Part shown: positions 1 through 64,000 of the stretch, in pieces
How positions within the stretch are numbered: the first letter of the stretch is position 1
Layout of the letters: each line of letters opens with the position of its first letter
Origin: a virus
DNA: 64,000 nt
Strand: one strand, 5' to 3'
IMG/VR virus record: IMGVR_UViG_3300042542_005279
Location: 1 to 64,000 of that record
Made by a program: the position numbers and the translations under genes
The notes under the pieces: model-generated
The model's input: only the letters and a program-made list of their open reading frames with translations
What the model was told of the DNA's origin: nothing
The model's database searches: none

Positions 1-486
1 CGCAGTTCCAATTCTTTGATTAATCATACCTTGTCCATTACATTGAACACAAGTTATTCTTTCACCTCCTTGACCTGAACATTCTCCACACTGGTGTTTT
101 CTATTATATACAATATTTTTGGGTTCAGATTTGAATGAATCAATTACTGATACATTGACATCAACCAACTTCTCGGGTGTTTGCCTTTGTCTTCTTTGAC
201 CCCCCATAGGATTTCCACCAAACATCTGAGCAAATAAATCTTCCATCGATGGGCCACCCATTCCACCCATACCGGCAAATGGATTATTTTTTTGTTGGTC
301 GTATTGTCTTCGTTTGTTATCATCACTTAACACACCATAAGCCTCAGCGATTTGTTTAAATCTTTCTTCATCCCCACCTTTATCGGGGTGATGTTCAACT
401 GCCAATTTACGATAAGCCTTTTTTATTTCCTCGGGACTTGATTGTTCTGTGACCCCTAACACATCATAATAACTCGGTTGTGACAT
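1..486 (-). CDS. dnaJ: DnaJ (Hsp40) co-chaperone, 3' end beyond the window
   Basis: Co-chaperone that delivers client proteins to DnaK and stimulates its ATPase. The start is the ATG at 486-484, giving [12 protein letters not shown]. The J domain covers about residues 5-66, with the HPD tripeptide in HHPDKGG. A Gly/Met/Phe-rich linker follows (about 70-95). The first zinc-finger repeats of a type I Dna[10 protein letters not shown] and CVQCNGQG, are visible before the frame runs off the window edge. It is divergent from the gene at 525 with a 38-bp gap. Phage chaperones usually help fold virion or replication proteins, and this one would need the host DnaK. Identification is firm; the length and C-terminus are unknown. 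Confidence 0.96.
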
Positions 487-524
487 ATAGTTTACTTAAA
501 GTATTTGACTGATATTTTATTTAA

Positions 525-1178
525 ATGGAATTTAATTATATTGTTGTCATTTTCAAAAATAGAAAAAAACAAAAAATCCTCAAGAAATTTATAACTTTAG
601 AAAGAGTTAATCAATACTATAAAAATTTAGAGAAAAAATCTCGTGAGGTTATTTTTGAAAAACGTTATGAAAATGGTTATCCATGCGATTTTCAGTTGGG
701 ACTACTAAAATACGGAAAGGGGGGAACAAGTTCAATATTCATGCAAGATTATTTGGGAAGAAATATCAAAGTTGAATTTGAGGACCCTGAATATGAACTA
801 ATTAAAATGATTGACTATCGTGTTGAAGAACTAATATATGATTGTCAACAAAATAAAAGAATCAGTGTTGATAACTTTATCAAATCATATCTTACAAAAC
901 CCGGTATGAAAATGATATCCAAAATTAACAATAGGATTGTCGTTCAGTTTGATGAAAAATTCAAGTTATTCAGTTTAAAAACCGATTCGGATGCCGAAAG
1001 GTTTGTATCTGAATTATCAAATGATTTTATGTCAAAAGGTAAAATGGATTGTATCTTTGTCCAAGATTGGACATTTGAACAGAAAAAATACTTATACGAT
1101 TTTTTGGAGGCTAATGGAATATCTAAGCGGGTTCTTTATCGTCATTCGACGACATTTCCTGTAAAACCCCATCCATAA
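525..1178 (+). CDS. Hypothetical protein, 217 aa
   Basis: Not recognised. A soluble, Lys-rich protein with alternating beta-strand and helix character and no cysteine cluster, signal peptide or membrane segment. It is one of only four plus-strand genes in the window and is divergent from dnaJ. Its last 56 bp overlap the 3' end of the convergent gene at 1123-1380. The ATG at 525 directly follows an AT-rich gap and no Shine-Dalgarno sequence is visible. The reading frame is long, and its composition resembles that of the other genes here. No function is proposed. Confidence 0.75.
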   Translation: MEFNYIVVIFKNRKKQKILKKFITLERVNQYYKNLEKKSREVIFEKRYENGYPCDFQLGLLKYGKGGTSSIFMQDYLGRNIKVEFEDPEYELIKMIDYRVEELIYDCQQNKRISVDNFIKSYLTKPGMKMISKINNRIVVQFDEKFKLFSLKTDSDAERFVSELSNDFMSKGKMDCIFVQDWTFEQKKYLYDFLEANGISKRVLYRHSTTFPVKPHP

Positions 1179-1380
1179 GGAATATAAACTCAGTTCCTGA
1201 GATATCTATTTTGAATTTCTCACCTGACAATTCTTTTTTTAACTCACTTTGAGTTTTTCTAAATTCAGCGATTGGTAATTCAAAGATAATTGTTGCTTTA
1301 CCATTATATAAATTTTGTGATGCGTCAGCGATAAGCGCCAACTTACTTAAAAGCCCAATGTCTTCTTGATTTTCTGCCAT
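1123..1380 (-). CDS. Hypothetical protein, 85 aa
   Basis: Not recognised. A small acidic protein starting MAENQEDIGLLSK, with a predicted helix-strand-helix layout and no motif I know. The start overlaps the end of the upstream gene (1347-1544) by 34 nt. The stop lies inside the convergent plus-strand gene, a 56-bp tail-to-tail overlap. It is the last gene of a six-gene minus-strand chain in which nearly every junction overlaps, which suggests translational coupling. Confidence 0.7.
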   Translation of the reverse strand: MAENQEDIGLLSKLALIADASQNLYNGKATIIFELPIAEFRKTQSELKKELSGEKFKIDISGTEFIFLMDGVLQEMSSNDDKEPA

Positions 1381-1544
1381 AGTGATAGTTTTATCTCGTC
1401 TGAATTTTTAATATCTCCTTTACGAAAATTTCTGATTTCTTCAATAAATTTTCTTTTGTCTGCTAATAACTCGGCAGCATCTTTTTGTTTTTCTTTTTCC
1501 AACCAAGTTAATAAGTTCTCGTTATTCTGATTCTGTGAGCTCAT
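1347..1544 (-). CDS. Hypothetical protein, 65 aa
   Basis: A small, highly charged, mostly helical protein (MSSQNQNNENLLTWLEKE), probably a short coiled coil. I chose the ATG at 1544 over an in-frame TTG at 1550, because ATG is used almost everywhere else here. It overlaps its upstream neighbour by 23 nt and its downstream neighbour by 34 nt. No function is recognised; the overlaps on both sides argue that the frame is real. Confidence 0.65.
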   Translation of the reverse strand: MSSQNQNNENLLTWLEKEKQKDAAELLADKRKFIEEIRNFRKGDIKNSDEIKLSLWQKIKKTLGF

Positions 1545-1929
1545 CGTCAAGTGCTAACTTTTTCTCGGTTATTTCAAAACTTAGATTCTTTAAGTTATCC
1601 AAATTTTGTTTATCAAAAATTTGTTTTAGTTCAGACACCTTAGATTCAAAGAGTTTTTCTTTTTCTTCTCTTTCCTTATTGTATTTGATAACACCATTCA
1701 AATTAATCAAAGTATCTTCAACAAGTTTCTCTTCAAAAACTGTTACAAATGAAAAACATCTATGGTCTTTAATTGTTGCCTCGTTTTCTACAACAGAGTT
1801 TTCTGGTACATATTTTTTTGGTAACTTCCAAGTAATTGGAAAATTAACATCAATTGACAAATAGTTTTTGAGTTTTCTTACGCTTTGTAAGTAGGGTTGA
1901 ATTAACGCTAACTCTTGATAAAAGGTCAT
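1522..1929 (-). CDS. Hypothetical protein with C-terminal coiled coil, 135 aa
   Basis: Not recognised. The N-terminal half looks like a small mixed alpha/beta domain. The C-terminal half (about residues 80-135) is a Lys/Glu/Leu-rich helix likely to form a coiled coil. The start codon shares one base with the stop codon of the upstream membrane-protein gene (TAATG arrangement), a classic sign of translational coupling. It may bind a partner through the helix, but nothing in the sequence says which. Confidence 0.75.
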   Translation of the reverse strand: MTFYQELALIQPYLQSVRKLKNYLSIDVNFPITWKLPKKYVPENSVVENEATIKDHRCFSFVTVFEEKLVEDTLINLNGVIKYNKEREEKEKLFESKVSELKQIFDKQNLDNLKNLSFEITEKKLALDDELTESE

Positions 1930-2120
1930 TATAAAGTTTGTATTAAATAAGTTAATATGTATGTTAAGGATAGTCCTTGAAATAAAAGTGAGGTGTCACT
2001 TTTGAAAATCGGTTGGGGATTTTTTTGTGACACCGCACTTATCACCTTTACGATAGTTTTGATAATCGTTAAAGATGTGAAAATAAATATAAATAAAAAT
2101 AAAGTATCTATATTAAGCAT
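1929..2120 (-). CDS. Small membrane protein, 63 aa
   Basis: A hydrophobic N-terminal segment (about residues 6-30) could span the membrane. A short polar loop (SQKNPQPIFKS) follows, then a second moderately hydrophobic stretch at the C-terminus. The start overlaps the stop of the histone-like gene by 8 nt, and the stop shares a base with the next start, so the frame sits neatly within the chain. The function is unknown; small phage membrane proteins of this shape include lysis and superinfection-exclusion factors, but there is no specific evidence for either. Confidence 0.65.
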   Translation of the reverse strand: MLNIDTLFLFIFIFTSLTIIKTIVKVISAVSQKNPQPIFKSDTSLLFQGLSLTYILTYLIQTL

Positions 2121-2295
2121 TTTCTGATTTTTTTCTTTCTTCTAGAATTTCTTTTCTAAAGTTCTGAAGGAGTTCTTTCAACTCTTGAGCAGTTCCACGT
2201 GCTCTTGTACCAGCGCTTTTATTTCCTTTGTAAAATTTACCTGCGTCGATTGAAAGTGACTCTGTCAATTCTTTAATTTTTTCGATTGTTTCCAT
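2113..2295 (-). CDS. Histone H1-like (Hc1 family) DNA-binding protein, 60 aa
   Basis: The sequence matches the short H1-like nucleoid proteins common in Bacteroidota: METIEKIKELTESL, then KFYKGNKSAGTRARG, then an amphipathic Lys/Glu helix (ELKELLQNFRKEILEERKK). In that family the KFY..GNK.AGTR.R core and flanking helices are characteristic. It would bind DNA non-specifically, helping to compact phage DNA or remodel the host nucleoid. The full family length is present. It heads the overlapping minus-strand chain running down to 1123. No TATTTAT element precedes it; the upstream gap instead holds an 8-bp direct repeat. Family assignment is from recall of the consensus, without a search. Confidence 0.8.
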   Translation of the reverse strand: METIEKIKELTESLSIDAGKFYKGNKSAGTRARGTAQELKELLQNFRKEILEERKKSENA

Positions 2296-2336
2296 GTTAA
2301 ATGTAATTCAAAAATGTTTATTAGTAAAATAAAAAT

Positions 2337-2355
2337 AGTGTTAGAGAAGTGTTAG
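2337..2355. repeat. 8-bp direct repeat upstream of the histone-like gene
   Basis: AGTGTTAG occurs at 2337-2344 and again at 2348-2355, one helical turn apart (11-bp period). It lies in the 71-bp gap between 2295 and 2367. The spacing would suit an operator for a dimeric regulator, but the repeat is short and may be chance. Confidence 0.35.
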
Positions 2356-2366
2356 TAAAGGTTTTT

Positions 2367-2834
2367 TTATTTTTTAAGGTTTTTATCGAGAGATTTATAT
2401 AAATCAGTTAACATATCAAGGTCAGATTTTGTGAATGGTTTTTTCAAATCAAATAGTTCCTCAAAGAATGTTTTAATTTGTTTTTTGATTTTTTCATCCT
2501 TCTGTTTGTAAAAAACTTCATCAAAAAAAGATTTGAAATGTTCAAAATGTTCGCCCTTATAAAAGAATTTCAGATTTTCTTTTCCGAAATTATCTATTGT
2601 TTTTTTCCAGCACCACTCAAAGTGTTTGTCGTTATCCTCTTGACTCATATCAATATCTCCCTCACTATTTTCAGTGTGTTCTCCAAGATATGTATCTAAG
2701 ATTAATTCATGTAATGACTTCGCAAAGTCATAATATAATTCCACTTTTTCGGGAATAATATTATTCATGTCAAGCCATACTTGAACATCTTCGGGATTAA
2801 CGGGTTTTGATATGTAATTAAAAAAATTCTCCAT
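2367..2834 (-). CDS. Hypothetical acidic helical protein, 155 aa
   Basis: Not recognised. It begins MENFFNYISKPVNPEDVQVW. An acidic helical body follows, rich in Phe, Trp, Glu and Lys, with no cysteine motif or membrane segment; it ends in a Lys-rich helix. The ATG at 2834 lies inside a perfect 12-bp hairpin stem (2826-2857), so the start is either masked by RNA structure or translation begins further in, for example at the Met of DMNNIIPEK (residue 23). The conserved-looking sequence between residues 8 and 22 makes me prefer 2834. Confidence 0.7.
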   Translation of the reverse strand: MENFFNYISKPVNPEDVQVWLDMNNIIPEKVELYYDFAKSLHELILDTYLGEHTENSEGDIDMSQEDNDKHFEWCWKKTIDNFGKENLKFFYKGEHFEHFKSFFDEVFYKQKDEKIKKQIKTFFEELFDLKKPFTKSDLDMLTDLYKSLDKNLKK

Positions 2835-2857
2835 AGGGAACTTGTCCTATGGAGAAT
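2826..2857 (-). terminator. Hairpin with U-tract spanning a start codon
   Basis: A perfect 12-bp inverted repeat, ATTCTCCATAGG / CCTATGGAGAAT, has an 8-nt loop. On the minus strand it is followed by a run of seven T (ending at 2822), the form of an intrinsic terminator for the gene at 2885-4105. Unusually, the downstream arm contains the ATG of the next gene (2834-2832) and the T run encodes its Phe-Phe residues. It could be a terminator, an attenuator, or a structure that hides the start codon. Confidence 0.7.
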
Positions 2858-2884
2858 ATAATATTATAATATAATATGTGAATA

Positions 2885-4105
2885 TTACTGTGTCTTTTTG
2901 TTATAACCTAACAAATGGTTCATCTTTTGAATTTCCTCTTTAAGAACTTTTTCATTCTTATCCTCTTTTGATTCTAATGCTTGGAATATTCTTGCCACGT
3001 CTTTTTCATCTTCGTTATCTTTTTTAGAATCATAAACAGGTTGTGGTTGTCTATTGTAACTTTCTTTTTTCTTCAAAATACCAAGTAAATTTCTTTTTCT
3101 GACTTTGTTTCTTTTCTTGTTAACGTCAGTTTCAACCGCATTTGCCCACTTTGGGTTATTCCCCGCTTTTGATGAACCTTCCATGTACTCGTCCATTTTT
3201 TCTTCGTTTGGATGGATTTCATCGAATACTAGATTTTCCAATCCTACTGATGAAAAATTTTCAATATATTCTTCAACTTCTTTTGTTGGTTTGTAAGTTT
3301 TCTTTTTCATTTCACCAAGTTCTCCGTTACCTTTTGGAAAAATTTTTGGTTCAAAATCAAAATCTCCTTTGGAGCCGTCTTTGAGATAATCCTTCATTTT
3401 TTTGGTAACCGATTCGATATAGTCCTCATTTTCATCTTTTGACTTACCTAAACTTTTCTTTGTTGTTGAAATGCCAGGATGACTTGATTGTTTTTTGATG
3501 TTGTCTTTTTCTTCTTTAACGATTTTTTCAATCAAATCAATCATTTCTTCTTCGGTTAATTTGATTGATTCTTTAACTGATTTTTTACCGTCGAGTTTTA
3601 CACCTCTACCCATAAGGATATCTTTACGGGTTACTTTACCGTCACCACTCAAATCAGGAAATTTTTTACCTTCTTTTGTTTCTTTTTTGCTGCGAAGAAT
3701 TTTGAAATCTTCTTTATCTATACGATTATTTTTGTTCTTGTCTAAATGTCTTTTTTGTTTGTCAGATAACTCTTCGGTCATTTCGCTGTGGTATCTTTTG
3801 TGTGCCTCACAAGCCTGTTTGCTATATTCCTCGCTTTCTTCGTTACAAACTCTTTCCAATTTTTCAGATGGGTCAAAATCGCTTTCCATATCCATTTCAT
3901 GGATACTTTCCATTTTATATCCACATTCTGAACATTCACCTTCACTCATCATGCTACCACATTGTTCGCAGGTCTCCCCCTCCATTTCATCAGATTCTTC
4001 AACGTTCGATTTTATTTTTTCAATTATTTCATCCGCCTTTTCTTCCAATGATTCACGAAGAACTTTATTAACAACTGAGTCGATATAGTTTTTTAATGTT
4101 TTCAT
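2885..4105 (-). CDS. Probable virion-associated protein with zinc ribbon and EF-hand-like loops, 406 aa
   Basis: Not a family I can name. An N-terminal amphipathic helix (MKTLKNYIDSVVNKVLRESL) is followed by a four-Cys zinc ribbon (C46, C49, C58, C61). Two EF-hand-like calcium loops come next, DKNKNNRIDKED (122-133) and DLSGDGKVTRKD (151-162). A helix IKLTEEEMIDLIEKIVKEE (181-199) follows, then a low-complexity charged C-terminal half. The N-terminal helix looks like the capsid-targeting leaders of T4 internal head proteins, and the KLTE helix recurs in the gene at 9738, so packaging into the head is plausible but unproven. A TATTTAT element lies 13 nt upstream of the start. Confidence 0.8.
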   Translation of the reverse strand: MKTLKNYIDSVVNKVLRESLEEKADEIIEKIKSNVEESDEMEGETCEQCGSMMSEGECSECGYKMESIHEMDMESDFDPSEKLERVCNEESEEYSKQACEAHKRYHSEMTEELSDKQKRHLDKNKNNRIDKEDFKILRSKKETKEGKKFPDLSGDGKVTRKDILMGRGVKLDGKKSVKESIKLTEEEMIDLIEKIVKEEKDNIKKQSSHPGISTTKKSLGKSKDENEDYIESVTKKMKDYLKDGSKGDFDFEPKIFPKGNGELGEMKKKTYKPTKEVEEYIENFSSVGLENLVFDEIHPNEEKMDEYMEGSSKAGNNPKWANAVETDVNKKRNKVRKRNLLGILKKKESYNRQPQPVYDSKKDNEDEKDVARIFQALESKEDKNEKVLKEEIQKMNHLLGYNKKTQ

Positions 4106-4118
4106 AATTTTTTTTATT

Positions 4119-4125
4119 ATAAATA
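4119..4125 (-). promoter_or_regulatory. TATTTAT element upstream of the 2885-4105 gene
   Basis: Minus-strand GATATTTATAAT lies between the stop of the upstream gene and the ATG at 4105, with 13 nt to the start. It is one of a set of identical heptamers in gaps before genes. Confidence 0.5.
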
Positions 4126-4128
4126 TCT

Positions 4129-5130
4129 TTATTTTTTGTTATTTCTAAATATCTGCATTTCATAAGATAAAATGTTTTTAATTACATTCTCATCTATTTT
4201 GTGTTTTTTTGATATATTCTTGATGACTTCTTGAATTCTTTCGTTTTCAAAAATATTCAACGCTTTTATATCCCCTTGATTGCAATAAGGAAATTTTTGA
4301 CATTTCTTTTTTACCTCAACAAATTTTCCACCCGGTAGTTGTGTTTTTCTTGCACCTCTCCAATTTTTTTTGGTTGAGGTTTTCGCCCAAACTTGGGGTC
4401 CCACATATGCACCTGCCGATGATGCTCCAGTCGCTTCTTTTGTTTCAGTTTTAGTTATTTCACCACCTTGTTGAATCTTGATTTTTCTTATTGACTCTAT
4501 GTCACCGTCTGTAACTCTTATATAATCTACTACATCTTCATCTACTTTATCCGCCAAGTCATTTTCCTTGTAATTATATTTATTATCTAATCTTTTTCTA
4601 TCATTAATTCTGATAATTTTAAATTGTTCAGGATTTTTTTTAACTAACCAATATGGGATTTTTATAAATTTGAAACCTTTAAAACCTGTATCGTCATCTA
4701 ATATTGTAACTTGTGACTTAGGTAATCTGAATTTGTGTATCTTAATTTTATATGACTTTTTTTTGTCAAAAAACATTCTATTTTCGTTTTTAATTTCTTG
4801 AATGTTTAATACCTCAATGACTTTTTCAGATGAGTCATCAATTATTTTGTAAGCGGCGGTAAAACTATTGTCGTTTGAATCGAATTTTGATTTGTAGAAT
4901 GTTAAATCGGATGTTTGTTCATCCTGTTCTTTCATATCACCGAATAGAGGTGCGGTGTAACCACCAGCTGATGAGGCCCCTGTTGCTTCTATTTTTTCTG
5001 ATTCAGGTAGGTCTGATGGAAAACTATTCAAAGCATTACTTACCATGGCACTTGATTGAGCATCTGTAATTTTAGATGCTAATTTGTCATTCAAATTTTG
5101 TTTCATTTTTTTTCCAAGTGTATTTTCCAT
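4129..5130 (-). CDS. Hypothetical protein with duplicated EATGASSAG motif, 333 aa
   Basis: Not recognised. Two copies of a Gly/Ala/Ser motif, EATGASSAGGYTAPLFGD (about residues 48-65) and EATGASSAGAYVGPQVWAK (about 232-250), divide the protein into an N-terminal segment, a central alpha/beta region of about 165 residues and a basic C-terminal region containing KKCQKFPYCNQGD. The repeated motif looks like a processing site or a flexible docking segment in a virion protein. The gap to the next gene upstream is 1 nt, so it probably shares a transcript with the lysis genes. Confidence 0.75.
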   Translation of the reverse strand: MENTLGKKMKQNLNDKLASKITDAQSSAMVSNALNSFPSDLPESEKIEATGASSAGGYTAPLFGDMKEQDEQTSDLTFYKSKFDSNDNSFTAAYKIIDDSSEKVIEVLNIQEIKNENRMFFDKKKSYKIKIHKFRLPKSQVTILDDDTGFKGFKFIKIPYWLVKKNPEQFKIIRINDRKRLDNKYNYKENDLADKVDEDVVDYIRVTDGDIESIRKIKIQQGGEITKTETKEATGASSAGAYVGPQVWAKTSTKKNWRGARKTQLPGGKFVEVKKKCQKFPYCNQGDIKALNIFENERIQEVIKNISKKHKIDENVIKNILSYEMQIFRNNKK

Positions 5131-5131
5131 A

Positions 5132-5377
5132 TTAAGCCCTCCTTACTCTTCCTTCCCAAGTACCTCTTTGTGTCCAAAGAAACTGATAAAATTCAGACAT
5201 ACTTCTTACGATGAGTTCTTTTACATCACCTTCTAGTTTACCCCTTTTTATTTCTTTTGATATTTCATCAATAAGTTTGTTCTCAAATTGATTTATGGTT
5301 TGAGACCCTAAGAAATCTTTTATTTCTTTTCTTATCAATGTTTCAATTTCTTTTTTTTCTGACGAAGATAATGACAT
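5132..5377 (-). CDS. Hypothetical protein, 81 aa
   Basis: A small helical protein starting MSLSSSEKKEIETLIRKEI and ending in a basic aromatic tail, FYQFLWTQRGTWEGRVRRA. No cysteine, signal peptide or membrane segment. It sits 1 nt from the genes on both sides, which supports a shared transcript. The compact size and WEGRVRR tail suggest a structural or connector protein, but no family is recognised. Confidence 0.7.
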   Translation of the reverse strand: MSLSSSEKKEIETLIRKEIKDFLGSQTINQFENKLIDEISKEIKRGKLEGDVKELIVRSMSEFYQFLWTQRGTWEGRVRRA

Positions 5378-5378
5378 C

Positions 5379-6005
5379 TTATTTTTTCAATTTTATTTTC
5401 CAATAAACACTTCCCATCACAGATGGTTGCCCGTTGGAGTTTATTCCGAGACCTAATCCAAAGATTTTGTCTTTTTTGTCTTTATATAATAAACTCAATC
5501 CTCCGTAGTTGATGATATCTTTTTTATCAAACCCAAATTGTGGTCCTATAAAAACTTGACGTTTTGGTAATTCTTTCAAAAACAAAGTATCATTAATTAC
5601 CCTTTCCGTGATTGATGACTCATAAAGTCTGGCAAATATTTTGTTCTCAGTTATAGTGTCTTTTATAATTACAAATGATTTTTGTCCCAAATCGATGGTG
5701 TCTATATAAAATCTTTTTGCGAAGTAATCTTTTAATATAAGTTGAGTATCTACAACCGAAGGAATATAAACAGGAACCTCGACTTTAACTTTGATTTTTT
5801 TTCCTTCTTTGTAAATTATTGAATCTCTTTTTATATAGGTAGTATCTCTTCTACTATCAACCACTTCATATTTCTTTCCTTTTATTTTTACAATTTCACC
5901 TTTTGTTTCTTCTTTTTCACCATCACACATTCTTAAAAGCAATATTATGATTATCAATCCGATAATCATTAAAGTTTTAAAATCTAGTTTGGCTTCGAAT
6001 TTCAT
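5379..6005 (-). CDS. Membrane-anchored protein, possible spanin-like lysis accessory, 208 aa
   Basis: One N-terminal membrane segment (about residues 11-26, LMIIGLIIIILLLRMC) follows a short cytoplasmic start, leaving most of the protein outside the inner membrane. The body has a Lys-rich stretch, then alternating beta strands. It ends in a Gly-rich amphipathic region (FGLGLGINSNGQPSVMG) like outer-membrane-type beta hairpins. It overlaps the next gene upstream by 4 nt and sits near the amidase and two more membrane proteins, so a role linking the inner and outer membranes during lysis is possible. There is no clear lipobox and no direct evidence for a spanin. Confidence 0.7.
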   Translation of the reverse strand: MKFEAKLDFKTLMIIGLIIIILLLRMCDGEKEETKGEIVKIKGKKYEVVDSRRDTTYIKRDSIIYKEGKKIKVKVEVPVYIPSVVDTQLILKDYFAKRFYIDTIDLGQKSFVIIKDTITENKIFARLYESSITERVINDTLFLKELPKRQVFIGPQFGFDKKDIINYGGLSLLYKDKKDKIFGLGLGINSNGQPSVMGSVYWKIKLKK

Positions 6006-6631
6006 TGTTCTTCTTCTTTTGGTTCGTTATCTGTGCGTTTTCTTTGAGCAATAATCTTAGCCCATTTTGATTTGAATTTTTCGTAATAACTTCTTAAATT
6101 ATCAATCATTTGGTCGAAATCATCATCAACTTTAACCATTTCACTATCAACATAAACACCATTAGTTTCACCTACACGGTAGATGAAATCCAAATCAAAT
6201 TCAATCAACTTTCCTGACCACTCAATACTATCTTGATATACGTTAAGAGCATTGAAATCGGCCATGTCTGAAACTTCATTAACAAACTCATCCATTGTTT
6301 CTTGAAAAGATTGTTTTTCTAATGTTGTTATTTGTAACTCCTTTTGGTCTTTACCATGCATAGTTAATACACCACCTGAGATTCTGTAAGATTGTTTCTT
6401 ATCTGATTTTTTTTCAGTTTCAAATTCAATTTCAGTTTCTACAGATGTTGGAACATTTACTCTTTGGGTTATTTCCTCACCAGTATCAACATCTTTAAAT
6501 TTTTGTTGCTCGGAAATAATCCCATATCTTTTTTTAATATTTCTGATATCTTCATTAATGCTTTTATTTCCGGAATACAACATATTCCTTGATGCTTTAA
6601 GAAGATTTTTTATTTCATCGTGTTTATCCAT
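6002..6631 (-). CDS. Hypothetical protein, 209 aa
   Basis: Not recognised. The N-terminal segment (MDKHDEIKNLLKASRNML) is a charged helix like those at the start of several putative virion proteins in this window. The middle is beta-rich (about residues 60-140) and the C-terminus is a charged helix ending EPKEEEQ. It overlaps the amidase gene by 8 nt and the membrane-protein gene by 4 nt, so it belongs to the same transcription unit. It could be virion-associated or a lysis partner. Confidence 0.7.
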   Translation of the reverse strand: MDKHDEIKNLLKASRNMLYSGNKSINEDIRNIKKRYGIISEQQKFKDVDTGEEITQRVNVPTSVETEIEFETEKKSDKKQSYRISGGVLTMHGKDQKELQITTLEKQSFQETMDEFVNEVSDMADFNALNVYQDSIEWSGKLIEFDLDFIYRVGETNGVYVDSEMVKVDDDFDQMIDNLRSYYEKFKSKWAKIIAQRKRTDNEPKEEEQ

Positions 6632-7220
6632 GTTCTATTAAATTATTAAATTTTTCAAAATCGAAAGCAGGGCTTACATCAGTAAATATCGCGTCGAAGT
6701 TGCTTTTTGTAACAATACCTTCGAATTTTTCAATTCCTGTGAATTTTGTGTTATGTCCGATTGTTTTTTTATCAATTTTTAGTTCATCACAAATTTTGTG
6801 ACATAAAAAAGACAACCTATCATACTGAATATCTGTATAAGGTTGCCAAAAAAAATAATCTCTCCATTTTTTTTCTACAATAGGACCTTTGTAGATGTTA
6901 CTAATCCAATTACGATAATGGTCTTTGAGAGGTTCTTTGTCAATCCAACCAAGGTTTTCTAATGAAATTATAACACCATTACGATTTATGTTGTCATCTT
7001 TGAAGAAATTAGTGTGTCCGATATCAGGTAACAATTTCAATATTGTGCCCTCTCTTGAGATAACATAATTCGGAATCCTGTCAAATCTTGTGTTGTGTCT
7101 GTGTTTTAATGATGCAAGATACTCACCAACATCTCTTGAGGTGTGACACAGGATTATTTGTTTTTTCTTTTTTTGTTTTCCTGTCGTTTTGAAATCTCCA
7201 TAATCTATTATTTCAGACAT
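6624..7220 (-). CDS. N-acetylmuramoyl-L-alanine amidase endolysin, 198 aa
   Basis: A peptidoglycan amidase of the Amidase_2/T7-lysozyme fold that cuts the bond between MurNAc and L-Ala. Expected zinc ligands are present: H26 in ILCHTS, H156 in IGHNT, and a third position in FTDVSPAFDFEKF (probably D181). Also typical are the IPNYVISREGTI strand, NGVIISLENLG and the helix YDRLSFLCHKICDEL. There is no signal peptide, so it would need a holin for access to the wall. The genes on either side overlap it by 8 nt, and both neighbours on the upstream side are membrane proteins, consistent with a lysis region. Confidence 0.88.
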   Translation of the reverse strand: MSEIIDYGDFKTTGKQKKKKQIILCHTSRDVGEYLASLKHRHNTRFDRIPNYVISREGTILKLLPDIGHTNFFKDDNINRNGVIISLENLGWIDKEPLKDHYRNWISNIYKGPIVEKKWRDYFFWQPYTDIQYDRLSFLCHKICDELKIDKKTIGHNTKFTGIEKFEGIVTKSNFDAIFTDVSPAFDFEKFNNLIEHG

Positions 7221-8088
7221 TACGTTTTGTGTAAGTTAATCTCTTTATGCCAGAATCATCGGCTAACTTATCTCTAAGTTCTTCTACCGTTTGGTCCTCT
7301 ACAATTAACTCATCGTTTGTTGGTTCTTCAACCACTTCATCAATGTACAAAGGTTCTTCAATAATTATTTTTTCTTCACTTAAAATTTCTTTAGGTTCCT
7401 CTAAAATTACTTCTTTTGGTTGTAATATTTCTTCGTTCTTTTGTTCAGTTTCAACTTGGTTACCAAATTTTTTACTTTGTATTTCCTTCAAATATTCGTC
7501 AAGTTTTTGAACATCTGTTGGTGAGATATTGATTTCTTCTTCTTTTTTGTTTTCTCTCTCGATTATACCTGCTTTACGAGATAAATCCTCGATGTCTATA
7601 ACTGGTACAGGTTTTGTTTCGTTTTCTCTGTTTGAATAAACGACCAACATGTGAGCAAATGTCAAAGATATGATTGGTAATAATCCACCACTGAATAGTG
7701 CTAAGATAAGTTTGTGAGTTGGTACATCAGTTATTTCAACCCCCATTGGTTCAAAAAGTGGTCCTGCCATTTCCATCCATTGTTTGAATATTTCGGATGA
7801 CTCTTCTATGAATGAGAATGAAAAAAATAAATTACCAACAAACTGAATAAATGTTACTAATATGAATGGGAAATAAATAAACTTTCCAAGTTTAACCGAT
7901 ACACCTGCAAGTGCTGATAGGGCCGCAATCTCAACCGCAATGGAGAGATAAACAGCCCAAGCAAATGGGTTTGATATACCATAAAATGAGGTGACATGTG
8001 ATATTGACACGAAAGCCACCAATAAAATTGGAATAACAAACGCAGTAACGATTATACTTTTAAGATTTCTTTGAACCCAGTTTTTCAT
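7213..8088 (-). CDS. Four-helix membrane protein with long acidic tail, possible holin-like lysis protein, 291 aa
   Basis: Four hydrophobic segments lie at about residues 11-31, 42-63, 69-93 and 126-150. A highly acidic Glu/Pro-rich tail (about 165-275) with repeats such as EEPKEILSEEKIIIEEP follows, and the end is basic (RLTYTKRN). It overlaps the endolysin gene by 8 nt and shares a base with the next upstream gene. Membrane topology and position suggest a holin or lysis regulator. The size is large for a holin and I do not recognise the family; other membrane roles remain open. Confidence 0.75.
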   Translation of the reverse strand: MKNWVQRNLKSIIVTAFVIPILLVAFVSISHVTSFYGISNPFAWAVYLSIAVEIAALSALAGVSVKLGKFIYFPFILVTFIQFVGNLFFSFSFIEESSEIFKQWMEMAGPLFEPMGVEITDVPTHKLILALFSGGLLPIISLTFAHMLVVYSNRENETKPVPVIDIEDLSRKAGIIERENKKEEEINISPTDVQKLDEYLKEIQSKKFGNQVETEQKNEEILQPKEVILEEPKEILSEEKIIIEEPLYIDEVVEEPTNDELIVEDQTVEELRDKLADDSGIKRLTYTKRNV

Positions 8089-8363
8089 TATTTGTCCATA
8101 TTTTTATAGTAATTAATCGGAACTTTGTTTTTATCCGATAATTCTTCGATTTCCAAAGTTTTCCAATTAGGCGTTTCTTTGATAATTCTTACCATGTCTT
8201 TTTCTTTGATGGATGTAGAATCCAAAACATGAACTTGTTTTTGTAGACCATTTAGGTTTTTTTCGATTCTTGTCAATTCACTTGCCGTTCCACATGTTCT
8301 CAAAAATGTGAATAGACATAGGATTAGAATTGCAAGGGTAAAATACTTTTGATACTTTTCCAT
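8088..8363 (-). CDS. Small membrane-anchored coiled-coil protein, 91 aa
   Basis: One N-terminal membrane segment (about residues 8-24, FTLAILILCLFTFLRTC) is followed by a short coiled coil (about 28-50, LTRIEKNLNGLQKQVHVLD) and a charged tail. A single membrane anchor with a periplasmic coiled coil is the layout of inner-membrane spanins, and its neighbours are the probable lysis genes, but the family is not recognised. It is first in its unit after the sigma gene; a TATTTAT element lies 10 nt before the ATG. Confidence 0.7.
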   Translation of the reverse strand: MEKYQKYFTLAILILCLFTFLRTCGTASELTRIEKNLNGLQKQVHVLDSTSIKEKDMVRIIKETPNWKTLEIEELSDKNKVPINYYKNMDK

Positions 8364-8373
8364 AGTTTTTCTT

Positions 8374-8380
8374 ATAAATA
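8374..8380 (-). promoter_or_regulatory. TATTTAT element upstream of the 8088-8363 gene
   Basis: Minus-strand AATATTTATAAG lies in the 29-bp gap after the sigma-factor gene, 10 nt from the ATG. It would allow the lysis-region genes to be transcribed separately from the sigma operon. Confidence 0.5.
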
Positions 8381-8392
8381 TTTTAATTTTTG

Positions 8393-9193
8393 TTAAATGT
8401 AGTCAAATAACTCTGAACTTTCATTTCTTAACTTACGAAGAGCCTTCTCTTTAATTTGACGAACACGTTCTTTTGTAAGGTTAAAATCCACACCAATGTC
8501 CTCTAAAGTCCTTGGAGTACCAGATAATCCGAAATAATCCTCGACAATTGTTCTTTCTCGTTCATCCAAAATTCCCAAGACATTCATAAGTTTTTGTTTC
8601 AACTTATCTTTGGTATTGAATACTTCGTCAGGCATCGTAACGTTGTCGTTAACAATTACATCAATTAATGTGTCGCCATCTTCGTTGATTTCATCATTCA
8701 AATTAACCATTGATGGTAACGATGTAAATTTCTCGGGAAGTTGTTTACCGTTATTTTCAATCTCCTTCTTTGCTCTTTGTAAATCTTGGACAACATTAAC
8801 CGGAAGACGAATGGTCCTTGCGTTCTCATTAAGAGATTGTAAAATACATTGACGAACCCACCATACGGCATAAGATATAAATCGTAGGTTTTTACTCCAA
8901 TCAAAGTTTTCAATCGCTTTGATAAGTCCCAAGTTACCTTCGGCAATTAAATCAGGAAAATCCAAACCTTGATTTTGATATTGTTTTGCAACCGTGATAA
9001 CGAACCTTAAATTACCTTCAACAAGTTCTTTGTTTATCTTAGCTTGTTGTTCGGATGTTAGATTACCGGATGAGATTAGTTTTGCGAGTTCTTTTTCTCG
9101 CTCGGGGGTCATAACCTTAATCTTTCTCAAATCTTTGAGATAAGATTGGATTTCCTCTTGATTAATCGGTAGTGATGTGTTTTTCTCTTTCAT
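8393..9193 (-). CDS. RNA polymerase sigma factor, sigma-70 family (RpoD-like), 266 aa
   Basis: A core-polymerase specificity subunit. Region 1.2 is at about residues 8-40. Region 2 (58-128) carries DLIAEGNLGLIKAIENFDW and the region 2.4 sequence FISYAVWWVRQCI. A shortened region 3 follows (129-185). Region 4 (198-260) has the helix-turn-helix TLEDIGVDFNLTKERVRQIKEKALRKLR. The length and order match the compact primary-type sigma factors of Bacteroidota rather than T4 gp55. It overlaps the upstream gene by 4 nt (ATGA), and a host-type promoter precedes that pair. It is likely to direct a later class of phage promoters; the TATTTAT elements in this window are the obvious candidates (inference). 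Confidence 0.96.
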   Translation of the reverse strand: MKEKNTSLPINQEEIQSYLKDLRKIKVMTPEREKELAKLISSGNLTSEQQAKINKELVEGNLRFVITVAKQYQNQGLDFPDLIAEGNLGLIKAIENFDWSKNLRFISYAVWWVRQCILQSLNENARTIRLPVNVVQDLQRAKKEIENNGKQLPEKFTSLPSMVNLNDEINEDGDTLIDVIVNDNVTMPDEVFNTKDKLKQKLMNVLGILDERERTIVEDYFGLSGTPRTLEDIGVDFNLTKERVRQIKEKALRKLRNESSELFDYI

Positions 9194-9681
9194 ATTCTGT
9201 TTGAGTGAATTTCTAAAGTTTTTCTTTCTTGTTCTGTTAAAGAGTACATTCCTTCGGAATTTATCTTATCTAAAATATCATCCAAAGATAGTGTTTTTTG
9301 TTCAGATTTCACACTTTCCTTTTCTTTTTTTCGGGTCTGTGCGTTATCTAAATCAAGTATGTTATCTTCATAAATATCATTTAGGTCCGTTTCAGTGATA
9401 CCAAACAGGTGTGAGTGTATGTCAATAGGTAAAGAAGTATAGACCAAATCAGTATATGGTGTCAGAAAATAAAGAGTAGTAGTATCTCTAAGTAATTCAT
9501 CTACAAATAGATATACTTCCTCCTTATCTACACTTGAAATGAAATTCATTACAATAGTAGCGTCTCCATAAGTGAATTTAGTTTCTTCGGTATCAGAAAT
9601 TATTGAAATGGATTTTGCAACTGAGTTGACATACTTAGTTTTACCTTTGAAGTCACCAAAAACAATTAAAAGATATTTCAT
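9190..9681 (-). CDS. Hypothetical protein translationally coupled to the sigma factor, 163 aa
   Basis: I take the ATG at 9681 (MKYLLIVFGDFKG) as the start; an upstream in-frame Met at 9729 would place coding sequence over the promoter. The N-terminal 90 residues look like a small alpha/beta domain. An acidic linker follows, then a C-terminal helix pair, SLDDILDKINSEGMYSLTEQE, like the short tail module at the end of many Bacteroidota rhomboid-type and regulatory proteins. It overlaps the sigma gene by 4 nt. It might modulate the sigma factor or polymerase, but only position suggests this. Confidence 0.75.
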   Translation of the reverse strand: MKYLLIVFGDFKGKTKYVNSVAKSISIISDTEETKFTYGDATIVMNFISSVDKEEVYLFVDELLRDTTTLYFLTPYTDLVYTSLPIDIHSHLFGITETDLNDIYEDNILDLDNAQTRKKEKESVKSEQKTLSLDDILDKINSEGMYSLTEQERKTLEIHSNRI

Positions 9682-9697
9682 ATCGTAGATTATTTTA

Positions 9698-9730
9698 CAA
9701 ATATAAGGATATTTATTGGATAAACACAAA
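9698..9730 (-). promoter_or_regulatory. Bacteroidota-type promoter for the sigma-factor operon
   Basis: On the minus strand TTTG (9730-9727) is followed after 21 nt by TATATTTG (9705-9698), an exact match to the known Bacteroidota -33 TTTG / -7 TAnnTTTG pattern. It lies 16 nt upstream of the ATG at 9681. This suggests recognition by the host primary sigma factor. Confidence 0.65.
9710..9716 (+). promoter_or_regulatory. TATTTAT element upstream of the 9738 gene
   Basis: Plus-strand GATATTTATTGG ends 21 nt before the ATG at 9738. It lies between the two elements of the minus-strand host-type promoter, so the two transcription signals overlap back to back. Confidence 0.5.
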
Positions 9731-9737
9731 TAGTTTT

Positions 9738-10406
9738 ATGAAAAAAATAGTTAAGTTAACCGAAAACCAACTTATTCGTCAAATAAGAAACTCAATATCA
9801 AAAAATTTAAATGAGTCGGATTATTCTACCGACATTGAGAGGGGAACTCAGCCAAGGGAATACGATGTTAAATCAATATTTGGTGATAAATATTCAAGAT
9901 ATATTCCAAATGATGTTATTAGATATATGAGAAAAAATCCATATCAAATTATAAAAAGATTATATGACATTTATGGTGAGGATGTGTACATGTATTTGGA
10001 TAGAGCAAAAGGTAAACCAAGTTCTGATGAGGGTGTTGAGATGATGGATGATGAAATGATGACGGAGGCTTTTGAAGAAGAAGATGATAATTTTGATTAT
10101 GGAGATGATGAAGGAGAGGAATCTGATAGTTTTATGGAACGATTAAAATCGGTAGTTGAGGGTAATGAGGATTTAGAGGATTATGATATTGAAGAGATTT
10201 TTTCATACACAGGACCTAAAAGAAGTTTTAGAGGTTCGATATATGTAGATGGAATTGTTCCTGAAACAGAAGATAAAGAATTTGACAGGAAAGTTGCAAT
10301 TAAAATTATGGAATATTTTGCTAAGAAAACTGAAGCCAACCAATATGTCGGTGGTGTCGGATTCAAAAGACGAGATATTACAAAACCTTACGATACAGAT
10401 TTCTAA
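9738..10406 (+). CDS. Acidic protein with KLTE-type N-terminal helix, 222 aa
   Basis: Not recognised as a named family. It begins with a basic amphipathic helix, MKKIVKLTENQLIRQIRNSI, followed by SKNLNESDY. That KLTE...L..I...I pattern also occurs inside the 406-aa gene at 2885, and resembles capsid-targeting leaders. The centre (about residues 96-135) is a strongly acidic Glu/Asp/Met region, and the C-terminal 80 residues form a small alpha/beta domain. Head targeting of a DNA-mimic-like acidic protein is one possibility. It is monocistronic, with a TATTTAT element upstream and a strong terminator immediately downstream. Confidence 0.75.
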   Translation: MKKIVKLTENQLIRQIRNSISKNLNESDYSTDIERGTQPREYDVKSIFGDKYSRYIPNDVIRYMRKNPYQIIKRLYDIYGEDVYMYLDRAKGKPSSDEGVEMMDDEMMTEAFEEEDDNFDYGDDEGEESDSFMERLKSVVEGNEDLEDYDIEEIFSYTGPKRSFRGSIYVDGIVPETEDKEFDRKVAIKIMEYFAKKTEANQYVGGVGFKRRDITKPYDTDF

Positions 10407-10410
10407 AAAG

Positions 10411-10435
10411 AAACCCCTCTCAAACGGAGGGGTTT
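10411..10435. terminator. Bidirectional intrinsic terminator
   Basis: Stem AAACCCCTC (10411-10419) pairs perfectly with GAGGGGTTT (10427-10435) across a 7-nt loop. T runs flank it on the plus side, and on the minus side the A-rich left flank gives a U-rich end. It separates the plus-strand gene ending at 10406 from the convergent gp46-like gene ending at 10440, and serves both. Confidence 0.9.
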
Positions 10436-10439
10436 TTTG

Positions 10440-12773
10440 TTATTGAATAACTCTACTCACATTATCTTCTTTTTTCACTTTAACCACATTATCAGCCCAA
10501 TTAGTTACAAGTGGGTTATGTGTGATAAGGAAAATCTTCTCAAAATAATCTTTAATTTTTACGAAAAACTCAAATACCATATCCATATTTTCGTTTGATA
10601 TTTTTCCAAATACCTCGTCCATAACAATTATGTTTGGTTTTGGTAATGAACATACCTTACTTAATACGGCTCTTAACGCTAAAGATGCAATTGTCTTTTC
10701 AAACCCCGAGCCTGATGTCATAAGTTTTTCAACTTGTGTATTGTTATCAATCATAACAAACTCAACCTCGTTTTTATCGTTGATTCTGATTTCAAGTTTG
10801 AAGTATGATGAGTCCTGTAACAACCTTTGAAGTTCTGAATTTATTACCGGCATCATGGTTTTCATAATTGATTTTGTGATGCCATTTTTTCCGAAGATTT
10901 CCAAATATAACTTATAGATTTTTTCTCTTTCGGACTCCTCAGAAATTCTTTGAATATAACCAAAGTTATCTTTGATTTTCTTATTCAATGTCTCAATTTG
11001 AAATCTTAACTGGTTAATCTCGTTGTTATATCGGGTTTGTTCTTGGTTTAACTCATCCATGCGAAGTTCCGCCTTGATAAGTTTGGTTTCAATTGTTTTG
11101 TTTTCCTCAATTTTGGTTTGGGCCTTATAATACTGCTCTAACTTATCTTTGATGGATGAGATTTTCAGATTATTGCTTTCAACATTAACCTCATATTTTT
11201 CTTTGATAAGTTTGTTTTTTTCATACTCATCAAACTCCTTTTTTAACTGTGTAAATTGTTTTTCTTTGACTGATAAATCATTCATTAACCCCACTATTTG
11301 GTCTTTTTTCGTGTTAAATGATTCAAGTTCCGATAGTTTTGTTTTGGTAATTTCGGCGTTTAACAACTCAATTCCACAGTGCTCACACTTAATACCTCCC
11401 GACACAGATTTCGCCAATTCATTTAAGTTATTGATTTTTGATTCAACCTCAAATTTCTTTTTTAACTCAGCGTTATAACTTTCTTTGATTTTGTCATGTT
11501 TATCTTCATGGTAATAAGATGTTGGTTCAACAACATTTAGTTTTGAGATTTCATTTGAAATTCTAACATTTTCACCCTCGTGTTTGGTTATCTCCGTTTT
11601 AAGATTATCAGGGTTTAATATCGCAATTGAATTATCAATATCGTTGTGTTTATTGGAAATAAGGTCATCTCTATATTTCTGACCCGTTTGAATTCTTTGT
11701 CTTACATCTTCCAGTAGTTTTTCGATTTCATCAATTCTATTTTCGTTTTCACCGATTTTCAATTCAGATTCTTCAATTTCTTGTTTTAACTTCTCTGAAT
11801 TATAGATGTTAGATATCATCGACTTGGAATACTCACTATAAAGTTCCTTTCCTGCTTCCTCTTTCCTTTTTAGAAAATCCAATCCCAAGAATCTTGATAA
11901 CACTTGTCCCCTCGCAGTTGGTTTTGACTCCAACAAATCTTCCAAGTTTGACGCTGTTGTAAGAATTGTCATCAAAAAGTCATCCATTTCACCAATAGAT
12001 TTTTTGATGAAGTTTTCGGTTTCGCGTCTTTGCTCTCCCGTAAAATTCTGCAATGAACCATCATGTAATTTCTTAAAGAAATCCAAATTGGTTTTTACAT
12101 TCCATTCCCCCGCCTTTGACAACTTTCTTTCGATGGTCCGAACCAAAATGTATTCTTCCCCATCAATTAATATATCACCTCTGACATGAACTTTGTTTTT
12201 GTCTGTGAATCGATTAAATATCTCCTCAGCCTTTTGTGTTTTGGTTGTTGTATTGAAAAATAAAAACAATAACAAATCCACAGTAAGGACGGTCTTACCC
12301 CCAAAATTAGGGGGGTCTGACTCTACCACCGCAATACCATTACATTTTTCAAAATCAATTACTTGGTCATCACCATATGATAAGAAGTTTGAAAACTCAA
12401 TTCGTTTTATATACCACTTCTTAAATGGTGTAACCTCGGTTTCATTTAATATTAACTTGTTTTCAACTTGTGAATCAATTTTGAGGATTTCATCAAACAT
12501 ATCTTCTTGAGATTTTGCTTTTAGAACTCCTCTAATTAATTCTTTTTGGTAGTTTTGGTCTAATATATTAAATGAAATATCAACTGATTGAACCTCGTCG
12601 GTATTGGTTTGTTTTACTTTTGTTATGACATTAACATTGTTGGACAGATACTTTTTTTGAAAGTATTGTTTAACACTTTTGATTTTTTCTTGTGTGAAAT
12701 TTTCGGGCGTGTCTTCCCACACTACTTGAACGTAGGGGTTATCTAAGTTTTGTATATCCAACTTGTTTGTCAT
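10440..12773 (-). CDS. 46: SbcC/T4 gp46-like recombination ATPase, 777 aa
   Basis: The SMC/Rad50-type subunit of the gp46-gp47 nuclease, which processes double-strand ends for recombination-dependent replication. A P-loop ending in NFGGKT lies at about residues 152-161. Long coiled coils flank a zinc hook, IKCEHCGIE (about 459-467). The signature region is TSGSGFEKTIASLALRAVL and Walker B is IIVMDEVFGKI (about 714). Before the P-loop strand (FSNFLSYGDDQVIDF) there is an extra N-terminal domain of about 120 residues that SbcC and T4 gp46 lack. I start at the ATG at 12773; an in-frame Met at 12872 would overlap the small gene upstream. Its partner nuclease is at 13720. Confidence 0.92.
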   Translation of the reverse strand: MTNKLDIQNLDNPYVQVVWEDTPENFTQEKIKSVKQYFQKKYLSNNVNVITKVKQTNTDEVQSVDISFNILDQNYQKELIRGVLKAKSQEDMFDEILKIDSQVENKLILNETEVTPFKKWYIKRIEFSNFLSYGDDQVIDFEKCNGIAVVESDPPNFGGKTVLTVDLLLFLFFNTTTKTQKAEEIFNRFTDKNKVHVRGDILIDGEEYILVRTIERKLSKAGEWNVKTNLDFFKKLHDGSLQNFTGEQRRETENFIKKSIGEMDDFLMTILTTASNLEDLLESKPTARGQVLSRFLGLDFLKRKEEAGKELYSEYSKSMISNIYNSEKLKQEIEESELKIGENENRIDEIEKLLEDVRQRIQTGQKYRDDLISNKHNDIDNSIAILNPDNLKTEITKHEGENVRISNEISKLNVVEPTSYYHEDKHDKIKESYNAELKKKFEVESKINNLNELAKSVSGGIKCEHCGIELLNAEITKTKLSELESFNTKKDQIVGLMNDLSVKEKQFTQLKKEFDEYEKNKLIKEKYEVNVESNNLKISSIKDKLEQYYKAQTKIEENKTIETKLIKAELRMDELNQEQTRYNNEINQLRFQIETLNKKIKDNFGYIQRISEESEREKIYKLYLEIFGKNGITKSIMKTMMPVINSELQRLLQDSSYFKLEIRINDKNEVEFVMIDNNTQVEKLMTSGSGFEKTIASLALRAVLSKVCSLPKPNIIVMDEVFGKISNENMDMVFEFFVKIKDYFEKIFLITHNPLVTNWADNVVKVKKEDNVSRVIQ

Positions 12774-12783
12774 ATTTGTGTAA

Positions 12784-12990
12784 TTATAGTTCGGAGGGGG
12801 GTTGAATAAGTTCAGCGTCTTGGACTGATTGATTTTCTGTTTCACCTGATGCTTGTGCTCTGATTTCTTCAATTTGTTTCATCATCATCTCTTGCATTTT
12901 GAGTTGCATGTTCTTCTGTTGCCCCTGAATTCGTTGGGTTCTTGCACGAGATTTCTTTTTTTGGTCTTTTCTGTGTTTTGGTCTTGGCAT
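12784..12990 (-). CDS. Small basic Gln-rich coiled-coil protein, 68 aa
   Basis: It begins with a very basic segment (MPRPKHRKDQKKKSRARTQR), followed by a Gln/Met/Lys/Glu helix (about residues 24-47) and an acidic tail. The basic start could bind nucleic acid. It fits exactly between gp46 (start 12773) and the membrane-protein gene ending at 12994, with no significant overlap, which supports it as a real gene. The function is unknown; its location among recombination genes is suggestive only. Confidence 0.65.
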   Translation of the reverse strand: MPRPKHRKDQKKKSRARTQRIQGQQKNMQLKMQEMMMKQIEEIRAQASGETENQSVQDAELIQPPSEL

Positions 12991-12993
12991 AAT

Positions 12994-13353
12994 TTATTGT
13001 ATTTGATTGTTATTATTTGGTCGGTTTTGTTCAAACCATTCAATTACTGCGTTGATTGCCCATGCTGCTCCTGAGGATAACAAACCATCAAATATCCAAG
13101 ATACATAATGATTTACTCCAAGAATTTCATGAACAGGTGAATAAACAAATAACCCTAAAAAGAATCCCAACCACACTCCAAAACACATGATACACTGAAT
13201 CATGTCTGAGATGAACTTAAAGGTTGATGCTCCGGGAATTGTTGTATTTCCCAAATCGTATATGGTTTGTCTGAAACCACTAAAAATTTTTCCATAAACG
13301 ACAACATTAGCGGTTCCGTATGCTAATATCATCCATAAAATAAGTGCTGTCAT
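12994..13353 (-). CDS. Membrane protein with CxxC-type motif, 119 aa
   Basis: Hydrophobic segments lie at about residues 2-20, 50-70 and 85-105. The second contains MIQCIMCFGVWLGFFLG, a Cys-x2-Cys-x3-Trp pattern reminiscent of the small DUF1360-like membrane proteins found in phages and bacteria, though I hold that link loosely. A polar Asn-rich tail ends the protein. It overlaps the upstream coiled-coil gene by 4 nt. The role is unknown. Confidence 0.75.
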   Translation of the reverse strand: MTALILWMILAYGTANVVVYGKIFSGFRQTIYDLGNTTIPGASTFKFISDMIQCIMCFGVWLGFFLGLFVYSPVHEILGVNHYVSWIFDGLLSSGAAWAINAVIEWFEQNRPNNNNQIQ

Positions 13354-13748
13354 AATCTTGTTGATAAATTTGAATTTGTATGGTATACGGCTCCTCGAGA
13401 TAAAACTACCTCTCTAAACTGGTCAGCCATTTCCTGTAATTGATTTATTTTTTCGTCTCTTAATTGTAGTTCTTTTTTTAATGTCTGTAAAGTACCCTCC
13501 AACAATTTCATCTTGGTGTCATCACATGGTTTATCAACAATTTTTTCAACCACTTTTTCCACTTCAATTTCTATTACTTCAGGTTCTTTACCGTTGATTA
13601 GACCATATTTGTCTATCGCGTATCCTTTTTTGTAACAATAATGAATATATTTTGTTACATCTTCAATGTTGTTTAACTTGCAAAATACTTCAACATCTTT
13701 TACTTCTTTATCTGTTAAATTAATGATTAACGAGTCGTTCGGTTCCAT
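13350..13748 (-). CDS. Coiled-coil protein, 132 aa
   Basis: The N-terminal 50 residues (MEPNDSLIINLTDKEVKDVE) look like a small domain. A Val/Glu-rich stretch (about 55-72) and a leucine-heptad coiled coil (about 78-118) follow. No catalytic motif is visible. The start overlaps the gp47-like gene by 29 nt and the end overlaps the membrane-protein gene by 4 nt, so it is translated from the recombination-gene transcript. The function is unknown. Confidence 0.7.
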   Translation of the reverse strand: MEPNDSLIINLTDKEVKDVEVFCKLNNIEDVTKYIHYCYKKGYAIDKYGLINGKEPEVIEIEVEKVVEKIVDKPCDDTKMKLLEGTLQTLKKELQLRDEKINQLQEMADQFREVVLSRGAVYHTNSNLSTRL

Positions 13749-14499
13749 CTACTAAATCTTCTATTGAGTTTATTTTGAATGACAAAAATGGTTTTGGGTT
13801 AAATAAATCTACAAACTTATATTCATCGTTTTGAGCATCATAGATTCCATATCCATGTTTGTTTATTGTTTCACCATAGTTTTGTTGAATTGTTGAGCCT
13901 ATCATATAGGCTTTCTTTCTACCTGGTATATCAAACACTTGTCTTTTGTGAATATCCCCACATAATACCAAGTCGCAACCTTCGAACTTTGATGACTCAA
14001 AACCTGAATCAAATTTATATCCGATGTCAGTTGTTAGTCCTTGAATTGGTCCGTGAAATAATCCAATGTTTAACTTTCCATTTTGGGGTATTTCAGGTGG
14101 TATGTTATGGTCCATAAGTGAATACACACACCAATTGATATTATCATCTTCATACACTCCCCTATTTTTATAATAAAACACATTTTCGTTTTTTAGGGAA
14201 TCAATTATTGGTGTTAATGTATCCAACCTTGATTGGTTATTTTCCAAAAAGTCGTGATTTCCGATAATCAATATTGTTTTTGCAATTTTGGAACATTCTG
14301 TAAGTATCCAAGCAACAAACTCAACAAGTTCTGGCGTCATTTGGTTCTTACTATGGACCAAATCACCGGTAAATACAATCCTATCAGGAGCAACTTGTTT
14401 CCACTGCTCAAACGCATCGGTCATTATCTTACGATATAACTCGTGGTCTTTAAACAATCTAATATGTAAATCCGAGAAGTGGATAAGTTTATTAATCAT
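13720..14499 (-). CDS. 47: Mre11/SbcD/T4 gp47-like nuclease, 259 aa
   Basis: A calcineurin-like metallophosphoesterase, the nuclease partner of the gp46-like ATPase. All five motifs are present: SDLH (9-12), GDLVH (45-49), GNHD (80-83), H149 in LFHGP, and GDIH (181-184). The protein is shorter than T4 gp47 (339 aa) and lacks most of the C-terminal capping region. It overlaps the zinc-ribbon gene upstream by 8 nt. Four small genes separate it from gp46 on the same strand. Confidence 0.95.
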   Translation of the reverse strand: MINKLIHFSDLHIRLFKDHELYRKIMTDAFEQWKQVAPDRIVFTGDLVHSKNQMTPELVEFVAWILTECSKIAKTILIIGNHDFLENNQSRLDTLTPIIDSLKNENVFYYKNRGVYEDDNINWCVYSLMDHNIPPEIPQNGKLNIGLFHGPIQGLTTDIGYKFDSGFESSKFEGCDLVLCGDIHKRQVFDIPGRKKAYMIGSTIQQNYGETINKHGYGIYDAQNDEYKFVDLFNPKPFLSFKINSIEDLVDGTERLVNH

Positions 14500-14725
14500 T
14501 TGTTTCTTCTATTTCAAAAGGATTAAATTCTGAATTAACATGACCACATTTTTCGCACATATAAACCGGAAATGGTACGTCAGTGTCTTTTGGGGTTGCG
14601 GTTAATATCTTTGATACTCGTTTGATAATCACGACCTCTTTGAAGAACATGCCGCCACAACTATCACAAGTAACGGTGGGTTGGTCCCGTAGGTCAATTT
14701 TTGGTTTTCCAATGTCTAAATCCAT
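14492..14725 (-). CDS. Zinc-ribbon protein, 77 aa
   Basis: Two Cys pairs, CDSCGG (about residues 20-25) and CEKCGH (about 57-62), are 35 residues apart, the layout of a zinc ribbon. The remaining sequence is a mix of beta strands with an acidic C-terminus. It lies directly upstream of gp47 with an 8-nt overlap. A DNA-binding or adaptor role in recombination or late transcription is plausible but not shown. Confidence 0.75.
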   Translation of the reverse strand: MDLDIGKPKIDLRDQPTVTCDSCGGMFFKEVVIIKRVSKILTATPKDTDVPFPVYMCEKCGHVNSEFNPFEIEETND

Positions 14726-14738
14726 ATTTTATTTTTTA

Positions 14739-15620
14739 TTAGTTTATTTCAACATTAAGTTTAACAATTTTTGAAACAAAATCATCAATTATTTTTTTAT
14801 TGTTTTCTTGCGTCTCACCTGTTACCAAGTCAAGATTTTTAAGTTTTTCAATATTTTTCATCAGTTTTTCCAAATCAATATTCTTAATAGAATTCATTGT
14901 ACTTGAAACATCTGATTTTATTTTATCAACTTTTCCAGTTTTATAATAATCAAATCTAACATTTGTAATTATCTTAATCAATTCATCTTCATCCCAACCT
15001 TTATCAACAAACCAATCAATTCCAACGGTGAGGTCTTCGGGGTTAAACAAATCCATAGTGGGGTTAAAGAAAACTTCCAAATCTTGATTTTTTTGAATCA
15101 AAATTGCCATCTTATTTGCTTTGGGATTATCATTTTTTTTATCAATGACATAAATCAAATGGTTATTTCTTGTATATTGTTTAAATGTTTGTTCATTTGT
15201 TCTTGATGCGGTACACCACCTTGTGCTAGCACCATATTTCAATGAACCCTTATAAGTTAGTGGTCTTAATGCGAGATATCTATCCGTTTCATAAATCACA
15301 TCTACATTACCCTCCCTTACAAATTCTTTATCAAACTTTATTTGCTCAGCGTTGTGAACAATAGCGGATAAAACCTGAAAATTATCATAATACTTGTCGT
15401 AGATGTCTTTGTTTTTGATATATGGTAGTAGTTTATCAAAATTCATTACAGTATTAATGAGTTCTTTGGAATATAATTTATTTGTGCCTTTGTTATTCCA
15501 ATAGTAACACATTCTATCCAAATATTTTTTGGTAGGTGTTTTGTCGGCTTCATTAAATAGGTTAAAACTACTTTCTCTGATACGAGGGTATTTTTCTCTG
15601 ATTGAATCTACTTTTGACAT
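14739..15620 (-). CDS. Hypothetical protein with GASTRWCTA motif, 293 aa
   Basis: Not recognised by name. A central motif, YGASTRWCTASRTNEQTFKQY (about residues 129-149), is followed by LIYVIDKK and KMAILIQ. I have seen this kind of [ST]xWCTA...F..Y...LYVI pattern in uncharacterised phage proteins; the spacing recalls the HCVGxY motif of PcfJ-type proteins without matching it. The C-terminal 70 residues are helical. It lies between a nuclease and a zinc-ribbon gene in the DNA-metabolism run, so a nucleic-acid role is possible. Confidence 0.75.
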   Translation of the reverse strand: MSKVDSIREKYPRIRESSFNLFNEADKTPTKKYLDRMCYYWNNKGTNKLYSKELINTVMNFDKLLPYIKNKDIYDKYYDNFQVLSAIVHNAEQIKFDKEFVREGNVDVIYETDRYLALRPLTYKGSLKYGASTRWCTASRTNEQTFKQYTRNNHLIYVIDKKNDNPKANKMAILIQKNQDLEVFFNPTMDLFNPEDLTVGIDWFVDKGWDEDELIKIITNVRFDYYKTGKVDKIKSDVSSTMNSIKNIDLEKLMKNIEKLKNLDLVTGETQENNKKIIDDFVSKIVKLNVEIN

Positions 15621-15631
15621 TTGATATTATT

Positions 15632-16393
15632 TTAGATTGTTTCCAACATAAGTTTCAATTCGGCCTGTAAATCCTTACAAGGGATTACCTTATAAGTGTC
15701 ATTAACTTCATTAATCCAAACCAAATAAAGGTTTCCAATTTTTAGTCCGGTATTTTTTTCAATGATGTGTTTATACAAGTTCAGTTGTAAAGAATATGTA
15801 TTTAATTCACAATAATCAAGGTGCGAGATTGGTTTTTTGAAATATTGACTGTAAGTGTTTTTGGTTTTAATCTCTTTGTTTGTTTTGTAGTCATAGATTT
15901 CCAACATACCTGACTTTTTATTGTAAAACAAACAATCGACCATACCAGCGATTCCATAATCCAAATCACCAACAACCAACTCCATTTTTACAGGAATTAG
16001 GTTTTCTTTAGCGTCATTATAGAATTTCTTAAATATATCAACACACTTATCAAATCTTTCTTTAATGATGTCCTGACCAAACTTTCTAACAACAGGGATG
16101 GAGTCGTAGGGGAATACTTTATTATGCCACCAGTTCTCGGCAAAATTATGAACCAATGACCCTTTTACAGTTGATACATCTCTTTTTAAATCCCAATCAC
16201 TAATAACGTCCTCAACATTCAATCCGCGTTTTGCGGCATAACTTTCCGCAATATTCTCGGTGTCAAATTTTTCTTTGAATTTACCGATGAATGTTGTCGC
16301 ACTTGTGAGTTCTCTATCACCAACATAATACTTATGTGGTTCATCATAATATTTGATATGAGAGAATTTATTTAATTCTAATATTATTTCCAT
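15632..16393 (-). CDS. PD-(D/E)XK (RecB-like) exonuclease, 253 aa
   Basis: RecB-family nuclease motifs occur in order: GSLVHNFAE (His motif, about residues 78-86), AGMVDCLFY (Asp), IYDYKTNKE (Asp-x-Lys core) and YSLQLNLYKHIIE (QxxxY motif). Such phage enzymes degrade DNA ends or process recombination intermediates, often next to gp46/47 or primase genes as here. No iron-sulfur cysteine cluster is apparent, so it is not a Cas4-like Fe-S type. It lies 11 nt from the downstream gene and 25 nt from the primase. Confidence 0.88.
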   Translation of the reverse strand: MEIILELNKFSHIKYYDEPHKYYVGDRELTSATTFIGKFKEKFDTENIAESYAAKRGLNVEDVISDWDLKRDVSTVKGSLVHNFAENWWHNKVFPYDSIPVVRKFGQDIIKERFDKCVDIFKKFYNDAKENLIPVKMELVVGDLDYGIAGMVDCLFYNKKSGMLEIYDYKTNKEIKTKNTYSQYFKKPISHLDYCELNTYSLQLNLYKHIIEKNTGLKIGNLYLVWINEVNDTYKVIPCKDLQAELKLMLETI

Positions 16394-16418
16394 AAAACTT
16401 TTTCAAAGTTAATATAAT

Positions 16419-17318
16419 TTATTTGATTTCCAAAAAATATTCATCAATTTTTCCTTGCAAATCACACACGTCTTTATCTTCAGGTAATTTTAATACCTTA
16501 ATTTTTCCAAACAATCTTCCACCATTTAATTCATGGTATAACTTAATTGCGTTTTTCCAAGCATCACCATCCAATGCGATAATAATATTTGAGTTAGCTT
16601 TTTCATATATTGTCTCAAAAAGTAATTTGGACATTGTTTTACCTAACATTGCAATTGAATTGGGTAAGAATACCGCATCGAACACACCCTCACACAAATA
16701 AATGTCTTTATTCCAATCAATTAAACTTTCATTGAATATGATTTTGTCTTTCTCGGCTTGGGGATTTTTGTATTTGGACCTTGTTGTTTTATTCCAAGAA
16801 CGAGCGATGAAATAATTTGGTTTTCCTTCCGTATCAAAAGATGGGACGATTATCCTACCAATAAAATCTCCTTTATCACAGAAACCAATTTTATATTTTT
16901 CAATAATATCAGGGGTGATGTTTCGTTCTTTTAAGTAATTCATCGCTTGTTTATAAACAGGATAAACTGGGTTTGAGTCCTTAAACTCTGTATAACCCTC
17001 GGGTAATTGGAATTTTGGTTTTTTGGGTTCTACCTTTTTTTCCTCTTTCGGTTTGAATAAGGAATAGATTTTCTTTTGTTTTTTGGTTCCAAACTCATCA
17101 ATAAGTTTTCCAAGTGCTCCGTGAGTTCCGTTTGAATCTCCGCAAGACCAACACTTAAACACATGTTTTAATACATTGATTTCCAAGTTACCCTTATTAC
17201 TTCCCTCATCACAGTAGGGGCAGTTAAAAGAGTATTGACCCTTACTTTCGTAATGTAATTTCTCCTTACCCAAAAAGGTCCTTACTATATCAACTACTAT
17301 TTCTTGTTCGTCTTGCAT
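16419..17318 (-). CDS. 61: DnaG-type DNA primase (T4 gp61-like), 299 aa
   Basis: Synthesises RNA primers for lagging-strand replication with the gp41-like helicase at 46480. An N-terminal zinc finger with four cysteines (C33, C36, C56, C59; CPYC and CWSC) is followed by a Lys/Pro linker (about 88-103), the DnaG catalytic core (YKIGFCDKGDFIGRIIVP) and a TOPRIM domain with E210 in LCEGVFDA and the Asp pair in ALDGDAW (D250, D252). The length is close to T4 gp61. I start at ATG 17318; a GTG precedes it. It is divergent from the tail genes at 17404. Confidence 0.94.
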   Translation of the reverse strand: MQDEQEIVVDIVRTFLGKEKLHYESKGQYSFNCPYCDEGSNKGNLEINVLKHVFKCWSCGDSNGTHGALGKLIDEFGTKKQKKIYSLFKPKEEKKVEPKKPKFQLPEGYTEFKDSNPVYPVYKQAMNYLKERNITPDIIEKYKIGFCDKGDFIGRIIVPSFDTEGKPNYFIARSWNKTTRSKYKNPQAEKDKIIFNESLIDWNKDIYLCEGVFDAVFLPNSIAMLGKTMSKLLFETIYEKANSNIIIALDGDAWKNAIKLYHELNGGRLFGKIKVLKLPEDKDVCDLQGKIDEYFLEIK

Positions 17319-17379
17319 CACCCTAATATAATCAAAAATTTACACCCAATCAATATTCACAAGTTTTTCATAAAGGTTA

Positions 17380-17386
17380 TATTTAT
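17380..17386 (+). promoter_or_regulatory. TATTTAT element upstream of the plus-strand tail genes
   Basis: Plus-strand TATATTTATTAT lies in the 85-bp divergent gap, 17 nt before the ATG at 17404. No clear match to the host-type promoter was seen for the divergent primase gene. Confidence 0.5.
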
Positions 17387-17403
17387 TATCATAAGTTAAA
17401 TCT

Positions 17404-17643
17404 ATGCCAGTAAATGTAGTTATCAGTGGTGTTACAGGACAATCTCCTTATAATGTTTATATCTGTGATGAAAATGTTATAAATTGTACTTGGGTAAGTC
17501 AAATCACATCGGGACAAATTCCTTATAGTTTTGAATTACCGTTCTTTTATCAAAGTGCCTCTGATTTTGCAGTCAAATTAATTGACTCCAACGGTTGTTC
17601 TGTAATAAAATTGAGTGGCACAACTTATGCCGAATGTTTATAA
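17404..17643 (+). CDS. Small tail/adhesin module protein, 79 aa
   Basis: Clearly related to the N-terminus of the minus-strand protein at 23725-24465: VVISGVTGQSPYNVYICD here against IIISSISGLTPPYQIYVCD there, each followed by a Cys, a run of Ile/Thr and a later Cys. It is a beta-rich domain with four cysteines. It is the first of two plus-strand genes (3 nt before the next) within an otherwise minus-strand fibre region. It is probably a tail-fibre or receptor-binding component; the specific role is unknown. Confidence 0.7.
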   Translation: MPVNVVISGVTGQSPYNVYICDENVINCTWVSQITSGQIPYSFELPFFYQSASDFAVKLIDSNGCSVIKLSGTTYAECL

Positions 17644-17646
17644 AAT

Positions 17647-19089
17647 ATGAGTAGTAGTCATTGTAGTAGTTCAATAACAAATTGGTCCTTAGTAAATGAT
17701 GGTTCTGGTGATTATACAGGGACCTCAGCATCAACAACATTTATATGTTTCAATTCCGCTTCAGTATTTTACACTTATTCACCGAAATTTGGTTATTTTA
17801 ATCCCAATACGGATTATATATTTGAAATATCTCCCGTGTTAAGTGGTGAAATAAGTGAAATTGCTAACACAACTGATAAGGTTTGGATTTATACAGGCGG
17901 TACTAACTTAGTTGAATTTAATTTAGAAATGTCTCCTATTTTATTTAACGGACTTGGTGCAGATTTTCCCGCTACAACTTTTAATAGACTTTTAACATCA
18001 AGTGGTGTTACGGCATTTGAAGGTTTAGGTGCGTTGGATAATACTAGATTGGTCGGTGGTTCGGGTTCAACAATTTACTTACATACTATCATAGGTTCAG
18101 GTTTTACAAGTGAATTATTATTTACATTACCTGAATCAAGAATAATAAATGACATATCATACAATTCACTTAAAAACACATTTGTTGTGGCTTGTATGAA
18201 AGCCGATAAAACTTTAAATTACATATCTGAATTCACAACCGGTGGAACATTAGTTAATGATTTTTCTTTTAATAACACGACTTATACAGAAATATTAAGC
18301 ACTGTTGAATATTCGGGTAAAACCTATTTTATGGGTTGGGATAATTCTGTTTCGACTACATATGAAGTTGAAGTTGATATTTTTAACACGGGTTTTACAA
18401 CAGGATATGACTTCGGTAATCCTTCTATTTCTGGGTTTAGTCAATCACCAGGCTCTATTACATCATTTTTTAATTATTCTGCGGCTAGTTATTGTTTATC
18501 AACAAATTATATAACAACATCACAATATGACGGGAATTACACAAGTGGTGGAACATTTAATGGACAAACTGTTTATGCGGGAAATAATGGTGGTGTAATT
18601 TATTATAATTCAGCATCAACACAGTGGTGTTTAGCATCTTACGTTGGAGGACCTTGTATTTTGTTTGGTGGTAATAGATGTTCAAGTACAACTCCTAACT
18701 TGGCAAATGAATTTTTTGCAACCGATATCTGCCCAACACCAACACCATCACCCACTAACGATTGTAGTGTATTGGATTTAGCTGCTTATTTTGATTGTGA
18801 TATTGCACCTCCAACACCTTCTGTGACACCTACTCAAACTGTTACACCATCCACAGGTTTTGTTTATCCAACACCTACTCCAACAATGACGATGAGTCCA
18901 ACTCCATCAGGTAATGTTTGTGCGAATGTTAATTTCTGTTTTGGTGTTCAAAATGTCGCCCCTTCACCATCACCAACACCTACGATGACACCAAGTAGTG
19001 CTGCGGGAAGAAACACTGACAGAAGTGGTGTTGTTATTTTTACAACAATAAATGGTGAGGTAATTTGCCCACCAGCACAAATAAGATAA
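17647..19089 (+). CDS. Tail fibre/adhesin-like protein with Thr/Pro linkers, 480 aa
   Basis: Residues 1-355 are rich in Ser, Thr, Gly and Asn with beta-strand periodicity (possibly propeller-like). Thr/Pro-rich linkers then lie at about 361-371 (CPTPTPSPTND), 387-421 and 438-451, joining short Cys-containing segments. The C-terminus, DRSGVVIFTTINGEVICPP, is compact. The linkers resemble that in the protein at 22021. There is no signal peptide, so virion assembly rather than secretion is expected. Tail-to-tail with the RuvC-like gene, only 3 bp apart and without an obvious terminator. Confidence 0.75.
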   Translation: MSSSHCSSSITNWSLVNDGSGDYTGTSASTTFICFNSASVFYTYSPKFGYFNPNTDYIFEISPVLSGEISEIANTTDKVWIYTGGTNLVEFNLEMSPILFNGLGADFPATTFNRLLTSSGVTAFEGLGALDNTRLVGGSGSTIYLHTIIGSGFTSELLFTLPESRIINDISYNSLKNTFVVACMKADKTLNYISEFTTGGTLVNDFSFNNTTYTEILSTVEYSGKTYFMGWDNSVSTTYEVEVDIFNTGFTTGYDFGNPSISGFSQSPGSITSFFNYSAASYCLSTNYITTSQYDGNYTSGGTFNGQTVYAGNNGGVIYYNSASTQWCLASYVGGPCILFGGNRCSSTTPNLANEFFATDICPTPTPSPTNDCSVLDLAAYFDCDIAPPTPSVTPTQTVTPSTGFVYPTPTPTMTMSPTPSGNVCANVNFCFGVQNVAPSPSPTPTMTPSSAAGRNTDRSGVVIFTTINGEVICPPAQIR

Positions 19090-19092
19090 AGA

Positions 19093-19698
19093 TTATTTCC
19101 AAAGATTTTCTTGTCTCATATAACCTAAACAACAGGTATATGCATCTGACATATCAAAGTTCTCTTTTTTCAGAGTTTGATTTTTGGTATATTGCCACTT
19201 AATTTGTGGTTCCCTTTTTGCCACCAAATCCCAAATAATCATTTTTTTATCAATATCTTTTGGTAAACCACCAAACAATACAAATTTTTTCTTGTCGTTT
19301 TCTTTTACTAACTCAGGAAATGCAAATTTTCTTGAATTATAAGTTGATATGTATTCAGGAACAACTCCTAATACATCATAAATTTCTTTTGAAATAAGTG
19401 TGTTGAATCTTAATAATGTTTGAATGGTATACACATTATTTGAATTAAGTAATGGTTCTTCAATGATTACTTTTGTAATACCCAAATTTTTGTATTCATT
19501 AAGTTTCTGTTTGAAAACTTCCGCTTTCAAAAATAATTCTTTGATTTTGTTTTCCTCTTTTGGTTTTGGTACGGGTGAGATGTGAGTTAACTCTAATAAC
19601 TCCTCTGTAATCATATCAAATAATGCCCATCCGATTGTTTTTGTACTTACATCTAAACCCAATACTTTTGGGTTGTTCTTAATCTGTTGTTTCGCCAT
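19093..19698 (-). CDS. RuvC-like Holliday junction resolvase, 201 aa
   Basis: A RNase H-fold nuclease expected to cleave four-way junctions before packaging. Catalytic acidic residues: D16 in GLDVSTKTIGW, E80/E81 in KVIIEEPL, and D182/D185 in FDMSDAYTC at the end of the fold. The length is slightly above bacterial RuvC (about 170 aa), with an insert at about 125-170. It takes the place of T4 endonuclease VII. The start codon region forms a short palindrome (CCATATA / TATATGG, 19697-19713 area). It is surrounded by tail genes rather than replication genes. Confidence 0.85.
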   Translation of the reverse strand: MAKQQIKNNPKVLGLDVSTKTIGWALFDMITEELLELTHISPVPKPKEENKIKELFLKAEVFKQKLNEYKNLGITKVIIEEPLLNSNNVYTIQTLLRFNTLISKEIYDVLGVVPEYISTYNSRKFAFPELVKENDKKKFVLFGGLPKDIDKKMIIWDLVAKREPQIKWQYTKNQTLKKENFDMSDAYTCCLGYMRQENLWK

Positions 19699-19743
19699 AT
19701 ACCTTATATGGTATTAAAAACAACAAATTAGTAAATAATTAAC

Positions 19744-21999
19744 TTAAAAATCAAATTTGATAAGGAATTGTTGGATACTTTGTCTAAGTACAGGTGATTG
19801 TAATTTTGATATTGCCATCAAGTTTCTATTTTCATCAAGTAATCCCACTTCAGTTATATAAGATGCGGTTCCTGCTGACCAAGTTGGGTTTGATGTGTAA
19901 GTAAATTCATTAGCAGATAGATTACATAACCATCTCATTTCATAAATCGTTGCCTGTATTTCAGTTTCTATATTACCGTAAAAGAAGTATTCATCTCCAA
20001 AGTTTAATGTTTGACCTGTTTGACCTACCGTAGTTAAATCAATGTAATTTCCTAAGTCATATGAAGACCCAGCATTGTAAAGTGCGTTTGTTATAACAAA
20101 TGTAGTTGCCGATAAATTCGACTGACTAATTGCTGAGGATGGTAGTTGAGATGTTACATCAATAATCTTCCATCCGTTGGGGTCAGGTTTTGTATCTCCA
20201 CTTACTTTCTGACATATAATTTCAAATTTAGTGTAGTCATTTAATCCCGCAACACAACCGAACTCATTTCCGAATGTTACAGAAAAGTTTTGTGATACCG
20301 CATTACAACTTGGGTTTGGCCCTTGTAGTTTTTGATAATAATTACAATGGAGTGAATTAGTAAATGCAAGATTTTTTGTAAATCTATATGTGATGTACAT
20401 ATATTGGTTACTATCGGTCAAAACTCCTGTCTCAGAACCATCAGGTGTTATAGTTGCAACTCTTGGTGCGGGTAAAGTCCAGTTTCGGTTTGATTTGTAA
20501 GACATTGCTGCAATTATTTCATCATCATCAATAATGATTGTATGTAAATCAGGAAAAACTTTACCTATTCTACTTGGATATCCATTAGATGTTGCATATG
20601 TGTCCCACAAGTGATAATATCTATGACCAGGTATATTCATGTCATTATTTAAGTTTGAAGTCAAATAATGTTCTTCAAATAGACCTAACTCGTCAAATCC
20701 TTCAGGGTCAACATAAAAAGTTTGGCCTGAGCAACATGTACCACTTGATTTATGCCATTGTAAAGTTGGCATGTGTAATCTGAAATTTCTAGCCATACCA
20801 ACTGTGTTGGTTACATTATCGGGGTCATATGGTTGTAATGCGAATTTCTCACCATAAACAAAATCAATCGTATTATTTGTATAATGAATTATTGCAATCG
20901 CTTTTTGGTCTTTACCTGACACTGTAATTTGGTCTCCTAATGAGTTGTAATAATAAACAGAACTACTATCAGTTTGACCTGTACTATTACTGTATCCAAA
21001 ATATTCTTTACTTCCTAAATAATTTATAGAACCAAAATTAGAATAATCTTGATAAACTGAACCATTAATACCTGCAGGACTCTCACTCCAAGGTATGTTC
21101 ATATTCCAAATATTTACATTAAATAAATCCACATCACATACTGATTGGAAATTTAAAACATCTTGGTTCCAATGTGGTTCAGGAGTTTCACTATCATAAA
21201 AGTTGGTCATTCCTGATGGATAAACCATAACTCTAATATCACCTGTCGTACCAATGTGAACGTAATCAACAACATCTCTATCTAATGTTACCACATTCCC
21301 TACCACATTTACAACTCTATAAGTCAATACAGGATTACAACTTTGAAATGATAACAAACAATTTCTATCCGTTGGTGGTAATGGAGGGCATGGGTCAAAT
21401 GGTGAATATGGCGATGTACAAGTTCCTGATGCTGGTGTATATGTACAATTACAAGAAGTATCTGTTTGGTAATATATTGTAACAAAATCTCCAGCAGAAA
21501 AAGTTAAAGTGGTTGCAGTATTACATGTATTTTCAGTTACAGTTATGGTATTCTGATTGAAATTAAGTGTACTTATATCAACCGTATAATTTGGCGTTTT
21601 AACATATTCAGACCCAGTTCTAACATACCAATTTGTTGGTAATGTTGAGGTATCGGCACTAAAAAATCCCCTCATTGGCGCTACGTTATATACATCAGAA
21701 ACAACTGAGTCCATAAATGGTATCCCATATGTTGAACCTTGGTTACCATCTACATAATATGGATATTTGATATTTTGTACGTTTGCTGAAGGTACGGGAG
21801 CACTATTTGCAGAATTAAAGGATGGTTCTAAAATTACAGTATTTGTTTGGTCAAAATTAGTTATTACATTGTAAGAAACCTCACTATCACCAATTTGGAA
21901 ATATTTTATATTGAAATTACCTTGAGACATTTTTTCTCGTCCCGTATCTGTAATTCTTGTGTTAATTAATCCTGAGGTATTTTTTAATATATAAGCCAT
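19744..21999 (-). CDS. Tail fibre/baseplate-attached protein, 751 aa
   Basis: The N-terminus, ITDTGREKMSQGNFNIKYFQIGDSEV (split: ITDTGREKMSQG then FNIKYFQIGDSEV), resembles the attachment domain at the start of many phage tail-fibre proteins (a '...GR..ia.g...f...avGd' pattern). The rest is a long beta-rich, Thr/Ser/Asn/Tyr-rich body with a Cys-rich patch near residue 180 (TSCNCTYTPASGTC). The C-terminus, ITEVGLLDENRNLMAISKLQ, is also typical of such fibre attachment domains. It is probably a fibre or its baseplate adaptor. A TATTTAT element lies 5 nt before the ATG. Confidence 0.8.
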   Translation of the reverse strand: MAYILKNTSGLINTRITDTGREKMSQGNFNIKYFQIGDSEVSYNVITNFDQTNTVILEPSFNSANSAPVPSANVQNIKYPYYVDGNQGSTYGIPFMDSVVSDVYNVAPMRGFFSADTSTLPTNWYVRTGSEYVKTPNYTVDISTLNFNQNTITVTENTCNTATTLTFSAGDFVTIYYQTDTSCNCTYTPASGTCTSPYSPFDPCPPLPPTDRNCLLSFQSCNPVLTYRVVNVVGNVVTLDRDVVDYVHIGTTGDIRVMVYPSGMTNFYDSETPEPHWNQDVLNFQSVCDVDLFNVNIWNMNIPWSESPAGINGSVYQDYSNFGSINYLGSKEYFGYSNSTGQTDSSSVYYYNSLGDQITVSGKDQKAIAIIHYTNNTIDFVYGEKFALQPYDPDNVTNTVGMARNFRLHMPTLQWHKSSGTCCSGQTFYVDPEGFDELGLFEEHYLTSNLNNDMNIPGHRYYHLWDTYATSNGYPSRIGKVFPDLHTIIIDDDEIIAAMSYKSNRNWTLPAPRVATITPDGSETGVLTDSNQYMYITYRFTKNLAFTNSLHCNYYQKLQGPNPSCNAVSQNFSVTFGNEFGCVAGLNDYTKFEIICQKVSGDTKPDPNGWKIIDVTSQLPSSAISQSNLSATTFVITNALYNAGSSYDLGNYIDLTTVGQTGQTLNFGDEYFFYGNIETEIQATIYEMRWLCNLSANEFTYTSNPTWSAGTASYITEVGLLDENRNLMAISKLQSPVLRQSIQQFLIKFDF

Positions 22000-22004
22000 C
22001 CTAT

Positions 22005-22011
22005 ATAAATA
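22005..22011 (-). promoter_or_regulatory. TATTTAT element upstream of the 19744-21999 gene
   Basis: Minus-strand AATATTTATATAGG lies directly before the ATG at 21999 with only 5 nt between. If it is a -10 element, the transcript would have almost no leader. Confidence 0.45.
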
Positions 22012-22020
22012 TTATAATTT

Positions 22021-23652
22021 TTATTTTGCCGCGTTTGTTGTCATAACCACAGAGTCCACACTTTGAGAGCTTACGTTACAACAAGTACATCCGTTTATTG
22101 CTTTATTTATTAACGATACAGTATCTGTTGATTTCAAAATACAAACGTTTCCAGATATAATTTTAGCAACCTGTCTTTGTACTGTTCCTGAAATAACATC
22201 AGAACCTGAAATTGTTAGTCCTTGATATATTCTTGTTGTTCCTGTATTAAACTGTGTTGGTTGACTCGGACATGTTGAGTTTACTGCGGTTGTACTATTA
22301 GAAGTTTGTACAGTTGGTGTAATTGACTGTGTGACGTTATTTTTCTTAACACTTATAACACCGTTAACGCTTCCACCGTTTTGTACAGTAGAACTATAAA
22401 TTGTATTAACTTGTATGTCGAATGATATTTGAGTACCGCTTGGAAGTGTAGTTACTTGGTTACCATTATTATCGTAAACTTTAACAGTATAATTTAATAA
22501 AGAGTTCCCTGAACCTTGTGGTACAATACTTGAATTTATCTCCAAAACATAAGTGTTCAAGGTTGTAGGTTGTGGAATTATTGCCGTTTGTGTTAATGTC
22601 ACACTATTAGAATCTTGAACCCAAATTTGATATGTACCAGGTGGTTTGTTTGAGAATAATGGATTTGTTTGAGTTTGTGCCCCACCATTTAATGAATATA
22701 ATATAGGAGGTGTTCCATTTACAGTATTAACATATATAGAACCTGTGTTTGGTTGATTTTCACAAACAGGTGTCTGAATAGTAGGACTATTCAAAGTCAT
22801 CAAAGGGTTTCCGCAAGCACCATTTGTCATAAAAGCAGTGTTTGAAGAACCGTATAGTTGAAAAGCACCTGTAGGAATTAATATGTTTGAACTATTAGTC
22901 AGAACTGATGATGTTGTACTTCCTGCAACAGGCATAACCACTCTCCATTGGTTTGGGTTTGTATTCCAAGAAAGAACATATGGACCATAAATCCAAGTTG
23001 ACCTACCATTTATTATTGTTGCTGATGGTGAGAACTGATATTGATAATAATTACGACCTGAATTTACTTGTAAACATAAAGTCGTGTTATTACTTGGAAA
23101 AGGAGTAGGTGTTGGGGTAGGAGTAGGTGATGGGGTTGGAGTTGGTAAAGCTAATGAACAAGTTGTTACCGCAGTATAATCAGGACCGCCACCGGGCCAA
23201 CTATAATCAGTTACGGTTATTTCATAGGTTTGACCTGGAACCGCATTTGATAATGTAGGGCCAATTAAACCATTTGACCACTTAATTGTGTAAGGGGGAG
23301 TTCCACCCGTTACAATCATCGTAATTGTATTAGCACTTAAATTAGGTGAACATTCAACTCCCATAGGGGCTATCGTAATAACATCACACTCGCTTGTTGC
23401 GGTAATTCTAGTACATGGATATGTTGCCGTACAATTTGTACATGACGACTGACTTGTTAATGTTGAACCTGCTTGTGGATATGTTGGTGATGCAGGTAAA
23501 AGTTGACCTATTGGAATTACGGTAGAACATCCCGAAAAATATCCGGGTATCTGAACATAATAAACATCACCCAAAGTTAAGGACGAAACCAAACCAGTTA
23601 ATGTATATGTTACGTTATTATCGCAACAGGATTTTAGATATGAATTAGCCAT
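22021..23652 (-). CDS. Tail adhesin with SprB-like domains and Thr/Pro linker, 543 aa
   Basis: The N-terminal Cys-rich domain (about residues 1-110) is followed by a SprB-like repeat (GGTPPYTIKWSNG ... PGQTYEITVTD, about 134-163). A Pro/Thr/Ser linker (about 173-188) and a beta-domain come next. A second SprB-like unit (GTPPILYSLNGG ... PPGTYQIWVQDSN, about 310-352) precedes a C-terminal beta-rich region with a Cys cluster (NGCTCCN). SprB repeats are known from the flavobacterial gliding adhesin, so this is a likely receptor-binding or surface-binding tail protein. A TATTTAT element lies 42 nt upstream. Confidence 0.75.
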   Translation of the reverse strand: MANSYLKSCCDNNVTYTLTGLVSSLTLGDVYYVQIPGYFSGCSTVIPIGQLLPASPTYPQAGSTLTSQSSCTNCTATYPCTRITATSECDVITIAPMGVECSPNLSANTITMIVTGGTPPYTIKWSNGLIGPTLSNAVPGQTYEITVTDYSWPGGGPDYTAVTTCSLALPTPTPSPTPTPTPTPFPSNNTTLCLQVNSGRNYYQYQFSPSATIINGRSTWIYGPYVLSWNTNPNQWRVVMPVAGSTTSSVLTNSSNILIPTGAFQLYGSSNTAFMTNGACGNPLMTLNSPTIQTPVCENQPNTGSIYVNTVNGTPPILYSLNGGAQTQTNPLFSNKPPGTYQIWVQDSNSVTLTQTAIIPQPTTLNTYVLEINSSIVPQGSGNSLLNYTVKVYDNNGNQVTTLPSGTQISFDIQVNTIYSSTVQNGGSVNGVISVKKNNVTQSITPTVQTSNSTTAVNSTCPSQPTQFNTGTTRIYQGLTISGSDVISGTVQRQVAKIISGNVCILKSTDTVSLINKAINGCTCCNVSSQSVDSVVMTTNAAK

Positions 23653-23694
23653 TAATTAAACTTTTACCAAAAAAATAAATTTAAGTTGTCAGTT

Positions 23695-23701
23695 ATAAAT
23701 A
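23695..23701 (-). promoter_or_regulatory. TATTTAT element within an imperfect inverted repeat
   Basis: Minus-strand AGTATTTATAAC, 42 nt before the ATG at 23652. It sits in the loop of an imperfect 9-bp inverted repeat (AAGTTGTCA / TGACAATTT, one G-U pair) that is followed on the minus strand by AAATTTATTTTTTT, so the region could also end transcription from the upstream gene. Confidence 0.4.
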
Positions 23702-23724
23702 CTAACAATGACAATTTATAGAAA

Positions 23725-24465
23725 CTAACATGGATTTATTTCGGTACATTCATCACAACTTTCCATAACAGGAAAAGGAAAGACACTAGATATGTTAGTG
23801 TTAACTGAACTATTCCAATCAGATTGTACATATGTTTGGTCAGGGGTTTCGTAATTACTAATTACAATAGTACATCCTGTATAACCTGTACCAGTTCCCG
23901 AACCCGAAGTTGGTATGTTCACATACCAAGAAATGTTTGGGTCAAAAGTTGATTGAAATGTTGAATCGAATGTAAAAGTGTAATCTGAGCAACAAGCACT
24001 AAAATAACTTGGTGCATCCACATCATAACACTCTTGACATGTATTATAAGGTACGCTACTTACTGTTAGTGTTTCACCAACTTCATTTGTAAATTGATAT
24101 CCTGAAAAATACCAACACTCAGAGTATTCACTTAATGTGACTGTTTTACCAAATTCTAAAAATGGGTCAACATTAGTATATTTACATTCAGATAAGTTAC
24201 TACATTTACAAAATGTGTATAATACATTACCGAAGTATGAACAAACTACGGGTATTTCTTTTACACAAGGAACATTTGTTTCTATTATCTTTAAAGAAAC
24301 CGCAGGAGCTCCACTAAAAAAATCAGGTAAAGGAAAAACTTCAATAGGTGGTACCGTTGATGTTATTGTTTGAATAAATTGACAATTATTACCTAAGAAA
24401 TCACAAACATATATTTGATATGGGGGTGTTAAACCTGAAATTGATGAAATAATTATATTTTTCAT
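23725..24465 (-). CDS. Cys-rich tail/adhesin protein, 246 aa
   Basis: The N-terminal domain matches the 79-aa plus-strand protein at 17404 (IIISSISGLTPPYQIYVCD). A Cys-rich middle follows, with pairs such as CKCSNLSEC and CQECYDVD. The C-terminal domain, containing Gly/Thr-rich GSGTGTGYTG and ending ESCDECTEINPC, resembles the C-terminal module of the genes at 24469 and 26770. All three share short gaps (3 nt or less), so they form one fibre unit. It probably contributes to host recognition; no enzymatic motif is seen. Confidence 0.72.
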   Translation of the reverse strand: MKNIIISSISGLTPPYQIYVCDFLGNNCQFIQTITSTVPPIEVFPLPDFFSGAPAVSLKIIETNVPCVKEIPVVCSYFGNVLYTFCKCSNLSECKYTNVDPFLEFGKTVTLSEYSECWYFSGYQFTNEVGETLTVSSVPYNTCQECYDVDAPSYFSACCSDYTFTFDSTFQSTFDPNISWYVNIPTSGSGTGTGYTGCTIVISNYETPDQTYVQSDWNSSVNTNISSVFPFPVMESCDECTEINPC

Positions 24466-24468
24466 AAT

Positions 24469-26766
24469 CTAACAACTTTCACAATCTATGTCATAAACAA
24501 TTTTTAATTGTACAGTGATATTTTGATTTGCTAAACCATTATTTGACTCTTCACATGAGGTATCAACTGTGATTGTATTTTCAGTAGTATTAACTGTTAC
24601 AGTTCCGATACCTGTGGCACCACTTAATAGATTTTTAACCGTATTTGACCACTGTGTTTCGGTAGGAACGTCATTAAGTGTTGTTGCGGTATAAAATGAT
24701 TGACTATAACCCGTTCCTGCAACAGTTGTAACCGCTGAGAAAATTGCGCTATTCATCAAACAATTTGTACACCCACTTGTTAAATCAAGATAACCCTCAA
24801 CTAACATTTTTGACATATCTCGTTCAATTATTTCACCTGTTGATGCAATAACACTATCACACACGTTAAATAATGAAAAATTACTTGCTAAAAATGTACC
24901 CTGTAAAGTTATACTATTAGATAACACGCATCCCGCAAAATCTGTCACGGTTAAAGTGTAAGTACCTGCAGATAAATTAGTTACAGTATTTCCCGTTTGA
25001 CCATTGACATTTGATGACCAAGTTAGTGTGAATGGAGGTAACCCTTGATATATGTTAGCAACAATTTCACCATTCGAACCATTTGTTGAGTCCTGTGGTA
25101 TAAGTGTAAAATTCACATTTTCACTACTATTGATAACAAACGAACTTGTTTCCTCACACAAATTTTTATCTTCAATGGTTGCAAAATAAGTACCTGGTGC
25201 TAAGTTACTAAAAGTATATGAACTAAAAAGTATTTGTGGTGACGCTTGATTATTATTTCCATCGATATCTACAATTGAGAATATGAATGGTCCTGTCCCT
25301 CCTGACGCCTTTGTGATTGTTACAACTCCATTATTATTTCCACATGTTGTACCTGTGGTATCAATTGTAAGACTATATAATGACGTTGTTTCTAAACTAT
25401 ATATATTAGTGTAAGTACAAACACCATCAGTAATTGTAAGTGAATAATTTTGTGAGGATAAATTAGTAAATGTTTGACTTAATCCTCCAACTCTGTTTAA
25501 ACTTGTTCCGTTTGCACCGCTTAAAGTATAAGTATAACTTATACCATTTGTATTACCAATTAAAGTTATATCTAAGATTCCATTCGAATTACCACATGTT
25601 GGTTGTGTTATATTAATAGCACCAATCGCAAAACTATTAGATTGATTTATTTGTACTGAAGTTTGAGTGTTACATAATGCAGCATCTGTAATTATAATCT
25701 GATAATTACCCCCTGGAAGATTAGTGAAAGTATAGGTTTGGGAGTAACTTATATCGGTGAATGAAATTGAGGGTATATTAAATCTATATGGTGGCGTTCC
25801 ATTGATTAAAGTTACCGTTATAGAACCATTACTTTCAAAACAAGTAGGTGGATTAGTTTCGGTTGATGCTATTGATACTGGTAGTTTTTCAGTAATTTCA
25901 GATGTGACAGTTAAAAAACATCCAGCAGCGTCTGTTACGGTTACATCATAAAAACCGGCAGTCAAACCTGTGATAGATGAACCGCTTAAGGATTGATTTG
26001 AGTCCGAGAGGTATTGTATAGTGTTGCCAACCCCATTCCAACGATAATTATATGGTGATGTACCTGTCAACCCTGTAATAAAAATTTTACCAACTCCAGT
26101 ACTTACATTACCGCAATCCGCATCATTTACGATATAAGTACCAAAGTTTAGTTGGGTTGAAGAATTGATAATAACATTTTCGCTTCTTCCAGTACACCCA
26201 CCACCATCATTAGCAATGATATAATAAACACCGCTCGGTAAATTTTGGAATGTGTAAGAGTTTGAACCAATATTAACAAAATCTATTAAATCAGGATTTG
26301 CATTCTCAATGTTTGGTTGTTCTAATGGTGGTAAAGTCGTGTTGTTTTGTAAATATAAATAAAAATCAACGTTACCATTACTATTTTGTATGGTAGCGGT
26401 CAAAGACCCGTCATTATTTCCGCAGGTAGTATTGATTACATCTGAAATATTTACACATGAAGTTCCTGACGATACTGTAATACTTACTGTCTGTCGATTG
26501 TTTTGAGTTGTGGCGGTCGGTGAACCACAACTATCATTAACAACAAAAACATATGTTCCCGCCGGTACGTTGAAATAATCTCTCGAACCATTTAAAACTC
26601 CTGTTTCAGGGTTTTCTCCTCCATAAGGAGGCCAAGGATTTGGTGAAATCCAAGTAATACTCATTGGTTCTGATGTGGATGACAAATATAATGTAAATCC
26701 ACCTGAACCATTATTTTCGCAATCACCTATAACTGAAAACTGACTAAAATCGTATGAACAAGGCAT
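24469..26766 (-). CDS. SprB-repeat adhesin-like tail protein, 765 aa
   Basis: About seven tandem units of 75-100 residues each follow the pattern '..C....G......NG..PY.......L..G.Y...I.D...C'. Clear examples are CFESNGSITVTLINGTPPYR, GLTGTSPYNYRWNG and LPPFTLTWSSN with SAGTYTLTVTDFAGC. This is the SprB repeat of Bacteroidota cell-surface gliding adhesins. The C-terminal 120 residues form a different Cys-containing module (PTETQWSNTVKNLLSG ... VDTSCEE), shared with the neighbours. There is no signal peptide or secretion (type IX) tail, so the protein is expected to sit on the virion. It is likely receptor binding or an attachment fibre mimicking host adhesins. Confidence 0.82.
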   Translation of the reverse strand: MPCSYDFSQFSVIGDCENNGSGGFTLYLSSTSEPMSITWISPNPWPPYGGENPETGVLNGSRDYFNVPAGTYVFVVNDSCGSPTATTQNNRQTVSITVSSGTSCVNISDVINTTCGNNDGSLTATIQNSNGNVDFYLYLQNNTTLPPLEQPNIENANPDLIDFVNIGSNSYTFQNLPSGVYYIIANDGGGCTGRSENVIINSSTQLNFGTYIVNDADCGNVSTGVGKIFITGLTGTSPYNYRWNGVGNTIQYLSDSNQSLSGSSITGLTAGFYDVTVTDAAGCFLTVTSEITEKLPVSIASTETNPPTCFESNGSITVTLINGTPPYRFNIPSISFTDISYSQTYTFTNLPGGNYQIIITDAALCNTQTSVQINQSNSFAIGAINITQPTCGNSNGILDITLIGNTNGISYTYTLSGANGTSLNRVGGLSQTFTNLSSQNYSLTITDGVCTYTNIYSLETTSLYSLTIDTTGTTCGNNNGVVTITKASGGTGPFIFSIVDIDGNNNQASPQILFSSYTFSNLAPGTYFATIEDKNLCEETSSFVINSSENVNFTLIPQDSTNGSNGEIVANIYQGLPPFTLTWSSNVNGQTGNTVTNLSAGTYTLTVTDFAGCVLSNSITLQGTFLASNFSLFNVCDSVIASTGEIIERDMSKMLVEGYLDLTSGCTNCLMNSAIFSAVTTVAGTGYSQSFYTATTLNDVPTETQWSNTVKNLLSGATGIGTVTVNTTENTITVDTSCEESNNGLANQNITVQLKIVYDIDCESC

Positions 26767-26769
26767 TTA

Positions 26770-29748
26770 TTATTGACAATTAATTGAGAAATCTACTCCC
26801 ACGTTTATTTGAAATTCTGAATTTAAATTTAGTCCATCACAAGTAACTGTAAATATTGTAACTTGATTACCTGATATTTCATACGCTAAACCATAAGCAA
26901 ATAAATTATCTAATTGTGTTTCTAAGGCGGTTAACCATTGAGCAGATGTTGGATAACTTAAAGTACCTAAATCAATACCAACTCCCTCAAAAAACTTATA
27001 ATTTATAATTGTTGACCCTGCCAAACTTATATTTACATACCAACCACTACTAATTGTTGTTGTGTCGCAAGTTGGATTACTATTTGTATAGTTTGAAATT
27101 ACTGAGTTTAATATAGAACCAAAGTTATTACCAATACTTGGGTTAGAAGTCCAAGGATAAATGTCGCAAATTGTTTGAGCCTGAGGACAGTCATATGTTA
27201 ATATAGGCCCAACCAAAGTACATGGGTTGCAAGGAACAGGAACAATCTGACAACCTCTTTGTCTTCTCCAAACAAATTTTTGTCTATGAAATGCCGAATT
27301 TTCAAATCTTGTTCCGGCGTTCCAAAGTGTTGTTGCAGGAACCATTTGTTCCACCAGTCTCACCCAATAATCACCAATACCTTTTACATAGTTAATCATT
27401 TTTTGATAAGTGAATAAACTATCAGGTATTTCTTCAAAATCAATTGATTTCAGATATTTCCAATAAACAGATTCTAGTGTTGGATATCCCCCTGTTTTAC
27501 CATTTGTAATATATTGTCTATCACGGACATTAATCATGTTTTGCCAAAATGTTTGAGCAAATTCAAAAAATGTTTTATCGATTGGATTTGGGTCAATTAA
27601 TGTTCTATCTAAAATTGTTGGGTTCAGATATGTTGGGCAGTAACAATTACCACTTATTGTGTATCCTGTTGATGGAATTGGGTAATTATAATTTAATGAA
27701 AGATACCATACATCATATGTTAAGGCTTGACCAGGATTTAAAAACACATCAACATTTTTAGCGTTTAGTGTCAGTTTTTCATTGTCAACAAAATAAAATG
27801 AGTTGTTTCCGTCTGTATTTCTTCTTAAACCAATTTCTTCATCAGTCCAACTTTTCTTGTTATCTTTGGTTCTTGTTAGTGAAAACCCTAAATCAGTATA
27901 TGGGAAATCTCTAAACCTATCAAAGTATTTTTGTCCGTATGTGAAATCTTGTAATTTAGTTTGGAAATTAGGGTTTTGACCCGTAAAAGTACTAGATGTC
28001 GCATCAAATACTTCGTTGGCTCTATGTTGTGGTGTTTGTTCAAACCAACCCGCACCTTGTTGGAAAAAGAAACTTTCAGTATCGTCAGGGGCTTTTGGGT
28101 AACCATTATCATCAACAGGGAACTCTTCTCTTGATAATTCAACATCCAAGATTGTGGTTTGAATTGTAAATCCTGTAAAGGTTCTACCTAAAATTCTAAA
28201 TGTATTTTCAGGTTCCAAAACAGGTAAATCAATCGCGTATGTTCCACCAGAAATCTGAGCATATTGTTGATTAAATTGGTTCATATTAATCCTTTGGTCC
28301 GCTAAGTAGATATATTCGTTGAAATCTACAAGAGCATCAGGTGCACCAATTAATCTTAATAAGTTTTGAATTGATGCTCTTGTTCCTTTGGATTTGAATA
28401 GGTATGCCGAATTTAGAATTAAATTTCTATAAAATTGATAGTTTAACTCATCGGGTGTAGGAGCAACTGGTTGTCCGCTGAATTGACTTGGTGTATTATT
28501 ACCAAATACGGATTCTAATAACCCCTCATTTGATATTGGAGATATGTTTGCGGTCCAACCTAATGTTTGGGCTAAATTTTTTAGTAATTGAGATGGTATG
28601 TCATTTTTAACATTGTAATTGACCGAGTTCATGAAGGCAAGAGCCTCAATAAACTTCTTAACTTGGTCAAAACTTCTACCGTAAAGTTCTAAAACTTTAA
28701 GTATTTTTTGGTCATTAGTGTCAAAATCTTTAAACGCGCCTGTTGTTAAAAATCTTACAATCAAATTAGTTTTGAATTGGTCAAAATTTTCGGCAATCGC
28801 ATTTAAGTTCTGTAAGTAAGTCGTAAATGATGGTGTTACAATATCTATGTTCCAAGGTCCATATAATGGCCAAGTCACAGAATCCGTAGTCACAAAAGTG
28901 GTACCATCATTCGCTTCTTTAACAACGGTAAAGTATGCGGTATATAGTGGAAAATTTTTTCTATTTAATATAAACTTTTCAACCTCATCAAAATCCTGAA
29001 CAAAAACCATTTCTGTGGTCATGGGGTTTAATCTGATATTTAAATCATCATAAGTTAAAGATTGACCTGAAAATGGATTTCCCTTGACAGTTAATGTAAT
29101 TGTTCCACCTGTTATACTTTGACTTGGTGTAATGAAAGTACAATCATAAGGAGTACCACTTAAATAAAGGCTATATTTATCTATATTTTTTACCATATCC
29201 CTCATTGGTGATATTTCAATCTCATAAAGGGATATATTTCGTGTTGAATTTACACTAAAATCAATATTGAAAGGATTTACAATTTTTGTAACGTCTATAG
29301 TAAAAGTTGTATTATCCGTTGATTCATTGTAAGTTATATTAGTAGCGGTTGTTCCTGTTGTATAATTTCTTCTGAAATAAACATCAAAAGATGCGGGAAA
29401 GAAATTGATAATTTTTGTAACCGATACTGACATTCTTTTTACCAAAGAACCGTACTGTGAAAACAAAGATACCTTACTTAAATCATAATTAGGATATACT
29501 TGAAAGTTCTTCTCAATAATCGCTTTGGATTCCTCAACGGATGTCATACCCATTGAGTCCAAAGTTATCGGTTCAGAAAAAGTTCCAACTACAAATTCTC
29601 TGTTAGATTTTTCAGTTATTGATACCGTAAAATCAAAATTACCTTGGGTAAGACCTCCCCCATCTACAATCTGAAAGCCTACCAGATTGTCAGAAAACGT
29701 ATTATCTGCAGTTGCCTGTTGTGGGGGACAAGTATATTTTTTAGCCAT
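26770..29748 (-). CDS. Baseplate/tail protein with P2 gpI-like region and adhesin C-terminus, 992 aa
   Basis: Residues 1-320 are beta-rich domains. Residues about 330-475 resemble the P2 gpI (tail protein I) helical region, including NDIPSQLLKNLAQTLGW and FKSKGTRASIQNLLRLIG, where 'KGT..a...ll.liG' is typical. A long beta-rich part follows. The last 120 residues (PTSAQWLTALETQLDNL ... IFTVTCDG) form the Cys-containing module also seen at the end of the 24469 protein. A baseplate protein bearing a receptor-binding tip is a reasonable model. It overlaps the gene at 29748 by 1 nt. Confidence 0.78.
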   Translation of the reverse strand: MAKKYTCPPQQATADNTFSDNLVGFQIVDGGGLTQGNFDFTVSITEKSNREFVVGTFSEPITLDSMGMTSVEESKAIIEKNFQVYPNYDLSKVSLFSQYGSLVKRMSVSVTKIINFFPASFDVYFRRNYTTGTTATNITYNESTDNTTFTIDVTKIVNPFNIDFSVNSTRNISLYEIEISPMRDMVKNIDKYSLYLSGTPYDCTFITPSQSITGGTITLTVKGNPFSGQSLTYDDLNIRLNPMTTEMVFVQDFDEVEKFILNRKNFPLYTAYFTVVKEANDGTTFVTTDSVTWPLYGPWNIDIVTPSFTTYLQNLNAIAENFDQFKTNLIVRFLTTGAFKDFDTNDQKILKVLELYGRSFDQVKKFIEALAFMNSVNYNVKNDIPSQLLKNLAQTLGWTANISPISNEGLLESVFGNNTPSQFSGQPVAPTPDELNYQFYRNLILNSAYLFKSKGTRASIQNLLRLIGAPDALVDFNEYIYLADQRINMNQFNQQYAQISGGTYAIDLPVLEPENTFRILGRTFTGFTIQTTILDVELSREEFPVDDNGYPKAPDDTESFFFQQGAGWFEQTPQHRANEVFDATSSTFTGQNPNFQTKLQDFTYGQKYFDRFRDFPYTDLGFSLTRTKDNKKSWTDEEIGLRRNTDGNNSFYFVDNEKLTLNAKNVDVFLNPGQALTYDVWYLSLNYNYPIPSTGYTISGNCYCPTYLNPTILDRTLIDPNPIDKTFFEFAQTFWQNMINVRDRQYITNGKTGGYPTLESVYWKYLKSIDFEEIPDSLFTYQKMINYVKGIGDYWVRLVEQMVPATTLWNAGTRFENSAFHRQKFVWRRQRGCQIVPVPCNPCTLVGPILTYDCPQAQTICDIYPWTSNPSIGNNFGSILNSVISNYTNSNPTCDTTTISSGWYVNISLAGSTIINYKFFEGVGIDLGTLSYPTSAQWLTALETQLDNLFAYGLAYEISGNQVTIFTVTCDGLNLNSEFQINVGVDFSINCQ

Positions 29749-30656
29749 TATTCGGTAATATTTGTGAAGTTTTTACTATAATCTATATTGTCACCTCTGT
29801 CTTGTCTAACCTCATACAATAAACTATTAAATTCATCTCTGATTTCATATAAGTTGTATTGTCTAAATATGTTATTATCTCCGTCATACAATGTGTAAAT
29901 ACCATCATCCATAGATTTGGTTTGATTACCCAACAATGCAATTGCCAATGTTGATGTGTCGTTTTCAACAATTTCAACCTCAATGGTTATGGGATTGAAG
30001 AATGTATTTGTAATAATAACATTTTGATTAGGTTGTCCGATAAAAGGAGTTGCGTTTGGTTTATTTGTTGGCGATGATGATGGTGATAAAGTACAGAAAA
30101 TTAAATTTGTTGCTCCATCAACATATCTATATCTAATTGATTTTTGAGAACTATTTGTTTGGTTTTCTAAAACTGGCTCACAGAAAAAAGAAGATGTTAT
30201 AATTCTGAAAAAATTAGGTATTTTTGTTCCATCGTCGTTTAGATATTCAACTCTGAAACCTACCAATCCTTGACTTACAAATTTATTTCTGAATTGAGCG
30301 GGAACCGCCTCGATATTAAAGATAAGACCTTTTACATTTGGTAATGCAGATAACACACCGCAATCTGTGATTGTCGTTCTAATTTGAGCGGGTCTAATGT
30401 ATATGTTATAAATTCCAAGTGCGTTGAATTGGTCAGAAGGTAACCTTAGATTGTACAATCCGCCCAATATTTCAACATCGGCATTTCCTCCCGTATTTTC
30501 ATTATTAAAATAAGGTGTTAGTACTTCTTGTGAATTAAGTGTTGTTAATAGAAAATTATCCGTAACATCTCTACTTTCAGTGTAGTTAAGGATTATTTCA
30601 ACATCTTCGGGTGATACATCTGCTGGTCTTATGGTTCCGTATGTTCCTGTAGCCAT
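29748..30656 (-). CDS. Putative tail/baseplate structural protein, 302 aa
   Basis: Not recognised. It starts MATGTYGTIRPADVSPEDVE, with a helical start followed by beta-rich sequence and few charged clusters, typical of virion structural proteins. A Ser/Pro-rich stretch (LSPSSSPTNKPNATP, about residues 190-204) may be a linker. It is the leading gene of the 26770-30656 unit. The TATTTAT element lies 14 nt before its ATG. Confidence 0.75.
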   Translation of the reverse strand: MATGTYGTIRPADVSPEDVEIILNYTESRDVTDNFLLTTLNSQEVLTPYFNNENTGGNADVEILGGLYNLRLPSDQFNALGIYNIYIRPAQIRTTITDCGVLSALPNVKGLIFNIEAVPAQFRNKFVSQGLVGFRVEYLNDDGTKIPNFFRIITSSFFCEPVLENQTNSSQKSIRYRYVDGATNLIFCTLSPSSSPTNKPNATPFIGQPNQNVIITNTFFNPITIEVEIVENDTSTLAIALLGNQTKSMDDGIYTLYDGDNNIFRQYNLYEIRDEFNSLLYEVRQDRGDNIDYSKNFTNITE

Positions 30657-30670
30657 TTCAATTTTTAATT

Positions 30671-30677
30671 ATAAATA
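30671..30677 (-). promoter_or_regulatory. TATTTAT element upstream of the 29748-30656 gene
   Basis: Minus-strand ACTATTTATAAT, 14 nt before the ATG at 30656 and a few bases after the stop of the upstream gene. Confidence 0.5.
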
Positions 30678-30678
30678 G

Positions 30679-31875
30679 TTATGTTTGATTTTTTTCAACA
30701 TTAAAATATTTGTATCCATATGAAACCAAACCTCCAATTGTGGATACTTCGCCTAATCTTCTAACTTTTTCAAAAGGTGATATTTTACCTCGTTCAATAT
30801 ATACATTTGAGAATATCTGAGGTTCATCAACAACATTTAATAATGTCTCGTCTTTTGTAATTGCCGTCATTATAAGATTGTCTGATGTAAGTCCTGATGA
30901 AGCTACAATATATACCGTAGTCCCATCGACATAATCATAATAATCAATACCATTGACGTTATAACCAACGGATAAACCGTCCTCTGACTCTCCGTTGTAA
31001 ATACCAACGGTTCCACTTGCTCCTGTGACACTTTGGTTTAGTTTAAATGATTTGCCATTTACAGTTGAATTACCCTTGTATTGTGAGATATCATTTAGGG
31101 TTGATTTGGTATATCCTGTAATTATAAATGGAATAGATGTGAAATCATTTACAAAATAGTCATTTAAATTTGGATTTGAGTCACCTGAAAAGATATAATC
31201 ATATGAAATTGGAATACCTGACCAATTTCCACCTTGAGCAATAAAATAGGCAGTTCCATTAGGATTTGGTATTGTTGTTCCTGTGAATGGTACATATATC
31301 GTTTTTTCAATAATTGAAAGTCCAAAAGATGTTGAACCTGTCATACTTATTTTGTAACTACTTGGTGTAGATGCATATACGTGTTGGGTGTAATTAGGTG
31401 CAAAATTTGTAATTGTTTGAATGCCGGAATTATCACCCCAATCTACTTTGAAGGTAGAACCCTTTAGAAACTTTTTATATTGTTGGTCAGAAGTGTTATA
31501 AAGATATAATGTTGTTGCATTTCCTCCCGTAATACCAGAAAAGACAAAGTTTGTTATAACATCTTTTTGTAAAACCGCCCCATCAAAAACTGAATAATAA
31601 CCGATATCAACCGTGTTTTGTGTAAATAAAACAGGTATTGTGAGTCCCGTCATTAAAGAAGTTCCACTTGTACCACCTGTTACAACTTGAGACATTTTTA
31701 AATACACTTTTGTTTCACCTGTTGTGAAATAAAAATTTTCTGTGTAAGAAGTAAAATCACAACACGCCTCATCCAAGGTATATGTAACACCTGTTGATGC
31801 GGTAAATATTACATCTCTAAGGTCACTTTTAATAACCTCTGGCGATATTGTAATGAAATACTTTTGTTGTTCCAT
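30679..31875 (-). CDS. Putative tail protein with PKD-like domain, 398 aa
   Basis: Not assigned to a phage family. Residues about 140-205 contain FKVDWGDNSGIQTITNF and later YTQHVYASTPSSYKISMTG, the 'WGDG ... H.Y...G.Y.V.v' signature of PKD-type Ig-like domains (fold match by pattern only). The rest is beta-rich with many Thr and Gly residues. The gene is 1 nt from the next gene upstream and belongs to the tail block. Ig-like domains of this kind often decorate phage tails and aid surface binding. Confidence 0.72.
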   Translation of the reverse strand: MEQQKYFITISPEVIKSDLRDVIFTASTGVTYTLDEACCDFTSYTENFYFTTGETKVYLKMSQVVTGGTSGTSLMTGLTIPVLFTQNTVDIGYYSVFDGAVLQKDVITNFVFSGITGGNATTLYLYNTSDQQYKKFLKGSTFKVDWGDNSGIQTITNFAPNYTQHVYASTPSSYKISMTGSTSFGLSIIEKTIYVPFTGTTIPNPNGTAYFIAQGGNWSGIPISYDYIFSGDSNPNLNDYFVNDFTSIPFIITGYTKSTLNDISQYKGNSTVNGKSFKLNQSVTGASGTVGIYNGESEDGLSVGYNVNGIDYYDYVDGTTVYIVASSGLTSDNLIMTAITKDETLLNVVDEPQIFSNVYIERGKISPFEKVRRLGEVSTIGGLVSYGYKYFNVEKNQT

Positions 31876-31876
31876 A

Positions 31877-32695
31877 TTATGGGTTTCTATATTCGTACCA
31901 ATTTATGGGGTTTTGAGTATTTCCTACTCTTGTTGGTTGATTTACTATATCAAATATTTGATAAGTATAATCACTATAGTCCATCACAACTTTATAGTAA
32001 AAATATTTTTCCTCATTAAATGTGAATTTACTATTTGCTAATTGTGGCGAACCTTGTGACCTCGTCATCATTTTAATAAACTGACCTGTGTTTGCATTAA
32101 AGAATTTTGCGGTCATATAAAAAGTGTCAAGATTATAAAACTCTTTTGATTTTAACCAATAAAAAAAGTAACCTTCTTTTTGATTTACATAATCTAATGT
32201 GTAAGTAGGGATACTAATATTCACATCAGGTAAGTATTGTGATATTGAGAACTTAGCATCAGAACTTTGATTTGCTGGTAATATGATTGAAAAATAATTT
32301 CTTTGTGTTTTAGTTTGTGGTGTATCGTAAAAATCTAATTTGAAAAATGATTTCAAAAATGGTTTTGTTGTGTAATAAATTTCCTCTAATGTAAATCCCA
32401 AAGGTTGGTACGATAACCCCCAATCATTTTGAGAAGCTGTAGAAAAATTATCTGTAAGTCCTGTATAAAATGAAAAGTTGTATTTGACCAATGTTTCAAA
32501 ACTATTAAAATACTGTTTGTTTTGAAATCTTGCTAATTCAAAATCTTTCGGTATTCCAATTGCCTTTTCAACAACATCTTCTTGGAATGCATCCAAACTA
32601 TCGTCTTGTCCATAAAAATCCCATTTGATTTCAATTGGTATATCAATTTGTTTGTCCAAGTTGGACCTCAATATTTTATATTTACTCACAGCCAT
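31877..32695 (-). CDS. Putative tail structural protein, 272 aa
   Basis: Not recognised. The sequence (MAVSKYKILRSNLDKQIDIP start) is rich in Phe, Tyr, Asn and Gln with beta periodicity, as in phage fibre and baseplate proteins. No cysteines or catalytic motif are apparent. Its first codons overlap the end of the upstream 594-aa gene by 14 nt, and both start with similar words (KYKILRSNL here, SYKILSSEL there), hinting at a duplicated N-terminal docking segment. Confidence 0.72.
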   Translation of the reverse strand: MAVSKYKILRSNLDKQIDIPIEIKWDFYGQDDSLDAFQEDVVEKAIGIPKDFELARFQNKQYFNSFETLVKYNFSFYTGLTDNFSTASQNDWGLSYQPLGFTLEEIYYTTKPFLKSFFKLDFYDTPQTKTQRNYFSIILPANQSSDAKFSISQYLPDVNISIPTYTLDYVNQKEGYFFYWLKSKEFYNLDTFYMTAKFFNANTGQFIKMMTRSQGSPQLANSKFTFNEEKYFYYKVVMDYSDYTYQIFDIVNQPTRVGNTQNPINWYEYRNP

Positions 32696-34466
32696 CTATT
32701 ACAGGGAATTCAACATCGGTTATTGTAGAAATAGAAGTAGAACCTTCTGGTATTAATCTGAAAATTGTTGTCTTAAATGGATAATGAGTACCATTTAAAA
32801 AAGGAAAATCCACACCTCTACCATCAGAATCTATGTACCCATATGGATATATATCTTTCCAAAGAAAAGATTGTGCGTTATTATCATAAACCGCCCAATC
32901 AGGTATTTCACTCACTTTGTCAGGTTCACCTTCCTCAATGTATGTTGAAAAAACTTTGATTGTAATTGGGTGATGAACTTTATAATAGTAACCCAAAGGG
33001 TTTTGTTCCTCGGATTCTCCTGTTATATTAATATCAAATACACTTTCATTATATGTTATTTTGTGGTGAATATTTGAAACTACCCTTTCTGAATATTCAG
33101 AGTCATTCCACTCACAAAAATCGCCATCAATAACATCACCTTTTGATAAAGGAACATTGTAGTAAAAAGTTCTTGGGGATTGTCCCGGTAAAGTCCTTGT
33201 GTAAGATGCGGTTTGTATATTTACATATGAATTTGAGTTAATTTGATTTGGTACATTTGTCCACCATTGGTCAGGTTTTTCTTGATATACCGGTAAGTTG
33301 AACTCCCACCCTTGTTTCAAAGCCTTTTGACCATAAGTTGGTTTAGATGTCCAACCCAAATATCCAATCCATTGATATGTAAAAAATAATTCACTCAATG
33401 GTCTTTTTTGATTATCTACTAAATTCTCTATTGAGACGTTATCTGCAAAAGTTAAATTATAACTTTGACTGCCTTCTTTTATGGAGACTCTTGAGATATA
33501 ATTAGGTGTTGTTGCCGAAGGTTCGTATTGTTTAATTACTTTGAATGGGTTAAGTTCAAATCCCGCATTTGTTAATACCGCATCTGAATTGTTTGTCAAA
33601 ATTTTGTTTCTTCTGACATAATATTCAGACCTTGTAACATCCAAATTATTTTCATCTATAACTCGTTTAAATGTCCCTGTAACACCTTCAGAAAATGTTG
33701 TACCTGTATAGCCAACATCAGGGATACTAAATACAAAATCTTCTGAACCATATAAACCATCACCTAAGTTTGTAACTTGGAATATATTTTGACTGCCGTA
33801 ACTAAACGACAACTCAGCAAATTCGTTTACATTTAAACCATGTTTACACAAACATCTAAATGAGATAAGGCTTTGTCCATTATACACACTTCTATATATT
33901 ATAAAGGGGATACCATTTGCAGAGTTCCAATTTAATCTAACGCCAGTTTTCGGCTCAACTCCCGTCATAGTTCTTTGTACATTATCATACGCATAACTCA
34001 AAAAGAAATTCCAATTATAACTTGCTGCACTTGTACTAATAAAATTTATATGTCCATTTGTGTTTGGTTGTGTATAACCATCAGTATCGTTATCAGTTCT
34101 TGATAAATCAAATTCATTATAAAGTGGATATCCTGACCAATAAACGTTTGTAACACCTGAACACGATTGCCTGCTCGCATCCAACGCATTTACGTAATAT
34201 AGATTTTCATAAAATGGTCTATAATTGGTTTCACCAACATATGTGTTTTTGAAAAGAAATGTTATTTTGGTGGAAGGTCTAAAAAGAACTGACTTTTCTC
34301 TCTCGTTGTTATAAACGTCAACTAAATTTATTATCTGACTTCTATCATATTCGGTGATATTTTTTGAGGTTTGAACCAAAGGAACATCTAAGGAATAACT
34401 CAACGTAGGTGCCGATTTATACCTCAACTCACTCGATAATATCTTATAACTAGTTTCTTTTCCCAT
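32682..34466 (-). CDS. Putative tail structural protein, 594 aa
   Basis: Not recognised. A long beta-rich, Tyr/Asn/Ser-rich protein starting MGKETSYKILSSELRYKSAP, with a Cys pair in SFRCLCKHG (about residue 205). The N-terminus resembles that of the 272-aa neighbour downstream. No enzymatic or membrane features were seen. It lies 4 nt from the giant tail gene upstream and overlaps the downstream gene by 14 nt, so it is part of one long tail transcript starting near 40044. Confidence 0.75.
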   Translation of the reverse strand: MGKETSYKILSSELRYKSAPTLSYSLDVPLVQTSKNITEYDRSQIINLVDVYNNEREKSVLFRPSTKITFLFKNTYVGETNYRPFYENLYYVNALDASRQSCSGVTNVYWSGYPLYNEFDLSRTDNDTDGYTQPNTNGHINFISTSAASYNWNFFLSYAYDNVQRTMTGVEPKTGVRLNWNSANGIPFIIYRSVYNGQSLISFRCLCKHGLNVNEFAELSFSYGSQNIFQVTNLGDGLYGSEDFVFSIPDVGYTGTTFSEGVTGTFKRVIDENNLDVTRSEYYVRRNKILTNNSDAVLTNAGFELNPFKVIKQYEPSATTPNYISRVSIKEGSQSYNLTFADNVSIENLVDNQKRPLSELFFTYQWIGYLGWTSKPTYGQKALKQGWEFNLPVYQEKPDQWWTNVPNQINSNSYVNIQTASYTRTLPGQSPRTFYYNVPLSKGDVIDGDFCEWNDSEYSERVVSNIHHKITYNESVFDINITGESEEQNPLGYYYKVHHPITIKVFSTYIEEGEPDKVSEIPDWAVYDNNAQSFLWKDIYPYGYIDSDGRGVDFPFLNGTHYPFKTTIFRLIPEGSTSISTITDVEFPVIDGCE

Positions 34467-34470
34467 GTTA

Positions 34471-37400
34471 TTACTCTAATCCTTCAGTGTCAATCCATTT
34501 AGCGGCAAACCTATCAAATGCGGATGCTCCATTGGTTAGTCCAAAATAAAAATAAAACGGAGCACCAAATAAAAATGGTCCGCCCCCTATGTATGGTTCT
34601 GGGTCATAATCCAATTGTTCTGTATATTGATTATATACATTCTCAACGTTATAAATCCAACCTTTTTGATATTTTATTATATTTGTTGTATTTGGTTTAT
34701 ACATTCTACTAATATTGTATGGTAAAAGTCTATCAATTTTTTGATACCTATATGAAAAGGAATCCCACTTCCAATCATTACCTTGATTTCCAAAAATGTT
34801 AGACCTACTTGTATTATCATTAATAGACCATAAATAAAATGGAACTTCCTGAGTTGTTATTGGTATGTCTTGAGAAGCACATACATCACCGATTTGAGCG
34901 TCTTCATTATAAATTGTTCTATTTGGTGAAATATAATCTCTCGCCTGTTCATTACCATTATAAAAAATTCCAAAAACGACATCTTTAGGACTTCCAAAAT
35001 TTGTTCTGAGATAAAGTGAAGAACTTAAATTTGAATTAGGTGGTGGTTCAGGATAATTTTCAGGGTCGTAGGCATCAACCCCAAATTGAGAATTTGTTGC
35101 TATTAATTGTGCGAAGTCACCATCAACAAACCTTTTTTTCCTTGTATCAAAAAATTTTAAAACACTAGACCCTCTCGATTTGAATAAACTTGTAAATGAT
35201 GTGTTAGCCAATCTTGAAAGTACGAATATATTGAGTAATTCTGAAGTATCACCAAAAGTTGTTGGGGATAAAAGATTCATTATATATCCGTCCCAATTTC
35301 CACTTTGTGATAAATACTTTTGTAGTTCATCTCGTGGTCCCAAATCCATAATAGTTGTCGGATACATGTGATTTTTAGTGTTACCAACAAATTGGTTTAA
35401 TACTTTATTTCCTTCTCTCCCAACAAAAAAACCACCACCACTCGACTCCTTAAAAGGTGCTGACCGATAGTAGAAATTAAAGGTTTCTGGATGTAAAAAT
35501 GTTATATCATTACAAAATTTATTATAGGGTTGATTGGGAGGATTGTCATTAGGTCCCGTGAAGAATCTTGTAGTTTTGAATGGAATTGCGAATAAAGTAC
35601 CATTTATCCAATTATTAACAAAGAGATGTGAAAAAACTTCTCTACATGCTCCGAAATTAATATTAATCCTTGATGCCCATTCATTTATTAATTCTCTGTC
35701 ATTTTTAACATTATCCTTTTGATTGTAGGGTCGTCTAACTAATTCATAGCAAGAACCTTGAACGAAGAATTGCGTGTTAAAAGTATCTCCGTCCCTGTCA
35801 GTGACGGAAACATATGTACAATTTGAGATTGGCGCTATTTGGACACTTTCCCCGTTTGATGTTGGTTGATAACAATTCAAAGGCACTAATGATTGACAAC
35901 TGAAAGAACTTAATATATCAGATATCACATTTGGCGTTTCTCCAACTTCGGGTTGTTCAGGTTCATTAACTTGAAATGATAGTTGGGCTGGTTGAGTTTC
36001 TCCACTAGTAACAATTCCCTCAATAGGTACTTCGTATATTTTGAAATTACCATTTGACATACCTCCGTACGAATTAGGTCCTACCCCTTGATATATGTCT
36101 GATGTTGGTAATCTATCGCTTCTCATCACAATTCTTTCAGCATTTGTCATAGTAAATGTTGAAGCCGCGGGGTCATACCTTCTTGAGTAATATATTGGCT
36201 GTAATCTAAGGAATCTATATATGTTTCTAGCAAAAGAAGGTAACCCGTCATCTAAATTACCCCCATTTAAACACATAAACGGTATTCCCTCTACAGGTTC
36301 CCCAGGTTGATATGACCACTTGAATCTTATTTCGTCCCCGCTTGTATTAGTTGCCGTTGGAATTCCTAATTGTGCGTCAATACCATCATAATTATTTCTT
36401 GTATAAAAATTATTAATACCTATTCTTAAACCTCTTCCTGAATTAGTAGCATTAAATGTGTAAAAAGACGAAAGTTGCCTTAGGTAGGATGGTTGTTGGT
36501 CTGATTGGAACACAGTTGGTGGATATCCCGCCACCATGTTAACCCCGTAATCATCCTCTGATGTCTTTATATAATTGAAGACCGATGTAGTGTTAAATGG
36601 TTCCCAATTTTGTTGACTTGGTTTGAAGTGGTAGGATTTAAAAAACAGTCTTCCTTTTGTATAATTACCATCTATTTGATTTGCTTCGTTGTTTGTACCA
36701 ACAAAATTATGTCTAGTACATCTGTGTGCAAAATCAACCGCCGTAGTTTGAGAATTATCTGATGGTGCAAGTCCGAAATCCAAACCATCGTTTGGTTGTA
36801 AAGGAATATTCATTTTAAAATTTCCTTCAACGGAGTAAGACCAATGATTTTGTTTTCCAAACAACCTTCCTAAACCTATTTTCATAGGTTGTGCGGTTGA
36901 GTGTGGGTCAACACCTCTCATTAAAATTGTAACATATAAAGCACCTTTATCTGCATAAATATTATATGGACTATCAACGTTTGTCCAATCCCAAGTAAAT
37001 CCATCCCCAAAACCATCCGTTGTTGAAAAATATCTACCTGATAAAATTTGAATCCCTTGGACAAACAATCTTGTATAAGGTGTGAAACTGTTCATTTTAT
37101 CTCTGGCATCGTAAGTTCCTCCCCAAAATTGGTCTATAAAGGCCTGACCTTTCATAGAATCTATCACTTGAAAATATTCAATCCCTGTTGGGAATCTTAG
37201 GAACTGATTTTGAGTTGTATCTCCGCTTATGTTATATTTAGTTCTTAATCTTTTACCTGTTAAAGGATGAGTATGACTGACATATATTTGAGATATACCG
37301 TTATTTATTGATGTCCCTGTTGTTGAATACGTACCAAATTGATTTAATACGTCACCTGATAAATTTAAATCACGATAATCAAATGGATTGTCAAAAGTCA

Positions 37401-40029
37401 TCAAAGTGCCCTTCTGATATGGTTCTTCTGTTAAAAGTATTACGACATTATCATAATGAAATCCTAAGTTGTCGTAATTATTAACAAGATTGGAAATTAA
37501 TGTACTTTGGTTATATTGATTTCCGACTAATTCGAAGTCGGAAGATAAATTTGTATTGTTTAATGTCCTGTTAAAACAAACTTTTATTTGATTTGTCCCT
37601 CCTCCCGCGTAGTAATTGTATGTTGTATTTCCTAAAGTAACACCAACCTGATTTAATGGTGATTCTTGAGTTGGGCTTATAGCACCTCTATTCAATCCAC
37701 TACCAAAAAATTTACCTTTAGCGTTCATCAAATTTATTCTTTCGTGGAACGGTAAATTTAAAGGGGTGTAATAATCTTGCACGGTTTGAGATGGGTCAAA
37801 AAGTTCTTCTCTACCAAAAACTAAATTAGCCGGTGTTCTAATTGACCAACCATAATTAGTATTTTGTGGTTGATATCCTGCATAAAATGTCTGAACAATC
37901 GGATTAAAATCAGTTGAGCCATTTTGTATGTTCGTTTCATAGTTTGTTGAATTCAAAATGTCAGCTAATACACTTCTATTTATAAATGGTGCTTGTGACT
38001 GAGCACTAGTTACACCTAATGGTAAACCAGGAGAAGCGGTAGTCGGGGCACAATCGCACAATTCACAATCAGGAAAAGTATACATTGGTAGATTGAATCC
38101 TGACAAACCATCTAATAATCTTTGCATATTTTCGATTGGCTTGTCGAGATTTACTAAGTTTTGATTATCATTTATTTTAGTTAAAAAGTCTATAATATCT
38201 TGTAGTAATTTACAAACAACGTGTAAAACTTTAACGAATATCTTCAATAAGACACTCAAAAAAATAATCAAAACAGAAAATATTGTGAAAATAAAATCAG
38301 GTTTGAATTGGACATCATTAGCAGGAAATTTATTAGTGGTGCTTCCACATTCATCATCAGTTATTGACTTTATACCTGAAAACCGCCTATTGAATGCACC
38401 TTTTGTATATCTTGTAATTAATTGTGAAATCGTATAAACTTTGTTATATGACATTTCATAAAATCTATCATCACAATTTATTGCCTCATTCAAATTAGGA
38501 TAATCGTCCCAAGAAATACTAAATTCATATGACCTTTTTAATTGAAAATATTCATATGTTAGATAACTTACTGTAAAAGTCGCCGGATTTTCACTATTAG
38601 TTAGTATACAACTACACGTTAGTTGTTGTCCAGGTTGTATAATTATATTATTTGTTTCAGATATTGGGTCACCGTTTATATAAAAACTAAGTGATTCAAC
38701 GTTATTTTTATTGCTAATCTGAATTACACCTTTATCATATACACCATTAGTAGGTACTGTGAAAAGTTGTCCTTGAAATATCGGTAATACTGTTAAAGTC
38801 ACAGGTTCTATCTCGAAAGTGCTTTTGATAGGGTCATTTGCAGAATTATCCCAACCGTATTCTTTTATATTAGGTATTAGAAAGTTTGCCCTCCTTATTG
38901 GTATTCCTAAATCAGGACTTTGGTTCCATTTTACTTTAAATCTATATTTGGCTTTGGTTGGTATTCCTTTTCTCTCATCGTTTGAAAAAACTTGTTCTCC
39001 AAATTCATTTGTTATTATGTAATCCAAATTCATTGGTATATCGAGTAACCAAGTGCCATTTTCGTCGATTACATTACCATTATTTTCTAATTCATATTCC
39101 TCTAATACCGGTCTACCATACTCATCTTGTTTTATTGTTTGTCTAATTGCTAAAATTTGACCAGGTGCCGTATATAATGAGCACATATTACCTGAACGTA
39201 ATGGTGGTTTACAGTTCTTTTTTATTGACCCTCTATCAGCGTCAGAAAATATTGACCCCATGAATATCGAAGTTGGTTTGATTTCTATATTATTTGAAGC
39301 GGTCAAATCAACGTCGGACCTTGTGATTGATATTTGACAATATTCATCATCTCCCCACAATGGATTTACAATTACATCTTGATTAATTGTTATAATTTGA
39401 GGTAATGACGTTATGTTTTCTGAAGTTCTAAACTTTGTTCCATTTACTTGGCTATCAGTTGCAATACCCAATCTGATTAAATCTTGTGGCGATTGTGAGA
39501 AAGGACCGATGTCTGATAAATCAACATTAATTACCATTCTATGACTACCAACTGGAAGTCCGAAAATCATAAAGTCACCACTATCATTTGTGGTTACAGT
39601 ATATTTGTAATATTTGTCATAGATTTCAACCGCAGTTGGATTAACTAAAACATCCTCTAAATCAGGAAACGAACCTGTTGCCACATGACCAGGATATGAT
39701 GGTTTGTAGGGTAACAAATTATATTTATATCCATCTTCATTTACGTCTTGGATACTTTTATAAGGGTATATTGAATTAATGATTGGATTAACCTCGTCTT
39801 GAGGTGTAATTGGAATAAAAATTCCTATTTTAGCGTTTGGTACTCCAAACCCATCATTTATTGATATTCTACCAACTAAAACACCATAATCGGCACATCT
39901 TCTCGTATAAAGTTCTTGTTGAGATAACTTTACAGATAAAATTTCAATAAATTCAAAATCTTGGTCTAAATTTAATGTTACTGTTTTATCTTTCCCGACC
40001 TCGGTTCTTATTCTTAATGATTTGGACAT
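34471..40029 (-). CDS. Giant tail protein with internal hydrophobic segment, 1852 aa
   Basis: The N-terminal region has a carboxypeptidase-regulatory-like beta sandwich (TTNDSGDFMIFGLPVGSHRM, about residues 142-161). More beta-domains follow, then a strongly hydrophobic helix pair at about 575-608 (IFTIFSVLIIFLSVLLKIFV), followed by a Cys-rich patch (PDCELCDC, about 655). The remaining 1150 residues are beta-rich fibre-like sequence rich in Asn, Tyr, Phe and Gly. The hydrophobic segment is unusual for a fibre and could insert into a membrane or pack in the baseplate core. It lies next to gp6 and gp25 homologues, so it is probably baseplate-associated. The family is not named. Confidence 0.78.
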   Translation of the reverse strand: MSKSLRIRTEVGKDKTVTLNLDQDFEFIEILSVKLSQQELYTRRCADYGVLVGRISINDGFGVPNAKIGIFIPITPQDEVNPIINSIYPYKSIQDVNEDGYKYNLLPYKPSYPGHVATGSFPDLEDVLVNPTAVEIYDKYYKYTVTTNDSGDFMIFGLPVGSHRMVINVDLSDIGPFSQSPQDLIRLGIATDSQVNGTKFRTSENITSLPQIITINQDVIVNPLWGDDEYCQISITRSDVDLTASNNIEIKPTSIFMGSIFSDADRGSIKKNCKPPLRSGNMCSLYTAPGQILAIRQTIKQDEYGRPVLEEYELENNGNVIDENGTWLLDIPMNLDYIITNEFGEQVFSNDERKGIPTKAKYRFKVKWNQSPDLGIPIRRANFLIPNIKEYGWDNSANDPIKSTFEIEPVTLTVLPIFQGQLFTVPTNGVYDKGVIQISNKNNVESLSFYINGDPISETNNIIIQPGQQLTCSCILTNSENPATFTVSYLTYEYFQLKRSYEFSISWDDYPNLNEAINCDDRFYEMSYNKVYTISQLITRYTKGAFNRRFSGIKSITDDECGSTTNKFPANDVQFKPDFIFTIFSVLIIFLSVLLKIFVKVLHVVCKLLQDIIDFLTKINDNQNLVNLDKPIENMQRLLDGLSGFNLPMYTFPDCELCDCAPTTASPGLPLGVTSAQSQAPFINRSVLADILNSTNYETNIQNGSTDFNPIVQTFYAGYQPQNTNYGWSIRTPANLVFGREELFDPSQTVQDYYTPLNLPFHERINLMNAKGKFFGSGLNRGAISPTQESPLNQVGVTLGNTTYNYYAGGGTNQIKVCFNRTLNNTNLSSDFELVGNQYNQSTLISNLVNNYDNLGFHYDNVVILLTEEPYQKGTLMTFDNPFDYRDLNLSGDVLNQFGTYSTTGTSINNGISQIYVSHTHPLTGKRLRTKYNISGDTTQNQFLRFPTGIEYFQVIDSMKGQAFIDQFWGGTYDARDKMNSFTPYTRLFVQGIQILSGRYFSTTDGFGDGFTWDWTNVDSPYNIYADKGALYVTILMRGVDPHSTAQPMKIGLGRLFGKQNHWSYSVEGNFKMNIPLQPNDGLDFGLAPSDNSQTTAVDFAHRCTRHNFVGTNNEANQIDGNYTKGRLFFKSYHFKPSQQNWEPFNTTSVFNYIKTSEDDYGVNMVAGYPPTVFQSDQQPSYLRQLSSFYTFNATNSGRGLRIGINNFYTRNNYDGIDAQLGIPTATNTSGDEIRFKWSYQPGEPVEGIPFMCLNGGNLDDGLPSFARNIYRFLRLQPIYYSRRYDPAASTFTMTNAERIVMRSDRLPTSDIYQGVGPNSYGGMSNGNFKIYEVPIEGIVTSGETQPAQLSFQVNEPEQPEVGETPNVISDILSSFSCQSLVPLNCYQPTSNGESVQIAPISNCTYVSVTDRDGDTFNTQFFVQGSCYELVRRPYNQKDNVKNDRELINEWASRININFGACREVFSHLFVNNWINGTLFAIPFKTTRFFTGPNDNPPNQPYNKFCNDITFLHPETFNFYYRSAPFKESSGGGFFVGREGNKVLNQFVGNTKNHMYPTTIMDLGPRDELQKYLSQSGNWDGYIMNLLSPTTFGDTSELLNIFVLSRLANTSFTSLFKSRGSSVLKFFDTRKKRFVDGDFAQLIATNSQFGVDAYDPENYPEPPPNSNLSSSLYLRTNFGSPKDVVFGIFYNGNEQARDYISPNRTIYNEDAQIGDVCASQDIPITTQEVPFYLWSINDNTSRSNIFGNQGNDWKWDSFSYRYQKIDRLLPYNISRMYKPNTTNIIKYQKGWIYNVENVYNQYTEQLDYDPEPYIGGGPFLFGAPFYFYFGLTNGASAFDRFAAKWIDTEGLE

Positions 40030-40043
40030 TCAATACTTTTTGA

Positions 40044-40050
40044 ATAAATA
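40044..40050 (-). promoter_or_regulatory. TATTTAT element upstream of the giant tail gene
   Basis: Minus-strand ACTATTTATTCA, 14 nt before the ATG at 40029, in a 72-bp gap. A 7-bp hairpin, CTATTTT / AAAATAG, lies slightly further upstream in the same gap. Confidence 0.5.
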
Positions 40051-40101
40051 GTTTATAATCTATTTTCAAAAAATAGTTTAAGTAATTGAAAAATAAATTT
40101 A

Positions 40102-41940
40102 TTAACTGAAATTAACAGTTTTTAGATTCTTGACTCTAACGCTGATGTCTTTACCAGGAAACCTGACTTGGTATGTTTGTGATGGTTCAGCGAATATCGT
40201 TTCATCAATTAATTCAATTTGTTTAGTTGCTGAGTCAGAGTATCTTTGTGAAGTTTGTGAAGATGAGTATTGTCCTCCCACTAAGTTAAAGACATCAATC
40301 TGTGCTACTGTAACTACACCATTTAGGTTTTGAATATCCTTTTTGATTTCTGAGACATACACGTTTTGTCCCATTTCACGATTACTTGGTGAGAAGTAGT
40401 TAGAAATAATATCTACGATTTGAGTGATAATTGAACCTTGATTTTGACCACCGTCTAATACTACATAAACATCAAATTTAAGGTCAATAACTTGAGCACT
40501 TTCAATTGATACGTAATCATTAATCATTCTGTAATTTGACAAATAATTTGCAAGGTTTGATTTAATGGTGTTTGATAGTACGTTAGTTAATTTACCCGTG
40601 GAATCATAAGATAAACATTGTATTCTGATTTTGTTATCTTGTTCTATAATTGCGACTTTTGCAGGTGCTCCGAACTGTGACGGCATACCACGTATAATCG
40701 ACTCGTAGTCATTAATTGTAACCGCTCTTTTTTGTGCTGCAAAATTATATGTTACATAATTTCTTACTTCCTCTACCGTTGGGAAATTTGCACCTCCAAT
40801 TGCTGCGGTTGTATTAGTACAATTCAAAGAGTTAATAACTGATGTGTTTTGTGATTGAGATGGTCCATTAACTGCAAAATTAATAGTACCCAATTGATTA
40901 ATTACATTAACACCAACATTACTACTTATACCACCACCCACTCTATATTGAATAAACAATGTTGAGTTTGCCTTTAGAGTACTTCCCAACGCTAAGTTGT
41001 TTGAATATTTCTGTAAGTTAAGTGGATTTCCTGTTGCTGCGAACTCTCTTAATTGTTCATCAGCGGATTGACTACCTCCACCGAAAGTTAATTTAAAAAA
41101 TCCTTCAGGGGTAAATTCTGTAATAAATTTGTTGCTTGTAGAGATATATTTACCTACCTTTATACCAGGTTGGTCAGACGCTTTGGTTGGGTCTTCTACG
41201 AAAACCTTATCTTGTATTAACGCATCTACCTCATACCATCTCCCGTTTGTTCCCAAAAAATCTTGGTCATTAGGTACATTAGCATATTGAGTTCCGTCTT
41301 TTAGTAACACACTTGTAACCCCCAAAACATTTTTTTCAGGTAGGAATAATTCAAAAAATGGCACAACATCGTTTGGTAAAATAGTTCTTTTGAAAACTTT
41401 TGTGATACCATTTACTACGGTTTCTCTTTTTGTGATTGTATAGTTTAATATATTACCGTTAGAATCTAAATTAGGAATTTTTGTTCTGTTAGGGAACCCT
41501 TCATTATTGAATGGTGATGTGAAATCTATATCATATACGGTTTCAAATGTTTGTCCTGCGCCTTGAACTTGTGAGCCTCGTCTTATAACACCACAATACC
41601 TAATATCTTCTTTATCTCCAAACGCTGGAACAATGATTGAAAAATCAACCAAAGCAACAGATGGTCTTTGTCCCGGTACTTTTAATCCGTAAGTTCTTGC
41701 AATGTTATAAATTGATGAACGTTGCTGCGCATATTGTAAAACAGTTTCTTGGATACTTCTGTCAATCTGAAATTGTAAGTTGTCTGATACCGCAGCGTTT
41801 AAATCCAACAAAACTGAAAATACAGATGCATCATTTACATTGGCAAGTAAGTCAGGATAATATGTTCTTACAAAATTAATTAATTCAGTCCTAATTGATT
41901 GAAAATCTCTGACTGTATATGATATTTTTTTATTAGCCAT
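40102..41940 (-). CDS. 6: Baseplate wedge protein, T4 gp6-like (baseplate J family), 612 aa
   Basis: Forms the inner ring of baseplate wedges that join around the hub. The N-terminus (YTVRDFQSIRTELINFVRTY ... DASVFSVLLDLNAAVSDNLQ) is the classic gp6/gpJ start, and the C-terminal half has the baseplate-J segment RAVTINDYESIIRGMPSQFG with PAKVAIIEQDNKIRI. The length is close to T4 gp6 (660 aa). It is adjacent to the gp25-like gene, as in T4 and most contractile injection systems. The gap to that gene is 4 nt, so they are co-transcribed. Confidence 0.92.
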   Translation of the reverse strand: MANKKISYTVRDFQSIRTELINFVRTYYPDLLANVNDASVFSVLLDLNAAVSDNLQFQIDRSIQETVLQYAQQRSSIYNIARTYGLKVPGQRPSVALVDFSIIVPAFGDKEDIRYCGVIRRGSQVQGAGQTFETVYDIDFTSPFNNEGFPNRTKIPNLDSNGNILNYTITKRETVVNGITKVFKRTILPNDVVPFFELFLPEKNVLGVTSVLLKDGTQYANVPNDQDFLGTNGRWYEVDALIQDKVFVEDPTKASDQPGIKVGKYISTSNKFITEFTPEGFFKLTFGGGSQSADEQLREFAATGNPLNLQKYSNNLALGSTLKANSTLFIQYRVGGGISSNVGVNVINQLGTINFAVNGPSQSQNTSVINSLNCTNTTAAIGGANFPTVEEVRNYVTYNFAAQKRAVTINDYESIIRGMPSQFGAPAKVAIIEQDNKIRIQCLSYDSTGKLTNVLSNTIKSNLANYLSNYRMINDYVSIESAQVIDLKFDVYVVLDGGQNQGSIITQIVDIISNYFSPSNREMGQNVYVSEIKKDIQNLNGVVTVAQIDVFNLVGGQYSSSQTSQRYSDSATKQIELIDETIFAEPSQTYQVRFPGKDISVRVKNLKTVNFS

Positions 41941-41944
41941 ATTT

Positions 41945-42403
41945 TTATATATTAATTATTATAAAATCACTTGATTCAAAAGCATTTGATGTAACAACAA
42001 AGTCAATTCTTACTTTTGCGGTATGTTCTTTTGTTCCTATACCAGGCACCCTGAAAACTCTTTCGTCTCCCGATATTACAGTTCTTTCGTCACTTTCTTC
42101 CTCTGTTGATGCATCATACACTTGAAGGTTGGTTATTTTAAGATTGGGAATATATTTCTGAACTGAATCTCTAATTTCCGCATCTATTTGAGAAAATGTA
42201 GGTCCATCCATAGGTTCAAAAATATATTCATATAACCTTGTTCCGAAATCTGGTAGAAAATATCTAGTACCTCTTCTTGTTAATAATAGATGTATTAAAT
42301 CCGTCCTCAACTCTTCATCAGGTTTAGTTGATAAATCCAAATATCTACCATCGTTAGAATCTCTAAATGGGAAATTTATACCATATGTAACTCCGTTTGC
42401 CAT
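41945..42403 (-). CDS. 25: Baseplate wedge protein, T4 gp25-like (GPW/gp25 family), 152 aa
   Basis: A small wedge and sheath-initiator protein. Typical family features: PFRDSNDGRYLDLSTKPDEEL, then LIHLLLTRRGTRYFLPDFGTR (split LIHLLLTRRGTR / YFLPDFGTRLYEYIFEP) and the following helix. The R-G-x-R and the PDFG-x-R-L-x-x-x-IFEP motif are characteristic. Acidic and Glu-rich after residue 105. It is paired with the gp6-like gene downstream. A TATTTAT element is only 4 nt before its ATG. Confidence 0.93.
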   Translation of the reverse strand: MANGVTYGINFPFRDSNDGRYLDLSTKPDEELRTDLIHLLLTRRGTRYFLPDFGTRLYEYIFEPMDGPTFSQIDAEIRDSVQKYIPNLKITNLQVYDASTEEESDERTVISGDERVFRVPGIGTKEHTAKVRIDFVVTSNAFESSDFIIINI

Positions 42404-42407
42404 ACCT

Positions 42408-42414
42408 ATAAATA
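42408..42414 (-). promoter_or_regulatory. TATTTAT element upstream of the gp25-like gene
   Basis: Minus-strand TATATTTATAGG, with 4 nt to the ATG at 42403, the shortest spacing in the set. It lies in the 18-bp gap after the hypothetical gene at 42422. Confidence 0.45.
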
Positions 42415-42421
42415 TAGAATA

Positions 42422-43048
42422 TTAAATTTTGTTTTCATTAATATCATAATAATAACTATCCCCATCCTCAGAAATCCATCTATCTGAACTTGTTTCAACC
42501 GATGGTAATGAATTATCAACTTTTATGTCTTTTAAATTCAGTGGAAACTCAGTTGTTATCCAATTGGAATCTTTCCAAAATATTCTGTTATTTGGTTGAC
42601 ATAAAAGATACCCATCGTCTGACACAAGTAAATGACCACACTTATAATCAGATGGTTCATCTGAGTAAGCATTATCAAACCAATCTATTGTCATCATATA
42701 TGTCACCCAAACTTTTGATTTATCTTTTAATAAGACCTCAGCCCTTTTACCTTTCAAAAATTCATATTCCGTTATACTAACGTTTTCTGAAAAACAATCC
42801 CATAGTTGTTTGAAATGAAATGGTATATCCTCGGTTGGTTCTTTAAGAAAAATCTCAGAAATTGGAACTCTTGACCTTAACATTCCATAATCTGTCATGA
42901 CATGAAAAGTTAATATTTTACCTGATACAGATTGAATACCGAAGGCATAACCATTGTGGAACTTATCTCGGTCTTTATCATTTTTAGTGAAGTGGGATAC
43001 TCTGATTAAGCACTTAAAACTTTTGATATTTTCGTTAAGTGTCGCCAT
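42422..43048 (-). CDS. Hypothetical protein, 208 aa
   Basis: Not recognised. I start at the ATG at 43048 (MATLNENIKSFKC); an upstream in-frame TTG at 43072 would put the TATTTAT element inside the coding region. A Trp- and Tyr-rich, soluble-looking alpha/beta protein with scattered cysteines (Cys13, CGHL, CQPN) and no motif I know. It lies alone between the nrdA terminator and gp25. Confidence 0.7.
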   Translation of the reverse strand: MATLNENIKSFKCLIRVSHFTKNDKDRDKFHNGYAFGIQSVSGKILTFHVMTDYGMLRSRVPISEIFLKEPTEDIPFHFKQLWDCFSENVSITEYEFLKGKRAEVLLKDKSKVWVTYMMTIDWFDNAYSDEPSDYKCGHLLVSDDGYLLCQPNNRIFWKDSNWITTEFPLNLKDIKVDNSLPSVETSSDRWISEDGDSYYYDINENKI

Positions 43049-43054
43049 TTTATT

Positions 43055-43061
43055 ATAAATA
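43055..43061 (-). promoter_or_regulatory. TATTTAT element upstream of the 42422-43048 gene
   Basis: Minus-strand GATATTTATAAT, 6 nt before the ATG at 43048 and just downstream of the nrdA terminator hairpin, so the gene needs its own transcription start unless read-through occurs. This makes it one of the better cases for promoter function. Confidence 0.55.
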
Positions 43062-43073
43062 TCCCAAAACAAA

Positions 43074-43095
43074 AAATCCCGATTTCTCGGGATTT
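43074..43095 (-). terminator. Intrinsic terminator after nrdA
   Basis: Stem AAATCCCGA (43074-43082) pairs with TCGGGATTT (43087-43095) over a 4-nt loop. On the minus strand it is followed by TTTTTTGTTTT. It ends the nrdB-nrdA transcript just beyond the nrdA stop codon. Confidence 0.9.
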
Positions 43096-43098
43096 ATG

Positions 43099-45519
43099 TT
43101 ATGCTGAACATCCAAAACATTCGACCAAACTACTGTCGGGTCTTGGAGGTAAGTTCATTTTACTGTAATCAACATCAGGTAATGGTTGTGGTTTTGACTC
43201 TTTACTAATATCAACCGCCAAGTGTTTTGCCCCTGTTGATATAGCCTTTGTTCTAACGTAATAACACATAGTTTTTAATCCGTTTTCCCAAGCCCTAAAG
43301 TGAGATGAAGTGATTTTTGATACTGTTGGATTTGCCAAATAGATATTCATTGATTGAGATTGGTCGATAAATGGTGCTCTATCAGATGCCATATCAATTA
43401 ATTCTTTTTGTGAAATCTCCCAAATCGTTTTGTATTTTTTCAACAAATGTTCAATTCTTTTTACTTTTTTGTTGTAGTTTTTATCCTCAGCGTCCAAGTA
43501 TTTGTTGAAATTAATTGATTGGATTGAACCTTCATTTATAATAATTTCGTTTTTAACTTGTTCGGTCCAAATACCAATTTTTTCAAAGTCGGTAATTAGA
43601 TATTTGTTAACAATCATGATTTCTCCACCAACAACTCGTCTGTTAAATAATGCTGAGTGAGCGGGTTCTGTCATTTCATAAGACCCTGTGATTTTAGCTG
43701 ATGACGCAACTGGCATCTGAGCGGTGGTAAGTGAATTACAAACACCAAAGAATTTAACACTTTCTTTAAGTGAGTTCCAATCCCACATTCCTGACAAATC
43801 ACTCTCATTTAATCCCCACATATCAAATTGGAATACTCCTTGAGACATTGGCGACCCTTTAAAGAAGTCATACGGTAAATATTCTGCAGTTTTGCACAAG
43901 TTATTTGACTCGTAAATCGCTCCGTAATAGATAGTTTCAAAGATTTGTTTGTTAAGTTTTTTCGCTTCATCAGAAGTGAAAACATAATCCATTAAATAAA
44001 ATACATCTGCCAATCCTTGAGTTCCGATACCAATAGCACGCTGCTCTAATCCACCTTTTTTACCTTTTTCTGTTGAGTAATAGTTGATATCAATAACTTT
44101 ATTAAGTGCTCTTACAACTTTACGAGTTTCTTCAAACAATCTTTGGAAATTAAACTTTCCGTCCTCAACAAAGTTCTTCAAAATCATAGAAGATAGTGTA
44201 CAAATCGCTGTTGTTTTTTCATCAGTATATTGGTAAATCTCATTACACAAGTTAGATTGTTTGATTACACCGATATTTTGATGGTTTGTCTTTTTGTTAG
44301 CGTTATCTTTTGAACAAAGGTATGGAACACCAGTTTCAATTTGTGATTCAATAATCTTATACCATAACTCTTGAGCCTTGATTTTTTTACCAATACCTAA
44401 ACTTACGGCTTTGTTATAGATTTCTTCGTATTCATCACCGTAACACTCTTGGAGTGGTTTTAATCCCGCTTTACTAATGTCATCAGGACAGAATAAATAC
44501 CAATCTGATGACTCACGAACCGCTCTCATAAAGTTATCAGGTAACCACAAAGATGTGAAAAGGTCTCTCGCTCTTAACTCTTCAGGACCTGTGTTTTTCT
44601 TAATATCCAAAAGGTCAAAAATGTCTTTATGCCAAGGTTCAATATAGATGGCCGCACTTCCCGGTCTTCTTCCTTGTTGGTTAAAGAACCTCAATGATTC
44701 ATTTACGATTTTAAGATACTTCAATAATCCACCGGCAAATCCACCTGATGAAGAAATTCGTGTATCTTTTGACCTTAAATTACTCATACAAAGTCCGATA
44801 CCTGCAGCATCAGATGAATATGTTGAGATATCTTTTAATGTGTCTAACAAACCTACTCTTGAGTCGTCGTTATTGTAGTGTAATACACAAGATGCTAGTT
44901 GAGGTACTTTGGTTCCCGCATTAATCATAATAGGAGTTGCAGGGGAAATAAGTTGGTTTGACAGGGAATTATAGTATTCAACAGCCTCTTCAAAAGATTT
45001 TGTAACCCATAACGCGACTCTCATATACATATGTTGAGGTCTTTCAACTGACACACCATTTGAGTTCTTTAGTAGATACATCTCTTGTAGTGAACGCCAA
45101 GCAAAGTAATCAAAGTTATAATCCAATTCGTGGTTAATTACCTCATCAATTTTGTCTTTACCATAGTATTTCATAGTTAAAATAAGGTCTTCATTAATGA
45201 TACCCTCCTTATTTAAACTTTCCATAACCTCTGAAAAACTTGGGTTTGTTTCTTTGTGGTATGATGAAATCGCAACGGTTGCTGCCAATCTACTATAATC
45301 GTAGTGACTACCAGTATAAGCCGCAGAAATCTCATAAACCAACTTGTCCAAATCCTTAGTGGTGATTTTACCTTCAGTTGGAACGGATGTGATTACTTTA
45401 ATGAATATTTCGTCTGAATTTACGTTAAGTGACTTAGACGCCTTTTTAATACGGTTGTATATTTTGGTGGGGTTGAAGGCTACTTCTTCCCCACCTTTTT
45501 TAATAATTGTTAATGACAT
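43099..45519 (-). CDS. nrdA: Class I ribonucleotide reductase, large subunit, 806 aa
   Basis: Reduces ribonucleoside diphosphates to deoxy forms for phage DNA synthesis. The N-terminal ATP cone (about residues 1-90) is followed by the reductase barrel. Active-site residues: C211 (ASCVLHY), N423-C425-E427 (NLCNE) and C440 (AICTLSS). The redox pair is near the C-terminus (ECFGCSA, about residues 801-806). The C425-C440 spacing of 15 residues is as in eukaryotic and Bacteroidota-type enzymes (C429-C444), not the 23 seen in E. coli NrdA. It is preceded by nrdB, 10 nt away, on the same strand. Confidence 0.97.
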   Translation of the reverse strand: MSLTIIKKGGEEVAFNPTKIYNRIKKASKSLNVNSDEIFIKVITSVPTEGKITTKDLDKLVYEISAAYTGSHYDYSRLAATVAISSYHKETNPSFSEVMESLNKEGIINEDLILTMKYYGKDKIDEVINHELDYNFDYFAWRSLQEMYLLKNSNGVSVERPQHMYMRVALWVTKSFEEAVEYYNSLSNQLISPATPIMINAGTKVPQLASCVLHYNNDDSRVGLLDTLKDISTYSSDAAGIGLCMSNLRSKDTRISSSGGFAGGLLKYLKIVNESLRFFNQQGRRPGSAAIYIEPWHKDIFDLLDIKKNTGPEELRARDLFTSLWLPDNFMRAVRESSDWYLFCPDDISKAGLKPLQECYGDEYEEIYNKAVSLGIGKKIKAQELWYKIIESQIETGVPYLCSKDNANKKTNHQNIGVIKQSNLCNEIYQYTDEKTTAICTLSSMILKNFVEDGKFNFQRLFEETRKVVRALNKVIDINYYSTEKGKKGGLEQRAIGIGTQGLADVFYLMDYVFTSDEAKKLNKQIFETIYYGAIYESNNLCKTAEYLPYDFFKGSPMSQGVFQFDMWGLNESDLSGMWDWNSLKESVKFFGVCNSLTTAQMPVASSAKITGSYEMTEPAHSALFNRRVVGGEIMIVNKYLITDFEKIGIWTEQVKNEIIINEGSIQSINFNKYLDAEDKNYNKKVKRIEHLLKKYKTIWEISQKELIDMASDRAPFIDQSQSMNIYLANPTVSKITSSHFRAWENGLKTMCYYVRTKAISTGAKHLAVDISKESKPQPLPDVDYSKMNLPPRPDSSLVECFGCSA

Positions 45520-45529
45520 AGTTTATAGT

Positions 45530-46477
45530 TTAAAAATCCTCATCAAATGAGATTGCCTCGTTAAGTTTTGCTTTTTGATACTCGATAGTTCTACTTTCAA
45601 AGAAATTACCTTTGGTTTCTACAGCAATTTGTTCCATAAATTTAAATGGTTGTTCTACGTTAAATTCTTTTTTACACCCAAATTTAACTAAAAGTCCATC
45701 AACAACAAACTCTAAGTATTGTTTCATTAGGTTTTGGTTCATACCAATTAATGAAACAGGTAATGATTCTGTAATAAATTCCTTCTCAATCTCAAGTGCT
45801 GACAACAATATCTCCTTGATTCTTTTTTCTGATATTTTGTTTTCTATATGATTGTTAAATAAATGAATAGCGAAATCACAATGTAGGTTTTCGTCTTTGA
45901 AAATCAAGGCGTTTGCGTTACACAATCCTTGCATAATACCTCTTGATTTTAACCAAAAGATTGAACAGAATGAACCTGAAAAGAAGATACCCTCAACTGC
46001 TGCGAAAGCAACTAACCTCTCTTGGAAAGATGCGTTATTAATCCAATTAAGAGCCCAATTCGCCTTCTTTTGAACCGCAGGGAGATGCTCGATTGCTCTG
46101 AAACATTCCAACTTTTCTTTTGGGTCGTTAATATATGTGTCAATTAATAATGAATACATCAGTGAGTGGATGTTTTCCATCGCGAGTTGAAATCCGTAGA
46201 AAAACTTAGCCTCGGGATACTGAACTTCTCTGTAGAAATTTTCAGCCAAGTTCTCGTTAACGATACCATCAGAGGCGGCAAAAAACGATAATACATTTTT
46301 TACGAAATACTTTTCATTTTCTGATAGTTTTTCCCAATCTCTAATGTCCGTACTCAAATCCACTTCCTCAGCGGTCCAAAATGCCGACTGATGTTTTTTG
46401 TAAAAATCCCAAATGTCGTGATATTCAATAGGGAATATGACAAACCTGTTAGGGTTCTCTTTTAATATTTTTTCCAT
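45530..46477 (-). CDS. nrdB: Class I ribonucleotide reductase, small (radical) subunit, 315 aa
   Basis: Provides the diiron-tyrosyl radical for NrdA. Expected ligands are all visible with standard spacing: D70 (AASDGIV), E101 and H104 ([10 protein letters not shown]), radical Tyr Y108, E162 (AVEGIFF), E196 and H199 (KDENLH). The C-terminus ends [10 protein letters not shown], an acidic tail as needed to dock on the large subunit. It lies 10 nt from nrdA and 2 nt from the helicase gene, so it is part of the replication transcript. The protein is slightly shorter than the cellular enzymes (about 330-370 aa). Confidence 0.97.
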
Positions 46478-46479
46478 AA

Positions 46480-47859
46480 TTAATTAACTTGTTGTTTTTC
46501 TTTTCTTTTATCCATCAATTCTTTCATTCTTTGACGACGCTTTTCTTCTTGGTTTTCTTCGTGACCCAAGAATGTTGTGGATGATTCAACATCAATCTCT
46601 AACATCGCATTATCAAATTTACAATTTTCAAAGATGACACCATCGTCACCGATACGAGATTTTGTAATCGCAATTGTTGCCAATTTCATCTCTTTTTGTT
46701 GTAAGGTTTTCGCCACCGATATGATAACGTGACCTACTTGTGCTTTCTTAATTGAACCCCCCATTTGGTCTGTGGTTACGACCTCTGATGAAATAGATGA
46801 CCTATTTCCTTGTGTTGCGGTCCAACCCACCAAAGATAGTTCGTGACACATTGCTTCAAACCCTCTCATTACTGACCCCTCACTTTTCCACTCATCTTCA
46901 AGTTGTCTGTCAGGTAAAACACAATCAATGTAGTCCAATAAAATCATATCGATTTGTTGTCCGTCAGCAATTAACTTTCGAATTGAGTTTTTGATTTGAT
47001 TCATAGACAAAGTATCGGAAGCATATTTTTGCAAAATTAACTTATTATTCATAGTTCCTTCAACTTCTTTTACCTTTTTCAAAACTTCTTCTTTCTTGAG
47101 TGTTAAATCGTCGGGATGTATTCCTGTCCATAGAACAATATGTTTTCTTTGAATAATCTTTGGGTTGTCTTCAAAGAATATCTGTAACACATTGTATCCC
47201 ATATTAAACGCATGGTTTGCTACTTTAGTTAGTAAAGTGGATTTACCCACACCCGTAGGTGCTAAGATAACACCAATTTCTCCTTTTGCCAAACCACCTT
47301 TTAATAATCTGTCAATACCTGGGATACCCATAGGTATTGGGTGTCTGTAATCCTCATTCAATACCTCATCCAAGTTTGAGAACACATCCATAAGGGATGT
47401 CTCTCTTTCACCTACTTGTAATGCGGATTTAAATAATTCTTCAATTGTGTCATAACTTTCAAACTCCCCTCCGTCGATGATTTTTTGAGCCTTTGTCATA
47501 GCCTTTGAAACTTCTTGTTGTTTACAGAATTTCAAAGCCTTTTCTTGTACGAACTGTGGACCGTCAATGTTAACGTCCTTGATTTTTTTCACAGTATCGA
47601 GTACAACTTTCGCTACCATTTCTTGGGGTAGTTCGCTCCTTGTAATCTGATTTAGAGTTTCAAAAGATGGTGTAACTTCGTATTTCTTATAATACTCCTT
47701 AACCATTTGTAGGATGATTTTGAAGTATTTGTTCTCGAAATAACTAGGTTCAATAACATCAACAATAGAGTGGGCGAAGTCCTTATCTACAACAATCTGA
47801 TTAAGTAATTGTAATTGAAATGATTGTCCTAAATATTCAAAATTTTTCTCGGTCGCCAT
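46480..47859 (-). CDS. 41: Replicative DNA helicase, DnaB/T4 gp41-like, 459 aa
   Basis: A hexameric 5'-3' helicase driving the replication fork, partner of the primase at 16419. The N-terminal helical domain (about residues 1-150) resembles the DnaB N-domain. The RecA-like motor has Walker [12 protein letters not shown] (200-210) and Walker [16 protein letters not shown]. The following [14 protein letters not shown] and TKSRIGDDG segments are typical of the family. The C-terminal tail is basic ([17 protein letters not shown]). It has one of the few Shine-Dalgarno sequences in the window, AAGGAG, 7 nt before the ATG. Confidence 0.95.
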
Positions 47860-47866
47860 ATAAAAT

Positions 47867-47872
47867 CTCCTT
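47867..47872 (-). promoter_or_regulatory. Strong Shine-Dalgarno sequence before the helicase
   Basis: AAGGAG (minus strand) with 7 nt to the ATG at 47859. It is unusual here because most starts lack a recognisable Shine-Dalgarno sequence, as is common in Bacteroidota. Confidence 0.6.
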
Positions 47873-47881
47873 GATGTATTG

Positions 47882-47888
47882 ATAAATA
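47882..47888 (-). promoter_or_regulatory. TATTTAT element upstream of the helicase gene
   Basis: Minus-strand AATATTTATCAA lies directly against the stop codon of the gene at 47889, 22 nt before the ATG at 47859. Confidence 0.5.
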
Positions 47889-48341
47889 TTACACATCTAA
47901 ACTATAATCCGAATATTCCAAAGTTAATTTTTTTGTAGAAAAAATCTCTGTCAGGGTGTTCAGAATCGACTTTAATTTTGGGCGGAGGTCTACGGTGTAT
48001 CTAACTTTTGGGGGGTAAATCTTCGCGTCGAGGTAACGATTGTATAACACGTTATCTCCGTTTTTAATCATAAGTGAAAAACTCTCTGGACCCTCGATAA
48101 TTGATGTTTCCATAATCTGTGGATTCTCATATATGTCATACATATTGTCTAGCATATAAGATGCGGTTCTCACTCGTAAGTCGGACTTAAACCCGTCAAT
48201 GAATTCAGAAATGTAGTCGTGAAGTTCCATTGAGTTACGGGCTTTGTGATTATAACCCCTAACATTGAAAAATCGTTGTACGATAATGTTTCCATTAACT
48301 TTGAGTAAAAACTCCAACTTGGTTGAATCTTGTTCTTTCAT
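47889..48341 (-). CDS. Hypothetical protein, 150 aa
   Basis: Not recognised. I start at the ATG at 48341 (MKEQDSTKLEFLLKVNGN), 2 nt from the stop of the nuclease gene; the frame also extends upstream into that gene but without a better start. The protein appears mixed alpha/beta with an N-terminal pair of beta strands and Tyr-rich centre. It lies between the RNase H-like nuclease and the helicase, which points to a replication-related or regulatory role without showing one. Confidence 0.7.
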   Translation of the reverse strand: MKEQDSTKLEFLLKVNGNIIVQRFFNVRGYNHKARNSMELHDYISEFIDGFKSDLRVRTASYMLDNMYDIYENPQIMETSIIEGPESFSLMIKNGDNVLYNRYLDAKIYPPKVRYTVDLRPKLKSILNTLTEIFSTKKLTLEYSDYSLDV

Positions 48342-48343
48342 AA

Positions 48344-49354
48344 TTAGTTTTTTTGATTTTTGAATTTCTTTTTTTCTTTTCTTGTTAGTTTCATTATTGG
48401 TCTTAAGAATTCTACCCACGCATCGTCGGTTTTGGGTAGGAATTTAAATATTCCGTCATCCATCATCATTTTGATTAGGTTCTTATACCCCCTACCATCA
48501 GGGTCCAAGGTTTCTTTATAATATTCTTCAACAATAGTTTTACCTTGGTCTGTGATAAGTGGTTCAGACAAATCAATTATCTTTTGATTAATCACAAAAA
48601 ATTCTTCACCATAAATTCCGTCTTTTGTTTTACCTGTGAGTAGATTTTTAAGGGCCGTGTTTTCTTTGTCCTCTTTGAGGAGTTGTTCTGCTTTTGACAA
48701 AATATCACTAAAGGTGATGGGATTTTCAAGTATCTCGGGAAATAATTTCACCAAAGTTTTTTCTCCCATCAAACGAATACCATCGATATTGTCTGACGTA
48801 TCACCACAAACAATTTTGGTTGTTTTGATATTATAGTGGGGAAACTCCAAGTCCTTATTTTTAATCATATCACCCATCTTATACGTTCTTTTTTGTTGGG
48901 GTGAATATACAGAGACCTTTTCAGAAATTAATTGTGTTAAATCCCTATCTGATGAAAAAATTGTTTTTTGTTCATCTTCTGATATATGACAATAATATGC
49001 AATCAGGTCATCAGATTCGTTATTTTCAACTTCAATCTGTCTTACAAACATTTCCTCCAAATATTGTTTTATTCGTTCTTTTTGTTTGTAAAATGATTCC
49101 TTCTTTTGGTCCGTCTCGGTTGAGGTTCTGTTTTCCTTATATTTTGGATATATTAGTTTTCTTGTGGATGAATTTGATTCACCATCCCACATAACAACTA
49201 CCTTATCAAAGTTTTGTTCTTCAATGAACCTTCGGAGGGTATTTAAAAAATGATAAATACCTCCGATGTGTTCACCTTTATGATAATACTCCTTTACCCC
49301 GTAAAACCCAATTTTCAAAAGGTTATTACCATCAACTAAAAGTGTTTTTGTCAC
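48344..49354 (-). CDS. rnh: 5'-3' exonuclease / RNase H, T4 Rnh and FEN-like, 336 aa
   Basis: Removes RNA primers and flaps from Okazaki fragments. FEN-type motifs: the N-terminal LVDGNNLL (D8), VVMWDGESNSSTRKLIYPKYKENR (split VVMWDGESNSSTRK / LIYPKYKENR), the acidic cluster NNESDDLIAYYC, IFSSDRDLTQLI, and the helix-hairpin region IVCGDTSDNIDGIRLMGEKT with Asp pair D-TSD. The length is close to T4 RNase H (305 aa). It lies 38 nt from UvsX and is followed by a hypothetical gene and the helicase on the same strand. Confidence 0.93.
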   Translation of the reverse strand: MTKTLLVDGNNLLKIGFYGVKEYYHKGEHIGGIYHFLNTLRRFIEEQNFDKVVVMWDGESNSSTRKLIYPKYKENRTSTETDQKKESFYKQKERIKQYLEEMFVRQIEVENNESDDLIAYYCHISEDEQKTIFSSDRDLTQLISEKVSVYSPQQKRTYKMGDMIKNKDLEFPHYNIKTTKIVCGDTSDNIDGIRLMGEKTLVKLFPEILENPITFSDILSKAEQLLKEDKENTALKNLLTGKTKDGIYGEEFFVINQKIIDLSEPLITDQGKTIVEEYYKETLDPDGRGYKNLIKMMMDDGIFKFLPKTDDAWVEFLRPIMKLTRKEKKKFKNQKN

Positions 49355-49393
49355 TTAATTGTTTTTAAATTGTTTGTAAAAAAATTCTTGATG

Positions 49394-50380
49394 TTATTCA
49401 TCAATTTCTGATTCGGATTCATCTAGTAAAATCTCACCAGTTCCCGAAAGTATTGCGTTCCAATAATGTGAGTATTGTTTCTTATATTGTTCTAACGCCT
49501 CTTTAGTGTCACTAATATATCCTTGTGGTACTGCGATAATCTTACCATCTTTATATCCCAAACCATTTACGTGGTTTTTAATAATAGATACTTTGGTTCT
49601 AATCGCATAAGACACAGTTCTTCCGTTTTTAGTTGCGGTAATATGATTGATACCAGCTTTCTTTTGATTTCCAAATAAGAATACCAAAGAAGATGCTAAC
49701 CAAAGAGCCTCACCACCTTTTGCCTTAATTTCAGGTTGTCCGAAAGGATTATCAGGTAAGTCAACCCAAGGTTGGTTAACTACAACCATAGTGTTGTAAT
49801 ATGGGTAATCTTCTTTCTTTGATTTAGAAATTCTTGAGTGAATACCCATACCAATTTTATCAGCTAGTGCGGATGCGTTATGCATCTTACCTCCCTTTCC
49901 CTCAAATGTCATCTTACAAGGAATTGAACCAACTGAGTCCCATAAGAATAATAAATTATATGGGATGTCTCCTTTTTCTTGAGCGTCCAACATTTCATTA
50001 ATGAAGTCAGTTGCCTGTTCAATGTAATCGAAACTGTCGTTGAATATGAAGTCTCCGTCCCACTCTCCGTTACTATTTTTTTCGGCAACCAATCCTAGTT
50101 CGATTGCGTGTTCCCAAGACCATTTTTTTTCTGTGATGATGAAAACAGGAATATGTCCTTTTCTCTGAGCATCAGCTCCAGCTAAAATCATCGCGGTAGT
50201 TTTAGAGGAATTTGAGTGTCCCAAAAACATATTGATACCACCCATAATCGGACCTGGTAATCCACAAGCCCCCATAAAGGCCTCACCACAATTATAATAA
50301 CTTTCGGGTTTGTACTTTGTTTTAGTAGAAAACTTATCTTTAATACTACTTAACCCGATTTCTTTTTTCTTTAACGCCAT
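49394..50380 (-). CDS. uvsX: RecA-like recombinase, T4 UvsX-like, 328 aa
   Basis: Catalyses strand exchange for recombination-dependent replication and repair. I start at ATG 50380 (MALKKKEIGLSS), 2 nt from the stop of the small gene at 50382. The ATP site is GHSNSSKTT (54-62), where Ser replaces the usual Gly before Lys; T4 UvsX also departs from the GxxxxGK rule here as far as I recall. Further RecA-core segments are YNLLFLWDSVGSIP, VVVNQPWVDLPDNPFGQP and KGGEALWLASSLVF. It ends with an acidic tail (LLDESESEIDE) suited to contacting mediator or SSB proteins. Confidence 0.93.
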   Translation of the reverse strand: MALKKKEIGLSSIKDKFSTKTKYKPESYYNCGEAFMGACGLPGPIMGGINMFLGHSNSSKTTAMILAGADAQRKGHIPVFIITEKKWSWEHAIELGLVAEKNSNGEWDGDFIFNDSFDYIEQATDFINEMLDAQEKGDIPYNLLFLWDSVGSIPCKMTFEGKGGKMHNASALADKIGMGIHSRISKSKKEDYPYYNTMVVVNQPWVDLPDNPFGQPEIKAKGGEALWLASSLVFLFGNQKKAGINHITATKNGRTVSYAIRTKVSIIKNHVNGLGYKDGKIIAVPQGYISDTKEALEQYKKQYSHYWNAILSGTGEILLDESESEIDE

Positions 50381-50381
50381 A

Positions 50382-50600
50382 TTAAATTTCGTATTTGTAG
50401 AATTGTTCCAAATTTTCCAACTTGTCTTGTGCGTTGGCTCTTTTCTCAATTAACTTATCCATTTCTTCAATATGTTGTGGATGTTCTCCAATACCAACAG
50501 GATTTGTGAAATAAACAAGTAATGATGACTCAGCATCCAACATTTCGCTCTCGTATTTCTTCTTGAGAGCCTCGTACATTTTTAATTGAATTTTTTGCAT
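50382..50600 (-). CDS. Small conserved-looking phage protein, 72 aa
   Basis: Helical and charged, with the distinctive central sequence VYFTNPVGIGEHPQHIEEMD. From memory, similar short proteins sit near uvsX in marine T4-like phages, but I cannot name a function. The gene is 2 nt from uvsX. It is separated from the SSB gene by a terminator and a TATTTAT element, so it seems to lead the uvsX transcript. It may be a recombination accessory factor (UvsY-like position), though no sequence similarity to UvsY is evident. Confidence 0.75.
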   Translation of the reverse strand: MQKIQLKMYEALKKKYESEMLDAESSLLVYFTNPVGIGEHPQHIEEMDKLIEKRANAQDKLENLEQFYKYEI

Positions 50601-50621
50601 ATAAATTAGTTTTTAATGTAA

Positions 50622-50628
50622 ATAAATA
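50622..50628 (-). promoter_or_regulatory. TATTTAT element upstream of the uvsX unit
   Basis: Minus-strand TTTATTTATTTA, 21 nt before the ATG at 50600. It overlaps the U-rich tail of the terminator hairpin immediately upstream, so part of this T richness belongs to the terminator. Confidence 0.4.
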
Positions 50629-50630
50629 AA

Positions 50631-50667
50631 AAGCATGGACACTTTGTCTATGTAAATGTCCATGCTT
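50631..50667 (-). terminator. Intrinsic terminator after the SSB gene
   Basis: A perfect 11-bp stem, AAGCATGGACA (50631-50641) with TGTCCATGCTT (50657-50667), and a 15-nt loop. On the minus strand it is followed by TTTATTTATTT. It lies 10 nt after the SSB stop codon. Confidence 0.85.
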
Positions 50668-50677
50668 AAGTTTGAAA

Positions 50678-51526
50678 TTAGAATGGTAAATCTTCGTCAG
50701 GTGCGTCCATTGACTGTGGGTCTTGAACTGATGCAGAACCACCGATAGATGCGGTGCCTACGGATGAATCACCGTAAACGTATTTTCCTGCGTCTGAGTC
50801 CCAACGTGGAGTTTCACCACGAGCAATCGCCTCTAAATAATCTTCGGGTTTTTTTGAATATACGTCAGCCCAAGTTAGTTCATCTTCCAACCAAGATTTT
50901 GATGTATCAGCATCTTCGTGAAGTGGTTGTGGGTCATCGTACATAACCGCTTGAATTACGGTATAAGGTTTTCCGTTGTTTGCCTTTGTTTTGGTAAGTT
51001 CCAAGATAAGGTCACGTCCTTTTTCAGAATCGGTAATGTCACCTTTTGCTCTCCAAATAGGAATGATTTTGTCCAAGATACCTTCTTTTTTGTAGTTGTG
51101 TTTAAATCTCCAAAACTTAGGTCCGTCTTGTTCTGCGTCACGGTCAACAACTTTTACGATATAAAATAGTCGTGAGCGGTAGTTGCCGGCAAGTTTCTTG
51201 TCCGCCTCTTTACCTGTTGACATCAGTTCTTCGTAAAGTTCGTTAAGTGGTGAACGCTCATTGTCGTTTTTACCTGGGTCATAAAGTTTTACCCATTTTC
51301 CATCTACTTGTACCTCGTGATACCATACCTCTTTAAAAGGTGAACTACCATCGGGAGTTGGTAAAATACGAAGTCGTTTTTGTCCTTGATTTTCTTTATC
51401 GCCGAGAACCGCAGCGAAATACTTTTTCATTCTTTCGTCCTGACTCATCTTTGGAGATGAGGACGAGCTTGACTTTTGTTGTTTTTCATACTGAGCCAAA
51501 ACAGCATCCATTGAATTTGTCGCCAT
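50678..51526 (-). CDS. 32: Single-stranded DNA-binding protein, T4 gp32-like, 282 aa
   Basis: Coats single-stranded DNA at forks and recombination sites. A Ser-rich N-terminal segment (about residues 12-30) is followed by the OB-fold core with LRILPTPDGSSPFKEVWYHEV and YRSRLFYIVKVVDRD. The acidic C-terminus, MDAPDEDLPF, is the usual SSB tip that recruits partners. Unlike T4 gp32 I find no cysteines at all, so the zinc site is absent. It is transcribed alone: a host-type promoter upstream, terminators on both sides. Confidence 0.93.
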   Translation of the reverse strand: MATNSMDAVLAQYEKQQKSSSSSSPKMSQDERMKKYFAAVLGDKENQGQKRLRILPTPDGSSPFKEVWYHEVQVDGKWVKLYDPGKNDNERSPLNELYEELMSTGKEADKKLAGNYRSRLFYIVKVVDRDAEQDGPKFWRFKHNYKKEGILDKIIPIWRAKGDITDSEKGRDLILELTKTKANNGKPYTVIQAVMYDDPQPLHEDADTSKSWLEDELTWADVYSKKPEDYLEAIARGETPRWDSDAGKYVYGDSSVGTASIGGSASVQDPQSMDAPDEDLPF

Positions 51527-51557
51527 AAATAATGTATTAAATTGTTAAATTGTTTCA

Positions 51558-51589
51558 GAAATATAGTGTGTAAAAGTGGGGTTGTCAAA
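51558..51589 (-). promoter_or_regulatory. Bacteroidota-type promoter for the SSB gene
   Basis: On the minus strand TTTG (51589-51586) is followed after 20 nt by TATATTTC (51565-51558), one mismatch from TAnnTTTG. The element lies 31 nt before the ATG at 51526. A TATTTAT word also overlaps that start codon (51525-51531). Confidence 0.55.
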
Positions 51590-51591
51590 TG

Positions 51592-51617
51592 AAAAAGGGT
51601 GATTACTCACCCTTTTT
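51592..51617. terminator. Bidirectional intrinsic terminator
   Basis: Stem AAAAAGGGTGA (51592-51602) pairs with TCACCCTTTTT (51607-51617) around a TTAC loop that contains the stop codon of the gene at 51603. On the minus strand the stem runs into TTTTTC. It isolates the SSB gene from the upstream transcript. Confidence 0.85.
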
Positions 51618-51944
51618 TAAAACTCTTAAAGAAGTTGTCGAATATAGTTGGGGATTAACATTCTTTAATCCATATGTATCCTTGAACCATTTTTTGAAAA
51701 ATTGTTTTACTTGGTCGTCATTTACCGTGAAATCTGCTTTTATTTTAGAAAATACTTTGTGTATATGAACTACCATATCCTTTGTTTTTTTATTATATTG
51801 AAATATGGGTTCATCTTTGGTATTGACATAAAATATCGTGTCAGGATAATCCTTATGTTTTCTTGGTTTGAAATGGTCGAAATACTTATTTGCGTAAAGC
51901 GTAAGTGCATCCTCCAATTGTTTATTCAAAACTATTACTTTCAT
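51603..51944 (-). CDS. Hypothetical protein, 113 aa
   Basis: Not recognised. A Lys-, Phe- and Tyr-rich basic protein starting MKVIVLNKQLEDALTLYANK, with a helical C-terminal half containing KQFFKKWFKDTYGLKN. Its net positive charge would suit nucleic-acid binding. It lies 2 nt after the Pro/Ala-rich gene and ends inside a terminator, so it is the last gene of the transcript that starts near 52882 or further upstream. Confidence 0.7.
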   Translation of the reverse strand: MKVIVLNKQLEDALTLYANKYFDHFKPRKHKDYPDTIFYVNTKDEPIFQYNKKTKDMVVHIHKVFSKIKADFTVNDDQVKQFFKKWFKDTYGLKNVNPQLYSTTSLRVLKKGE

Positions 51945-51946
51945 AA

Positions 51947-52633
51947 TTATTTAACTTCAACAGGTTTTTCGTTACCAGGGAAATCTCTGAAACTATCTTT
52001 AATTTCTGATGGTGAAAAATCTTTAACCTCATCAGTTGTTAAAACATATTCATTTTTTCCTGATTTTTCCATTTCTTCTTCTTTATCAACGAAGAAATCT
52101 GAAAGTTTTTGGTTATATGGACCCGAATCCAAACTTCTCAATTCTAATTTCTCCTGTGCCGTTTTTGGTCTATATTTTTCAACTTTTGCCTCCAATGAAT
52201 CAATCTTTGATACCAATTTATCCATGTCGGCTAATTTGTTTTGTAATGTTTCAAGTTGTCCAAATAAATCATTGAAGTACGATTCTTGTTTTTCTTCAAT
52301 TGATTTTTGAGATGTAACCAAATCTGTAATGTCTAATTCTTCGGTTCCTTCTCCTTTTTCTTGGGATTCTCCTTCAGCACCAATTTTTTCAACATCGGGG
52401 TCGTTTTCAACATCAATAGGTTGTGGTTCAGCGGGAGCCGCGGGTGCGGCTCCGGGTGCTGCAGGTGGTGGAGGTACCGCACCTGGGTCAGCGGGTGGTA
52501 AAGCCCCTGCCGCAGGGTCTGCTGGCGGTGCATCAGGTGGTGGAGGAACGTCTAACGCTTCTTGTTCATAGATATATCTATTTATTTGATTGTATCTTCT
52601 TAATTCTTCTAAAATTTTCTTATCAACACTCAT
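51947..52633 (-). CDS. Coiled-coil protein with Pro/Ala-rich linker, 228 aa
   Basis: I start at ATG 52633 (MSVDKKILEELRRYNQINRY), 4 nt from the stop of the upstream gene; the more upstream ATG would overlap it. The N-terminal helix (1-25) is followed by a Pro/Ala/Gly low-complexity linker (about 30-73, for example PPPPDAPPADPAAGALPP). An acidic stretch and a coiled coil (about 115-160, SIEEKQESYFNDLFGQLETL) follow. The linker is encoded by a locally GC-rich tract. It is probably a virion structural protein; a scaffold or tail-linker role is conceivable. Not recognised by family. Confidence 0.75.
   Translation of the reverse strand: MSVDKKILEELRRYNQINRYIYEQEALDVPPPPDAPPADPAAGALPPADPGAVPPPPAAPGAAPAAPAEPQPIDVENDPDVEKIGAEGESQEKGEGTEELDITDLVTSQKSIEEKQESYFNDLFGQLETLQNKLADMDKLVSKIDSLEAKVEKYRPKTAQEKLELRSLDSGPYNQKLSDFFVDKEEEMEKSGKNEYVLTTDEVKDFSPSEIKDSFRDFPGNEKPVEVK
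52434..52550. other. GC-rich low-complexity tract
   Basis: This stretch is visibly far richer in G and C than any other part of the window (whole codons of GGT, GCN and CCN). It encodes the Pro/Ala linker of the 51947 gene, and the antisense strand has a corresponding open frame that is a shadow. Confidence 0.8.
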
Positions 52634-52637
52634 TTTT

Positions 52638-52865
52638 TTAACCATTTAATAGTTGTTTTATACCCGATGCGGTTTCAACCTGAATTTTCTTAGATTGATT
52701 CATTGTATTGTCTACTCTTTCGATAAGACCATCTTTCATTCTTACGGTGTAACATTCACCGCTGTCCAAATCACAAACTTGTTTTGAACCATTCCCTAAA
52801 TCTTTTTCGGATATTCTTGTATTCTTACCAAGGTAACTATCCAATATATTTTTAACTGAGCTCAT
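52638..52865 (-). CDS. Hypothetical protein, 75 aa
   Basis: A small protein starting MSSVKNILDSYLGKN, with a beta-rich core (GNGSKQVCDLDSGECYTVRMK, two cysteines 7 residues apart) and a helical end. The core looks like a small SH3/KOW-type barrel by strand pattern, but this is weak. It leads the transcript that includes the coiled-coil gene. A TATTTAT element lies 16 nt upstream. Confidence 0.7.
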   Translation of the reverse strand: MSSVKNILDSYLGKNTRISEKDLGNGSKQVCDLDSGECYTVRMKDGLIERVDNTMNQSKKIQVETASGIKQLLNG

Positions 52866-52881
52866 ATTATTTTATTTTTAT

Positions 52882-52888
52882 ATAAATA
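52882..52888 (-). promoter_or_regulatory. TATTTAT element upstream of the 52638 gene
   Basis: Minus-strand GATATTTATATA, 16 nt before the ATG at 52865, in the 40-bp gap after the giant hub-like gene. Confidence 0.5.
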
Positions 52889-52905
52889 TCATCATTTATT
52901 GTAAA

Positions 52906-55900
52906 TTACAAACCTAAAATCTGTGCTTGTTGAATTGCTGATTTTATATTTTTTATTCTATCTTTACATTGTTGGGTTGGGAAAATTTCTTTTTCATAAT
53001 TAGTTGTATTATCTTCAATAGGCCATGATGTAAATAACAATCTATCCATTTCCTCAGATAATTTGTCTAAGTTGTTTATTTTACCTTGAATATCTTTGAT
53101 TTCACCCTTACTTAATAATTTTGTATCCACTTTCGCCTTAAAATATTCAATACCAAATTTTATAAAGTCGTTTGGCGAACCGAATGTTGCAAACGCCATT
53201 TCTTTATCACTACTAGGTAGTGTACCACAGAAATAACTTTCAGTCAGTAAACTATTTCTTGGTCCATATTGTATTTCTACTTTATTAACTTTCAAATCTA
53301 ATCGTAAATTTACGAAATTACTTTCATAACCTTCAAAACCTGTAGATGTTCGGTTATTTATCCACATTAAACACCACATAGTATAATTTATCTTTGTTTT
53401 TACTCTATTGTCTATTGCTGACATTGACGAAGTATATCCCGTTAATAAATCTATTGTTTCTTTGAAACTTAAAGTGACATTTTGTGGTGCTGTAATTGGT
53501 TGGAATTTATCAAATATAGGATTTGTTTTACATAAATCTGCGGATGATGGTTGTGGGTTTTTAGCGGCATCTTGTTGATTTTGTTTTTCTTGAGCCGTGT
53601 TTTGTGATGGTGTTGAATTTCCTTCAGACGCTGAATTAGGTTGTTTTACTTGACTAAAAACAGTATTTACTAAATTAGTTAGAACACCTTGTATATAACT
53701 ATCTACATCAGGTAAACTGAAAATTGATTGTCTAACCCCCTCAAATTGTGTTGTAAAATTACCAGGTGTTATTGTGTGATTAACACCTAATATCATGTAA
53801 GAACCTGCAAACATAGGTACATGTCTCAAATTAAAATACATCATAGGTTGTATCATGGCATTTCCCATCATTTGTATTGTACAACCATAACTCCTTGTTT
53901 TGTACAAGTTGTATAATGAAACATTCTGCGTTGATGTTTTTCTATTACCTGCTTGATTTGCCATATCATTCAACTGTTGTAATGTTTCAGATGTTGGTTT
54001 TCCATTATCTTGACTGACAGAAATGTTAGTAAATACATTTTGGTTTTGTAACCCCATATCTACAGTAAAACCAACTACCCTATTTGATTTACCCCAATCA
54101 TTTTTATTAACCAAATTATCAATTAAAGTGTTTCTATCTAATTTTTGGAAATAAATTCCGTCATCTTGATAAGCATATTCAGGTTTGTTAATTTGTGGAT
54201 GTTCAGATGGTTTCCCCGCATAAAAACAAACCATTTTAGGTCCTGAGTTTCTATAATCTACGTTAGGATGAGTTCCAAACATATCATTTGCAAACTCCAA
54301 TGAATTTTCCACTTTAGGTATTGCATTTTTGATTGGGTCTTGGACATTATAAAAATTAACGAAAGCGGGTAACGCCATAACCTGAAAGTTGTTCATTTGT
54401 AAAACTGACTGTATGTAATATAATAAATTACTTGTGGCATTAATAGTTGTGAGTAAATTGTTTAAACCAAAAATATCAACCAAAACTTTATCACCGATAT
54501 CTCTACTTGCTCTATCGATTAACATCAAGTCCTCAAAAATTGTTTTGTATTTCAAATCATACCCAGCAATCCATCTATCATTTGTGGATTTAAGTGATTC
54601 CCATATATCCACTTTACCTTGAGCGCCAATCAACTGCGAAGAAAGATTACTTTGTGGTGTGAAAGATACATTTTGTAGATTTTTTTGTAGTTTAGAAAAA
54701 GTTGATATCAAAACTAAATCTTGAAACTTATTATTTTTATTTACTAAATTAAGAATATCTGAATAAAACTTATTTTTGTTGTAACTACTGTCATTCGCTT
54801 TTTGCGACGCATATATTTTTATCAGAGGTGCTAATGTTTCTACGTTTTCAACGCTGAATTCGATATTATTATCAATAAAGAAATCAAAAATCGTTGAGCC
54901 CGTATCTGTATATTTCATACCTTCAGCTTGTGAGAAACCTACATTTAATAATAAACTATTCCATACATTTGGATATTGAGCAGTAACCGCACTTAAAGGT
55001 TTAGTGAAGTTTTTATTAGGAAGAGCGTTAGGTGTATAATTAGAATAGGGTAAAGGTTTTATCGGGTCTACCACGCTATCCACACCAAATTTTTTCGTGG
55101 ATGAATTAGTGAATGATAAAAATAGTTGTTTATCGTATTCACCAGGATTACCATATTTAAATAAAATATCGTATTCCATAAAAGATTGAATAATTGGTTT
55201 TATTACTTTATATTGTTCTTTTTGTAGCTCTGAAATACTCAAACCTTTTTTATCGATAGTTATTCTCATCATTTCCGTAAACATTTTATGGAAATTTTGT
55301 GTTATAAAAACAGTATCTGTAACTCCTGATGAGGGTAACTGTGAAAAATCAATTGGTTGAAAGTCATAACGAGATAATGAAAAATTCAAAAATATTCTTT
55401 CCATCTCATCCAATATTTCTTTTTTGAATCCACTAGTAATTTCATCAAAATATGCATATTCGGATGTTTTGGTTAGAGTGAAGTTATCTTGGGATTCAAT
55501 ATCGTTATAAATTTTCTTTAGATATTGGTTGTATTCTGGTTTTTGTATCTGAGAAGAATCAAACCAACCATAATTCGGTGACATCCAAAATGTTCTTACA
55601 GAACCATTGAATAAGGATTTATTATCCGTCGGTTCAATTATTTTTTCAGGACTCGCAGTATTATTTGAAAGGTTTTTGAAACATTCATTGAACGATTGAT
55701 TGAAGTTATTTCCAACTGATGGTAATGTGAAGAAACTTGTATCATCATTATTTCTAACAAATGTTGAATATGAATTTAACAGTATTGTTCTATTAGGGTT
55801 TTGTTTGTCGGACCCTTGTTGTGCGATATTATAAGATGTTCTTGTTATACTAAATCCTGAATTAATACCATTTTGTATATCTTCATCAGAATACCCTACC

Positions 55901-58900
55901 GAAAATCCTGCATATGGTCCAGTGGTAGCTGTAACTGTTGATGTGAAGATTTCATATCCGTTCAAGAAAAACGAAAAATCATTAATCAATTTAGGATAGA
56001 AACCAACATTCATGTTTGTTGCGGTTAAGTTACCAACCGTATCACTTGTTTGTAAAGTAATTCTAGTTTCACTTGTTTCACCCTCACCTGTAAATGCATA
56101 TGTTTTGGTTGCCGCCGATGATGATGGGTCATAATTTCCAAGATAATCAAAATCAGTCCAAATACCGTCTAAAAAATCATTTCCCGTTTGTACTTTTGTT
56201 TTATAACGATGCCACAAAGAACCGTATTTTAATATGAATGGATATGGTAATTTATGAACACCTCCAAATTTTTTAAATGATGCAAAAATATAATCTAAAT
56301 TCTCAACATTATTATTAGATAACGATTTGTATTTTTCTTTTAACGTGGCTATTGGTAAACTATTTATGAACAAATAAGCAGCCTCTTTATATGGATATAT
56401 TCTATTTGTTTTATAATTAAAAACCCCTTTTTGAATCGCATTAATGAAATAAGGTGTATTCAACATTGATGTGGTTTGCTCACTTACAAGTCCACCACTA
56501 TATGATGAATAAAATACGGAACCTTCGGTTGGTAATTGTGTTCTTTTTGCACCTACATCAGGACTATTTCTTTGTGTATAGAAATTTGATAGTGTTGTAG
56601 AATTAATTGGAGGAAAATCAAAAGTGTTAATCTCACCATTTTGTACATATGAGAAATAAGTTACAGGTCTTTTTGTTGAAGTGGTCGTATCTTCAACATC
56701 GAAATTAGCGACTGTGTTTATATTATCATTATATGTTATAATTTTATCCGTTTTATTTACCAAGTTAGTAAAGAATTTTCCTTCCGCCATGTAATCTTTA
56801 ATCCAACCATTATTGGTCAGAGGGAAGGTATCCATAAAATCCGTTTTTGAGGCTTCGTTTGATTTAATGTAATTATCTAAATCTTGTAACTTTTCAATTT
56901 TTAATTGGTTTTGCTCGGCACTTGAAAATTTTTCAAAAATTGTGTTATCAAATACTTTGAAATCTGTGTTGGTATAACTAGTTATATAAGGTGTAGAATA
57001 ATAACCCCTTATAAACTTCTGATAAGATTCTCCTTCACCCAAATTTGATATTGTTTTCAAAATTGGAATTATGGTTTGGGGTGTGATTAAATACTCTTTT
57101 AATTTTTTAATTAGAAATACATTTTCAGTACCCAAAGCATTTAACATGTTTGTTGCTTCGGTTTGTGAAACAATTTCATCGATTGAGTAATTTTCAGATT
57201 TACCTCTATTTATTCTTGAGAAATTTGAAACTGACCCCATCCTTTCCCAAAATTCATAAAAAAATTTTACTTCCTCTTTGTTTTGGTAAATTCCATTGGA
57301 TATAGGAAATTCAATCGGGTTTAAAGATAAACGATTAACAGTATTTATTTCTTTGTCATTTGGTTGGAATTGTGAGTCGCTCGGGTCTCTTTTCATAAGA
57401 CCTCCTAAGAGTTCCTCTACAAATTCAATTTCAGGCCATTCATCAAATAGATAACCTTCAGTTTCTTGTACAACATCGGGGTCACCAGGGTATGTTACAT
57501 CATAAGTTTTGATACCATCTTTTTCGTTTTCTTTAATCAATTGAGGCCAAGGATAGACAAGTTCGTTAGAAGAGTCTGATGATACTTTAGCACCAAGTAT
57601 CGCTTTTTTTCTAACATCACTATCTCTTTTATTCCATGCCTCTCTATGACAATCATCCATTAATCTTAGAAATGCCTCACCGTTCGCAAATAAAACTGCA
57701 AGTACATTTCTTATTGTTGGTGTAAATCCTAAACCACTTTTTCCTTGTGAACCTTCTTTTATAATTTTATTTAATTCATCACCAAGTTTTTTTGTAATTT
57801 CATTTTTTTTGATGTTAACAGATTTTTCCATCTGTGTTATTTTATCTAAAAAATTTTTTTTGTTTTCAAAGGCATAGAACTTATCATAAAATGGCGGTTG
57901 GTCGGGTTTTGGTTCTTCTTTAGGTGGTTGTGATAAACTTATTGTTAATGTTGTATCTGCACTATACTTAGCAAAATCAGCTGCGTTTTCAGGTGCTTGT
58001 GGGTTTTTATTGTAAGTCAATGAATATGATTTTTCAAAATCAACTTCTTCGGGTGTAACGTTAAAACTAATCCAATCAGGTAAATTACCGGGTTCTTTTT
58101 GTGGTGGTGTTGGTACTCTAACATTATTGTTTACCTCTGAATTTTCTTTTTTGTTTCCTATCGTATAACTACCTTTCAATCCTAATGTCGGATTCTCGTC
58201 TAATAACTTGTTGTATGTTTGGAATATCGTAATTAATTTTACTCTTGCTTCTTGTTCTTTTTGTTGTGCTAATCTTAATACGGGTTTCAGTAAATAAACC
58301 TTTTGTGCATCTTTTCCTTTTAGAACTAATGGATTTTTACTGTCCAAATTTTGTTTTACCCAAGAATCTTCAACATATAAAACTTCAGTTTTTAACTTTT
58401 GAAGATTTTTTTGATAAGTCTCAACATTGGTAAGAGGTTCCATATTAACCTGACCCCAATTTTTTAAAGTATCTTTAATAAAAGTGTCCAATCTTTTTTG
58501 TAATTGAGTCACTGTAATTTCAGGTAAATCATCGGCAATAATACCTTTTGACTTATACTCATTATATACCTCTCTAATTTTCTGATATCCCAACGTATAA
58601 TTTTTTGGTATTGCAGGTACATTTGTCGTATTTGGGTTTTGTGAATTTTGTTTTTGTAATACCGTTGTTGGATACATATAAGGTGTTGCCAATAGATATC
58701 CCATCGAAACATCTGATAAGACATTGAACTTATAAGTTAAAAACGTTAGGGTGATTTCAAAATTCCCACTATTGTTGTCGAATCTGGCGTTGAAATTCTG
58801 TAGCATTAATTGATACCTTACCGCTTTACCGTAATACCCTTTTAATGTTAAATAAAAAGAGGGATATGGTAGATTAAAAAATGCAGCATAAGGCGACTTA

Positions 58901-59391
58901 TCTCCAAGTTCAAATAGCGCTCTTCCTCTAACGTCTTGTAACGTCATTGTAATTTTTGGTAAGAAGGAGGTATTAATGTTTAAGTTGATGTTTGTGATAC
59001 CCAACAGTGAGGTTTCTATCACTCCCTTATCTACGGTATCGGATGCTGGCTCATAAAATCTAAAATTTTTTTGGGGTTGAGCATTCGCCTCAGGTACACT
59101 TGGTCCTGTAAATAACTCAGTATATCTATTATTTAGATACTTTTGGTCACCTGGTTTTAAAAAATTAATTTTTGCAATTTCTACGGTCTTGATTTCACTT
59201 TGTTCAATACCCAAACTTAATTTTGTTCTTGGTATTAATGAACACTCCAAATTAGCATACATTACCAAATCTTCATGGTTTACCAATCTATCTTTCGCTT
59301 TACCATCTTGGTCTACAATTTTGTTTGGGTCAACAATTATGATGTTTTGGTAATCAAATTCAACAAAAATGTTTTCAGAATTATCTGCCAT
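52906..59391 (-). CDS. Giant baseplate hub-like protein, 2161 aa
   Basis: I start at ATG 59391 (MADNSENIFVEFDYQN), 11 nt inside the end of the LysM-like gene; an upstream Met at 59412 would increase the overlap. The N-terminal part contains a beta-rich domain, FLPKITMTLQDVRGRALFELGD and later FNVLSDVSMGYLLATPYMYP. A very large insertion follows. The C-terminal segment (about residues 1815-1880, YGCTIQMMGNAMIQPMMYFN and MILGVNHTITPGNFTTQFEG) resembles the end of phage hub proteins (gp27/gpD type). With the LysM-like and OmpA-like neighbours it is likely the central tail hub. The length is far beyond T4 gp27 (391 aa), so most of it is unexplained. Confidence 0.78.
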   Translation of the reverse strand: MADNSENIFVEFDYQNIIIVDPNKIVDQDGKAKDRLVNHEDLVMYANLECSLIPRTKLSLGIEQSEIKTVEIAKINFLKPGDQKYLNNRYTELFTGPSVPEANAQPQKNFRFYEPASDTVDKGVIETSLLGITNINLNINTSFLPKITMTLQDVRGRALFELGDKSPYAAFFNLPYPSFYLTLKGYYGKAVRYQLMLQNFNARFDNNSGNFEITLTFLTYKFNVLSDVSMGYLLATPYMYPTTVLQKQNSQNPNTTNVPAIPKNYTLGYQKIREVYNEYKSKGIIADDLPEITVTQLQKRLDTFIKDTLKNWGQVNMEPLTNVETYQKNLQKLKTEVLYVEDSWVKQNLDSKNPLVLKGKDAQKVYLLKPVLRLAQQKEQEARVKLITIFQTYNKLLDENPTLGLKGSYTIGNKKENSEVNNNVRVPTPPQKEPGNLPDWISFNVTPEEVDFEKSYSLTYNKNPQAPENAADFAKYSADTTLTISLSQPPKEEPKPDQPPFYDKFYAFENKKNFLDKITQMEKSVNIKKNEITKKLGDELNKIIKEGSQGKSGLGFTPTIRNVLAVLFANGEAFLRLMDDCHREAWNKRDSDVRKKAILGAKVSSDSSNELVYPWPQLIKENEKDGIKTYDVTYPGDPDVVQETEGYLFDEWPEIEFVEELLGGLMKRDPSDSQFQPNDKEINTVNRLSLNPIEFPISNGIYQNKEEVKFFYEFWERMGSVSNFSRINRGKSENYSIDEIVSQTEATNMLNALGTENVFLIKKLKEYLITPQTIIPILKTISNLGEGESYQKFIRGYYSTPYITSYTNTDFKVFDNTIFEKFSSAEQNQLKIEKLQDLDNYIKSNEASKTDFMDTFPLTNNGWIKDYMAEGKFFTNLVNKTDKIITYNDNINTVANFDVEDTTTSTKRPVTYFSYVQNGEINTFDFPPINSTTLSNFYTQRNSPDVGAKRTQLPTEGSVFYSSYSGGLVSEQTTSMLNTPYFINAIQKGVFNYKTNRIYPYKEAAYLFINSLPIATLKEKYKSLSNNNVENLDYIFASFKKFGGVHKLPYPFILKYGSLWHRYKTKVQTGNDFLDGIWTDFDYLGNYDPSSSAATKTYAFTGEGETSETRITLQTSDTVGNLTATNMNVGFYPKLINDFSFFLNGYEIFTSTVTATTGPYAGFSVGYSDEDIQNGINSGFSITRTSYNIAQQGSDKQNPNRTILLNSYSTFVRNNDDTSFFTLPSVGNNFNQSFNECFKNLSNNTASPEKIIEPTDNKSLFNGSVRTFWMSPNYGWFDSSQIQKPEYNQYLKKIYNDIESQDNFTLTKTSEYAYFDEITSGFKKEILDEMERIFLNFSLSRYDFQPIDFSQLPSSGVTDTVFITQNFHKMFTEMMRITIDKKGLSISELQKEQYKVIKPIIQSFMEYDILFKYGNPGEYDKQLFLSFTNSSTKKFGVDSVVDPIKPLPYSNYTPNALPNKNFTKPLSAVTAQYPNVWNSLLLNVGFSQAEGMKYTDTGSTIFDFFIDNNIEFSVENVETLAPLIKIYASQKANDSSYNKNKFYSDILNLVNKNNKFQDLVLISTFSKLQKNLQNVSFTPQSNLSSQLIGAQGKVDIWESLKSTNDRWIAGYDLKYKTIFEDLMLIDRASRDIGDKVLVDIFGLNNLLTTINATSNLLYYIQSVLQMNNFQVMALPAFVNFYNVQDPIKNAIPKVENSLEFANDMFGTHPNVDYRNSGPKMVCFYAGKPSEHPQINKPEYAYQDDGIYFQKLDRNTLIDNLVNKNDWGKSNRVVGFTVDMGLQNQNVFTNISVSQDNGKPTSETLQQLNDMANQAGNRKTSTQNVSLYNLYKTRSYGCTIQMMGNAMIQPMMYFNLRHVPMFAGSYMILGVNHTITPGNFTTQFEGVRQSIFSLPDVDSYIQGVLTNLVNTVFSQVKQPNSASEGNSTPSQNTAQEKQNQQDAAKNPQPSSADLCKTNPIFDKFQPITAPQNVTLSFKETIDLLTGYTSSMSAIDNRVKTKINYTMWCLMWINNRTSTGFEGYESNFVNLRLDLKVNKVEIQYGPRNSLLTESYFCGTLPSSDKEMAFATFGSPNDFIKFGIEYFKAKVDTKLLSKGEIKDIQGKINNLDKLSEEMDRLLFTSWPIEDNTTNYEKEIFPTQQCKDRIKNIKSAIQQAQILGL

Positions 59392-59704
59392 AGTAATAAA
59401 AATGAGTTTCAAGTGCGTTATTGTAATCCTGTAAAGACGATAGTAGAGGGAAAGGAACTGTTAAAATAGACCCGTCAGGTATAAGAAATTCATTACCTCC
59501 AAACTCAGGATTTGCCGCCATGATTAACCAACCAAAAAATGGGCTGTTATAATATTGTTGAGATACTTTATCTAACCTAGACATACCGACTTTATAGATA
59601 TATTTCTTATCTGTTGTTTTTATTGGTACTTTAATAAAAGGAACAACCGTTTGATTACCGTTAATCAAAAAACCATCGTATCTATTATAATATTGTAAAG
59701 CCAT
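59381..59704 (-). CDS. 53: LysM-like baseplate protein, T4 gp53-like, 107 aa
   Basis: It contains a LysM-type domain: YKVGMSRLDKVSQQYYNSPF, WLIMAANPEFG and LIPDGSILTVPFPL, the 'Y.V..gD.l..iA..yy.....w..I...N......l..G..l.iP' pattern. T4 gp53 and many tail-tube/baseplate connector proteins carry this domain to dock on the central hub. It lies between two giant tail genes and overlaps the hub-like gene by 11 nt, consistent with a baseplate connector. Gene 53 is the closest named relative, by pattern and position only. Confidence 0.75.
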   Translation of the reverse strand: MALQYYNRYDGFLINGNQTVVPFIKVPIKTTDKKYIYKVGMSRLDKVSQQYYNSPFFGWLIMAANPEFGGNEFLIPDGSILTVPFPLLSSLQDYNNALETHFYYYGR

Positions 59705-62700
59705 TTATAATATTTTTCCATTAAATTTAGCTCCTTGGGAAGGAACTGATTTATATAAATTAAGTAATTTTTCTTTAACTTCATCAGCATTAGGTACATT
59801 ACTTGTAAAATTAACCTTTCTGTCATTTGATAAACTGCTTAGTTTGAAATTACCATAGGTCTTAAATTTTCTAGGTAGATTACTTCCTCCGAAAAAATTT
59901 GTTGGTATTTTATCTAAATTATTTTTTGCCTGTCTATATCTATCATAAAAACTTTTACCGAATACCAAGTTGAAGGCGTCTCCAAAATCCAAACCTAAAA
60001 TATCATTTAAGAATTTTTTAGGTTTTTTCGGATTATCTACCTCAATACCACCAATCATATTATTTGGAAAAACAAAATCACTAAATTCTTGCAATTTGTT
60101 TTTATCAGTGAATGTTTGAGAAATAATCATGAAGAAATCAGATTCTACATCGGGGTCGGGTATATTATTGTCTGGTACTAGTAAGAAATTATTACTTGGG
60201 GTAATTATTTTGTTATCTCCTAAACTAACTATAAATTCATCTAAATCTACCGCTACTTTTTCTAAATCCGATTTTATATCAAACATAGAATTTCCAGACA
60301 GTTGGTATGGTAAAGCAGACCCATCGGTTTTTATTTGCCCATCATTTTCACCATAAACTAAATTCATCTTATCAATAAAATTTATAACTTTTTGTTGTTG
60401 TTCATAAAGAGGTAAAAGTTGTTGTGTAATTCCCGCAACAAAATTAGATTTTATTTTTTGATTTATAAAATCAATCATTTTTGATTTTAATTGTTTGATA
60501 ACAGGTTCCTTAAACCCTTTTTCTACAAATTTAGCAACCAAAACATTTGTTTCTTTATTTATTTGATTTATCACAAAATTAAATCTATCGTCAAATGTTT
60601 TATCTAAATTTTTTGGTTTGCCATAGATTTCTGTAGTACCTGTATTAGGAAATTCACCTTCTTTATATTCCCTTTCTTTATCAGTATATTGCCAAACATA
60701 GAAATTGTAATTTTTAGTTATCGCCTCACAAGTACTATTTACAGATTTAAAATAAACTTCTAACTCATCGAAAAATTCTTTCATGACTTTCCTATAACTT
60801 ATTTTACCCGTAAAAAACTCCCCATCATATGAAGTAGATAATATTTCTCCGATTGTAGAACCACCAGGATTTTGTATTTTATTTTGAGGTTGTGGTGGTG
60901 GTACTTCTTTATCCAATAATCCTTTTTCAACAATTGCGTCTAACTTACTAACATCTTCAGTTGCCACCGCTCTTTCATCGTATATTTCAGTATTTGCATA
61001 GTAATTGAAAGATAATGCGTTTTGTAAATCTTCTACAGGTCTTGCAAGACCACTTCCTCCAATAAAATCAAACGAAAGGGTGACATTTGCAATCATAGGT
61101 TGAATTCCTATACCTTCTCTATTCATATCTAATATTAGAGGTTCATAACTAAATTGGAGGTTTCTTGGTATTATTTTGGTATTATAAAAATCACCAATTC
61201 TTAAAACTAAAACTGGCGGTCGTCCAAATGCCGTATTTACCGCATCGTTATAAACAGGTCTTCCATCTGCACCAATAGTGGGTATAGTATCTCCCGGTCT
61301 CAAACACTGATTCAAAAATGTGATTCTTGAATTCAACCCTTCAGGTGTTGTGGAATGAAATGTTGGTTCAAAAAATTTAAGTTTTTGTTTTAAAGACCTA
61401 TAAAGAAAAGGGCTAGTCTCTTCAATTGCTTGAAAATAATTACACTCGCTCAATAATAATCTTAGTATTTTTTTACTGAGCCCTTGTTGTCTAATTGTTT
61501 CAAAAACGGGTTCACTAACCTGTGAACCTTTATTTGGTAAAATTTTAAGTTTGTTTGTTTCAGGTACATTACTAGGTGGTAGTGTAACTTCAACAGTTGT
61601 TTGTACCTCTATAGGGTCCTCAAGTGTCGTAGTAATATCTGAAATAAAAACACTTCTACATGACATAGAAGGTAATAAGTAAATTGAATTAGGTCCTGTA
61701 ATTGTATTACCATTTATAACTGGATTACTGGTACATGCTGCAACGGTTCTGAATGAAGAATTCCCTTTAGGTGACACCTCGGTTGCAGTTTCCCCTAATG
61801 CTTCGTCATTTATTGTTATTTTTGGTAAAAAATCCTTCAAAGAAATTTTAGTATCACCACTTGATATTTCATAAGTTTCTAAAAGTTTTTTTACTGATTT
61901 AATTCTTCTTAATGCCAATTTATTGTTATAATCTACGCTAGCACTTGCCGACGCACAACCTTTTATGTTGATTGTCATATTTTTTATTTGCTTTCTATTG
62001 AAGAAATCATATATCTTCAATATAAATCCATCGTTAGAATTTGTAATTTTTTCGTAATTGTTTATGATGATGTCATCAAAAAATTGACCGACACTATTTT
62101 TATCCGGCTCTATAGTTTTTTGAACGTATGTAGATTTTTTTGCAATATAAGCTTCGTAATATGATTGAAAACTAGATGGTTCTGTTTCTTTTGGGGTGTC
62201 ATTATCAAAATAAAAACCATACCCTAAAAACTCGTCTTTTGGAAATGCGGTTGGCGTTATAGTGTCTGTTTTCGTTTGTGTTACTACGTTTGGGCCAGGT
62301 TCTGATTCTGTTGGATTTGTTGCGATACTATTAGTAATGTTTATCGCTTCTGCGGGTGTTGCATTCGATAAAATTTCTTGAATATACTGTAAATCATTTA
62401 ATGAAACATTACTGAATCTTGTTGCAAAATCATATAAATCATATGTTTGACATCCCGCAAAAAACGATTCAATTACTTTATCAGCATTTGAATCCAATTC
62501 ATTTGTCAAAATTTTATCAACAATTAAATTTAATACGGACGGGTGGTCAACTACAATCTTCCAACTCAAAGTACCGTTTCTTGAAGTACTTCTATATGTG
62601 TACACAGGCTCAGGTCTTCCAAGAAAGGTAGTGTCTTGCCAATTCGCTGTTGAGTTATCATTGAATTTTAAGTCGTAAGGTGGAAACCACATTATTCTAC

Positions 62701-64000
62701 CCCCATTTGGTCCTCTTTCACATAATGGTAAATCTTGAACATTGAATCCTGGTTTTTTTGAATCTTTCCATGCCAAGTTTTCAATAGAAAACATATATTT
62801 TTTAACGTTTCCCTCTCCTAACCATGATGGTGTAGGTCCGTTTTCAACAACTTTTGTTGGATAAATGTTCAAATTATAAGTGTTATCCAAAACAGAGTAT
62901 GAAAATCTTCTACCGAAATTTGTAATGCCATCAGATTTTTGTAACCTATCATATGTTGCGTAAGGTGAATCTTTGGTAAAAATTCTACAGTATTCTGTTC
63001 CAACTTCGGCTTTACCATTTACATAAGTTACTTTTTGAACTTTAGAACCTTTTGTTATATTTCTATATCCATCATTGAATATTCTACTTACTTGGTTTAT
63101 CGCGTTTCCGACATGTTTAAATCTTGCCTCACCTTGTAATCTATCCGCAGCATCAATTAATCTTTGTGTATCATCTAAAATTGAACCCGGTTTGAAGTTA
63201 ATTGATGTAGAATAAAATGAACTATTTCCTGCTTTGTACTTTGGCGAAACCCAAATTAAATCACTTTCTATATTTCCTTGGTCAATAAGGGCACTTGACC
63301 TAAGACCAAAATTAATACGACTTTCATTTCCTTCGTAATCTTTACCCAACACATCAGGACCCAATACTATTGCTTGAGTATCTCTACCATAGTTATCAAT
63401 AGGTGTTTGATTAATTGGTGATGTAGCAAAACTTGGTTCAGATGTGATTGAACCAACATAATAAGCACCTGGTAGTTGTAATCCAAAATTATCTAATATG
63501 TTATTAACACCAGTGGTTAAAATATTTCCTAACAATCCTGATGCAGTACTATCACCATAAGCGGGTCTGAAAATGTTGTAAGAAAGGTTTGCGAACATCA
63601 AACCTTTTTGACCATCGTTTGTATTTTCTAAAAATATTTGTGAAGGAGTAATCGCCCTTGTTAAAGAACCATTAAATATACCACCGACAGTTGTACTTCT
63701 ACCGGCAACAAGATTAATTACTTCACCTAAAGTATCGGTTGTTCTTTTATTTAAACCGTCTAAAAAGTAATCACCTGGTATTGGTGATGCTGGTACATAT
63801 GTTCCTGCTAACTTACTTATGAACGTATCATTAACATCAGGAGTTGTGATTTTGAAACTTACTGAATTATCGTTTTGTAAAGATTGGTCTATGAAAAAGG
63901 CATCGGTTTCTAATAAAGATTTTTTCAGAACTTGAGCACCTATTTTTGCCAAATAAGAGTCATTACTTAAAGGTCCTTTATTACCAACAGGGTTTGGACT
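59705..64000 (-). CDS. Giant tail protein with OmpA-like domain, 5' end beyond the window
   Basis: The frame remains open to the window edge (SPNPVGNKGPLSNDSYLAKIG), so at least 1431 residues are present and the true start lies outside; an internal TTG at 63952 is not needed. A segment GRIMWFPPYDLKF ... FLGRPEPVYTYRSTSRNGTLSW (about residues 445-475) looks like a conserved tail-assembly signature I cannot name. At about 670-740 there is an OmpA-like stretch (MTINIKGCASASASVDYNNK, LALRRIKSVKKLL), normally a peptidoglycan-binding fold. It shares the unit with the LysM-like and hub-like genes. Probably a baseplate or tail-tip protein contacting the cell wall. Confidence 0.78.
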   Translation of the reverse strand, partial: SPNPVGNKGPLSNDSYLAKIGAQVLKKSLLETDAFFIDQSLQNDNSVSFKITTPDVNDTFISKLAGTYVPASPIPGDYFLDGLNKRTTDTLGEVINLVAGRSTTVGGIFNGSLTRAITPSQIFLENTNDGQKGLMFANLSYNIFRPAYGDSTASGLLGNILTTGVNNILDNFGLQLPGAYYVGSITSEPSFATSPINQTPIDNYGRDTQAIVLGPDVLGKDYEGNESRINFGLRSSALIDQGNIESDLIWVSPKYKAGNSSFYSTSINFKPGSILDDTQRLIDAADRLQGEARFKHVGNAINQVSRIFNDGYRNITKGSKVQKVTYVNGKAEVGTEYCRIFTKDSPYATYDRLQKSDGITNFGRRFSYSVLDNTYNLNIYPTKVVENGPTPSWLGEGNVKKYMFSIENLAWKDSKKPGFNVQDLPLCERGPNGGRIMWFPPYDLKFNDNSTANWQDTTFLGRPEPVYTYRSTSRNGTLSWKIVVDHPSVLNLIVDKILTNELDSNADKVIESFFAGCQTYDLYDFATRFSNVSLNDLQYIQEILSNATPAEAINITNSIATNPTESEPGPNVVTQTKTDTITPTAFPKDEFLGYGFYFDNDTPKETEPSSFQSYYEAYIAKKSTYVQKTIEPDKNSVGQFFDDIIINNYEKITNSNDGFILKIYDFFNRKQIKNMTINIKGCASASASVDYNNKLALRRIKSVKKLLETYEISSGDTKISLKDFLPKITINDEALGETATEVSPKGNSSFRTVAACTSNPVINGNTITGPNSIYLLPSMSCRSVFISDITTTLEDPIEVQTTVEVTLPPSNVPETNKLKILPNKGSQVSEPVFETIRQQGLSKKILRLLLSECNYFQAIEETSPFLYRSLKQKLKFFEPTFHSTTPEGLNSRITFLNQCLRPGDTIPTIGADGRPVYNDAVNTAFGRPPVLVLRIGDFYNTKIIPRNLQFSYEPLILDMNREGIGIQPMIANVTLSFDFIGGSGLARPVEDLQNALSFNYYANTEIYDERAVATEDVSKLDAIVEKGLLDKEVPPPQPQNKIQNPGGSTIGEILSTSYDGEFFTGKISYRKVMKEFFDELEVYFKSVNSTCEAITKNYNFYVWQYTDKEREYKEGEFPNTGTTEIYGKPKNLDKTFDDRFNFVINQINKETNVLVAKFVEKGFKEPVIKQLKSKMIDFINQKIKSNFVAGITQQLLPLYEQQQKVINFIDKMNLVYGENDGQIKTDGSALPYQLSGNSMFDIKSDLEKVAVDLDEFIVSLGDNKIITPSNNFLLVPDNNIPDPDVESDFFMIISQTFTDKNKLQEFSDFVFPNNMIGGIEVDNPKKPKKFLNDILGLDFGDAFNLVFGKSFYDRYRQAKNNLDKIPTNFFGGSNLPRKFKTYGNFKLSSLSNDRKVNFTSNVPNADEVKEKLLNLYKSVPSQGAKFNGKIL

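Follow-up and report, generated by a model that had tools for sequence, protein, structure and literature searches.

The 765-aa protein encoded at 24469-26766 on the minus strand is probably a stalk of fixed length, made up of seven Ig-like domains, that is located at the baseplate of a contractile-tailed phage and presents exchangeable receptor-binding tips. The protein has a clear architecture, its family is real and well delimited, and it is not an SprB adhesin. Its gene lies in the window, the 64,000-nucleotide stretch of DNA that was analysed, which is part of an 81,616-base IMG/VR virus record.

The seven-repeat protein and its operon

The features listed here are all encoded on the minus strand:

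24469-26766, minus: 765-aa putative stalk protein with seven SprB-type (Ig-like) repeats (ORF, PF13573, AlphaFold2)
26464-26766, minus: repeat 1, aa 1-101 (repeat alignment; own-position clade in 19/19)
26146-26463, minus: repeat 2, aa 102-207 (repeat alignment, tree)
25873-26145, minus: repeat 3, aa 208-298; the position nearest to bacterial SprB repeats (tree)
25627-25872, minus: repeat 4, aa 299-380; holds the best SprB Pfam unit
25372-25626, minus: repeat 5, aa 381-465 (repeat alignment, tree)
25111-25371, minus: repeat 6, aa 466-552 (repeat alignment, tree)
24883-25110, minus: repeat 7, aa 553-628 (repeat alignment, tree)
24469-24882, minus: conserved alpha/beta C-terminal domain of about 137 aa, matching in type the C-terminal end of the 992-aa neighbour (hhalign, models)
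26770-29748, minus: 992-aa conserved neighbour, likely baseplate/fibre-connecting
23725-24465, minus: 246-aa putative small adhesin-like accessory protein, 57-78% identical in close relatives
22021-23652, minus: 543-aa protein with two SprB-like units, a TP-rich linker and a variable C-terminal half
19744-21999, minus: 751-aa conserved tail-region protein, 75-85% identical in full-length or near-full-length relatives
40102-41940, minus: gp6-like baseplate wedge (Baseplate_J)
41945-42403, minus: gp25-like baseplate wedge (PF04965, 2.8e-11)

Seven divergent tandem repeats of about 76-106 aa cover aa 1-628 of the protein and are followed by the C-terminal domain of about 137 aa. The units are 14-35% identical to each other in pairwise comparisons of the repeat alignment. 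AlphaFold2 (27 sequences, mean pLDDT 79) modelled a row of seven beta-sandwiches that ends in one alpha/beta C-terminal domain; with a pTM of 0.39, the relative placement of the domains in this model is unreliable. The SprB family of Pfam (PF13573) matches the protein at 4.8e-7, its 29.7 bits exceeding the cut-off of 28, and the best unit, at 25780-25863 in repeat 4, scores 35.6 bits. SprB also matches all 27 aligned relatives (best E 2e-30). Other Ig-like and beta-sandwich families overlap the protein, more weakly than SprB. The preliminary description of this DNA had reported about seven tandem repeats of the SprB pattern, in a tail-gene context and without secretion signals, all of which is borne out here. 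The alternative it named, a generic Ig-like family with no link to SprB, does not fit, since PF13573 passes its cut-off, the relatives match it and the plasmid-borne matches described below are all from Bacteroidota.

At the DNA level the repeats of the stalk gene are weak, consisting of short imperfect copies only, and no tandem array was found within the gene. This is consistent with old duplications. The opposite strand of the gene holds no ORF of at least 80 aa. A hydropathy check, as distinct from a dedicated predictor, found no signal-peptide-like hydrophobic start, the maximum 10-aa hydropathy at the start being 0.78 as compared to 2.65 in an SprB-repeat protein of the phage record LR756502. 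No T9SS sorting domain was found above threshold; the sole match, Por_Secre_tail, scores 13.7 bits against 23 and lies mid-protein (aa 480-536). Pfam scans of the protein gave no match to CHU_C or Fibritin_C, and none to BACON up to an E-value of 10.

The record encodes a tail sheath (phrog_23, 1e-57), a tail tube and a baseplate hub which, together with the gp25-like and gp6-like genes, identify it as a contractile-tailed phage. The stalk gene shares its strand with the baseplate genes and lies downstream of them, in a baseplate/fibre operon; in all the relatives that were examined, it comes directly after the conserved baseplate-region gene. By profile comparison, the 992-aa neighbour matches proteins encoded in the baseplate regions of Mel-JY01 (5.9e-11) and immuto (1.1e-5). 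An identity of this neighbour with P2 gpI was considered and rejected, as Tail_P2_I scored only 11.8 bits against a cut-off of 20.6 and scans of 13 members gave no support. The C-termini of the stalk protein and the 992-aa neighbour are of the same type (hhalign probability 94.5%, E 7.5e-8), and their models share the order H-E-E-H-E-E-E. The model of the neighbour (pLDDT 46) is too poor for fold matching, and its docking role is thus putative.

We suggest that the gene product is part of the virion, in the baseplate/tail-fibre region, and that its seven SprB-flavour Ig-like domains form the stalk. The conserved C-terminal domain, resembling the end of the neighbouring baseplate-region protein, would close this stalk, which may present or dock tips that bind the receptor.

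The gene for the 246-aa protein comes after the stalk gene in close relatives as well. Two adhesin-like ORFs of 79 and 480 aa are located at 17404-19089 on the plus strand, opposite to the tail operon; the 480-aa ORF is TP-rich and is found on the opposite strand in the relatives L010 and L021 too. Furthermore, 59705-63952 encodes a 1415-aa tail-region protein with a weak, below cut-off match to the OmpA family (E 7e-4).

Relatives, repeat order and exchangeable tips

A viral search using the 765-aa protein itself gave no relative, and relatives were instead gathered via the conserved 992-aa neighbour, which yielded 80 IMG/VR loci. Two scans of bacterial genomes, one based on the neighbour alignment and the other on repeat 3, also gave no relative; these covered few peptide patterns and are weak negatives. 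The family is already present in UniProt as "SprB repeat" (A0A6J5LD72, uncultured Caudovirales phage, 714 aa), a full-length structural match with 31% identity over 769 columns. That entry consists of a name, and no function, stalk/tip architecture or comparative analysis was seen there.

Exactly seven repeats are present in all 63 complete downstream ORFs that were scored automatically, and L050 also has seven. Downstream genes cut by a contig end have seven repeats or fewer; in L082 and L085, which carry an N-terminal insertion and are cut early by the contig end, the repeat number is unreadable. Complete stalk proteins among the relatives range from 708 to 1498 aa. The stalk evolves faster than the 992-aa neighbour, as shown by identities of 67% and 84%, respectively, between the window and L010.

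The order of the repeats is conserved along with their number. In 43 of 43 representatives, and at all seven positions, each repeat is matched best, in another phage, by the repeat of the same number, and among phages less than 45% identical this rule has one exception only. We placed 133 phage repeats in a tree together with 115 comparison repeats from Bacteroidota plasmid proteins, the LR756502 protein and RB43 wac. Repeats 1-4, 6 and 7 form position-pure clades in 19/19 phages and repeat 5 in 18/19, and every phage repeat lies at least as close to its own positional orthologue as to any comparison repeat. In 18/19 phages repeat 3 is nearer to the comparison repeats than to repeats at the other phage positions, and may mark the ancestral unit.

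Beyond the conserved domain of about 137 aa the picture is different, with 21 relatives extending past it by roughly 67-790 aa. Stalks that are 73-83% identical carry tips without detectable similarity in the pairs L043/L036, L043/L031, L036/L031, L029/L037 and L022/L025; tips of the LRR-tipped group remain related to each other. Recognised tip domains are DUF285/LRR in four proteins (L027, L049, L051 and L053) and a propeller-like region in L031, and TP-rich linkers are present in 11 of the 21 long forms. Judging from these sequences, it is the C-terminal tip and not the repeats that gets exchanged. In many relatives the tip is fused at the C-terminus, often across a TP-rich linker, and has been replaced wholesale by LRR, propeller-like or other domains.

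This conserved shaft with a replaceable domain at its presumed distal end is found in the relatives. The window protein has no fused tip, so that a carrier function here rests on them. In the subclade of the window this chain lacks the tip, which a separate protein probably supplies in trans, the candidate being the product of 22021-23652, two genes downstream of the stalk gene. The C-terminal half of this protein falls to 22-40% identity to L021, and its gene evolves fastest in the cluster, at 42-58% identity compared to 54-69% for the stalk and 70-84% for the 992-aa neighbour. Its two SprB-like units are an addition to the preliminary description. A more far-reaching version, which we put forward tentatively and consider less probable than otherwise, is that the invariant seven-SprB rod serves this clade of uncultured phages as a spacer of fixed length, that receptor-binding tip cassettes are swapped at the TP-rich linkers in cis or in trans, and that the SprB flavour may engage the surface of gliding Bacteroidota.

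Two further kinds of protein were observed near the stalk genes of relatives. A 241-aa protein that has one SprB-like unit is encoded on either strand in L044, L046, L050, L051, L053, L059 and L083. In one subgroup (L055:18114-22961, L065, L073 and L078) the stalk cluster is followed by the gene for a long protein that contains collagen-like (SGTSGTSG)n runs.

A constant stalk with cassette tips would give the loose "SprB repeat" annotation of proteins from uncultured phages an architecture that can be tested. It would also indicate where host range is determined in this uncultured contractile-tailed clade, which is present in many metagenomes.

Alternative roles and the host

The main rival to a tip-presenting stalk is a neck whisker of fibritin type, or a capsid or tail decoration, whose projecting Ig-like domains would make weak surface contacts and not act as a receptor-binding fibre. 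We regard this as rather unlikely. In its favour, RB43 wac, a fibritin (L089:857-3145; Fibritin_C 5.1e-23), has three units by the repeat profile (E 1.7e-16) and scores 41.9 bits as SprB. Furthermore, the best PDB sequence matches of the 765-aa protein are Ig domains of phage decoration proteins (T5-type) and neck whiskers, and PHROGs gives it one match only, to a virion structural protein in the "head and packaging" category (E 0.0029). Against it are the lack of Fibritin_C in the window protein, the position of the stalk gene next to a baseplate-region gene, and the LRR and propeller-like tips of the relatives. Exchangeable tips of this kind are unusual among decoration proteins.

Mimicry of the host, as proposed in the preliminary description, would mean that the array copies host SprB and enables the phage to bind SprB ligands or partners on gliding Bacteroidota. 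The SprB family match of the window protein and its relatives agrees with this, and so does the origin of the nearest plasmid-borne relatives, as all ten plasmid records matched by tblastn are from Bacteroidota. Adsorption of some flavobacterial phages involves gliding-machinery proteins, and SprB and RemA have been suggested as possible receptors (PMC13288928). This role in adsorption leaves room for mimicry but is not evidence for it here, and we consider mimicry improbable. Identity to the plasmid-borne proteins is only 23-32%, and the comparison of repeats shows no recent exchange. The repeat type also occurs in RB43, so that a phage of Escherichia has SprB-type domains on one of its virion proteins, the fibritin. 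Since enterobacteria are not known to glide by means of SprB, mimicry is not needed to explain the data.

Judged by the gp6-like wedge, the nearest isolates are the immuto phages of Flavobacterium and a phage of Microcystis; at about 26% identity each, the two are about equally close. Shine-Dalgarno-like sites precede 16% of the starts in this phage (7% in shuffled sequence), compared to 12% in the Flavobacterium phage and 34% in the Microcystis phage. This scarcity resembles the Flavobacterium phage more, which is suggestive only.

Display on the infected cell instead of the virion is very improbable. The model for it is the 1670-aa protein of LR756502.1 (L007:13819-18831), a 642-kb uncultured phage record, which is of the T9SS type and has a signal-like start, 14 SprB stretches, and PKD and CHU_C domains. 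The 765-aa protein has neither a signal-like start nor a T9SS domain, and its gene is part of a baseplate operon. Either this phage record really encodes an adhesin of the cell-surface type, or the stretch in question is bacterial and was wrongly assigned.

Least credible of all is that host range is altered by shuffling repeats with genes of the host, as also raised in the preliminary description. In its favour is the proximity of repeat 3 to bacterial repeats, which is compatible with one ancient capture. The fixed number and complete positional orthology contradict shuffling within the clade and give no support to ongoing exchange. The stalk thus looks unlike a recent copy of a host gene, and the family is a reason not to presume that phages and hosts keep exchanging repeats.

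Comparison with known systems

Among the papers searched, SprB repeats and phages came up together in one only, with a title on bacterial toxins. SprB of Flavobacterium and other SprB-repeat proteins of Bacteroidota share the PF13573 repeats with the stalk protein. In contrast to Flavobacterium SprB, the stalk protein is short, has no signal-like start or T9SS sorting domain, is encoded in a phage baseplate operon and has divergent, position-specific repeats. An 823-aa SprB-repeat protein was also observed on the Aureispira anguillae plasmid pAUEb (L094:3239-5710), between RHS-repeat and "tail fiber domain" proteins.

Ig-like segments of GhpA, the grappling-hook protein of Aureispira, are the best PDB fold matches of the stalk. 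However, GhpA is cellular and far longer (residue numbers reach 5009), and the TM-scores, low at 0.12-0.19 by query, stem from the repetition of domains and not from a shared architecture. RB43 wac and the T5-type decoration protein 5lxk likewise carry tandem or single Ig-like domains on virions, those scoring as SprB in RB43 wac being placed after the Fibritin_C region. The stalk protein differs from both in having no Fibritin_C, seven domains and, in its relatives, replaceable C-terminal tips.

The published system that comes closest is the crAss-BACON array (PMC6949934), where host-type Ig-like domains are also found in tandem beside tail genes of uncultured phages. In crAss-BACON cluster 1 each position forms its own clade and one position is nearest to bacterial domains, as in the stalk family. 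The domain is BACON there and SprB here, so that the architecture is shared and the domain is not. For clusters 7 and B, horizontal transfer of single domains was inferred in that study, whereas no such transfer was seen in the stalk family; the part of the study considered here describes no stalk of seven fixed domains to which replaceable tips are fused. The stalk family would thus be a second case, with a different domain, in which a host-type Ig-like repeat was adopted and its number and order then became fixed in a phage tail region.
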